Origin: Candidatus Thermoplasmatota archaeon
GTDB taxonomy: Archaea; Thermoplasmatota; SW-10-69-26; JACQPN01; JAJPHT01
Assembly (NCBI GenBank): GCA_035540375.1
Contig: DATLGO010000108.1
Span: 1 to 33,387, forward strand
DNA length: 33,387 bases
Direction: 5' to 3'
Shown: piece by piece, positions 1 through 33,387 of the stretch
How positions within the stretch are numbered: the stretch's first letter is position 1
Layout: the number at the start of each line of letters is the position of its first letter
Position numbers and translations under genes: made by a program
Notes under the pieces: generated by a model
Databases searched by the model: none
Seen by the model: only the letters and a program-made list of their open reading frames with translations
Told to the model about the DNA's origin: nothing

Positions 1-385
1 GTCGTCGCGCGCGCGCCGGCGGGGGCGCGGGGCGCGGCGGCGGCCGCGCGGGGGGCGCGCGCGCGACGACGACGTCGCCGTCCGTGGCTCGCGCGTGCGC
101 AAGGTCCCGCGCTGCAGCGTCGAGGAGCGACGCGAGGTCCGCGGCGGGCTTGCCATCCGTTGTCGCGAGCGCCTTCACGAGCGCCATGACGACCTCGGGG
201 CGCGGGAGCCCGAGCCGGCGCGCGACGGCCGCGATGGCGCCCTGGGGGTCGCCTTCGCGCAGGGCGCGCGCGAGGTAGTTGGCGTCGACGCCGACTTCGC
301 CGAGCGTGGACTCGAGGGCCTCGACAGGCACCCCGAGCGCGGTCGCGAGGCGGCCGGCGTCGAGCGTGGGGGTCCCGGCCTGCAT
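1..385 (-). CDS. Unknown protein, 5' part only (runs off left edge)
   Basis: Reading the minus strand from ATG at 385, the frame stays open for 128 codons to the window edge, so only the N-terminal part is present. The first 100 residues are Ala/Leu/Glu-rich and look helical (starting MQAGTPTLDAGRLATALGVP), with no motif I recognise. From about residue 108 the protein turns into a Pro/Arg/Ala-rich low-complexity stretch, which could be a linker to a further domain outside the window. A TATA-like CTATAA lies at 416-411, about 28 nt upstream of the ATG, as for the leaderless genes elsewhere here. Codon use (G/C at third positions) matches the neighbours. It is divergent from glutamate dehydrogenase 1. 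Function unknown. Confidence 0.7.
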   Translation of the reverse strand, partial: MQAGTPTLDAGRLATALGVPVEALESTLGEVGVDANYLARALREGDPQGAIAAVARRLGLPRPEVVMALVKALATTDGKPAADLASLLDAAARDLAHARATDGDVVVARAPPARPPPRPAPPPARARR

Positions 386-410
386 GGGGGCGTAGCAGGC
401 GCGCCCTCTC

Positions 411-416
411 TTATAG
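411..416 (-). promoter_or_regulatory. TATA-like box for the left-edge gene
   Basis: CTATAA on the minus strand, centred about 28 nt from the ATG at 385; this spacing implies a leaderless mRNA. Confidence 0.55.
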
Positions 417-477
417 ACAGCGGAGCCCCGGCGCGGCCGCGCGAGCGCGGTCGGGAAGGGTTCGAGGTTGCCCATCC

Positions 478-485
478 CTTTTAAG
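478..485 (+). promoter_or_regulatory. TATA-like box for glutamate dehydrogenase 1
   Basis: CTTTTAAG predicts transcription from about 508, leaving a leader of roughly 55 nt before the GTG at 562. This gene therefore differs from its mostly leaderless neighbours. Confidence 0.55.
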
Positions 486-544
486 AGGTCAAGGAAGCAT
501 CGGATTTCACCGGAGCGAGGACCCGCACGGAGAAGCGGTCGCTC

Positions 545-562
545 CGGGGAGAGGAATCCCCG
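545..562 (+). promoter_or_regulatory. Shine-Dalgarno hairpin in front of gdh1
   Basis: A purine-rich ribosome-binding sequence (546-554, GGGGAGAGG) ends 7 nt before the GTG at 562. It lies inside a perfect 6-bp hairpin, CGGGGA at 545-550 and TCCCCG at 557-562, with GAGGAA in the loop. The stem includes the first base of the start codon, so folding could affect initiation. Confidence 0.4.
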
Positions 563-1818
563 TGTCCCACGCCATGAATCCGAGGGAAGTCGCGAACCGC
601 CAGTTCGACATCGCCGCGGACATCCTGAAGCTCGACGACAGCACGAGGAACGTGCTCAAGCACCCGAAGACGGTGATGAGGGTCGCCGTCCCCGTTCGCA
701 TGGATTCGGGCAAGATCGAGGTGTTCACGGGCTGGCGGAGCCAGTACCACGACGCGAAGGGGCCCTACAAGGGCGGCATCCGCTTCCATCCCGACGTGAC
801 CGAGGACGAGGTCATCGCGCTCTCCGCGTGGATGACGTGGAAGTGCGCCGTGCTCGACCTGCCCTTCGGCGGCGGCAAGGGCGGCATCCGCGTCGACCCG
901 AAGAAGCTCTCCCCGCGCGAGCTCGAGGAGATGACGCGCCGCTACACGGCCGCCATCGCCCCGATCATCGGCCCCCAGAAGGACATCCCCGCGCCCGACG
1001 TCTACACGAACTCGCAGACGATGGCGTGGCTCATGGACACGTACTCCCAGATCGTCGGCCAGCGCACGCCCGGCGTCACGACGGGCAAGCCCGTCGAGGT
1101 CGGCGGGAGCCTCGGCCGCGACACGGCGACGAGCTACGGCGCGCTCATCTGCGCCCGCGAGGCGTTCAAGGTGAAGGGCATCCCGCCCGGCGGCGCGACG
1201 ATCGCGATCCAGGGTTATGGCAACGCGGGCTTCAACGCGCATCTCCTCGCCGGCAAGTTCCTCCCCGGCTCGAAGGTCGTCGCGGTCTCGGACTCGAAGG
1301 GCGGCATCTTCGACCCGAACGGCCTCGACCCGCGCAAAATCGCGGAGCACAAGGACAAGACGGGAAGCGTCGTGAACTATCCCGGCGCGAAGAACATCAC
1401 GAACCACGAGCTCCTCGAGCTCAAGGTCGACCTTCTGATCCCGGCCGCGCTCGAGGGCCAGATCACGAAGGCGAACGCCGCGAAGCTCCAGTGCAAGGTC
1501 GTCGTCGAGGCCGCGAACGGCCCCACGACGCCCGAGGCCGACCAGATCCTCTTCGAGAAGGGCGTCCTGCTCGTGCCCGACATCCTCGCGAACGCGGGCG
1601 GCGTCACGGTCTCGTACTTCGAGTGGCTGCAGGCCCAGTACGACTACCCGTGGAGCCTCGAGCAGGTGCACACGCGGCTCGAGGAGCGCATGATCGCGAG
1701 CTTCACGGCCGTGCGCGAGACGAGCGACAAGCACCGCGTCCACTTCCGCACGGGCGCCTACGTGCTCGCGGTGGGCCGCGTCTCGAAGGCGCTGAATCTC
1801 CTCGGCGTCTGGCCGTAG
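562..1818 (+). CDS. gdhA: Glutamate dehydrogenase (paralogue 1)
   Basis: A 418-residue Glu/Leu/Phe/Val dehydrogenase, the usual length for archaeal hexameric GDH; it interconverts glutamate and 2-oxoglutarate plus ammonia with NAD(P). The N-terminal substrate domain carries GPYKGGIRFHP (68-77) and PFGGGKGG with the catalytic-site lysine at about 106. The Rossmann domain carries QGYGNAGFNAH (217-227; GxGxxG-like) and SDSKGG at the end of the second strand. AANGPTTPEAD and the conserved NAGGV/YFEW block follow. The GTG at 562 is preferred for its Shine-Dalgarno spacing; ATG at 574 is possible. It stands alone, followed by a Nudix gene with its own promoter. A second paralogue lies at 24579-25901. 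Cofactor preference cannot be read safely from the sequence. Confidence 0.95.
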   Translation: MSHAMNPREVANRQFDIAADILKLDDSTRNVLKHPKTVMRVAVPVRMDSGKIEVFTGWRSQYHDAKGPYKGGIRFHPDVTEDEVIALSAWMTWKCAVLDLPFGGGKGGIRVDPKKLSPRELEEMTRRYTAAIAPIIGPQKDIPAPDVYTNSQTMAWLMDTYSQIVGQRTPGVTTGKPVEVGGSLGRDTATSYGALICAREAFKVKGIPPGGATIAIQGYGNAGFNAHLLAGKFLPGSKVVAVSDSKGGIFDPNGLDPRKIAEHKDKTGSVVNYPGAKNITNHELLELKVDLLIPAALEGQITKANAAKLQCKVVVEAANGPTTPEADQILFEKGVLLVPDILANAGGVTVSYFEWLQAQYDYPWSLEQVHTRLEERMIASFTAVRETSDKHRVHFRTGAYVLAVGRVSKALNLLGVWP

Positions 1819-1893
1819 GCCGCATCCGAAGCGGGGGCCGCGCGCCCCCGCGCCCTGATTTCCCCCGGCGCGTCGCCGCCGGATGCGAACCCC

Positions 1894-1899
1894 TTTAAT
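1894..1899 (+). promoter_or_regulatory. TATA-like box for the Nudix gene
   Basis: TTTAAT lies 24-29 nt before the GTG at 1923, implying leaderless transcription. The upstream ATG at 1912 runs into a stop after four codons and is excluded. Confidence 0.6.
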
Positions 1900-1922
1900 G
1901 CGGGGTCCGCCATGCCCCGCGC

Positions 1923-2381
1923 GTGAGCCCCGGCATCCGCGCCCGCGAGCCGCCCCGGGTCCACGAGCGTTCCGCGGGCGCCGTCGTCTTCGCCCCGGGC
2001 GACGCCGGGCGCGAATATCTCCTCCTGCGCTTCGGCACGGGCCCCTGGGGGTTCCCGAAGGGCCACATCGAAGCGGGCGAGAGCGAGGTCGAGACGGCGC
2101 AGCGCGAGGTCATGGAGGAGACGGGGATCCCCGTCGCGGCGCAGCGCATCGTCGAGGGCTTCCGCGAATCCACGGGCTACTCGTTCAGGCGCGGGCGATC
2201 GGTCGTCGAGAAGGAGGTCCGGTTCTACCTCGTCGAGTCCTCGACCCGCGAGGTCCGGCTGAGCCACGAGCACGACGCCTTCGCGTGGCTTCCGTACCGC
2301 TCGGCGCTCGCGCGCCTTACCCTCGCCGGGCCCCGACGCGTTCTCGAATCGGCGGAGACGCACCTCGCGGAGGGCGCCTGA
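1923..2381 (+). CDS. Nudix hydrolase (Ap4A hydrolase-like)
   Basis: A 152-residue single-domain Nudix protein. The box is perfect: G47, E53, R61-E62, E65-E66, G68, I69 fit Gx5Ex7REUxEExGU, the Mg-binding catalytic helix. The context GPWGFPKGHIEAGE resembles the asymmetric diadenosine tetraphosphatase branch (PKGH before the box), so hydrolysis of dinucleoside polyphosphates or related nucleotides is the likely role; the substrate is inferred. The GTG start is set by the TATA box 24-29 nt upstream. The PAP2-like gene begins on the base after its stop codon, so the two are probably cotranscribed. Confidence 0.9.
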   Translation: MSPGIRAREPPRVHERSAGAVVFAPGDAGREYLLLRFGTGPWGFPKGHIEAGESEVETAQREVMEETGIPVAAQRIVEGFRESTGYSFRRGRSVVEKEVRFYLVESSTREVRLSHEHDAFAWLPYRSALARLTLAGPRRVLESAETHLAEGA

Positions 2382-3200
2382 TTGCCCGCGACGCTCGAAG
2401 GCGCGGCCGGAACCGTCGCGCTCCTCCTGTCCCTCGCGCTCCCGATCAGCATCCTGCTCGGCGGCGTGCTCTTCGTCCCGCGCCGCGCCGCCTTCTGGAG
2501 CCTCGAGCGCGCGCGCCTCGCGGCCACGCGCCACCGCGCCGTCCTCCTCGGCATGCTGGGCGTCCTCGCGCTCGCGATCGTGCAGACGCAGATCGATCCC
2601 GCGGTCACCGCCGCCCTCGGCTGGGACTTCACGCCGACCTTCCGCGCGATCGAGGGCGACGTCCACCTGCGCCTCCAGCAGGCCTTCGACCTCCCCGCGC
2701 TCACGTTCCTCCTCGCGGTCGTGTACGTGATCGGCTTTCCCGTCTTCACGCAGTTCACGGTCCTGCTCTTCGTCTGGCTCGACGCGAAGCGCCTCGCGGA
2801 GCGCGCCTTCGCGGCCTTCGCGCTCTGCTACGTGCTCGCGCTCCCGTTCTACCTCTTCTTCCCGGTGAGCGAGGTCTGGACGGTGGGCGAGGCGCGCAAC
2901 CTCGCGCTCTTCCACCCCGCGGTCGAGGCTCACCTCTACGCGTTCAACGAGGTGGGCAACTGCTTCCCGAGCCTCCACACGGCGATGAGCGTCGCGCTCG
3001 CCGCCGTCGCGTGGCAAAGCGGCCACCGCGCCTACGCGCGGTTCGGCGCGGTTCTTGCGACGCTCATCGTGGTCTCGACGATCCTCCTCGGCATCCACTG
3101 GATCACGGACGTCGTCGCGGGCCTCGCGCTCGCGGCGCTCGTGGTCGTGCTCGTGGACCGCTTCCTTCCCCAGACGCAAACGGACCGCATCAGCGCTTGA
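2382..3200 (+). CDS. PAP2/inositol-phosphotransferase-like membrane phosphatase
   Basis: A 272-residue integral membrane protein with about six hydrophobic segments. It carries PAP2 superfamily motifs near the C-terminus: CFPSLHTAMSVA (194-205, active-site His199) and GIHWITDVVAG (237-247, His239 and Asp243). The first motif matches the Aur1/Ipt1-like PAP2 branch, which acts on lipid phosphates or transfers phospho-head groups at the membrane surface. The start is TTG directly abutting the TGA of the Nudix gene, with no better in-frame start, so translation is probably coupled. Its 3' end overlaps the convergent SRPBCC gene by 11 bp. Possible roles are polyprenyl-phosphate recycling or lipid head-group exchange; I cannot tell which. 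Confidence 0.85.
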   Translation: MPATLEGAAGTVALLLSLALPISILLGGVLFVPRRAAFWSLERARLAATRHRAVLLGMLGVLALAIVQTQIDPAVTAALGWDFTPTFRAIEGDVHLRLQQAFDLPALTFLLAVVYVIGFPVFTQFTVLLFVWLDAKRLAERAFAAFALCYVLALPFYLFFPVSEVWTVGEARNLALFHPAVEAHLYAFNEVGNCFPSLHTAMSVALAAVAWQSGHRAYARFGAVLATLIVVSTILLGIHWITDVVAGLALAALVVVLVDRFLPQTQTDRISA

Positions 3201-3657
3201 CGCCGAGGCCTTCGCGCGCGTCCTCCACGTGGCCCGCGAAATCGCGCGCCATCTCGCGAAGGAGGCTCCGCCGGACGACCGGGACGAGAAAACCGAGGAA
3301 TCCGCGCGGCGCGAGCGCGCCCTCGACGACCACCCGAGCCCCGCCGGGGGCCTCCTCGACGCGCCACGTGGCGCGGTAGCCATACGCGCCTTCGAGGGCA
3401 ATCGCGCGCGCCGCGTCGTCGAAGGTGGCGACGACGCGGAAGGATCGGCGACCCCACGCGTCCTCGACGACGACCGAGCGCGCATCGCGCGGCACGACCT
3501 TGCGCGCGCTCGGCGGCGCCTCGCCGGGCGGGATTCCCGCGCCTCGCAGGAACGCGGGCCGGGCGTGGTCGTCCTCGCGGAAGTCCTTGAGCCAGGCGTA
3601 GACCGCGGCCGGGTCCGCCTCGAGGACGGCCTCGTGCCTCCAGCGCGCGGCGGGCAT
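3190..3657 (-). CDS. SRPBCC (START/Bet v1-like) domain protein
   Basis: A 155-residue protein with the layout of a single SRPBCC/polyketide-cyclase-like domain. It starts MPAARWRHEAVLEADPAAV, a typical first strand and helix entry, continues with alternating strands (SVVVEDAWGRRSFRVVATF, ATWRVEEAPGGARVVVEG), and ends with a long amphipathic helix (RSLLREMARDFAGHVEDA). Such domains bind hydrophobic ligands in a deep pocket; no catalytic residue is evident and the ligand is unknown. The open frame extends far upstream, but ATG 3657 is chosen because TTATG at 3682-3686 sits about 27 nt upstream and because longer forms read antisense through the helicase gene. It is divergent from the XPD-like helicase and its stop overlaps the PAP2-like gene. 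Confidence 0.8.
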   Translation of the reverse strand: MPAARWRHEAVLEADPAAVYAWLKDFREDDHARPAFLRGAGIPPGEAPPSARKVVPRDARSVVVEDAWGRRSFRVVATFDDAARAIALEGAYGYRATWRVEEAPGGARVVVEGALAPRGFLGFLVPVVRRSLLREMARDFAGHVEDAREGLGVKR

Positions 3658-3680
3658 GGTTCCGCGAGGCGTCGGTCCGC

Positions 3681-3688
3681 GCATAAGC
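3681..3688 (-). promoter_or_regulatory. TATA-like box for the SRPBCC gene
   Basis: GCTTATGC on the minus strand, centred about 27 nt upstream of ATG 3657. Read on the plus strand the same bases give GCATAAGC, so it could also serve the divergent helicase gene. Confidence 0.5.
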
Positions 3689-3739
3689 CTCGCGCCGCCG
3701 GGGCGCGGCTCTTTGACCCGGAGGCGCCATGCGCTGGGC

Positions 3740-5698
3740 GTGCCCGGCCTCCTCCCGTACGCGCCGCGCCCCCACCAGGAGGCGCTCGTCGCCCTCGTCG
3801 ACGAGGCCGTCCGGGAGGGCGCGCACGTCGTCCTCGAGAGCGGTACGGGCACGGGGAAGACCGTCGGCGCGCTCGCGGGCGTCCTGCCCGCCGCGCTCGA
3901 AGGGGGGCTCCGCGTCGTGTACCTCACGCGCACGAACGCGCAGCAGGCGCAGGTCATGACGGAGTTCCGCGCCATCCGCGCCGCGCATCCGGCCTTGATG
4001 GAGGGGCGGCACGCGGTCGCGCTCCAGGGCCGCGCGCACCTCTGCCCGCTGCGCCGCGAGGATCCCGAGTTCGCGGACGCGGGGGCCGAGGAGCTCGCGC
4101 TCATGTGCCGCGACGCGCGCCGCGCCGTCGACGACATGCGCGACGGGAAGGCGCCGCGCCACAGGCCCTGCCGATTCTACAAGGCGACGACGCCCGAGGC
4201 GCGCGAGGAGGCGGTCCGATGGGCCGTGGACGCGAATCCGTCGGCGGAGGACCTCGTCGGACGCGTGGAATCGGGCGCGATGTGCCCGTACGAGGTCACG
4301 AAGACGCTCCTCCGGACGGCGACGCTCGTCACGTGCCCCTATGTCTACTTCTTCAATCCGAACCTGCGGCGCGCGCTGCTCTCGTGGATGGCGGCGGACC
4401 TCGGCAATCTCGTGATCGTGGTCGACGAGGCCCACAACCTCCCCGATTTCGCGCGCGACCTCATGAGCGCGGAGCTCGGGCGCGGAACGCTCGAGCGCGC
4501 CGACCGCGAAACGAACACGTACGGCAACCCCGAGACGCCGCTCGGCGTCGATCTGCGAGGGCTCCTCGCGGGCGTCGACCGCGCGATCGCCGCGATCGCA
4601 TCCGAGCACCTCTCCGGCCCCGCGCCCGACGACGTCGCGGAGGACGCGCTGCTTCCGCCCGGCGCCGTCGCGGCGGAGATCCTCTCCACGTTCCGCGCGC
4701 CGTCGCCGCGTTACGAGAAGGCCGTCGGCTTCCTCCTCGCCTACGGGGAGGCCGTGCGCGAGGGGCAGCGGCGGCGCGGGCGCGTCCCCCGCTCGTACGT
4801 GGGCGCGGTGGGCGCGTTCCTCGCGCGCCTTTCGGAGGCCGAGGACGTCGACCACGCCGTCCTCGTCGAGCGCACGCGCGAGGGCGAGTCGCGGCTCGCG
4901 ATCGCCTGCCTCGATCCGTCGATCGCCGCCCGCGTGCTGCTCGACGCCCACGCGAGCGTCCACATGAGCGGCACGCTCGCGCCCCTCGACGCCTACCGGG
5001 ATTCGATCGGGCTGCCCTCGGCCTCGCGCGTCGCGAGCTACCCGAGCCCGTTTCCGCGCGAGCACCGACGCGTGCTCTACGACCCGACGGTCACGACGCG
5101 CTTCGAGGAGGTCCGCGGCGACCCCGAGGCGTGGCCCCGCATGGCCGCGCGCCTCGCGGCGCTACGACGCGCGCACGACCGGAACATGGCCGTGTTCGTT
5201 CCGAGCTGGGACGTGCTCGCGCGCCTCGCGCCCGCCCTTGGCCGCGACGCCATCGTCGAGCCGCGCGGCGGGCGGCAGGAGGACGTGATGCGCGCGGTCG
5301 CCCGGTTCAAGACGGCGCGCGGCGCGACGCTCGTGAGCGTCGTCGGGGGGCGCCTGTCGGAGGGCCTCGACTTCCCGGACGACACGCTCGAGGTGGTGGT
5401 CGTCGTGGGGCTCCCGTACCCGAAGCCCACCGCCCGCCACCAGGCGCTCGTGCGCTTCCACGACGTCCGCCACGGCCGGGGCTGGGACTATGCCGTCGTC
5501 GCCCCGATGACCCGACGGGTCCTCCAGGCCGTGGGCCGGCTCATCCGGACGCCCACGGACCGCGGCGTCGCCGTGCTTCTCGACCGCCGGGCGGCGCTTC
5601 TCGGGCCCGCCATCCCGGACCTCGCCCCCCTCGAAAGCGACGGCGCGGTGTCCTCGTTCTTCGGCCTGGACAACAAGTCCTCTAGAAAACGTTCTTAG
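3740..5698 (+). CDS. XPD/Rad3-family DNA helicase with iron-sulfur cluster
   Basis: A superfamily 2 5'-3' DNA helicase of the XPD/Rad3/DinG group, 652 residues from GTG 3740. Motif I is ESGTGTGKT (33-41); motif II is VVDEAHN with DEAH at about 229-232. Four cysteines lie between them, in HLCPL (102), LMCRD (123), RPCRF (144) and AMCPY (182), the arrangement that binds the family's 4Fe-4S cluster. Late motifs include SEGLDFPDD and QAVGRLIRTPTDRG (motif VI). Archaeal XPD acts in nucleotide-excision-type repair or replication-associated unwinding. The frame is open back to ATG 3656, but GTG 3740 puts the typical YAPRPHQ motif near the N-terminus and lies about 26 nt after the TATA-like CTTTGA at 3711; ATG 3656 cannot be excluded. 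The lipoprotein gene follows after 22 bp. Confidence 0.92.
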   Translation: MPGLLPYAPRPHQEALVALVDEAVREGAHVVLESGTGTGKTVGALAGVLPAALEGGLRVVYLTRTNAQQAQVMTEFRAIRAAHPALMEGRHAVALQGRAHLCPLRREDPEFADAGAEELALMCRDARRAVDDMRDGKAPRHRPCRFYKATTPEAREEAVRWAVDANPSAEDLVGRVESGAMCPYEVTKTLLRTATLVTCPYVYFFNPNLRRALLSWMAADLGNLVIVVDEAHNLPDFARDLMSAELGRGTLERADRETNTYGNPETPLGVDLRGLLAGVDRAIAAIASEHLSGPAPDDVAEDALLPPGAVAAEILSTFRAPSPRYEKAVGFLLAYGEAVREGQRRRGRVPRSYVGAVGAFLARLSEAEDVDHAVLVERTREGESRLAIACLDPSIAARVLLDAHASVHMSGTLAPLDAYRDSIGLPSASRVASYPSPFPREHRRVLYDPTVTTRFEEVRGDPEAWPRMAARLAALRRAHDRNMAVFVPSWDVLARLAPALGRDAIVEPRGGRQEDVMRAVARFKTARGATLVSVVGGRLSEGLDFPDDTLEVVVVVGLPYPKPTARHQALVRFHDVRHGRGWDYAVVAPMTRRVLQAVGRLIRTPTDRGVAVLLDRRAALLGPAIPDLAPLESDGAVSSFFGLDNKSSRKRS

Positions 5699-5720
5699 GA
5701 GGCCGTGCGTCATCGCCGCC

Positions 5721-6902
5721 ATGGCCCCCGGCGCGCCCCTCGCCGTCGCGACCCTCCTCGTCACCGCCCTCCTCGCCGGCTGCATCGGCGGAAGCCGGGA
5801 CGACCAGGAGCCCCGCCTCCTGACCCCCCTCAACGAGACGGGACCGAACACGACCCTCCCCGACGACCGTCCGCCCTCCGCCGGGCTCGCGGAGACGAAC
5901 CGGACCGAATCCGGCCTCGGCGGCGTCGACCACCGCCACGACTATTGGGCCGGCCGCAGCGTCGTCACGCTCTACGAAGGGCCCGTGTACCTGAGCGTCA
6001 TCCCCGTCTTCCCCGACGGCGAGGGATCGATGCCGAAATCGAGCGCGTACGTGACGCTCCCGAAGGGCGAGCCTCCGTCGCTCGTGTACGAGGGCGCGGA
6101 CCGCCTCGAGATCCACGTTGGCGCCCCCCTGATCGCCCCGAACGTCCCGCATCCCGCGCCGCCGGCGATGAAGGTGCAGTGGAAGACCGCGATGGCGAAC
6201 GCGTTCGGCGAATCGACGGCCATCACCTACGGCGCGCCGCTCGAGATCAAGATCAAGCCCCGCGAGACGGACATGCCGCACTCGGTTTCGAGCCTCTGGG
6301 CCTTCCGTTTCACGCTCGACCGCTCGGAGGAGCTCGAGTACCCCGTCAAGATCCTGGTTTTCAAGGGCAACGACGTCGTGAGCTGGCCCGGTCACCCCGA
6401 CTTCTACGCGGACAAGTCGAGCCGGGTCGTGCTCCAGAAGATCGTCAAGACGAAGATGCACGGCATCGTCGGGAGTTACCTCTACGATGCGGGCGGGACG
6501 TGGGTCAACCCGGAGAAGCTGATCAGCCACGGGACGACGCGCCTCGACGTGTTCGCGAACGTCACCAAGATCACCTCCCAGACCGGCCAGCAGGCGACGG
6601 GCTACTTCCTGGAGCACCACAACGCGACCGTCCTCGGCGAGGAGATCCAGTTCGGCGACCGCACGAGGGACAAGGACGGACCCCAGGACGGGGTCCGGAG
6701 CTGGAACTTCACGATTCCCGTCACGCCCGACGGCATGGACGGCCCGTACCAGCCGGAGAGCCGGTGGGGCTTCCGCCTCATGGCGACCTTCGCGAACGCG
6801 GCCGGGTCGGGGCTGTGCCCCGGCTGCTTCGACTACGAGATCGAGTACGAGATCACCGTCGTCGCCTCCACGACCCCGGGCACGAAGGCCGTCACGATGT
6901 GA
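5721..6902 (+). CDS. Predicted lipoprotein, unknown function
   Basis: A 393-residue exported protein. A short hydrophobic signal ends in a lipobox, LLAGC, with the lipidated Cys at 21, followed by a Ser/Asp/Glu/Pro/Thr-rich linker. The rest is strand-rich with several N-x-S/T sequons (NETG, NRTE, NVTK, NATV, NFTI), consistent with an N-glycosylated extracytoplasmic domain. The C-terminal part has a CPGC pair (about 364-367) that could form a disulfide or bind metal. I recognise no family. ATG 5721 is the only reasonable start. GGAGG at 5698-5702 overlaps the helicase stop and is 18 nt from the ATG, too far for a good ribosome-binding site. It faces another lipoprotein gene tail-to-tail, 6 bp apart. 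Confidence 0.8.
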   Translation: MAPGAPLAVATLLVTALLAGCIGGSRDDQEPRLLTPLNETGPNTTLPDDRPPSAGLAETNRTESGLGGVDHRHDYWAGRSVVTLYEGPVYLSVIPVFPDGEGSMPKSSAYVTLPKGEPPSLVYEGADRLEIHVGAPLIAPNVPHPAPPAMKVQWKTAMANAFGESTAITYGAPLEIKIKPRETDMPHSVSSLWAFRFTLDRSEELEYPVKILVFKGNDVVSWPGHPDFYADKSSRVVLQKIVKTKMHGIVGSYLYDAGGTWVNPEKLISHGTTRLDVFANVTKITSQTGQQATGYFLEHHNATVLGEEIQFGDRTRDKDGPQDGVRSWNFTIPVTPDGMDGPYQPESRWGFRLMATFANAAGSGLCPGCFDYEIEYEITVVASTTPGTKAVTM

Positions 6903-6908
6903 CGGCGC

Positions 6909-7508
6909 CTACGGCGTCGTGTCGTATCCAGGCGGCAGCGTGAAGACGAGGTTGCGGACCTCGAAGGTGCGAGCGTTCTTCGCGACGGTCACGCCGTCGA
7001 GCCTCCAGACGTCGCCCTGCGTGAGCGTCGTCACCGAGGCGTCCACCCGGACCGACCCGCGGTCCTCGCGCGCCTCGTCGATGCGGGTCTCGTATTCGTG
7101 CGGCTCGGCGACGGCGAACTCGTTCGAGGCGTCGAGGTACGTGGCGCGGCCGTCCGCGTCGATGCGCAGGACGACGCTCGACCACGTCGTGTTCTCCGTC
7201 TTCTGGTCGAGGCCGAGGTGCTGGCGGTCCGTGTAGCAGACGGTGCGCTTCCCGTCCGCGTCCGCGCCGGTCGCGTGGCGCGTGTCGTTGCTCGTCACGT
7301 AGGCGGCCGGGAGGCGCGCGGTGTGGCCGCCGAGAAGGTAGCAGGCGTGCTTGAAGGAGGTCGCCGGGTCGCTCGCGCCGACGCCGGGGGCCTTCGCGCC
7401 GCCCGCGGAGGCGCCCTGGGCTTCGCCGAGGTCGACGCATCCGGCAAGCGCGAGGGCGGCGGTCAACGCGACGGTGGCGACGACGAGGTGAGTGTGGCGC
7501 ATGGGCAT
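6909..7508 (-). CDS. Predicted lipoprotein, unknown function
   Basis: A 199-residue exported protein: N-terminal MPMRHTHLV, a hydrophobic stretch and the lipobox LALAGC with Cys24, then a Gly/Ala-rich linker and a strand-rich domain. Two further cysteines (SFKHACYLLGG and RTVCYTD) could form a disulfide. The C-terminal half (SVRVDASVTTLTQGDVWRL) looks like a beta-sandwich; no family is recognised. GTG or ATG near 7508/7502 is set by AAAAATAG at 7533-7540, about 28 nt upstream, so the mRNA is probably leaderless. It is divergent from the Lsm gene and convergent with the preceding lipoprotein gene. The pair may act at the cell surface, but nothing links them functionally beyond position. Confidence 0.78.
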   Translation of the reverse strand: MPMRHTHLVVATVALTAALALAGCVDLGEAQGASAGGAKAPGVGASDPATSFKHACYLLGGHTARLPAAYVTSNDTRHATGADADGKRTVCYTDRQHLGLDQKTENTTWSSVVLRIDADGRATYLDASNEFAVAEPHEYETRIDEAREDRGSVRVDASVTTLTQGDVWRLDGVTVAKNARTFEVRNLVFTLPPGYDTTP

Positions 7509-7532
7509 CCCGTTCGATCGAGCGGAGCCGAC

Positions 7533-7540
7533 CTATTTTT
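7533..7540 (-). promoter_or_regulatory. TATA-like box for the 6909-7508 lipoprotein
   Basis: AAAAATAG on the minus strand, the most A/T-rich octamer in this divergent gap, centred 28 nt from the start codon. Confidence 0.55.
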
Positions 7541-7656
7541 GTCCACCGATTCCGCTCGCGGACGCGCGCGTCGCGCCGGAGGCGCCCGCGGTCGCCGCCA
7601 AGACCGCGCCGCCCCGCTCCGCGTGTCCGACGCGCGCGCACGCGCGCGAAGAAGAC

Positions 7657-7662
7657 TTTAAG
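7657..7662 (+). promoter_or_regulatory. TATA-like box for the Lsm gene
   Basis: TTTAAG predicts transcription near 7686, giving a leader of about 10 nt before ATG 7696. Confidence 0.55.
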
Positions 7663-7695
7663 CCCGCGAGTCGGGATGTCGCCCCGGGTTGTTTC

Positions 7696-7911
7696 ATGGC
7701 CTTGCCTCTGGACGTGCTCGAACGTTCCATGAACCGGAAGATGAGTCTCCAGCTCAAGGACGGTCGCGTCCTCGAAGGCAAGCTCGTGGGCTACGACCAG
7801 TACATGAACCTCGTCCTGGACGAGACCGAGGAGAAGCACGCGGAAACGACGCGCCGCCTCGGGACCGTCGTCCTCCGCGGCAACAACGTGGTCACCATCG
7901 CCCCCTCGTAG
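7696..7911 (+). CDS. Sm-like (Lsm) RNA-binding protein
   Basis: A 71-residue archaeal Sm protein, the normal single-domain length. The Sm1 motif is MSLQLKDGRVLEGKLVGYDQ followed by YMNLVLDE (Asp and Asn of the RNA-binding loop present); the Sm2 motif is LGTVVLRGNNVVTI. These proteins form heptameric rings that bind U-rich RNA and take part in RNA processing and small-RNA biology. The open frame extends to 7492, but ATG 7696 matches the family start and has a TATA box upstream. Ribosomal protein L37e often follows this gene in Euryarchaeota; here the expected L37e is absent and a structured non-coding gap follows instead. Confidence 0.95.
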   Translation: MALPLDVLERSMNRKMSLQLKDGRVLEGKLVGYDQYMNLVLDETEEKHAETTRRLGTVVLRGNNVVTIAPS

Positions 7912-7957
7912 GCCCGAGGGGGCGGAGGGGTCAAGGCGGGGCCGGCAGGCCCCCGCA

Positions 7958-7965
7958 TTTATAAG
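7958..7965 (+). promoter_or_regulatory. TATA-like box in the Lsm/metAP gap
   Basis: ATTTATAA followed by G, a strong archaeal box A, predicts transcription from about 7988. It is downstream of the Lsm gene and faces the 3' end of the methionine aminopeptidase gene, so it cannot serve either. Confidence 0.5.
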
Positions 7966-7988
7966 AGCGGCCGCGCTCGTTCTCGGAA

Positions 7989-7996
7989 CTTATATG
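7989..7996 (+). promoter_or_regulatory. Second TATA-like box in the Lsm/metAP gap
   Basis: CTTATATG predicts transcription from about 8017, immediately before the self-complementary segment 8021-8086. Confidence 0.5.
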
Positions 7997-8014
7997 TAGG
8001 CGCATAGGCCAATA

Positions 8015-8120
8015 CGCCTTGGAAGGGCCCGGCTGGTAGTTGTTAAGTGCATCCCATCCCCTCCTAGTGAGGCCAGCACCCCTTCCATTCTCATCCGTGT
8101 CGCGCCCGCGCGCGACACGG
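8015..8120 (+). ncRNA. Candidate structured small RNA
   Basis: This segment follows two TATA-like boxes and encodes no credible protein. It can fold into GGAAGGG (8021-8027) paired with CCCTTCC (8080-8086), GCTGG (8032-8036) with CCAGC (8073-8077), and an inner hairpin CCTC (8060-8063) with GAGG (8069-8072). A perfect 10-bp hairpin at 8095-8120 closes the unit. It is less G+C-rich than neighbouring coding sequence. I could not match it to tRNA, 5S rRNA, SRP RNA, or clear C/D or H/ACA boxes. Both ends are inferred from the TATA spacing and the hairpin. Existence of a transcript is inference. Confidence 0.4.
8095..8120 (+). terminator. Perfect 10-bp inverted repeat, possible 3' end signal
   Basis: CCGTGTCGCG (8095-8104) and CGCGACACGG (8111-8120) are exact reverse complements around the loop CCCGCG. 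It sits between the candidate RNA and the 3' end of the methionine aminopeptidase gene and could end transcripts from either side. No T-run follows, so the mechanism is open. Confidence 0.45.
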
Positions 8121-8135
8121 AATCCGCTGTCCGAG

Positions 8136-9044
8136 CTAAGGCTCCGCGCCGCGCGTCGTGACGACGACGCCGCTCTCCTCGACGAGCACGGTGTGCTCGA
8201 ACTGCGCCACCATGCCCTGGCCGGCTTCGCGCAGGACCGGATATTGCTTCACGGCGCCCGATCGCTCGAGAAGGCGCAGCGCGTAGGCGAGCTTCGCCTC
8301 GGGCACGGCCTTCGCGATCCATCGGCCTGCGAACGGCAGGTGGGGGTGGTGCTCCTCGATGTACGCGAGGGCCTTGCGCGCGAGCGGATCGCGCTGCGGG
8401 CGCGCCGCCAGGAAATGGTAGATGTTGCCGCCTTGCGCGTCCCGCACCTGGCCGGCGCCGTTCGTCGCGAAGGGCTCGATCGCGATCGCGATGCCCGCGG
8501 GCAGCGACCCGCGCCCGGACGGCACGCTCGGGATGCTGATGCCCGCGTGCTGATGATAATGGTCCACGCTGTGGCCCGTCAGGTTCGCGATCGGCCGGAA
8601 ACCGAGCGCATGCATCGTGGACTCGACCGTTTCGCCGATCTCGCGGATCGCGAGCCCGGGCTTCACCATCGGAACGACCTTCGCGAGGCTCGCGCGCGAG
8701 GCCTCGAGGAGCGTGTCCCACTTCCCGGTGCCGCCGACCTCGACGGTCGTCGCCGTGTCGCCGATGTAGCCGTCGACCTGGGCGCCCACATCGAGCTTGA
8801 CGACGTCGCCGCGCTTGAGGGTCGACGCGTCGCCGGGGGCCGCGGTGTAGTGGGCGGCGTCCTCGTTGAGCGACGTGCAGCAGGGAAACGCGGGAGACGC
8901 GCCCTCGCGGACGATGAAGGCCTCGACCTCGGTCGCGACGTCGACGAGCTTCGCGCCCTCCACGAGGAGCGTCGCGCCGTAGTCGCGCGCGCGCCCCGCG
9001 ACGCGGCCCGCCTTCAGGTATTTCTCGCGCACGGTCGCGTCCAT
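8136..9044 (-). CDS. map: Methionine aminopeptidase, type II
   Basis: A 302-residue archaeal type II methionine aminopeptidase that removes initiator Met from nascent proteins. The five metal ligands are visible at the spacing of characterised archaeal enzymes: D85 (KLDVGAQ) and D96 (YIGDTA), H158 (LTGHSVD), E190 (AIEPFAT) and E283 (QFEHTV). H65 in DAAHYT is the substrate-binding histidine. The region from about 195 to 265 is the type II-specific helical insert. It is the last gene of the aMBF1 - Sua5 - map operon; its ATG shares one base with the stop codon of sua5 (TGATG), implying coupled translation. Confidence 0.96.
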   Translation of the reverse strand: MDATVREKYLKAGRVAGRARDYGATLLVEGAKLVDVATEVEAFIVREGASPAFPCCTSLNEDAAHYTAAPGDASTLKRGDVVKLDVGAQVDGYIGDTATTVEVGGTGKWDTLLEASRASLAKVVPMVKPGLAIREIGETVESTMHALGFRPIANLTGHSVDHYHQHAGISIPSVPSGRGSLPAGIAIAIEPFATNGAGQVRDAQGGNIYHFLAARPQRDPLARKALAYIEEHHPHLPFAGRWIAKAVPEAKLAYALRLLERSGAVKQYPVLREAGQGMVAQFEHTVLVEESGVVVTTRGAEP

Positions 9045-9652
9045 CAGAAGCCCTCGAACGTCGAGGCGGCAACGGCCCCCTCGCGGATCACCTTTACGGA
9101 GGCGCCCGTCGCGTCCACCATCGTGCTCGCGGTGCCCGGCAGCGGCCCGTCATCCACGTAGAGCGCGACGCGATCGCCGAGCTGCGCGACGGCCTCGTCG
9201 ATCGTGCGCGCGGGAGGGCGCTTGTGGACGTTCGCGCTCGTGACCGTGAAGGGTCCGAAGTGCGCCGCGAGCGCGCGTGCGAAGGCGTTCGCCGGGACGC
9301 GCACGGCGACGGTCGGGCCGGCCGCCGTGACCACGTCCGGGACCGTGTCGCGGGCGGGAAGCACGAGCGTCACCGCGCCCGGCAGGAAGCGCTCCGCGAG
9401 GCGCCGCGCGAGCGGCGTCACGTGCGCGACGTGCCGCGCGTCCTCGAGGTCGGCAACGCAGACGGGAAGCGGCTGGTCCGGCGGCCGCTCCTTCGCGCGG
9501 AAGACGGCGAGGCACGCGTCCTCGTCGAGCGCGTCCGCCGCAAGCCCGTAGAGCGTGTCGGTGGGGACGACGGCGAGGTGGCCCGCGTCGAGCGCGAGCG
9601 TGGCGCGCGCGACGGCGTCGTCGTCCGAGGCCCGCACCTGCTCCACGTTCAT
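9044..9652 (-). CDS. Sua5/YciO/YrdC threonylcarbamoyl-AMP synthase
   Basis: A 202-residue YrdC-domain protein that makes threonylcarbamoyl-adenylate from threonine, bicarbonate and ATP, the first step of t6A modification at position 37 of ANN-decoding tRNAs. Family motifs are PTDTLYGLAAD (30-40), the basic KERPPDQPL (54-62), and TSANVHKRP in the nucleotide-binding region. It is the short form without the C-terminal Sua5 domain. ATG 9652 overlaps the aMBF1 stop by 4 nt (ATGA) and its own stop overlaps the map start by one base, so this is a tightly coupled three-gene operon. A tRNA-Asn, a t6A substrate, occurs in the same window, but that is not evidence of linkage. Confidence 0.93.
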   Translation of the reverse strand: MNVEQVRASDDDAVARATLALDAGHLAVVPTDTLYGLAADALDEDACLAVFRAKERPPDQPLPVCVADLEDARHVAHVTPLARRLAERFLPGAVTLVLPARDTVPDVVTAAGPTVAVRVPANAFARALAAHFGPFTVTSANVHKRPPARTIDEAVAQLGDRVALYVDDGPLPGTASTMVDATGASVKVIREGAVAASTFEGF

Positions 9653-10155
9653 TCCTTCTTCTTCGAGCGTTCGCGCTTCACGAGGTCTCCGAGCGTGAAG
9701 CCCTTCGCCTCGCCCGCTCGGCCGGCGGTCGGCACGAGGTCGGGTTTTTCCATGAGCTTGATGCCGAGCTCCCGCTCGAGCTTCTTGACGAGGGCGTCGT
9801 CGGGCAGGCTCGTGCCGGCCTCGACGTGGTCGAGGACGGTCTTGCGCTCGTTGATCTTCTTCCCGAGCGCTTCCGTCGTCTCGAACCCCTTGCGGACGCG
9901 TGCCTGACGGATCACGGACCCGAAATCGGGGATGAGTTCCTCCTGCATCTGGTCGTAGACGTCGCGCGGCCGCGCGCGCCGGGCCCGCTCGTCCAGGCGC
10001 TCGACGACGCGGCTCCGTCCGGTCACCTCGGTCGCGTGCCCCGCGACCTCGACGCCGAACTTGACGCAATTCCCGCACACGCTCATCGCGGTGCCTTCGA
10101 CGACGGCGCGGCGGAGGCTCGCCTGCTCCTTTCCGCACATCTCGCAGGGTGGCAT
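9649..10155 (-). CDS. Archaeal multiprotein bridging factor aMBF1
   Basis: A 168-residue protein with an N-terminal zinc ribbon (C4, C7, C27, C30) and an XRE/Cro-type helix-turn-helix at about 75-132 (FGSVIRQARVRKGFETTEAL, then ERKTVLDHVEAGTSLPDD). This is the layout of archaeal MBF1, linked to the small ribosomal subunit and to transcription. A basic tail, RERSKKKE, ends the protein. It leads an operon with sua5 and map, so translation- and tRNA-related functions are grouped. TTTATG at 10185-10190 on the minus strand, about 32 nt upstream of the ATG, marks the promoter. PAN is transcribed divergently from the same 124-bp gap. Confidence 0.93.
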   Translation of the reverse strand: MPPCEMCGKEQASLRRAVVEGTAMSVCGNCVKFGVEVAGHATEVTGRSRVVERLDERARRARPRDVYDQMQEELIPDFGSVIRQARVRKGFETTEALGKKINERKTVLDHVEAGTSLPDDALVKKLERELGIKLMEKPDLVPTAGRAGEAKGFTLGDLVKRERSKKKE

Positions 10156-10184
10156 GGACGCGCCCGCCTAGACCGAACGTTCTC

Positions 10185-10190
10185 CATAAA
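10185..10190 (-). promoter_or_regulatory. TATA-like box for the aMBF1-sua5-map operon
   Basis: TTTATG on the minus strand, flanked by CC and G, 30-35 nt from ATG 10155. Confidence 0.5.
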
Positions 10191-10252
10191 GGTTCGCGCG
10201 CGCGGGCCTGTCCGCGTCCTCCATCATCACCCAGCGAGGGATACGGGAAAGC

Positions 10253-10262
10253 CTAAATAAAG
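10253..10262 (+). promoter_or_regulatory. TATA-like box for PAN
   Basis: CTAAATAAAG is the most A/T-rich element of the divergent gap. Its first T is 26 nt before GTG 10280 and 53 nt before ATG 10307, which leaves the choice of start open. Confidence 0.6.
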
Positions 10263-10279
10263 AGAAAGAATAACGCAGC

Positions 10280-11563
10280 GTGTCGGCTTCTTCTCGTGGT
10301 GCCCGCATGCCCGATGACGATACCTCCGATTCGATTCCGATGGAGCGCACGGATCTCACGGGCGAGGAATACCACCGCTACCTGATGGAGCGCGTGAAGC
10401 ACCTCGAGGACCGCAACGCCCAGCTGCGCGACCAGAAGCGCCGCCTGGAGACCCAGTACCGGAACGCCGAGAACGACCGGCAGCGGGTCACGCGGGACCT
10501 CAAGCACCTCAAGACCGAGATCGAGAAGCTGAAGTCGCCCCCCCTCATCGTGGGATACGTCAAGGATACCCTCGAGGACGGGCGCATCATCCTCAAGTCC
10601 TCCACGGGCCCGCACTTCGTCGTCCACGTGGCCGACTTCGTCGACCGGACGAACATGAAGCCGGGCGACCGCGTGTCGCTCAACCAGCAGAGCCTGAGCG
10701 TCGTCGGCGTGCTTCCCGCGAGCCTCGATCCCCAGGTGTACGGCGCCGAGGTCATCGACGCCCCCACCGTCTCGTACGAGGACATCGGCGGCATGAAGGA
10801 CCAGATCCGCGAGATCCGCGAGGCCGTCGAGCTGCCCCTCCTGCGGCCGGAGCTCTTCGCGAAGGTCGGGATCGACCCGCCGAAGGGCGTCCTCCTGCAC
10901 GGCCCCCCGGGCACGGGCAAGACGCTCATCGCGAAGGCCGTCGCGCACCAGACGAACGCGACCTTCATCCGCCTCGCGGGCAGCGAGCTCGTGCAGAAGT
11001 ACATCGGCGAGGGCGCCCGCCTCGTGCGCGAGCTCTTCCAGATGGCCCGCGCGAAGGCCCCCACGATCCTCTTCGTGGACGAGCTGGACGCCATCGGCGC
11101 GTCGCGCTACGAGGCCTCGACCTCGGGCGACCGCGAGGTGCAGCGGACGCTCATGCAGCTCCTCTCCGAGATGGATGGATTCTCGCCGCGCGGAGACGTC
11201 AAGATCATCGGCGCGACGAACCGCCCCGACATGCTCGATACCGCCCTCCTGCGCCCGGGCCGCTTCGACCGGATCATCGAGATCCCGTCGCCGGACCTCG
11301 AGGGCCGCAAGGAGATCTTCTCGATCCACGCGCGCCGCATGAGCATCGCGCCGGACGTCGACGTGCCGCGCCTCGCGCTCCTCGTCGGCGAGGGCACGAC
11401 GGGCGCCGACATCAAGGCCATCTGCACGGAGGCCGGCATGTTCGCGATCCGCGACGAGCGCGACGTCGTCACGATGGACGACTTCTCGAAGGCCGTCCAC
11501 AAGATCCGCGGCGCCGACTTCGGCGGGAAGCAGAACCTGTCGAAGGACGCGGCGTTTGCCTGA
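10280..11563 (+). CDS. pan: Proteasome-activating nucleotidase (PAN), AAA+ unfoldase
   Basis: A 427-residue AAA+ ATPase of the PAN/Rpt family, which unfolds proteins and feeds them into the 20S proteasome. Order: N-terminal coiled coil (about 28-86), OB domain (about 88-150), AAA+ domain with Walker A GPPGTGKT (208-215), pore loop KYIGEG (240-245), Walker B ILFVDELD (263-270), SRH ATNRPD and arginine-finger LLRPGRFD, then a C-terminal helical lid. GTG 10280 gives near-leaderless spacing; ATG 10307 would remove nine residues and leave all domains intact. The last residues are KDAAFA, so the hydrophobic-Tyr-X motif that docks PAN onto the 20S ring is missing. No proteasome subunit gene is in the window. 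Confidence 0.95.
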   Translation: MSASSRGARMPDDDTSDSIPMERTDLTGEEYHRYLMERVKHLEDRNAQLRDQKRRLETQYRNAENDRQRVTRDLKHLKTEIEKLKSPPLIVGYVKDTLEDGRIILKSSTGPHFVVHVADFVDRTNMKPGDRVSLNQQSLSVVGVLPASLDPQVYGAEVIDAPTVSYEDIGGMKDQIREIREAVELPLLRPELFAKVGIDPPKGVLLHGPPGTGKTLIAKAVAHQTNATFIRLAGSELVQKYIGEGARLVRELFQMARAKAPTILFVDELDAIGASRYEASTSGDREVQRTLMQLLSEMDGFSPRGDVKIIGATNRPDMLDTALLRPGRFDRIIEIPSPDLEGRKEIFSIHARRMSIAPDVDVPRLALLVGEGTTGADIKAICTEAGMFAIRDERDVVTMDDFSKAVHKIRGADFGGKQNLSKDAAFA

Positions 11564-11625
11564 GGGCTGGCACCCGCCGCGCTGCGGCGAGGCGGAAATT
11601 CGGGGCTTTCAGCGGTGCACTCCGT

Positions 11626-11678
11626 GACATGAGTTCCACACCTCGGCCTCGCCTGCGGGCGAGGCCTCGGCTCATGTC
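11626..11678. repeat. Two-stage hairpin (8-bp outer, 9-bp inner stem)
   Basis: GACATGAG (11626-11633) pairs perfectly with CTCATGTC (11671-11678). Inside, GGCCTCGCC (11645-11653) pairs with GGCGAGGCC (11658-11666) around the loop TGCG. It starts 63 bp after the PAN stop codon and may be part of its 3' end or an independent element. Confidence 0.75.
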
Positions 11679-11679
11679 C

Positions 11680-11699
11680 GCCCGACCTGCGGGTCGGGC
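11680..11699. repeat. Perfect 8-bp hairpin with TGCG loop
   Basis: GCCCGACC (11680-11687) and GGTCGGGC (11692-11699) flank the loop TGCG, the same loop as the preceding hairpin, one base away from it. Confidence 0.75.
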
Positions 11700-11772
11700 A
11701 CGCCGCAGCGTTCCGCAGAACCGCAGAACGTCGCCACCGCAGCAGCGTGACGCTGCGGCTCGCCCCCCAGCG

Positions 11773-11794
11773 CCAGGGGGCTGCCGCCCCCTGG
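11773..11794. repeat. Perfect 9-bp hairpin with TGCC loop
   Basis: CCAGGGGGC (11773-11781) and GCCCCCTGG (11786-11794) flank the loop TGCC. Similar hairpins recur in intergenic regions of many high-GC prokaryotes, so it may be a dispersed element. Confidence 0.7.
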
Positions 11795-11932
11795 ACCCCC
11801 GACCCAAACCCGCGTTGCTTTCTCGAACGGCGCTCGGGTTCTACGACCCTTCTTGAGCGGGCGTGTGGGGGGCGCGCGGGGGCGCCTCCCTCGACCCTCG
11901 ACCTTCTGAACCCGGGCGCGAACACCGGCTGC

Positions 11933-12202
11933 GGTCCCGGTCCCGGTCCCGGTCCCGGTCCCGGTCCCGACGCCCGGACCCGAGCCCGGTCCCGGCGCCC
12001 GGCACCCGACGCCCGGACCCGGTCCCGAATCCCGGCGTCCGGCACCCGGTCCCGACGCCCGGTCCCGGCTCCCGGTCCCGGCGCCCGGCTCCCGGTCCCG
12101 GCGCCCGGCACCCGAGACCCGGCGCCCGGCACCCGGTCCCGGCGCCCGGCACCCGAGACCCGGCTCCCGGTCCCGACGCCCGGCACCCGAGACCCGGCGC
12201 CC
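11933..12202. repeat. C-rich minisatellite, G-quadruplex-prone on the minus strand
   Basis: It begins with six exact GGTCCC units (11933-11968) and continues as degenerate six- and seven-base units (GGNCCC, GRNGCCC). A longer unit containing GGCACCCGAGACCCGG appears three times near 12107, 12149 and 12182. About 40 CCC runs are spaced mostly by three or four bases, so the minus strand is a run of GGG tracts with short loops. It ends 45 bp before the TATA box of the following gene. Confidence 0.85.
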
Positions 12203-12246
12203 GTGTCCTCTCTCCGAGGCCGCGGCGGCCCGTCGTCACGGTGGAG

Positions 12247-12252
12247 TTTAAG
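12247..12252 (+). promoter_or_regulatory. TATA-like box for the 12277 secreted protein
   Basis: TTTAAG lies 25-30 nt before GTG 12277, which fixes this start rather than the frame extending through the repeat. Confidence 0.65.
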
Positions 12253-12276
12253 GGCCGTGGCGCGGGTGCGCGGTGC

Positions 12277-13155
12277 GTGTCGCGCGCCTCCTTCGCGGTG
12301 GCTTTCGTCGCGCTCGTCGCGCTCGCGCCCCTCGCCGCGGCCCAGCCGGACCTGCCGGGCGTCTCGACGACGCTCGTGTCCGAGGTCCGGGACCCGGCGC
12401 AGCGCATCCCGGTGGACGCGCCCTTCGAGATGACGATCATCGTGAAGTACCGCTGGGGCGCGGGCGCGGTGCCGACGGGGCCGACGAAGATCGCGCTCGC
12501 GCCGGACCTCGTTCCGTCGTACGCCTCCGTGGAGCTGCCTCGGCCCGTGATCGAGCTCGAGATGCCGGTGCCTCCGGACAACGCGACGGGCGGCGAGATC
12601 GTGGCTTCGGCGCCCCTCGTCGTGACGCTCAAGCCGGGCGCGCCGGCCTTCGCCCGCGAGAACGTGACGATCCGGGCGACGGCCGAGCGCAACGGGAACC
12701 TGATGGCGGCGGCGCACACGTCGCCGAACATGCCGATCGTGCCCGAGTTCGCGGCCGTCGCGAACGTGACCTCGCCCGCGGAGTTCTTCGCGACGGGCGG
12801 CGGCGTGGCGCGCGTGCCGTTCGTCGTGCGCGTCGTCGCGAATGCGCCCGCGCACCTCACGTTCGAGCTGCCCACGAAGCCCGAGGGCTCGCGCGTCGTG
12901 GTCCCGGCCCCGATCGAGGTCCCCGCGGGCGAGTCCTCGACCACCGTCCACGTGGAGATCGCGATGCCGTGGACCTCGTCGTCCCGGAGCGTGCTCAACT
13001 TCATCGCGTCGCCCGCGTCGATCAAGGACGAGACGCTCCTCGGCGAAGGCGGCGAATCGGAGACGATCCTCGTGAGCGCGAGCGCGATCCCCGCGCCGGG
13101 GCTCCTCGTGGCGGCGCTCGGCGTCGCGCTCGCGGCGGGCCTCACCAGGCGCTGA
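12277..13155 (+). CDS. Secreted Ig-like protein with PGF-CTERM-like tail
   Basis: A 292-residue exported protein. After GTG comes a signal peptide (SRASFAVAFVALVALAPLAAA) with cleavage near AAA-QPD. The body is strand-rich, about two Ig/FN3-like sandwiches (VDAPFEMTIIVKYRWGAG; VARVPFVVRVVANAP), with N-x-S/T sites suitable for glycosylation. The C-terminus is IPAPG followed by a hydrophobic helix and a short basic end (TRR), the three-part layout of archaeosortase substrates. The PAPG motif is a variant of the usual PGF. It probably ends up lipid-anchored in the cell envelope; function is otherwise unknown. Its 3' end overlaps the convergent MBL gene by 14 bp. Confidence 0.8.
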   Translation: MSRASFAVAFVALVALAPLAAAQPDLPGVSTTLVSEVRDPAQRIPVDAPFEMTIIVKYRWGAGAVPTGPTKIALAPDLVPSYASVELPRPVIELEMPVPPDNATGGEIVASAPLVVTLKPGAPAFARENVTIRATAERNGNLMAAAHTSPNMPIVPEFAAVANVTSPAEFFATGGGVARVPFVVRVVANAPAHLTFELPTKPEGSRVVVPAPIEVPAGESSTTVHVEIAMPWTSSSRSVLNFIASPASIKDETLLGEGGESETILVSASAIPAPGLLVAALGVALAAGLTRR

Positions 13156-14017
13156 CGACAGTCCCTTCGCGCATGCGCGCGACGAGCGCGAGAAGGCGGC
13201 GGCGCATCTCGTCCGCCCCGGCGTGGCCGCGGCCTCCATGCCCCGGCAGCACCCACGCGAAGCGCGCGCGGCGCGCGAGCGCCTCGAGCGATGCCGTGAG
13301 GACGCTCCACGAGTGCCACGTGGCGTCGCGGAACGCCGTGAGGTCGTCCGTCGCGCGCGACCACGCGAGGGTGTCGCCCGTGAAGAGCAGCTCGTCGACG
13401 AGGAAGCACACGCTTCCCTCCGTGTGGCCGGGCACGTGGAGCGCGCGGACGCCCGGCGCGAGGTCGCGGTCGCCCGCGAGGAGGTCCGTCGCGGCGGGCG
13501 CGGCGTCGGCGTCCGCCTCGTGGATCCACACGCGCGCGCCGAAGCGCGCCGCGTACCGGTCGTAGTCCGCGACGTCGTCCCGGTGCGTGAGCAGGATGTC
13601 GGAGACGCCGCCCCGCGCCTCGAGCGCGTCGGCGAGCTTCGGCACCCACCGCGGCGCGTCGACGAGGAGGTTTCCCGCTTCTCGCGGCACAAAGTACGCG
13701 TTCGCGCCGAAGGAGTGGCGCGCGTTGTAGCCGACGAGGAACGCGCCCGGCGCGACCTCGAACGGGAACGCGTCGTCGGGCGCGCGCTCGCCGCGCGGCG
13801 CGCCGATCGAGCCCGTCGGGCACGCAAGGAGCGCGCGCCACGCGGCCGCTTTCTCCTCGGCCGTTTCCGGCGGGCGCGCGAAGTAAGAGCGCCCATCCGG
13901 CGCCTCCGCGATGAGGCCGGGCGCGACCTGGCGCGCGACATCGCAGTCGATGCACGTCGTGTCGACGTACCAGTCGCCGCCGCGGTCGAGCGCGTGGCGG
14001 CGTCGCGGGTCGGCCAT
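13142..14017 (-). CDS. Ferredoxin-like domain fused to MBL-fold hydrolase
   Basis: A 291-residue protein. Residues 1 to about 75 form a short ferredoxin-like module (CIDCDVARQVAP, later ACPTGSIG). The rest is a metallo-beta-lactamase fold with LLTHRDDVADY as the metal motif, VPGHTEGSV, LFTGDTL and VLPGHGG. Ferredoxin-MBL fusions of this kind occur in bacteria and archaea without a settled function. The ferredoxin part shows only three cysteines; the position expected to be Cys after CIDCD is Ala. ATG 14017 is used because the upstream open frame is antisense to the zinc-ribbon gene. TTAAG inside a palindrome at 14052-14063 may be its promoter. It is probably the last gene of a minus-strand group beginning at 15791. 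Confidence 0.85.
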   Translation of the reverse strand: MADPRRRHALDRGGDWYVDTTCIDCDVARQVAPGLIAEAPDGRSYFARPPETAEEKAAAWRALLACPTGSIGAPRGERAPDDAFPFEVAPGAFLVGYNARHSFGANAYFVPREAGNLLVDAPRWVPKLADALEARGGVSDILLTHRDDVADYDRYAARFGARVWIHEADADAAPAATDLLAGDRDLAPGVRALHVPGHTEGSVCFLVDELLFTGDTLAWSRATDDLTAFRDATWHSWSVLTASLEALARRARFAWVLPGHGGRGHAGADEMRRRLLALVARMREGTVVSAW

Positions 14018-14048
14018 GGGAGGGGAATTGCGCGGCGGGTGCTTGGCT

Positions 14049-14516
14049 TCAGCGCTTAAGCGCGGCGCCGCAGCGGTCGCAGTGGCGGTGGCCCGCCTCG
14101 GTGGCCGCCCCGCACGCCGGGCACGCGGCGCCCGCAAGCGTCGCGCCGCAGTGGCCGCAGTGCCGCGCGCCCGCGCGGGTCGCGGCGCCGCAGGCGGCGC
14201 AGGCGCCGCCCGCCGAAGCGAGGCCTTCGGCGACGCCGCCTGCCGCAATCGCGATCGCGGGGCGCGTTTCCGCCGCGACGTAGCGCGTCGCGGCGCCGAT
14301 GTAACCGTAGTAGGTCATCGCGCCGCCCACGGCGACGAGGACGAACGAGATCGTCATGCGGACGGCCGTTTCGCGGAACGCATTCACCGCCTTGACGGGG
14401 TCGACGGCAGACGGGAGCACGAGGCTCGTGACGCTGAAGTAGAGACCGACGACGAGGAGGGCGGGACCCGCGATCCGAAGGAGGCGGCGGGTCGGGGCCG
14501 TGAGGGTCGGCGCCAT
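14049..14516 (-). CDS. Membrane protein with C-terminal double zinc ribbon
   Basis: A 155-residue protein with two hydrophobic segments (RIAGPALLVVGLYFSVTSLV and MTISFVLVAVGGAMTYYGYI), a Gly/Ala linker and a C-terminal double zinc ribbon. Four Cys pairs occur as CAAC, CGHC, CPAC and CDRC, the DZR pattern, so the ribbons sit on one face of the membrane, probably cytoplasmic. Such ribbons mediate protein or nucleic-acid contacts; the partner is unknown. ATG 14516 is the first good start before the membrane segment. It lies 62 bp after the upstream membrane gene and 31 bp before the MBL gene in the same direction. Confidence 0.78.
   Translation of the reverse strand: MAPTLTAPTRRLLRIAGPALLVVGLYFSVTSLVLPSAVDPVKAVNAFRETAVRMTISFVLVAVGGAMTYYGYIGAATRYVAAETRPAIAIAAGGVAEGLASAGGACAACGAATRAGARHCGHCGATLAGAACPACGAATEAGHRHCDRCGAALKR
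14052..14063. promoter_or_regulatory. Perfect 12-bp palindrome at the zinc-ribbon gene 3' end
   Basis: GCGCTTAAGCGC covers the last codons before the zinc-ribbon stop and ends 35 bp upstream of the MBL ATG. Its TTAAG centre could act as a TATA box for the MBL gene; the symmetric flanks could bind a dimer. Weak evidence. Confidence 0.3.
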
Positions 14517-14578
14517 GGGGGGTGGAGCTGTGCGAGGTGGCTTGAACTTTTCAGGGTCCGCTGGCGGGGGGTCAGGGT

Positions 14579-15244
14579 TCAGGGCTGCGCCGTCGCGCCG
14601 CGCGCGAGGCGCCGCCCGCTTCCGCGCACGCGCCACGCGGCCCACGACGCGACGGCGACGCCCGTCACGGACTCGGCAAGGATATCGGTCATCGTGTCGT
14701 CGAGGCGCGGCTGCACGGGGTCCGTCTGCTCGCGCGTGCCGAGCACGTTGTCGGCCGTATATTCGCCGATCTCGACCGCGACGCCGACCGCCGAGACGGT
14801 GGCGACGACGAACCAGAACACGCGGAGCGGCGTCAAGGCGTCGCGATCGTAGAACCACCGCGTTCCGCCGAGGAGCGCGAGGGCCGCGAAGGCCGCAAGC
14901 GCGCCGCCCGCCCCGTGCACGACGAGATCGTACGGCGGCCACGCCTCGTAGAGGTTCGCCGTGTGGCCGAGGAGGTGCAGGCCGAACGCGACGGTCCACG
15001 CGGTCTCGACGACGCGCATGGCGCGGAGGCCGGTCCCGGGAAGCGCGTTGAGGAGCGCGCCCGCAACGACGCCCGCGAGCGCGAAGCCGCCGAGGAGCGC
15101 CCGCGTGTCCGCGGGCGCGACGGCGGGACCGAACGGGCCCGTCCAGATGAACGCGAGCGCGAGGGCGCCCACCGAGAGGCGCGCGACCCACGCGGTCCAG
15201 TCCTCCGGGTGGCCGGGGTCGAAGGCGAGCGTCCGACGGAGCAT
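14579..15244 (-). CDS. Integral membrane protein, YjdF/DUF2238-like
   Basis: A 221-residue protein with about six hydrophobic segments. Conserved-looking polar positions lie in or near the membrane: HLLGHTANLYE, YDLVVHGAGG, VEIGEYTADN and DDTMTDILAESVTG. The pattern H..H..E..D, and especially the EIxE and DTxxD signatures, resembles the YjdF/DUF2238 or VanZ-like family of small membrane proteins; assignment is by motif only and the role is unknown. ATG 15244 gives the shortest sensible N-terminus (MLRRTLAFDPGH). It is 25 bp downstream of the preceding membrane gene, so they are probably cotranscribed. Confidence 0.72.
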   Translation of the reverse strand: MLRRTLAFDPGHPEDWTAWVARLSVGALALAFIWTGPFGPAVAPADTRALLGGFALAGVVAGALLNALPGTGLRAMRVVETAWTVAFGLHLLGHTANLYEAWPPYDLVVHGAGGALAAFAALALLGGTRWFYDRDALTPLRVFWFVVATVSAVGVAVEIGEYTADNVLGTREQTDPVQPRLDDTMTDILAESVTGVAVASWAAWRVRGSGRRLARGATAQP

Positions 15245-15269
15245 GCATCCCGGCGGGCGCGCGGGCCCT

Positions 15270-15791
15270 TCACCCTTCGCGCCGGACGATCGATGGGAGA
15301 ACGGCGGCGGCGAGGCTCGCGCGAGCCCAGCGGGCGACCGTCCAGCCGGGCCACGTGCGGCGGACGTGGTCGCGCGCGAGGAAGGCGAGGGCTGCAAGGA
15401 GCGCCGCGAGGAGGGCAAACTCGGCCGGCGTCGCGAAGCCCACGCCCGCGCCGACGGCCCAGTCCATCGTCTGATGAAGAGCCCAAGCGGCGAGCGGGAC
15501 CGCCGTGCGGAGCCCGATCGCGACCGCGGCGACGACGAGCCCGAACGCGGGCGCGTGGAAGATGGAGTGCCACCCCGCGCCGTGGCCGGCGAGCGCGCCG
15601 GGCGAGAAGGCCGCGAGGCCGCGCGCCGGCCACGCGGCCGCGAGGTAGGCGGGGACCTCGAGGAGGTGGTCGACGTCGATCGCGACGCCGAAGAGGAGCG
15701 CGAGCGTCCATCCTTCCCGGTCGAGGCCGCGCCACCGCGCAAGGAGGAGGCAGCCGACGAGGGTCGCCGCGAGGTGCGTCGGCAGCATCAT
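15270..15791 (-). CDS. Membrane protein, YdjM/DUF457-like putative metal-dependent hydrolase
   Basis: A 173-residue multi-pass membrane protein starting MMLPTHLAATLVGCLLL. It carries His/Asp motifs of the YdjM-like inner-membrane family: PTHLAA near the N-terminus, AIDVDHLLEVP, WHSIFHAPAF and LHQTMDWAVG. These are thought to bind metal, but activity is unproven for most members. ATG 15791 is preferred over GTG 15800 because TATATG at 15818-15823 (minus strand) is 29 nt upstream. It is the first gene of a probable four-gene operon with two further membrane proteins and the ferredoxin-MBL protein. Confidence 0.72.
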   Translation of the reverse strand: MMLPTHLAATLVGCLLLARWRGLDREGWTLALLFGVAIDVDHLLEVPAYLAAAWPARGLAAFSPGALAGHGAGWHSIFHAPAFGLVVAAVAIGLRTAVPLAAWALHQTMDWAVGAGVGFATPAEFALLAALLAALAFLARDHVRRTWPGWTVARWARASLAAAVLPSIVRREG

Positions 15792-15817
15792 CGCGCCCAC
15801 GCGGGTCGGCCTTCTCC

Positions 15818-15823
15818 ATATAC
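15818..15823 (-). promoter_or_regulatory. TATA box for the 15791-13142 gene group
   Basis: TATATG within AGTATATGG on the minus strand, 29 nt from ATG 15791; one of the best TATA boxes in the window. Confidence 0.65.
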
Positions 15824-15874
15824 TGCGCGACCGTGGCGGAGCGCAACCCCTCTTTCAGATGCGTCGCGTAAATG

Positions 15875-15882
15875 CTTATGAA
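15875..15882 (+). promoter_or_regulatory. TATA-like box for the topoisomerase VI operon
   Basis: CTTATGAA predicts transcription from about 15905, almost exactly on the ATG of the leader ORF at 15907. Confidence 0.6.
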
Positions 15883-15906
15883 GGAAAGGGGTCGTTTCCG
15901 GGGGCG

Positions 15907-15954
15907 ATGGGATCGCTCGCCTTGTCTCACCCTGCCGGGGGGCACCTCGCTTGA
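15907..15954 (+). CDS. Candidate 15-codon leader ORF upstream of top6B
   Basis: ATG 15907 begins a short frame, [15 protein letters not shown], whose TGA stop (15952-15954) overlaps the TTG start of top6B (15951-15953) as TTGA. The TATA box at 15875-15882 places the ATG at the expected 5' end of the mRNA, so it would be the first start met by a ribosome on a leaderless message. That arrangement would deliver terminating ribosomes onto the weak TTG start. Translation of the frame is not shown by sequence alone. Confidence 0.4.
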
Positions 15955-18113
15955 CGCCGCCCGCGAAGCCGATCGCGGAGGAGCTCGCGAAGAAGCAGAA
16001 GGAGATCTCGGTCAGCGAGTTCTTCGAGCGCAACAAGCACATCCTGGGCTTCGACTCCGCGGTCCGCGCGCTCATCACGAGCGTGAAGGAGGGCGTCGAC
16101 AACGCGCTCGACGCGTGCGAGGAGGCCGGCATCCTGCCCGAGATCGCGGTCCAGGTCCGCAAGGTCAACCCGGGCGACAAGGGCTCGGACGCGATCGAGT
16201 ACGAGCTCGTGATCGAGGACAACGGCCCGGGCATCGTCAAGCGTCAGATGGGCAACATCTTCGCCCGCCTGCTCTACGGGTCGCGCTTCCACGCGATCCG
16301 CCAGTCGCGCGGCCAGCAGGGTATCGGCATCTCGGCCGTCGTCATGTACGGCCAGCTCACGACCGGCAAGGCCGCGGTCATCGCCTCGAAGATCGGCGAC
16401 GGTCACCCCGTGAACGTCGTCCACCTGAAGCTCGACACGCGGAAGAACCTGCCCGAGATCCTCAAGGAGGGCGTGGACTCGTGGCCCGAGAAGGCGCACG
16501 GCACCCGCGTCTCGGTGCATCTCGTCGGCAAGTACCAGCGCGGCCCCCAGAGCGTGTTCGAGTACCTCCGCGGCACGGCCATCGTGAACCCGCACGCGAA
16601 GATCACGTTCACGGAGCCCGACGGCTCGGTCACGGTCTTCGACCGCGCGACCGACAAGCTCCCGATCCCCACGCAGGAGATCAAGCCCCATCCCGAAGGC
16701 ATCGAGATGGGCCAGCTCCTCAAGATGGCGAAGCTCAGCGAGTCGAAGCGTCTCTCGGCGTTCCTCGCGACGGACTTCACCCGCGTCTCCGCCGAGAAGG
16801 CGAAGGAGATCTGCAAGGTCGCGGCGAAGAAGCTCGGCGAGAAGGAGGACGCCTTCGAGTCGATGAAGCCCGCGGACCTCGACGTGCCCCACGCCCGCGC
16901 GCTCCTCGAGACCTTCCGCGAGGTCAAGCTGCAGGCGCCCCCCACGGACTGCCTCTCCCCGATCGGCGAGGTCCTCGTGAAGAAGGGCCTCAAGAAGGAG
17001 ATGGGCGACGTCGAGTTCATCGCGACCGTCACGCGCCCTCCCGCCGTGTACTCGGGCCGTCCCTTCCAGGTCGAGGTCGGGATCGCGTACGGCGGTTCCC
17101 TTCCGAAGGACGAGACGGTGCGCGTCATCCGCTTCGCGAACCGCGTCCCGCTCATGTACCAGAAGGGCGCGTGCGTCTCCACCATCTCGGTCGAAAGCAT
17201 CGACTGGCGCCGCTACGAGCTGGAGCAGCGCGGCGGGAAGGGCCTCCCGGTGGGTCCCGCCGTCGTGCTCGTGCACGTCGCGAGCGTGAACGTCCCCTTC
17301 ACGTCGGAAGCGAAGGAGGCGATCGCGGAGATCGACGTCATCTTCAACGAGATCAAGCTCGCGCTGCAGGAATGCGGCCGCAAGCTCGGCAGCCACCTCC
17401 GCAAGCGCGCGAAGCTCGTGCGCATGAAGGAGAAGGAGGCGATCATCCGCAGGATCATCCCGAAGATCGCCGAGAAATCGGCCTCGATCCTCGGCAGGAA
17501 GGTTCCGGACTACGAGCCCGTGATCGCGCGCATCATGAACAACGTGATGATCAACGACACGATCGCGTACCACGCGGGCCACCGCCGCCACACGGTCGAG
17601 ATCGTGGCGACGAACTACACGATGACCGGCAAGTCGTTCGACCTCTTCTCGGTCGTTCCGCACGAGGTCGAGGTCGTCGACGTGACCCCGCCCGCGGACG
17701 AGGCCAAGAACGGCATCCTGCGCTGGCGCGTCAAGAAGCTCGCGAGCACCGAGAAGGCGAAGTTCTCGTTCGTCCTCAAAGGCCTTGACGCATCCGACTT
17801 CGACGAGACGGACCTCTACGTCAAGGGGATCGACGAGGAGCTCGTCATCGGCGCCGAGGCGTGGAAGGGCGAGGTCGAGACCGAGGTCATCGAGCGCATC
17901 ACGATCACGAAGTCCGAGGAGGCGCTCGCGGCCGAGGCGGCGGAAGCCGCCGCGCGCGAGGCCGATAAGGCCGCGGAGGCGGCCGAGGACGAGGACGCCG
18001 ACGGCGGCAAGGGGGCCGTGACGCTCCTCAAGGTGGATGCGCGGCCGAAGCCCGGCAAGGGCGGTTCGCGCGCGAAGCCGGACGCCAAGAAGCCCCGGAA
18101 GGGAGGAAAGTAG
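15951..18113 (+). CDS. top6B: DNA topoisomerase VI subunit B
   Basis: The ATPase subunit of archaeal type IIB topoisomerase, which decatenates and relaxes DNA as an A2B2 complex. The GHKL domain shows [14 protein letters not shown] (N box), EDNGPGI and GQQGIGIS (ATP-binding loops). H2TH and transducer domains follow, including [11 protein letters not shown] and the switch lysine region near SKRLSAF. The Ig-like C-terminal domain extends to about 640. At 720 residues it is longer than many homologues: the last 65 or so are an Ala/Glu stretch with an acidic patch, then a Lys/Gly/Pro tail. TTG 15951 is the only start that keeps the conserved N-terminus ([18 protein letters not shown]). top6A starts on the base after its stop. 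Confidence 0.96.
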
Positions 18114-19247
18114 ATGGCGGCGAAGAAGAAGGCGAAGGCCGAATCCGGCGCGAAGCCGACCGAGCGCCAGAAGCGCGCGCTCGAGGAGCTCACGAAGATC
18201 GCGGAGCGCGTGTACGAGGACCTCGAGGCGCACCGCGTCCCGAACCTCGAGCTCTCCGTCCGCACGAAGGGCAACATCCAGCTCAACGAGGAGCTCAACG
18301 TCTGGAAGTACGGCGACGCGCTCACGGAGCGAAGCGCCAAGACGACGGACGGCGCGTACATGCTCCTCCGGACGATGTTCATGAGCGACTTCATCCGGCA
18401 GATGATCAACGACAGCAAGTCGTCGACGCTCAGAGAAATGTACTACATCAGCGAGGGCTGGGACCTCGCGAAGTTCAGCGAGCAGTCGCAGAGCGACAAG
18501 CTCGCCGAGGACCTCGAGATCATTACGACCTCGCTTCGCGAGGACTTCAAGCTCCGCCCCGAGGAGGACGGCGCGCGCGTGCTCGGCAACCTCACGCTCG
18601 AGGAAGTCACGAGGAACGGCGAGCGCCGCCGCATCAACTGCCGCGACGACGTCGGCGACGCGGGCTACGGTATCCCGTACAACGTGGAGAAGGACCGCCT
18701 CAAGTTCCTCGGGCTCGACGCGAAGTTCGTGGTCGCGATCGAAACCGGCGGTATGTTCGACCGTCTCGTGGAGAACCGCTTCGACGAGACGCACGACGCG
18801 CTCCTCGTCCATCTGAAGGGCCAGCCGGCGCGCTCCACGCGGCGCTTCATCAAGCGCATGAACGAGGAATACGACCTGCCCGTCATCGTCTTCACCGACG
18901 GTGACCCGTGGTCGTTCCGCATCTACGCGAGCGTCGCGTACGGCGCCATCAAGACGGCCCACATCTCGGAGTACCTCGCGACGCCCGCGGCGCAGTATCT
19001 CGGCATCACGGCCTCGGACATCGTGAATTACGAGCTGCCTTCGGACAAGCTCTCGGAGCAGGACGTGAAGGCGCTCGAGGCCGAGAAGACGGACCCTCGC
19101 TTCGCGAGCGACGAGTGGCGCGGGGAGATCGAGCTCATGCTGCAGCTCAACAAGAAGAGCGAACAGCAGGCCCTCGCCAAGTACGGTCTCGACTTCGTGA
19201 CGGACACGTACCTCCCCGAGAAGCTCACGCAGCTCGGGGTCCTCTGA
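18114..19247 (+). CDS. top6A: DNA topoisomerase VI subunit A (Spo11-like)
   Basis: The DNA-cleaving subunit of topoisomerase VI, 377 residues, normal length. The winged-helix 5Y-CAP domain carries REMYYISE (108-115), where one of Tyr110/111 is the nucleophile that attacks DNA. The Toprim domain carries E210 (VAIETGGMF) and the DxD pair D262/D264 (FTDGDPWSF), which bind Mg. The N-terminal 20 residues are Lys/Ala-rich. ATG 18114 follows directly on the top6B TAG, with GGAGG 10-14 nt upstream. Homologous to eukaryotic Spo11. Confidence 0.97.
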   Translation: MAAKKKAKAESGAKPTERQKRALEELTKIAERVYEDLEAHRVPNLELSVRTKGNIQLNEELNVWKYGDALTERSAKTTDGAYMLLRTMFMSDFIRQMINDSKSSTLREMYYISEGWDLAKFSEQSQSDKLAEDLEIITTSLREDFKLRPEEDGARVLGNLTLEEVTRNGERRRINCRDDVGDAGYGIPYNVEKDRLKFLGLDAKFVVAIETGGMFDRLVENRFDETHDALLVHLKGQPARSTRRFIKRMNEEYDLPVIVFTDGDPWSFRIYASVAYGAIKTAHISEYLATPAAQYLGITASDIVNYELPSDKLSEQDVKALEAEKTDPRFASDEWRGEIELMLQLNKKSEQQALAKYGLDFVTDTYLPEKLTQLGVL

Positions 19248-19270
19248 GCGGGTTGCCGCGGTGGGAAACG

Positions 19271-19276
19271 TTAAGT
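19271..19276 (+). promoter_or_regulatory. TATA-like box for the 19299 small protein
   Basis: TTAAGT, 28 nt before GTG 19299, favours GTG over the adjacent TTG at 19296. Confidence 0.45.
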
Positions 19277-19298
19277 CGCCCGGGGTCGACCGGCTTTG

Positions 19299-19574
19299 GT
19301 GATCGACCTCGCTGCGGCCCCCGACGTCCCCCGCCGCCTTGTCGAGGCCATCGTCGCGGAGGGGCGCCGCCTGGGTCTTCCGCTCGACGTCCTGGAGCTC
19401 ATCGCGCAGGATCGACGCGTCGCGACGGGTTTCCTCGCCGCGTGCCGCCGCGCCCGCGGACGGGCGTTCGTGGACGCGCTCGACCTCGATCGCCTGCGGC
19501 AGGCGCGCGACACGAGGAGCGTCTACGCGCATCGCCTGCGCGAAGCCGAGAAGGAATGGTTCACGATCGGCTGA
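19299..19574 (+). CDS. Small helical protein, unknown
   Basis: A 91-residue protein, apparently all helical, rich in Ala, Arg and Asp (MIDLAAAPDVPRRLVEAIVA at the start; LDRLRQARDTRSVYAHRLRE near the end). No signal peptide, Cys motif or family is recognised. GTG 19299 is chosen from its TATA box; TTG 19296 is the alternative. It follows the topoisomerase VI operon but has its own promoter. Its stop abuts the stop of the convergent HIT-like gene, the tail-to-tail packing seen throughout the window, which together with codon bias supports it as a real gene. Confidence 0.65.
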   Translation: MIDLAAAPDVPRRLVEAIVAEGRRLGLPLDVLELIAQDRRVATGFLAACRRARGRAFVDALDLDRLRQARDTRSVYAHRLREAEKEWFTIG

Positions 19575-19997
19575 TCACGCCTTGGCGGGCTCGCGCGGCG
19601 CGACCGCGCGCCCCTCGGGCGAGGCGCGGTCGTACACGACGCGCGGCGTCGCGAGCACCTGCTCGTGGTCCTCGCCGGGCTCGAGGTCCGCGACGATGAC
19701 GTGCCAGTGGTGCGGAATCGAGGAGTACGTGTCCTTGTAGACCGCGAAGCCTCGGTCGAGGCCGCGAAGCGCCATGCCCACGTCGCGCGCGCGGGCCATC
19801 GCGCGGGACTCGAAGCCGTCCGCGAGCTTCGCGGGGTCGAGGTGCTCGCGCGTCGCGAGCATCACGCGGAAGCTGTGCCCCTTCGCGTTCTTCGTCGCGA
19901 CGACGACGAAGGTCTCGTCCTCGAGGAGCTTGGGCTCGTGGGGGACGTTCACGCAGAGCGGGCAGCTCACGGCGTCGTGAAGCCGGTCCCGCCTCAA
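19575..19997 (-). CDS. HIT-like domain protein with N-terminal CxxC
   Basis: A 140-residue protein. The C-terminal half has HHWHVIVADLEPGED (about 96-110), which resembles the His-triad active site of HIT/GalT-fold nucleotide hydrolases or transferases, with Pro at the place of the first His (IPHHWHV). The N-terminus has SCPLC (11-15), as in GalT-like proteins that bind zinc, but a second Cys pair is not seen. The middle GHSFRVMLATREHLDP fits the HIT strand-helix region. TTG 19997 is preceded by GGGAGG at 20012-20007; GTG 19970, just before SCPLC, is an alternative. It is 16 bp downstream of the MBL exonuclease-like gene, probably in one operon. Substrate unknown. Confidence 0.72.
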   Translation of the reverse strand: MRRDRLHDAVSCPLCVNVPHEPKLLEDETFVVVATKNAKGHSFRVMLATREHLDPAKLADGFESRAMARARDVGMALRGLDRGFAVYKDTYSSIPHHWHVIVADLEPGEDHEQVLATPRVVYDRASPEGRAVAPREPAKA

Positions 19998-20013
19998 AGC
20001 CGTTTTCCTCCCG

Positions 20014-20979
20014 CTATTCCAGGGGCTCGGCCCGGATCCCGCGCTTGCGGAGCTCGCGCGCGAGCGCCTTCGCGGCCCCGTGCGTGGTGAGGACCTGGCG
20101 GGGGGCGCACGCCTCGGCGAACGCGAGGAGATCGCGGAAACCGGCGTGGTCGGAGAGCGAGAACTGGGCCTCGATGTCGTACGCCTCGAAGTACTGGTAG
20201 ACGTGGCACCAGCCGGAGAGGTAGGCGGCGGCGCCGCCGCCCGCGCGGACCTTGCGCGCGAAGTCGTGGCCTTTCTTGAGGTACGCGCGCGGGACGACGT
20301 AGAGCGCGTTGCCCGATTCGAGGTCCTGCGCCTTCGGCGAGCCCATGACCGCGAAGGCGAGGTCGTGACCGTGCGCGTTGTACACGGCCGACAGTCCGCC
20401 GATGTCGCCGCTCACCACGGGCACGATGCCGGAGCGGTTCGCGAGCGCGATGAGCTCCTGCGCGCGGCCGAGCTGGTACGCGCCGAGCGCGACGGGGCCC
20501 TTGAGGAGCTTGCGGAGCATCCAGCGTTCGACGCTTTCGAGGACGAGAGGTTTCGGCGGGAGATCGAACCGAGGGTCGCCGTACGTGCTCTCCGTCACGA
20601 GGACGTCGCACTTCACGGGGCGCGCGCGGCCGCACGTGAGGCCGTCGTGCGGGTTGAAGTCCCCCGTGTAGAGGACCCCGGCGGCTTCCACCATCGCGCT
20701 CCCGAAGACGTGGCCCGCGTCGTGGAGCCTGAACGGGACGCCGCCGGATCGCCCCTCGACGCCGTAGCCGAGCGCGAGCCCGTCCGCGCCGGGCTTCCGG
20801 ATGCGGAGGAGGTCGAGCGTCGCGGGCGTCATGTGGGCGCCCGGCGTCAGGTGGTCGAGGTGCGCGTGGGTGACGACGGACCCGGGCGCGGCCCGGCCCG
20901 GGTCCATGACGAGGATTCCGTCGGGCGTCTCCACCTCGATGCCGTTCCCGAGCCTGACCGAGACGCCCGAGGACAGCAT
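20014..20979 (-). CDS. MBL-fold exonuclease-like protein (RNA/DNA-processing type)
   Basis: A 321-residue metallo-beta-lactamase-fold protein of the COG1236-like group (archaeal Ysh1-like or ligase-associated exonucleases). Motif 2 is THAHLDH (H38, H40, D42, H43); other ligands are H90 in LHDAGHVFGS and D107 in YTGDFNP. Next is the typical TESTYGDPRF. The later region (ALGAYQLGRAQEL, LSGWCHVYQ, SLSDHAGFRDL, LTTHG) has the beta-CASP-like pattern of nucleases acting on nucleic acids rather than small substrates. The HIT-like gene follows in the same direction after 16 bp. The start has a weak TATA-like CTTGAC about 27 nt upstream. Confidence 0.85.
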   Translation of the reverse strand: MLSSGVSVRLGNGIEVETPDGILVMDPGRAAPGSVVTHAHLDHLTPGAHMTPATLDLLRIRKPGADGLALGYGVEGRSGGVPFRLHDAGHVFGSAMVEAAGVLYTGDFNPHDGLTCGRARPVKCDVLVTESTYGDPRFDLPPKPLVLESVERWMLRKLLKGPVALGAYQLGRAQELIALANRSGIVPVVSGDIGGLSAVYNAHGHDLAFAVMGSPKAQDLESGNALYVVPRAYLKKGHDFARKVRAGGGAAAYLSGWCHVYQYFEAYDIEAQFSLSDHAGFRDLLAFAEACAPRQVLTTHGAAKALARELRKRGIRAEPLE

Positions 20980-21018
20980 CCATCCGGGCGAGGAAGTCCC
21001 GGGTCAAGACCCTTTGCG

Positions 21019-21705
21019 TCACGCGCGCCTGCGACGCGCCGCGACGAGCGCGACGCCGATCGCGGCCGCCGCAAGCGGGATCTCGAAGCCGGGGATCTTC
21101 GCGAGCGGGAAGCTCCACCCGACCGACCGCGTCTCCTCGTTCACGCCCACCTGCGTGAACGCGTAGAGCGTCGCCGGGACGCCGTTCGACATGTCGATGG
21201 GCTCCCAGCGGTAGTTGAACGGGACGACGAGCGCGCCCGCCGGGAACAGCCCCTTGGTGGTCGCGCCGAGGGTGCCCTTCATCACGATCTCGGTGCCGGG
21301 CGGAGGCATGTTCTTGATGTCGACGAACCACTTTTCCTGACCGTCGCCCGACTCGGTCTTCAGGACCTTGATGTCCGAGCCCGAGGCCGTCATGAGCTTG
21401 TCGAAGCGCACGTCGAACGGCTGGCGGGACACGTCCCACGCGAAGAGGAAGTACGTGCCGTCCTGGTCCGTGTAGTGCGTCTGGAGCACGATGCGGGCCT
21501 CGATCGGGATCGGCTCGCCCTGCATCTCAGCCTGGTAGGGCATTCGGATCCTCCCGAATTCGGTGTCCTGGCCGTGCCACTCGCGCGAGACCGAGGGGTC
21601 CTGGGCGAGGGCGGTCGGGAGGGCGGACGCGAGGACGAGCGCGACGAGAGCGGCCGGGAGCGCGATGCGGGACAGGGGCGCCACCTCCAGGGTGGTGCGC
21701 TCCAT
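21019..21705 (-). CDS. Secreted protein with PGF-CTERM sorting tail
   Basis: A 228-residue exported protein. ATG 21705 begins a signal peptide (LPAALVALVLASALPTALA, cleavage near ALA-QDP). A strand-rich extracellular domain rich in aromatic residues follows (QTHYTDQDGTYFLFAWDVSR; LVVPFNYRWEPIDM). The C-terminus is PGFE, a hydrophobic helix and RRRR, a textbook PGF-CTERM tail recognised by archaeosortase A, which would link the processed protein to a membrane lipid. No family is recognised for the body. It is divergent from the GT2 gene across a 105-bp gap holding a perfect 9-bp inverted repeat. Confidence 0.82.
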   Translation of the reverse strand: MERTTLEVAPLSRIALPAALVALVLASALPTALAQDPSVSREWHGQDTEFGRIRMPYQAEMQGEPIPIEARIVLQTHYTDQDGTYFLFAWDVSRQPFDVRFDKLMTASGSDIKVLKTESGDGQEKWFVDIKNMPPPGTEIVMKGTLGATTKGLFPAGALVVPFNYRWEPIDMSNGVPATLYAFTQVGVNEETRSVGWSFPLAKIPGFEIPLAAAAIGVALVAARRRRA

Positions 21706-21730
21706 CCCCGGACTTGGCGGCCCTATCGTT

Positions 21731-21775
21731 TCTGGTACGTGGCGCGAAGCCGCCGAGGCCGGAGTCCGTACCAGA
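21731..21775. promoter_or_regulatory. Spaced inverted repeat between divergent promoters
   Basis: TCTGGTACG (21731-21739) and CGTACCAGA (21767-21775) are exact reverse complements, 27 bp apart. The left arm lies just upstream of the minus-strand TATA-like region (about 21725-21733, AACGAT) and the right arm abuts the plus-strand TATA-like region TTGTTGA (about 21778-21784). Each arm thus sits where a BRE or an activator site would be. Confidence 0.5.
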
Positions 21776-21810
21776 GGATTGTTGACCCCGTCCGGAAGCG
21801 TCGTCCATCC

Positions 21811-22410
21811 ATGGCGGCCGTTTCCGTGGTCCTTGTTCCGCCCTTGACGCGTCGCCGGTTGACGGGCCTCGTCGCCGCCGCGACGCTCGGTCCGGCCAAG
21901 GCCGCGGAAGTGCTCGTGGCGGGCCGGGCGCCGCCCGAGGCCGTGGTCGCCCGCGTCGCGGGCGGACTCGGGCCGCGCGCGCTCGCGGAGGCGGCGACCG
22001 GCGACGTCGTGGTGACCCTCCCGGGCGACGGCCGCCACGATCCCCGGTTCATTCCCGCGCTCGTGGAAGCCCTTCGCGACGGAGCCGCCGTCGCCGTCGC
22101 GTCGCGCTACGTGGCCGACGGACGGGACGACTCGCCGCCCGCGCGTCGGCTCGCCGCGCGCGCGGTGAACGTCGCGGCGACCGCATTCTATCCGCTCGGC
22201 GTCGCGGACGCGACGAGCGGGTTCCGGGCCTATTCGCGCGAGGCCCTCGCCTTCCTGCGCGACGCCGGCGAAGGTCCGGCTTCGAACCTGCGGGTGCTCG
22301 CGCTCGCAAGACGCCGCCGGCTGCGCGTCGTCGAGGTCCCCGTCGTCGTGCGCAACCCCTCCGCCGACCCGATGGCGCGCGAAACGCGGGGCGCCGTGTC
22401 GAACGCGTAA
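21811..22410 (+). CDS. Reduced GT2-family glycosyltransferase-like protein
   Basis: A 199-residue protein. The central part, LPGDGRHDPRFIPALVEALR followed by AVASRYVADG, and the later RRLAARAVNVAATAFYPLGV plus DATSGFRAYSREAL match the second half of the GT-A domain of dolichyl-phosphate mannosyltransferase-like GT2 enzymes. The expected D-x-D (usually DADLQHDP) is replaced by GDG, and the N-terminal nucleotide-binding strand lacks the DDGSxDGT motif. It is therefore either a divergent enzyme or a non-catalytic relative. ATG 21811 is about 28 nt from a TATA-like TTGTTGA. It is divergent from the PGF-CTERM protein, and a surface-glycan role would fit that neighbour, but this is inference. Confidence 0.75.
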   Translation: MAAVSVVLVPPLTRRRLTGLVAAATLGPAKAAEVLVAGRAPPEAVVARVAGGLGPRALAEAATGDVVVTLPGDGRHDPRFIPALVEALRDGAAVAVASRYVADGRDDSPPARRLAARAVNVAATAFYPLGVADATSGFRAYSREALAFLRDAGEGPASNLRVLALARRRRLRVVEVPVVVRNPSADPMARETRGAVSNA

Positions 22411-22412
22411 GG

Positions 22413-22634
22413 TCAGCCGGCGAGCACGCGCTCCCGTCCCCCGCGCGCCCAGGCGCATCGCACGTGGCCGCGCGCGTCCTTTTCGGAACAGGCTTCGAGG
22501 GCGCAACAGCCGCGATGGACGCTTCCGGTCGGGTAGCGCGGGCACGCGCGGCGCTGCAGCTCGCGCGCGGGACTCTTCGGATTGCGCGCGTGACCGCCGC
22601 AGCGGCCGCACACGTTGCGGTCGTTCGTCCGCAT
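22413..22634 (-). CDS. Small cysteine-rich protein, possible zinc binder
   Basis: A 73-residue basic protein starting MRTNDRNVCGRCGGHARNPK. Cysteines at 9, 12, 31, 43, 44, 49 and 60 suggest one zinc site or more (CGRC first). No known family is recognised. Codon use is typical of the window, and the stop lies 2 bp from the stop of the convergent GT2 gene, which supports a real gene. It starts 7 bp after the zinc-ribbon miniprotein, so the two are probably cotranslated. Confidence 0.6.
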   Translation of the reverse strand: MRTNDRNVCGRCGGHARNPKSPARELQRRACPRYPTGSVHRGCCALEACSEKDARGHVRCAWARGGRERVLAG

Positions 22635-22641
22635 GCTCCAC

Positions 22642-22731
22642 CTACGCCGCGCACGGGCTGAACCCGCAGGCTCGACAGATCACGCACGCGCCTTCGGGGG
22701 CGAGCCGCGCGGCGCACTCGGGACATTGCAT
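22642..22731 (-). CDS. Zinc-ribbon miniprotein
   Basis: A 29-residue frame from ATG 22731, MQCPECAARLAPEGACVICR and nine more residues, with CPEC and CRAC pairs 12 residues apart: a complete rubredoxin-like zinc ribbon. The motif resembles the C-terminal ribbon of B12-dependent ribonucleotide reductases, but here it stands alone. The frame is open further upstream: ATG 22806 would give 54 residues and lies about 27 nt from AGAAATACC (22828-22836, minus strand), the leaderless spacing. I report the shorter form because the extension looks unstructured; the start is uncertain. Confidence 0.5.
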   Translation of the reverse strand: MQCPECAARLAPEGACVICRACGFSPCAA

Positions 22732-22826
22732 GGTGACAAGCCAGTGGGAGGGCCCGCATCTCCCTCGACCGGGGAGGGGACCGAACCGACAGGGCGAGCG
22801 GGACATGTCAACGCCTCCAAGACGAG

Positions 22827-22836
22827 GGTATTTCTG
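22827..22836. promoter_or_regulatory. TATA-like element shared by divergent small genes
   Basis: GGTATTTCTG on plus, CAGAAATACC on minus. It is the only A/T-rich element between the zinc-ribbon miniprotein and the 22864 membrane gene, about 32 nt from ATG 22864 and 27 nt from ATG 22806. Confidence 0.4.
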
Positions 22837-22863
22837 ACGCGAGGCCGCTCGCCCGACGAGGCC

Positions 22864-23244
22864 ATGCATCGTCCCTTCCTCGACGCCGCCGGCCGCATCC
22901 TGGTCGCCCTCCTTGTCGTGGGCGTTCTCCTTCTGACGGCGGGAATCCTCCTGGCCCAGGCCGAGGTCCGGCTCGTGGGCGCGGCCCTTCTCGCGCTCGC
23001 CGCCATCTTCGGGCCCGTCGCCCGCTGGGGCTGGCGCGGCGCGCTCCTCACGCTCGGTCTTGCGGGGGCGCTCGGCGGCGCCGTCTCGTGGGGCTACGTC
23101 ACGACCGGCCGGGCCGCGGGGCTTGCGGCCGACGGCGGCGCGCTCGCCCTCGCGCAGGCCGCGACGGGCGCGGGCGTTGTGCTGGTCGCCGCGTTCATCG
23201 CGCTCGCGCTCGGGCGCGACCGCCGCGCGCCGCGCGGGTCATGA
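22864..23244 (+). CDS. Four-helix membrane protein, unknown
   Basis: A 126-residue protein that is mostly four hydrophobic segments: ILVALLVVGVLLLTAGILLA; LVGAALLALAAIFGPVA; WRGALLTLGLAGALGGAVSW; ATGAGVVLVAAFIALAL. A short basic tail (GRDRRAPRGS) probably lies in the cytoplasm. There is no charged residue inside the membrane segments and no family is recognised. ATG 22864 is set by the TATA-like element at 22827-22836. Its stop overlaps the convergent aminotransferase gene by 6 bp. Confidence 0.7.
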   Translation: MHRPFLDAAGRILVALLVVGVLLLTAGILLAQAEVRLVGAALLALAAIFGPVARWGWRGALLTLGLAGALGGAVSWGYVTTGRAAGLAADGGALALAQAATGAGVVLVAAFIALALGRDRRAPRGS

Positions 23245-24507
23245 GCCGAGTCGCGCGAGCTTCGCCCGCGCCGCGGCGAGCGTCGCGTCGGTCTTCGCGA
23301 AATTGAACCGGATGAGCGAGCGACCGAGCGCGGGGTCGCCGAAGAAGCTCGAACCCGGCACGCCCGCAAGACCGACGTCGCGCACGAGCCACTCCGCGAA
23401 GCGTCGGTCGTCGGTTTTCGCCGCCGCCGGCGCGGCCACGTGCCGGAAGTCGGCCATCACGTAATACGCGCCTTCGGGGTCGACGGGCTCGAAGCCCGCG
23501 TCGCGGAGCATCGCGACGAGCGCGCGGCGCTGGCGGTCGTAGAGCGCGTTCAGCTCCGCATAGTAGGAGTCGGGCAGCGCGAGGGCCGCCGCGACGCCCA
23601 TCTGCAGCGGGTGCGGCGCGCCGACCGTGAGGAAGTCGTGGACGCGCCGCAGCGCGACGGACGCCGCGGGCGGGGCGATCGCCCACGCGACGCGCCACCC
23701 GGTCGCGCTGTACGTCTTCGAGGCGCCGCTCACCGTGATCGTGCGGTCGAACATGCCGGGAAGCGTCGCGATCGAGACGTGCTTGCGGCCGCCGTAGAGG
23801 ATGTGCTCGTAGATCTCGTCGGTGACCGCGAAGGCGTCGTGGTCGCGGCAGAGGTCCGCGATCGCCTTCATCTCGTCGCGCGTGAAGACCTTCCCCGCGG
23901 GATTGTTCGGCGTGTTCAGGATGATCGCCTTCGTGCGCCGCGAGAAGGCGGCCTTGAGACGCTCCTCGTCGAACGCGAACGCGCGCGCGGGGTCGAGGGG
24001 GACGAGCTTCAGCTTCGCGCCCGAAAGGAGCGCGTCCGGACCGTAGTTCTCGTAGAACGGCTCGAAGGCGACGACCTCGTCGCCCTCGTCGACGAGCGCG
24101 AGCATCGCGGCCATCATGGCTTCGGTCGCGCCGCACGTGACGGTCACGTGCCTGTCGGCGTCGCAGTCGATCCCGTTGAATCGCTTCGCCTTCGCGGCGA
24201 TGGCCGCGCGCAGGGCGGGCGCGCCCCACGTCACCGCGTACTGGTTGTGGCCCCCGTCGAGCGCGCGCTTCGCGGCCTCGACCATGGGGGCCGGAGGCTC
24301 GAAGTCGGGGAAGCCCTGCCCCAGGTTGACGGCCCCGTGCGCGAGGGCGAGCCGTGTCATCTCCCGGATGACGGATTCGGGGAAGAGGCCGACGCGGCGC
24401 GCGAGGCGGGGGTCGTCGAGGGCGTGCGAGGACAAGGGGCTCACCGGGGACAAGCGCGGTCCCTCGCCTTGGCCGTTGCGAGTCGTTCCCATGCGATCAC
24501 GGCGCAC
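23239..24507 (-). CDS. PLP-dependent class I aminotransferase
   Basis: A 422-residue fold-type I aminotransferase of the aspartate/kynurenine-glutamine transaminase group. Key residues are NLGQGFPDFE (61-70), the PLP-phosphate region TCGATEAM (124-131), TPNNPAGK with Asn202, VTDEIYEH with Asp230 and Tyr233, the Schiff-base lysine K264 in SGASKTYSATGWR, and the carboxylate-binding Arg in SLIRFNFAKTD. Substrate range cannot be fixed; aromatic, methionine or glutamine amino groups passed to 2-oxoacids are typical. GTG 24507 is 28 nt from TATAAG (24533-24538, minus strand); ATG 24492 is the alternative. It is divergent from GDH2, which can recycle the glutamate formed by transamination. Confidence 0.93.
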   Translation of the reverse strand: MRRDRMGTTRNGQGEGPRLSPVSPLSSHALDDPRLARRVGLFPESVIREMTRLALAHGAVNLGQGFPDFEPPAPMVEAAKRALDGGHNQYAVTWGAPALRAAIAAKAKRFNGIDCDADRHVTVTCGATEAMMAAMLALVDEGDEVVAFEPFYENYGPDALLSGAKLKLVPLDPARAFAFDEERLKAAFSRRTKAIILNTPNNPAGKVFTRDEMKAIADLCRDHDAFAVTDEIYEHILYGGRKHVSIATLPGMFDRTITVSGASKTYSATGWRVAWAIAPPAASVALRRVHDFLTVGAPHPLQMGVAAALALPDSYYAELNALYDRQRRALVAMLRDAGFEPVDPEGAYYVMADFRHVAAPAAAKTDDRRFAEWLVRDVGLAGVPGSSFFGDPALGRSLIRFNFAKTDATLAAARAKLARLGS

Positions 24508-24532
24508 GGCGCTTGGGCCTCGGCGAAACCCG

Positions 24533-24540
24533 CTTATACC
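24533..24540. promoter_or_regulatory. TATA box shared by aminotransferase and gdh2
   Basis: CTTATACC on plus and GGTATAAG on minus. On minus it is 28 nt from GTG 24507; on plus it predicts transcription from about 24563, leaving a leader of about 16 nt before GTG 24579. No second TATA box is visible in the 71-bp gap. Confidence 0.6.
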
Positions 24541-24578
24541 CCATGGCGGCTTGGCGAGCAGTCACCCGAGGGATCCAC

Positions 24579-25901
24579 GTGACGGCCACCCCGGACGGAA
24601 CGCCCGCGACGCACACGCCCGATCTCGGCTCGCAGCCCCGTACAAAGGAGGGTCAGGGTCCCCCGAGCCTCGCCGAGATGGCGCACCAGCAGTTCGTCAA
24701 GGCTTCGAAGTACGTCAATCTCGAGCCCTGGATCGTGGAGCACCTTTCGCATCCGAAGCGCACCACCATCGCCTCCGTGCCGGTCCGCATGGACGACGGG
24801 TCCGTCAAGGCCTTCACGGCCTACCGCTGCCAGTATTCGGACGCGCTCGGCCCGACGAAGGGCGGCATCCGCTACCACCCCGACGTGAGCCTCGACGAGG
24901 TCATCGCGCTTGCGGCGTGGATGACGTGGAAATGCGCCGTCGCCGGCCTCCCGTACGGCGGCGCGAAGGGCGGCGTCGTCTGCGACCCGCGCGGCTTCTC
25001 GAAGGGCGAGCTCGAGCGCCTCACGCGCCGCCTCACGGTCGAGTTCATTAACGTCTTCGGTCCCGAGACCGATATCCCGGCCCCCGACGTCAACACGACG
25101 AGCGAGATGATGGGCTGGATCTACGACACGTACTCGATGGTCAAGGGCTACCACGCCGCGGGCGTCGTGACGGGCAAGCCCCTCACGCTCGGCGGAAGCC
25201 TCGGCCGACCCGAATCCACGGGCCGCGGCGTCGTCGACACGGCCGTCGCGGCGGCCGAGCACCTCAAGCTCGACCCGCAGCGCCTCACGGCCGTCGTGCA
25301 GGGCTTCGGCAAGGTCGGATCCTACGCCGCGCTCTTCCTCCAGCAGAAGGGCGTGCGCGTCGTCGGCGTCTCCGACGTAACGGGCGCGATCTACAACGAG
25401 AAGGGCATCGACGTCCCGAAGCTCATCGAGTACACGAAGCGCAACGGCGGCCTCATCCGCGGCTACCCCGAGGCGAAGGCCTGGGGCACGGACATCCTGA
25501 CGGCGCCCTGCGACATCCTCGTTCCCGCCGCGCTCGAGAACCAGATCACCGCGCAGAACGCGAAGGAGATCCAGGCGCGCATCGTCGCCGAGGGCGCGAA
25601 CGGCCCGACCACGGTGAAGGCGGACGACATCCTGCACAAGAACAACGTGTTCGTCGTGCCGGACATCGTCGCGAACTCCGGCGGCGTCGTCGTGAGCTAC
25701 TTCGAATGGGTCCAGAACGCGAACAAGTTCGCGTGGACCGAGGACATCGTCAACCAGCGCCTCGCGGACACCATGCGCACGAGCTTCCGCAACACGGTGC
25801 GCGCGTCCGAGTCGAAGGGCGTCGACATGCGCACGGGCGCGTACATCCTCGCGCTCGAGCGCTGCGGCGAGGCCATCCGGGCCCGCGGCCTCTTCCCGTG
25901 A
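24579..25901 (+). CDS. gdhA: Glutamate dehydrogenase (paralogue 2)
   Basis: A 440-residue Glu/Leu/Phe/Val dehydrogenase. It has GPTKGGIRYHP, GLPYGGAKGG with the catalytic-site lysine near 130, QGFGKVGSYAA as the nucleotide-binding loop, SDVTGA, and EGANGPTT followed by ANSGGVVVSYFEW. It differs from paralogue 1 at many positions (GFGKVG rather than GYGNAG; AYRCQYSDALGPTKG rather than GWRSQYHDAKGPYKG), so this is an old duplication or separate acquisition. The frame opens at 24513, but GTG 24579 is preferred because the promoter predicts an RNA start near 24563. The first 40 or so residues are Thr/Pro-rich. The stop abuts the convergent aldehyde dehydrogenase gene. Confidence 0.94.
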   Translation: MTATPDGTPATHTPDLGSQPRTKEGQGPPSLAEMAHQQFVKASKYVNLEPWIVEHLSHPKRTTIASVPVRMDDGSVKAFTAYRCQYSDALGPTKGGIRYHPDVSLDEVIALAAWMTWKCAVAGLPYGGAKGGVVCDPRGFSKGELERLTRRLTVEFINVFGPETDIPAPDVNTTSEMMGWIYDTYSMVKGYHAAGVVTGKPLTLGGSLGRPESTGRGVVDTAVAAAEHLKLDPQRLTAVVQGFGKVGSYAALFLQQKGVRVVGVSDVTGAIYNEKGIDVPKLIEYTKRNGGLIRGYPEAKAWGTDILTAPCDILVPAALENQITAQNAKEIQARIVAEGANGPTTVKADDILHKNNVFVVPDIVANSGGVVVSYFEWVQNANKFAWTEDIVNQRLADTMRTSFRNTVRASESKGVDMRTGAYILALERCGEAIRARGLFP

Positions 25902-27455
25902 TCAGGAGTTCCTGAGCCGCGCGAGCGCGCGCAGGATCCCGGGAACCGGCTTCGCGCGGGTCGCGCCCCTCCCGTAGAGGAAGTCGAGGTTGTCCTCCCA
26001 CTCGCGGGACCGCCCCGCGGCGTACGGGAACCACCAGAACGTCGGGAGCCGCCGCGAGGGCGAGACGTTCACGTGCTTCATCGTCACGAGGTCGAGCAGG
26101 CCCCACACGCCGTGCGTGACCCCGTGGCCCGAATCCTTCACGCCCGCCCAGGGCGTTTCCATCGCGGCGAAGGTGTACGTGTGGTCGTTCACCGTGACGG
26201 TGCCCGCCTCGAGACGCCGCGCCACGCGCTCCCCGTGCGCGACATCCCTCGTCCACACGCTCGCGGTGAGGCCGTAGCGGGTCGCGTTTGCGAGGCGCAC
26301 GGCGTCCTCCTCGTCCTTCGCGCGGAGGATCGACAGCACGGGGCCGAAGGTCTCCTCGCGCGCGACCTCGGCCTCGGGCGGCACGTCGGCGAGGATCGTG
26401 GGACGGTAGAAGTGTCCCGGCCCCGCCTCCGTCGCGCGTCGCCCGCCCGCGACGACGCGCGCGCCGGCCGCGACGGCGTCCGAGACGCGCTTTTCGAGCG
26501 TCGCGATGGCCTCGGCGGACACGAGCGGCCCGACGTCGACGTCCGCGTCAATCCCGCGGCCGACGCGAAGCGCCTCGGCGCGCGTCCGCACGAGGTCGAC
26601 GAACGCGTCCGCGACGCGCTCCACGACGATCGCCCGCTTCGCGGCCGCGCACGTCTGGCCGGCGTTCGCGAAGCGCGACCACACGATGCCGTTCGCGGCG
26701 AGCCGCAGATCGGCGTCCTCGAGCACGACCGCGGCGTCGTTGCCGCCGAGCTCGAGGCAGGCGGGCTTTCCGCGGGCGTCGCAGGCGGCCTTGACCGCGC
26801 GGCCGGTCTCGACGCTCCCCGTGAAGATGAGGTGGTCCACGTCGCCCGCGGCGAGGGCGGCGCCCGTCGTGGGCCCGTCGCCGGGGACGACGGCGAGGAG
26901 GTCCTCCGGCAGCCCCGCTTCGCGCATGAGATCGCGGAAACGCAGCGCCACGAGCGTCGCGTGCTCGCTCGGCTTCAGGACGACCGCATTGCCGGCGAAG
27001 AGCGCGAAGACGGCCTGGGCGCCTGGAATCGCGAGCGGGTAGTTCCACGGCGCGACGATGCCAACGACGCCGCGCGGCTCGTAGTATATGCGGCTTGCGC
27101 GATCGAGCAGGATCGGGTTGTCGAGGCGGAACTTGCGGGACCTCAGCGCGCCGAGTCCGTGCCGTTCGAGGAACTTGACCGCGTCGAGAAGCGGGAGGAC
27201 GTCCGTCGCGAGCGCCTCGGGAACGGGCTTCCCCATCTCGCGGGAGACGAGCGTCGCGAGCGCGACGCGGTCGCGGAGGACGAGGGTCGAGAACCGCAGA
27301 AGGAGCGAAAGGCGCTCGTCGAGCCGGCGCTCCCGCCACGCCCGCTGCGCCGCGCGGGCGCGCGCGATCGCGAGATCCACGTCCTTCGCGCTCGTCGCGG
27401 GGATTTCGGCGAGGATCTCGAGCGTCGCGGGGTCCTGCGACACGACCATCGACAT
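25902..27455 (-). CDS. NAD(P)-dependent aldehyde dehydrogenase (succinate-semialdehyde type)
   Basis: A 517-residue aldehyde dehydrogenase superfamily member that oxidises aldehydes to acids. Catalytic and cofactor residues are N138 in PWNYP, K161 in VLKPSE, FTGS near 211-214, E235 in LELGGND, nucleophile C269 in NAGQTCAA, and EETFGPV. The order and length fit succinate-semialdehyde or broad-specificity family members; substrate is inferred. The C-terminus carries an extra 35 or so residues (FPYAAGRSREWEDNLDFLYG). ATG 27455 is set by GGTACAAG 28 nt upstream (27480-27487, minus strand). Lying beside GDH2 and an aminotransferase, it may complete an amino-acid or GABA-like catabolic route. Confidence 0.92.
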   Translation of the reverse strand: MSMVVSQDPATLEILAEIPATSAKDVDLAIARARAAQRAWRERRLDERLSLLLRFSTLVLRDRVALATLVSREMGKPVPEALATDVLPLLDAVKFLERHGLGALRSRKFRLDNPILLDRASRIYYEPRGVVGIVAPWNYPLAIPGAQAVFALFAGNAVVLKPSEHATLVALRFRDLMREAGLPEDLLAVVPGDGPTTGAALAAGDVDHLIFTGSVETGRAVKAACDARGKPACLELGGNDAAVVLEDADLRLAANGIVWSRFANAGQTCAAAKRAIVVERVADAFVDLVRTRAEALRVGRGIDADVDVGPLVSAEAIATLEKRVSDAVAAGARVVAGGRRATEAGPGHFYRPTILADVPPEAEVAREETFGPVLSILRAKDEEDAVRLANATRYGLTASVWTRDVAHGERVARRLEAGTVTVNDHTYTFAAMETPWAGVKDSGHGVTHGVWGLLDLVTMKHVNVSPSRRLPTFWWFPYAAGRSREWEDNLDFLYGRGATRAKPVPGILRALARLRNS

Positions 27456-27479
27456 GGACGAGGCACGGGAGCGCAATCG

Positions 27480-27487
27480 CTTGTACC
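27480..27487 (-). promoter_or_regulatory. TATA-like box for the aldehyde dehydrogenase
   Basis: GGTACAAG on the minus strand, centred 28 nt from ATG 27455, between the end of lhr and the start of this gene. Confidence 0.45.
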
Positions 27488-27495
27488 TTGCCGCC

Positions 27496-30336
27496 TCAAT
27501 CCCAGAACTGGCGCGTTCTCGCGTAGGTGACCTCGGCCTCGAAGAGGTCCCGGAGGAACGGCTCCTCGTCGGGCTTCTGGCGCGCGAGGAGACGGCCCGC
27601 GGTGTCGGGACCGACGCCGCGCGCGACGAGCGCGAGGAGCGCGCGTTCGCGGTGGTCGAGGAAGAGGTTCGCGGCGGTCTGGAGGCGGCGCAGCTCCTTG
27701 CGCTCCTCCTCGGTCGCGCGGCCCTTCTTCTTCCAGGCGGCGAGAGCCTCCTTGTGCCACGGCCGCGCGGCCGCAAGCAGGCGGCCCTCGCACTTCGGGC
27801 AGGCGACAACGTCCCGGGCGCGGGCGACGCGGGTCTCGCTCGACCAGTCGCGGCAGTTCATGCAGAGGAGCGTCACGCGCTCGTTCTCGAGCCGTTTCTT
27901 GAGCGCGTCGAGGAGCGTCCGGTCGGCGCGCGCCGGCGAGATGAGGTCGGCGCGCTTGTCCATGCCGGCAAGCGCGATCGGGGAGAGGCCCTGCACGACG
28001 AGCTCCCGCTCGCCGTTCTGGATCTCCCCGAGGAGCTTCATCGCGAGCGGCACGTCGAGCTTCTCCTCGACGACCTCGCGGATCGCCTCGCGGTAGAGGG
28101 GCGTCCCGCGGTAGATCTCGACGAGCTTCTGCATGTTGATGCGGCGCCAGTCCGCGCCCTTCTGGACGGCGCCGAATTTCCGCGCGACGTGCAGGAGGCG
28201 CTGGCGGAGCGCGTTCGAATTGGAGAGGATGAGCTCCAGGATCGCGGGGACGGAGGCCGGCGCGGTCTCCATGAGGACCTCCCGGACGGCGGAGGCCGGC
28301 GTTCGGGAGGGAAGCGTGAGGATGACGCGGTACGGGTCGACCTCGAGGCCGACCGAGGAGCCCGCGCGCGCCATCACGAGCGACGACAGGATGCGTCCGA
28401 TCGTCTCGTTCGCCTTCGACCCGAAGGCGGCGTTGAGGACGACGCGTCCGGACCCGACGTCGAGCGTGACCCGCCGATCCGTCGGAAGCGCGTACCCCGC
28501 CTGCTCGGCCACGTACGCGACGAGCTTGCGCGCCGCCTCCGGGCCGACGCGCCACCGGTCCGCCGCCCGCGCCGCGGCCTCCGTCCCGCCGCGCTCGGCG
28601 AGGTCCCGCGCGATCCCCTCCCGGAGGGCTCCGACCTCCTGCGCGACCTCGAAGGGAACGGGGATCTCCTCGCCGATCCAGGAGGGGATCGCGCCGAGCG
28701 GATCCTTCACCGGCTCGACGCGGATCTCGTCCTTCTCGTCGTCGATCTCGACCACGCGCCACGCCTGCCCCTGGCAGATGAACGCCGCGGAGGGCTCGAT
28801 GAAGCTCGCGACGAACGCCTCGTCGAGCGTCGCGACGGCTTTGCGCGTGACAAGGCTCACGATGCGGAACGTCCGCGCGTCGGGAATCATGCTCAGGTTC
28901 TCCACCATGTGGAGACGCGAGCGCTTGAGCGAGCCGAAGTCGCCGCCCTCGCTCCAGACGACGCGGTGGGCGGCAAGCTGCGCGAGCGTCTCGTCGAAAA
29001 CCTCGCGCGGAAGCGCGCGGAACGGATGCGCGCGGCGGGCGAGCGCGTACGCGGCGTCCGCGCGCACGCGCGAGCGCTCGAGCGCCATCGCCTCGAGCTG
29101 GTTCGCGAGGACGTCGAGCGGCGCCTCCGGACCGGGTAGGCGCTCGAGAGCCTCCCGCATCGTGCGGTCCACGATGACGGCCGCCTCCGCGATGTCGTCC
29201 GGCTCGGTTGCGACGATGACGCCGTTCGAGACGAGGTCGTGCCGGTGGCCGGCGCGGCCCACGCGCTGCACGAGGCGCGTCACCTGGCGCGGGGAGCCGA
29301 ACTGCACGACGAGGTCGGCCGACCCGATGTCGATGCCGAGCTCCATGCTCGACGTGCAGACGAGGCCGCGCAGCGCGCCGCGCTTGAAGGCCTCCTCGGA
29401 CTGGATGCGCGCGTCGCGCGCGAGCGACCCGTGGTGCACGCCGAGCGGGAACGTCTCGTCGAGGATGCGGGCGCGCGCCGCGAGGATCTCCGCCGTCTCG
29501 CGCGTGTTCACGAAGACGAGCGTCGCGGTGTGCGCCTTCACGAGGTCGAGCACCGTGTTGAGGTACGCGGCCGCGTCGGGGCGCGCCATGACCTTCGCGG
29601 CGGTCGCGTGGTCGCGCGGCGTCGGGTCCGGGCTCGTGACGCGGAGGTCGAGCTTCTTCGCGACGGGGACCTTGACCGTCGAGACGCGGCGCTCGGCGCC
29701 GCCGAGCCACGCCGCGACGTCTCGCTCGTCGCCCACGGTCGCCGAGAGGCCGACGCGCTGGAACTCGCCCGCGAGGAGGCCGAGCCGTTCGAGCGCGAAG
29801 GCGAGCTGCGCGCCGCGCTCGTCGGAGGCGAGCTCGTGCACCTCGTCCACGACGACCCAGCGCACGCCCGCGATGGCCTCCTTGAGGCGCGGTCCCATGA
29901 AGATCGCCTGCAGCGTTTCGGGCGTGGTGATGAGGAAATCGGGCGGCTCGCGCGCCTGCCGCGCGCGCTCCGACTGCGAGGTGTCGCCGTGGCGCACGCG
30001 TACGTCGACGCCGAGCCTGCGGCCCCAGAGGTCGAGGCGGCCCATGAGGTCGCGGTTGAGCGCGCGAAGCGGCGTGACGTAGAGGATGCTCACGGCGCGG
30101 CGCGGCTTCGCGCCGGCCTCGCGCACCTTCTCGCGCGCGCGCAGGAACAGGTCGAGGATCGGAAGCACCGCCGATTCGGTCTTGCCCATGCCCGTCGGCG
30201 CGACGAGGAGCGTGTGCTTGCCTTCGAGGATGACGGGGATCGCCGCCTCCTGGGCCGCCGTGGGGCTCGCGAACCCCTCGTCCGCGAGGAGCGCGCGGAG
30301 CGCCGGGGATTGCAGGAGGTCGAAGGCGCCCGCCAC
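27496..30336 (-). CDS. lhr: Lhr-type superfamily 2 DNA/RNA helicase
   Basis: A 946-residue large helicase-related protein. RecA1 has Walker A APTGMGKT (46-53), TPLRALNRD (motif Ia) and DEVH (164-167). RecA2 has LVFVNTRETAE, VCTSSMELGIDIG and QRVGRAGHRHD. The Lhr winged-helix and DEAD-associated C-terminal domains follow. Near the end, CMNC (825-828) and CPKC (846-849) form a zinc-binding element. Archaeal Lhr proteins are 3'-5' translocases tied to replication-coupled repair or RNA metabolism. GTG 30336 starts 1 bp after the phosphoesterase stop (TGACGTG), so the two are co-translated; the open frame beyond is an out-of-phase reading of that gene. Confidence 0.94.
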   Translation of the reverse strand: MAGAFDLLQSPALRALLADEGFASPTAAQEAAIPVILEGKHTLLVAPTGMGKTESAVLPILDLFLRAREKVREAGAKPRRAVSILYVTPLRALNRDLMGRLDLWGRRLGVDVRVRHGDTSQSERARQAREPPDFLITTPETLQAIFMGPRLKEAIAGVRWVVVDEVHELASDERGAQLAFALERLGLLAGEFQRVGLSATVGDERDVAAWLGGAERRVSTVKVPVAKKLDLRVTSPDPTPRDHATAAKVMARPDAAAYLNTVLDLVKAHTATLVFVNTRETAEILAARARILDETFPLGVHHGSLARDARIQSEEAFKRGALRGLVCTSSMELGIDIGSADLVVQFGSPRQVTRLVQRVGRAGHRHDLVSNGVIVATEPDDIAEAAVIVDRTMREALERLPGPEAPLDVLANQLEAMALERSRVRADAAYALARRAHPFRALPREVFDETLAQLAAHRVVWSEGGDFGSLKRSRLHMVENLSMIPDARTFRIVSLVTRKAVATLDEAFVASFIEPSAAFICQGQAWRVVEIDDEKDEIRVEPVKDPLGAIPSWIGEEIPVPFEVAQEVGALREGIARDLAERGGTEAAARAADRWRVGPEAARKLVAYVAEQAGYALPTDRRVTLDVGSGRVVLNAAFGSKANETIGRILSSLVMARAGSSVGLEVDPYRVILTLPSRTPASAVREVLMETAPASVPAILELILSNSNALRQRLLHVARKFGAVQKGADWRRINMQKLVEIYRGTPLYREAIREVVEEKLDVPLAMKLLGEIQNGERELVVQGLSPIALAGMDKRADLISPARADRTLLDALKKRLENERVTLLCMNCRDWSSETRVARARDVVACPKCEGRLLAAARPWHKEALAAWKKKGRATEEERKELRRLQTAANLFLDHRERALLALVARGVGPDTAGRLLARQKPDEEPFLRDLFEAEVTYARTRQFWD

Positions 30337-30337
30337 G

Positions 30338-31177
30338 TCACCGCCCCGTCGCGCCGCTCCCGTCGCGCGGCTTGCGGCGCGCGCGGCGTCGGGCGCGCGG
30401 CTTGCGTTCCGTCTCCCGCGCGGCGCCGAACTCGCGCATGTCCGCGAGGGTTCCGAGGTCGACGCCGTCGAGCGTGTAGAGGCGACCGGCATCGAGGTCC
30501 ACGAGGCCGTTCGCGAGGAGCGGCCCGAGGGGGTGCTCGCCTTCGAGCGCGTTGAAGGCGACGCCGCCCACGAGGTCATTGAAGGCGGGAATCGCGATCG
30601 CGCGCGCGTCGGGGTCGAGCGTGGGCCACCGCTCGCGCGCCGCCTCCGCGAACGGCGCCCGGATCCAGCAGGGCTCCTTGTGCCGGTGACCGAGCTCGTC
30701 GACGAGAAGCACCGCGGGATGGTTGTGGCAGAACGCGACGAGCCGCGCGCCGTCCATCACGCGGTCCGACGGCCAGGTGTGCCCGTGGAGGAGCGCCGCC
30801 TCGCCGACGCGGATGCCGGTTGCGGGGTGGACCTCGACGCCCGCGAGGACCGGGATGTCCGCGTCGTGGTTCCCGGGCACGAGGTCGACGGGCACGCCGA
30901 GGCCGAGGAAGAAGTCCTCGAGCTCCTCGGTCTCCTGTCGCGCCGCGTACGCGATCGCGTGCTTGAGGTCTCCGAGGACGACGAGGCGGTCGGGCATCGT
31001 TTCGCGGACGATGGCGCCGAGCCTTGACCGCATCCGGCCCGTCTGCGACGGGATGTGCAGGCCGCTGCGCTTCAGATCGCTCTCGAGGCCCACGTGCAGG
31101 TCGCCCACGACCACGACGCGCTCGCCCCCGCTCTCGAGGAGGAGGGCCCGCTCGCCGAACCGGGGCTCCGCGCGCAC
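30338..31177 (-). CDS. Archaeal SbcD-like metallophosphoesterase
   Basis: A 279-residue calcineurin-like phosphoesterase of the archaeal COG1407/TIGR00024 type. Metal ligands are GDLHVG (D26, H28), GDLKH (D70), PGNHD (N103, H104) and LLHGHTW (H131, H133). A basic Arg/Lys-rich tail (ERKPRARRRARRKPRDG) suggests nucleic-acid contact. Genes of this family are often next to lhr, as here, and are thought to work with it in DNA repair. GTG 31177 is chosen because CTATATC (31201-31207, minus strand) is 27 nt upstream. Reading further upstream would run antisense through the lipoprotein gene. Confidence 0.9.
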   Translation of the reverse strand: MRAEPRFGERALLLESGGERVVVVGDLHVGLESDLKRSGLHIPSQTGRMRSRLGAIVRETMPDRLVVLGDLKHAIAYAARQETEELEDFFLGLGVPVDLVPGNHDADIPVLAGVEVHPATGIRVGEAALLHGHTWPSDRVMDGARLVAFCHNHPAVLLVDELGHRHKEPCWIRAPFAEAARERWPTLDPDARAIAIPAFNDLVGGVAFNALEGEHPLGPLLANGLVDLDAGRLYTLDGVDLGTLADMREFGAARETERKPRARRRARRKPRDGSGATGR

Positions 31178-31200
31178 GCGCTTCCGATGCGGCCGGCCGG

Positions 31201-31207
31201 GATATAG
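31201..31207. promoter_or_regulatory. TATA box shared by the phosphoesterase-lhr operon and the lipoprotein gene
   Basis: GATATAG on plus, CTATATC on minus. On minus it is 27 nt from GTG 31177; on plus it predicts an mRNA from about 31231 with a leader of about 38 nt before GTG 31269. Confidence 0.55.
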
Positions 31208-31268
31208 CCTTGGCGCATGGACGAAGGGGCGGGAAGGTCCATCCTGTGGCGACGAGGGACGGGGAGCC

Positions 31269-31688
31269 GTGCGCGCGCCTGCCTCCCCCGCCGTTCTCCT
31301 GCTCGCGCTCGCCGTCGCAGGCTGCGTCGCGAGCGCGCCGGCCCCCGGCGGGCCGCCGGACCGCATCGTGGTCGAGCGGATCGCGCTCTCCTCGCACTTC
31401 CCGACGGCCGGCGAGGCGGTCGGGGTCGAGGTCGTCCTCGCGAACAACGGCAGCGTCCCCGGGAGGCGGACGCTCGAGGTCCGCGTGGACGGCGCCGCGC
31501 TCGATCGCGCCGAGGTCACGCTCGCGCCGGGCGAGCGGCGCGGGATCGGCTTCGTCCTCGCCCTCGCGGAGCCGGGGCCGCACGTGATCGAGATCGCGGG
31601 CGCGCGCTTCGAGGTCGTCGTCGCCAGTCCGGTCGGCGCCGTCTCGGGCCCGTCGCCCCCGGCCGGCCCGGCAGCGCTCGCCGCGTGA
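31269..31688 (+). CDS. Lipoprotein with a CARDB-like domain
   Basis: A 139-residue exported protein. The signal peptide VLLLALAVAGC ends in a lipobox. The rest is one CARDB-like beta-sandwich (IVVERIALSSHFPTAGEAVG; VEVVLANNGSVPGRRTLEVR; GPHVIEIAG) and a Pro/Ala-rich C-terminus. CARDB domains occur in many secreted archaeal proteins and mediate adhesion or scaffolding. GTG 31269 is preceded by GGGGAG a few bases upstream; longer readings are antisense to the phosphoesterase. A tRNA gene faces its 3' end 92 bp away. Confidence 0.75.
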   Translation: MRAPASPAVLLLALAVAGCVASAPAPGGPPDRIVVERIALSSHFPTAGEAVGVEVVLANNGSVPGRRTLEVRVDGAALDRAEVTLAPGERRGIGFVLALAEPGPHVIEIAGARFEVVVASPVGAVSGPSPPAGPAALAA

Positions 31689-31780
31689 GCGTCTCGAGGT
31701 CGCGAGAAAGCGCGGCGCCGTGCGCGCGCGGAAAGAGGGGAGACGTCGGGGGGCGGGCCCCCGGACGCGCTCCCGATGAG

Positions 31781-31853
31781 CGCCGCCTAACGGATTCGAA
31801 CCATTGACCTTCGGATTAACAGTCCGACGCTCTACCGGCTAAGCTAAGGCGGC
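31781..31853 (-). tRNA. tRNA-Asn (anticodon GTT)
   Basis: The minus strand folds into a full cloverleaf: acceptor GCCGCCT (31853-31847) with AGGCGGC (31788-31782), discriminator G at 31781, D-stem GCTT with GAGC, anticodon stem TCGGA with TCCGA around CTGTTAA (anticodon GTT), and T-arm AATGG-TTCGAAT-CCGTT. There is no intron and CCA is not encoded. Discriminator G is normal for tRNA-Asn. Confidence 0.97.
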
Positions 31854-31895
31854 ATTTTCCCCGTGAGGGGACCACCCGTGATCCAGCCTGCCCTT

Positions 31896-31902
31896 CAAAT
31901 AG
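31896..31902 (-). promoter_or_regulatory. TATA-like box for tRNA-Asn
   Basis: CTATTTG on the minus strand, 43-49 nt from the mature 5' end. It predicts a 5' leader of about 18 nt, which contains a small CCCC-TCAC-GGGG hairpin (31859-31870). Confidence 0.45.
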
Positions 31903-31917
31903 GTTTCCCAGGCGGGA

Positions 31918-32283
31918 TCAGCCGATGGTCTTGCGCAGCTCCGCGACCGTCTCCGTCATGAGGTTGAGGATGTGGCGCAGGTGCGGGATGAACTCGTTGA
32001 GCTGCGCGGTCGTGACGGCGCCCTGCGCGGAGGGCTCGATGAGGCCCTCCTGCTCGAGGATGCGCAGCGAGTAGCGGACCTTGTGCTGTGGGTGACCGGT
32101 GATCTCGGACAGGCGGATGATGCCGATGGGCTCGTGGTCCTTCACGGCCTTGAGGATCTCCACGTGCCGCTGGAGCAGCTCCATCTCGGTCTCGATCTTG
32201 CCCGTGAGGCTGCTCTCCTGGAACTCGGGCGCCGCCGGCTTGTCCGTCATCGCGTCAACGTCCCGTGCTAGGTTTGCTAGCAC
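31918..32283 (-). CDS. Winged-helix transcriptional regulator
   Basis: A 121-residue DNA-binding protein. Residues about 38-95 form a winged helix: ETEMELLQRHVEILKAVKD, recognition region GHPQHKVRYSLRILEQEGLI, wing EPSAQGAVTT. The end is a helix (FIPHLRHILNLMTETVAELR) suited to dimerisation. There is no metal or ligand motif, so the signal is unknown. GTG 32283 fits a leaderless mRNA (TTTAAG at 32310-32315, minus strand); ATG 32250, giving 110 residues, is the alternative and would drop only LANLARDVDA-like sequence encoded by the operator. The gene has a perfect palindrome on its own start, suggesting autoregulation. Related proteins occur widely in Euryarchaeota. Confidence 0.82.
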   Translation of the reverse strand: MLANLARDVDAMTDKPAAPEFQESSLTGKIETEMELLQRHVEILKAVKDHEPIGIIRLSEITGHPQHKVRYSLRILEQEGLIEPSAQGAVTTAQLNEFIPHLRHILNLMTETVAELRKTIG

Positions 32284-32284
32284 G
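32264..32284. promoter_or_regulatory. Operator-like palindrome on the regulator's start
   Basis: CGTGCTAG (32264-32271) and CTAGCACG (32277-32284) are exact reverse complements around a 5-bp spacer, a good size for a dimeric winged-helix protein. It overlaps the predicted +1, 26-31 nt from the TATA box, where a bound repressor would block RNA polymerase. Confidence 0.65.
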
Positions 32285-32309
32285 CGCGCCGCAGTAGGCG
32301 GATGCCGTT

Positions 32310-32315
32310 CTTAAA
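32310..32315 (-). promoter_or_regulatory. TATA box for the winged-helix regulator
   Basis: TTTAAG on the minus strand, 27-32 nt from GTG 32283 and adjacent to the operator-like palindrome. Confidence 0.6.
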
Positions 32316-32334
32316 TCTTCCCGGCCACCGTCCG

Positions 32335-33288
32335 TCACGTCGTCGCGAAACGCTCCGCGAGGAGCATGATGGCGTTGAAGGTGAAATGCGCCGCGATGGG
32401 GGCCATGAGGTTCCCCGTCCGCCGCACGAGAAGCGCGAAGACGACGCCGAGCGCGAACGTGACGACGAGCTGCACCAGATTTCCGTACGAGACGTGCGCG
32501 ACCGCGAAGAGGGCGGCCTGCGCGAGGATGCCGACGCGCTTGAGGAGGAAGCCGCGGTAGAACACCTCCTCCGTGACCGACGAGCCGACCGCGACCGCGA
32601 GGGCCGCGGGGATCGAGAGCGCCCGCGCGATCGCGACCGCCTGCTCGTTCTCCGGCAGGACGACGCCCGCCGCAAGAAGCGCGGTGACGACGAGCGCGAA
32701 GGCGACGATGACCGCGACCGCGGTCCCCGCGCCGAGCGCGAGCGACACGCCGAGTTTCCTCGTCGTGAGATCGAGCGCCGCGGGCACCTCGTCCACGCGC
32801 CGGCGGTTCACGAACACGATCCACGCGAGCGGCGGAGCCAGAAGCAGCACGCCGTTGAGCACGAGCCCCATGAGGAGCGCGTCGCTCGAGAGCGTGACCT
32901 CCCCGCCGAGGGGCGAGGCCCCGGGCGCCTCGATGAAGAGCGCCGACTCGATGAGGACGCTCAGGCCGTAGATGGCGTAGAGCGCGGTCGCAAGGAGCGC
33001 GACCGCGAAGAACGCGCCCTCGTCCGCGAGGTCCACGCCGGGCGCAACGCGCTTCACGCCCGCCGTGAGGGCGCGCGGCGCGATCGCGTAGAGCGCGAAG
33101 AGCGCGAGGAGCGGCAGCGCGCCGAGGACGGCGGCGGCCGCGGTGAGGCCGAGGCCTCGCGCGAGGAGCGCGAGCGCGACATCCGCAGTGAAGAGGGTCA
33201 CCGCGAGCGCGACGACGGCCGCGAGCACGCGCGCGTACGCCGGATAAGGCGTCGTGGGCGGCGCCTCGCCGGCGTGCGTCCATTCCAT
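32335..33288 (-). CDS. CPBP-family intramembrane metalloprotease
   Basis: A 317-residue membrane protein with about eight hydrophobic segments. The CPBP (CAAX prenyl protease/bacteriocin-processing) motifs are complete: TEEVFYRGFLLKR (E240, E241, R245), FAVAHVSYGN (H265) and APIAAHFTFNAI (H301, N305), which place metal and catalytic residues inside the membrane. Members process prenylated or membrane peptides; the substrate here is unknown. ATG 33288 is about 30 nt from GCTATTT (33315-33321, minus strand). It lies upstream of the regulator gene in the same direction but each has its own promoter, with about 50 bp between stop and regulator TATA elements. Confidence 0.92.
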   Translation of the reverse strand: MEWTHAGEAPPTTPYPAYARVLAAVVALAVTLFTADVALALLARGLGLTAAAAVLGALPLLALFALYAIAPRALTAGVKRVAPGVDLADEGAFFAVALLATALYAIYGLSVLIESALFIEAPGASPLGGEVTLSSDALLMGLVLNGVLLLAPPLAWIVFVNRRRVDEVPAALDLTTRKLGVSLALGAGTAVAVIVAFALVVTALLAAGVVLPENEQAVAIARALSIPAALAVAVGSSVTEEVFYRGFLLKRVGILAQAALFAVAHVSYGNLVQLVVTFALGVVFALLVRRTGNLMAPIAAHFTFNAIMLLAERFATT

Positions 33289-33314
33289 GAGGCCGCGTTA
33301 CCCCGGCGCCCGCC

Positions 33315-33321
33315 AAATAGC
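33315..33321 (-). promoter_or_regulatory. TATA-like box for the CPBP protease gene
   Basis: GCTATTT on the minus strand, centred about 30 nt from ATG 33288. Confidence 0.5.
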
Positions 33322-33327
33322 TTGTCG

Positions 33328-33343
33328 TGCCTTTCCGAAGGCA
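33328..33343. repeat. Small perfect hairpin near the right edge
   Basis: TGCCTT (33328-33333) and AAGGCA (33338-33343) flank TCCG. It may be a 3' end or regulatory element of a gene beyond the window. Nothing else is visible from 33344 to the edge. Confidence 0.35.
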
Positions 33344-33387
33344 GCGTGCGGACGGTCGGGGCCGCGGCGAGGCGGCCGGCCGGGGGC

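Follow-up and report, generated by a model that had tools for sequence, protein, structure and literature searches.

A small RNA gene lies between the convergent Lsm and methionine aminopeptidase genes of a Candidatus Thermoplasmatota archaeon, and the complement of its loop lies in the cdrS-ftsZ spacer and/or the Shine-Dalgarno and start region of the cdrS-linked ftsZ gene (FtsZ2 type). Judged from sequence comparison, this RNA is very probably a trans-acting antisense RNA that pairs with the cdrS-ftsZ2 mRNA and controls, most likely represses, the translation of FtsZ2. Archaeal trans-acting RNAs are usually poorly conserved and, to our knowledge, few of them have an identified target.

The RNA gene and its locus

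The window, that is the whole stretch of 33,387 nucleotides analysed here, contains an Lsm/SmAP gene on the plus strand at 7696-7911 (Pfam LSM, 2e-23) and a methionine aminopeptidase-type M24 peptidase gene on the minus strand at 8136-9044 (Pfam Peptidase_M24, 9e-30). These coordinates confirm the 224-bp gap between convergent genes noted in the original prediction, with the Lsm stop ending at 7911 and the M24 stop beginning at 8136. Within the gap, the covariance model R2 matches positions 8020-8087 of the plus strand (G000:C108, 63.5 bits, E 3e-12). We infer that this segment is a stand-alone orphan RNA gene of about 68 nt, transcribed as drawn, the ends of the mature RNA being approximate. 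The RNA of the window genome (G000) reads 5′-GUGCAUCCCAUCCCCUCC-3′.

The fold of 8015-8125 has a free energy of -48.8 kcal/mol, whereas dinucleotide-shuffled sequences give -32.5 ± 3.4 kcal/mol (z = -4.8); none of 200 shuffles was as stable. All the nested stems of 7, 5 and 4 bp proposed earlier for 8021-8086 are present. In the outer stem, the 5′ arm GGAAGGG (8021-8027) pairs with the 3′ arm CCCTTCC (8080-8086), and double-sided changes were found across the family in 9/9 outer pairs. The inner stem GCTGG/CCAGC pairs 8032-8036 with 8073-8077 and the nested CCTC/GAGG hairpin pairs 8060-8063 with 8069-8072; this inner fold (8032-8077) is specific to part of the family. The plus strand also carries the second pairing block R1 (CCGGCTGGTAGTTGTT, 8029-8044), for which many relatives have a complementary segment in the cdrS-ftsZ spacer, and the ultraconserved loop block R2 (GTGCATCCCATCCCCTC, 8047-8063), which is antisense to the ftsZ leader or start codon and includes the 13-nt loop TGCATCCCATCCC at 8048-8060. 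The 10-bp GC-rich hairpin that had been described as well exists (8095-8120, pairing 8095-8104 with 8111-8120) but falls downstream of and outside the conserved RNA. It is not conserved beyond the closest relatives, and a hairpin at this position occurs only in G000 and G001, the two genomes of family f1, with differing sequences; its probable role is that of a local terminator separating the convergent genes.

A BRE/TATA promoter element, CGGAAC-TTATATGT, is located on the plus strand at 7984-7997, and its TATA sequence TTATATG (7990-7996) stands about 27 nt before the stem. Among 111 orthologues, the distance from the stem to the nearest preceding TATA also peaks at 27 nt, the archaeal spacing for initiation at the base of the stem. 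Both TATA-like boxes of the original prediction are thus present and the second is positioned for the RNA as in its relatives, but the first (TTTATAAG, 7958-7965, plus strand) is too far upstream to be its promoter. A T-rich run lies no more than 20-25 nt from the stem in about half of the orthologues.

According to tblastn, the RNA gene is accompanied by the Lsm gene in loci of the Thermoplasmata side, by the methionine aminopeptidase (MetAP) gene in Poseidoniia and by both in the window group. This synteny supports the orthology of the RNA loci; by itself it does not show a functional link to Lsm. The Lsm connection raised by the original prediction holds as a neighbourhood in the window group and other Thermoplasmata-side loci, but not in Poseidoniia, and a link between Lsm and the small RNA is only suggested by this circumstantial evidence. 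An Lsm protein may assist the RNA.

Distribution, covariation and rejected identities

Using 7990-8135 as the blastn query, relatives were found in 61/97 genomes of the same phylum, among them a genome from another family of the same order in which 68 nt are 100% identical. The unit conserved in the relatives corresponds to 8020-8087. Of 390 Thermoplasmatota genomes, 274 contain the RNA according to the covariance model R2. For the exact 18-mer AGTGCATCCCATCCCCTC, the GTDB contigs gave at least 119 matching stretches, and the matches listed were all titled Thermoplasmatota, Poseidoniales or Euryarchaeota; the search outside Thermoplasmatota consisted of this one exact-motif scan. The loop UGCAUCCCAUCCC is invariant in nearly all relatives fetched, an invariance that is overstated because the homologues were gathered partly through the loop sequence. 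Several f16 genomes have 2-5 copies of the RNA, and in genomes of this family paralogous or partial copies were seen elsewhere (L276, L277, L278, L280, L281), some with a shortened C-run (GCATCCCATCCCTCCTAG).

The stem arms vary by lineage, with GGAAGG/CCTTCC, GAACAGGG/CCCTGTTC, GTACAGGG/CCCTGTAC, GGAAAGGG/CCCTTTC and other combinations, and the left and right arms of the same RNA pair better than in any of 1000 arm permutations. In a structural alignment of 44 sequences, 11 of 12 pairs change on both sides (0/500 shuffles) and the covariation score is 0.41 versus 0.13 in shuffles, a signal that collapses when the alignment is slid; the alignment was fitted to the structure and is biased toward it, whereas the arm-permutation test is free of that bias. 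The original prediction, a small RNA not yet described and driven by a promoter of its own, was to be judged by covariation in relatives and by an Rfam search. Phylum-wide conservation, the covarying stem, the positioned TATA and the gap's lack of a match in Rfam 15 together strongly support it. That the gap is instead a decayed gene or a chance structure without an RNA product is barely conceivable, since it is conserved throughout the phylum, covaries with compensatory changes and has a positioned promoter; no evidence in favour of decay was found.

At gathering score, no Rfam 15 match was obtained in the window except one tRNA at about 31780-31853, and at relaxed thresholds neither the gap nor eleven related short loci gave a match of note. 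This tRNA-Asn (GTT), on the minus strand, is the sole Rfam/ARAGORN match in the window. DicF and other Rfam 15 families were rejected, as no match came near any gathering score. Box C/D and H/ACA guide RNAs were likewise rejected: inspection revealed no C/D boxes and no ANA box 3 nt after a stem with a guide pocket, and there was no Rfam match of the snoRNA type. A mimic of 5S rRNA does not fit because loop C of 5S rRNA varies (UCUCAUUCC, CCCAUUCC) and differs from the RNA loop, which does not vary. As to a guide or antisense RNA for rRNA, no strong conserved complement was found in 16S or 23S rRNA; the best contiguous runs comprise 7-11 bp including G-U pairs at non-conserved places, and the sole run at a conserved place is 9 nt in 23S rRNA with two G-U pairs. 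A short peptide gene (GTG CAT CCC ATC CCC TCC TAG) was dismissed, its stop codon not being conserved and its third positions being invariant. Several candidate hairpin RNAs with the same loop turned out to be the opposite strand of target sites in cdrS-ftsZ spacers, others to be paralogues or parts of coding sequences. Three IMG/VR matches to a 17-mer, considered as viral copies, are about what chance gives and have unrelated flanks. G007 contains a repeated element (L194, L195, L196, L410) with inverted TGCATCCCAT...ATGGGATGCA ends; these are probably the termini of a mobile element that has no connection with the RNA.

Complementarity to the cdrS-ftsZ leader

A search with the loop complement returned more matches than the reversed control pattern, an imperfect control that contains stop codons. 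Several of the matches lie in sense orientation in the interval from a cdrS-like ribbon-helix-helix gene to ftsZ, and among ftsZ leaders fetched generally the complement is present in most lineages. This complementarity, the main result, was not part of the original prediction. All or part of GGGGAUGGGAUGCAC is found in the cdrS-ftsZ spacer or where ftsZ begins, GGGGAUGGGAUGCAC itself occurring for example in G013, G018, G065 and G087. In many lineages, the second block (GGCUGGUAGUU) pairs beside the loop site, with up to 27 contiguous mRNA bases covered. Long two-block duplexes are found, for instance, in G007, G026, G034, G059 and G142: the G007 leader GGAGGGGAUGGG-UUGCAACCAGCCUAU matches the RNA of the same genome in two adjacent blocks, and the leaders of G059, G034 and G142 contain UAACAACUACCAGCCUAUC (19 nt), GGGAGGGGAUGGGAUGCC plus GCUACCAGCC, and GGGGAUGGGAUGCACUACCAGCCUAU, respectively.

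The location of the site relative to ftsZ differs among lineages. The motif GAUGGGAUGCA overlaps the ftsZ start codon in the window genome (G000), G001 and G002; in the Poseidoniia family f17 the start codon lies inside GGGAUGGGA, and in f25 GGGAUGCAC(U) is found shortly upstream of the start. Elsewhere, the second block stops immediately ahead of the Shine-Dalgarno sequence. In part of the family, the loop site is 90-115 nt upstream of the ftsZ start, and in f16 it is within a hairpin loop 95-115 nt upstream. In the window genome, the predicted duplex with GGAG-U-GAUGGGAUGCA extends over the ftsZ Shine-Dalgarno sequence and AUG at -29.1 kcal/mol, with 2/1000 shuffled sites as good; the best of its single sites spans 11 nt, a length that by itself could arise by chance, and the cdrS-ftsZ spacer holds two more short complements. 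The ftsZ gene of this genome is on a different contig (G000:C61), and the RNA gene is unlinked to this putative target. A perfect conserved 12-nt target in every genome was rejected, as G045 has no perfect 12-nt complement apart from the RNA gene itself; it has a 10-nt match at ftsZ.

For a leader test, the 17-nt loop was scored against leaders, a score of ≥24 counting as a strong complement, and leaders of the Lsm and MetAP genes served as controls. Because the genomes share ancestry, these tests are only partly independent and all of the following figures are inflated to some degree: such scores were reached by 26/36 cdrS-type ftsZ leaders versus 1/128 control leaders (p = 3e-18); the mean leader score was 26.7 versus 16.4 ± 1.0 for shuffled loops (0/400, and also 0/400 for Poseidoniia alone); cognate RNA-leader pairs beat swapped pairs (0/5000 permutations as good); and the second block upstream of the loop was independently complementary to the leader (0/300). 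The leaders of other FtsZ paralogues, an internal control, lack the motif.

The RNA and a cdrS-type ftsZ tend to be missing together. Of 38 genomes without a model-detected RNA, 33 also lack a cdrS-type ftsZ (six of these, all f27, lack any FtsZ match); the other five keep the target motif, and the RNA may have been missed there. In one genome in which the model did not find the RNA (G036, 1,486,778 bp), there are two intergenic GCATCCCATCCC hairpin-like sites (L270, L269), one of them near an HSP20 gene. Conversely, no cdrS-type ftsZ was recognisable in the RNA-bearing genomes G014, G015, G028, G037, G061 and G093, and G012 and G079 have the RNA with only a weak site.

Proposed function and relation to known regulators

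A stand-alone gene unlinked to its target, a putative promoter of its own and conserved complementarity to a leader are the sequence features of a trans-acting base-pairing sRNA, and this RNA has all of them. The RNA family, the stem covariation, the positioned promoter and the stronger leader complementarity of cognate over swapped pairs were each computed directly; an invariant loop complementary to the ftsZ start region makes the RNA probably a base-pairing regulator of cell division. We propose that it presents the single-stranded block GUGCAUCCCAUCCCCUC on a stem, and that this block would base-pair in trans with the mRNA of the cdrS-ftsZ2 operon. In the window genome and its closest relatives, pairing in the cell would mask the ftsZ Shine-Dalgarno sequence and start codon, while in many other lineages two adjacent blocks would cover the cdrS-ftsZ spacer, the second ending just before the Shine-Dalgarno sequence. 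Such pairing would probably lower FtsZ2 translation, and these positions make repression the most likely effect.

For sites 90-115 nt upstream of the ftsZ start, the effect could also be on stability, on cdrS, or an activation. Activation or stabilisation of the cdrS-ftsZ transcript by the RNA, for instance through an opened leader hairpin, would suit f16, where the site is in a hairpin loop 95-115 nt before the start; we consider it unlikely, since the start codon is covered by the pairing both in the window group and in the Poseidoniia family f17. A different role, in which an RNA-binding protein (perhaps Lsm/SmAP) recognises the invariant loop and its complement in the ftsZ leader would be a secondary or chance feature, would account for the extreme loop invariance, the Lsm gene adjoining the RNA in Thermoplasmata-side loci and the U-rich stretch that precedes the loop in some lineages. 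We regard it as quite improbable, for the leader holds the complement of the loop, not a copy, a second independent block is complementary as well, cognate pairs fit best, and the Poseidoniia neighbour is MetAP, not Lsm.

A broad regulon of the seed type, with ftsZ2 as one target among several, would be compatible with an FtsZ2-directed antisense RNA; we hold this idea tentatively and with some doubt. Extra sites exceed the chance expectation in several genomes, in some cases where orthologous genes have their start codons, and GGAUGGGAUGCA occurs at other gene starts, e.g. of a winged-helix regulator (G018, G087) and of smc (G146). Yet only cdrS-ftsZ recurs phylum-wide, the other sites being found in at most two of the genomes examined, and some extra matches are RNA copies or lie inside coding sequence. 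The orthologous winged-helix-type regulators, at about position 1501 of L407 (G018:C5) and L408 (G087:C37), start with GTGGATGGGATGCA, a near-complete loop complement, and are a possible second conserved target. The smc gene (Pfam SMC_N), with GGGGGGATGGGATGCAT in its start region (L318, G146:C1, about 1501, minus strand), is a possible chromosome-segregation target in this one Poseidoniia genome. In another Poseidoniia genome, the loop complement GAGTGGGGATGGGATGCACTC follows a ribbon-helix-helix gene that is not beside ftsZ (L273, G040:C36, about 1922, minus strand).

Among known RNAs, the antisense regulator of FtsZ2 proposed here most resembles those of bacterial division. DicF is a trans-acting sRNA of the E. 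coli Qin prophage, present in many but not all E. coli genomes, that pairs with the translation start region of ftsZ and blocks division (PMC5069750). Both are small trans-acting RNAs with pairing, here predicted, at the ftsZ start region; DicF is bacterial and prophage-borne, whereas the archaeal RNA belongs to the core genome, is phylum-wide, has an invariant loop and shares no sequence relation with DicF by Rfam. StfZ (PMC9628754), a Klebsiella sRNA regulator of cell division (PMC10907235) and Yfr28 (PMC7368042) are further antisense RNAs tied to ftsZ mRNA or cell division. All three are bacterial, and StfZ is cis-antisense and yfr28 lies opposite ftsQ/ftsZ, unlike the archaeal RNA gene, which is unlinked to ftsZ. 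The conserved archaeal division operon cdrS-ftsZ2 is controlled in haloarchaea by the ribbon-helix-helix proteins CdrS and CdrL (PMC7439475, PMC8406309). These act on the same operon as the predicted RNA target, but they are protein transcription factors, and no conserved trans-acting RNA has been reported for the operon. Tan1, also from Poseidoniia, is an abundant and unexplained ncRNA of marine group II/Thalassoarchaea (PMC5069720); it differs from our RNA in its length of 229 nt, its complex structure and its reported restriction to Thalassoarchaea, and the two may still be related. The open-licence literature yielded no paper with the sequence of the RNA and none demonstrating that an archaeal sRNA acts on ftsZ and, within the scope of this literature and Rfam 15, the small RNA has probably not been described before.

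We think it likely, from the sequences compared, that an ancient, phylum-wide trans-acting RNA controls FtsZ2 translation in Thermoplasmatota and that RNA and mRNA site have been coevolving since the origin of the phylum, which would make it the first conserved base-pairing division regulator known in Archaea. If true, an RNA with an almost frozen loop, found across most of the phylum including the abundant marine group II archaea, would be aimed at the central division protein. Post-transcriptional control of archaeal division, suggested for ftsZ2 by ribosome profiling (Ribo-seq) in Halobacterium (PMC8303175), would thereby become directly testable, and the gene can be searched for in genomes and transcriptomes of cultured Thermoplasmatota such as Methanomassiliicoccales.
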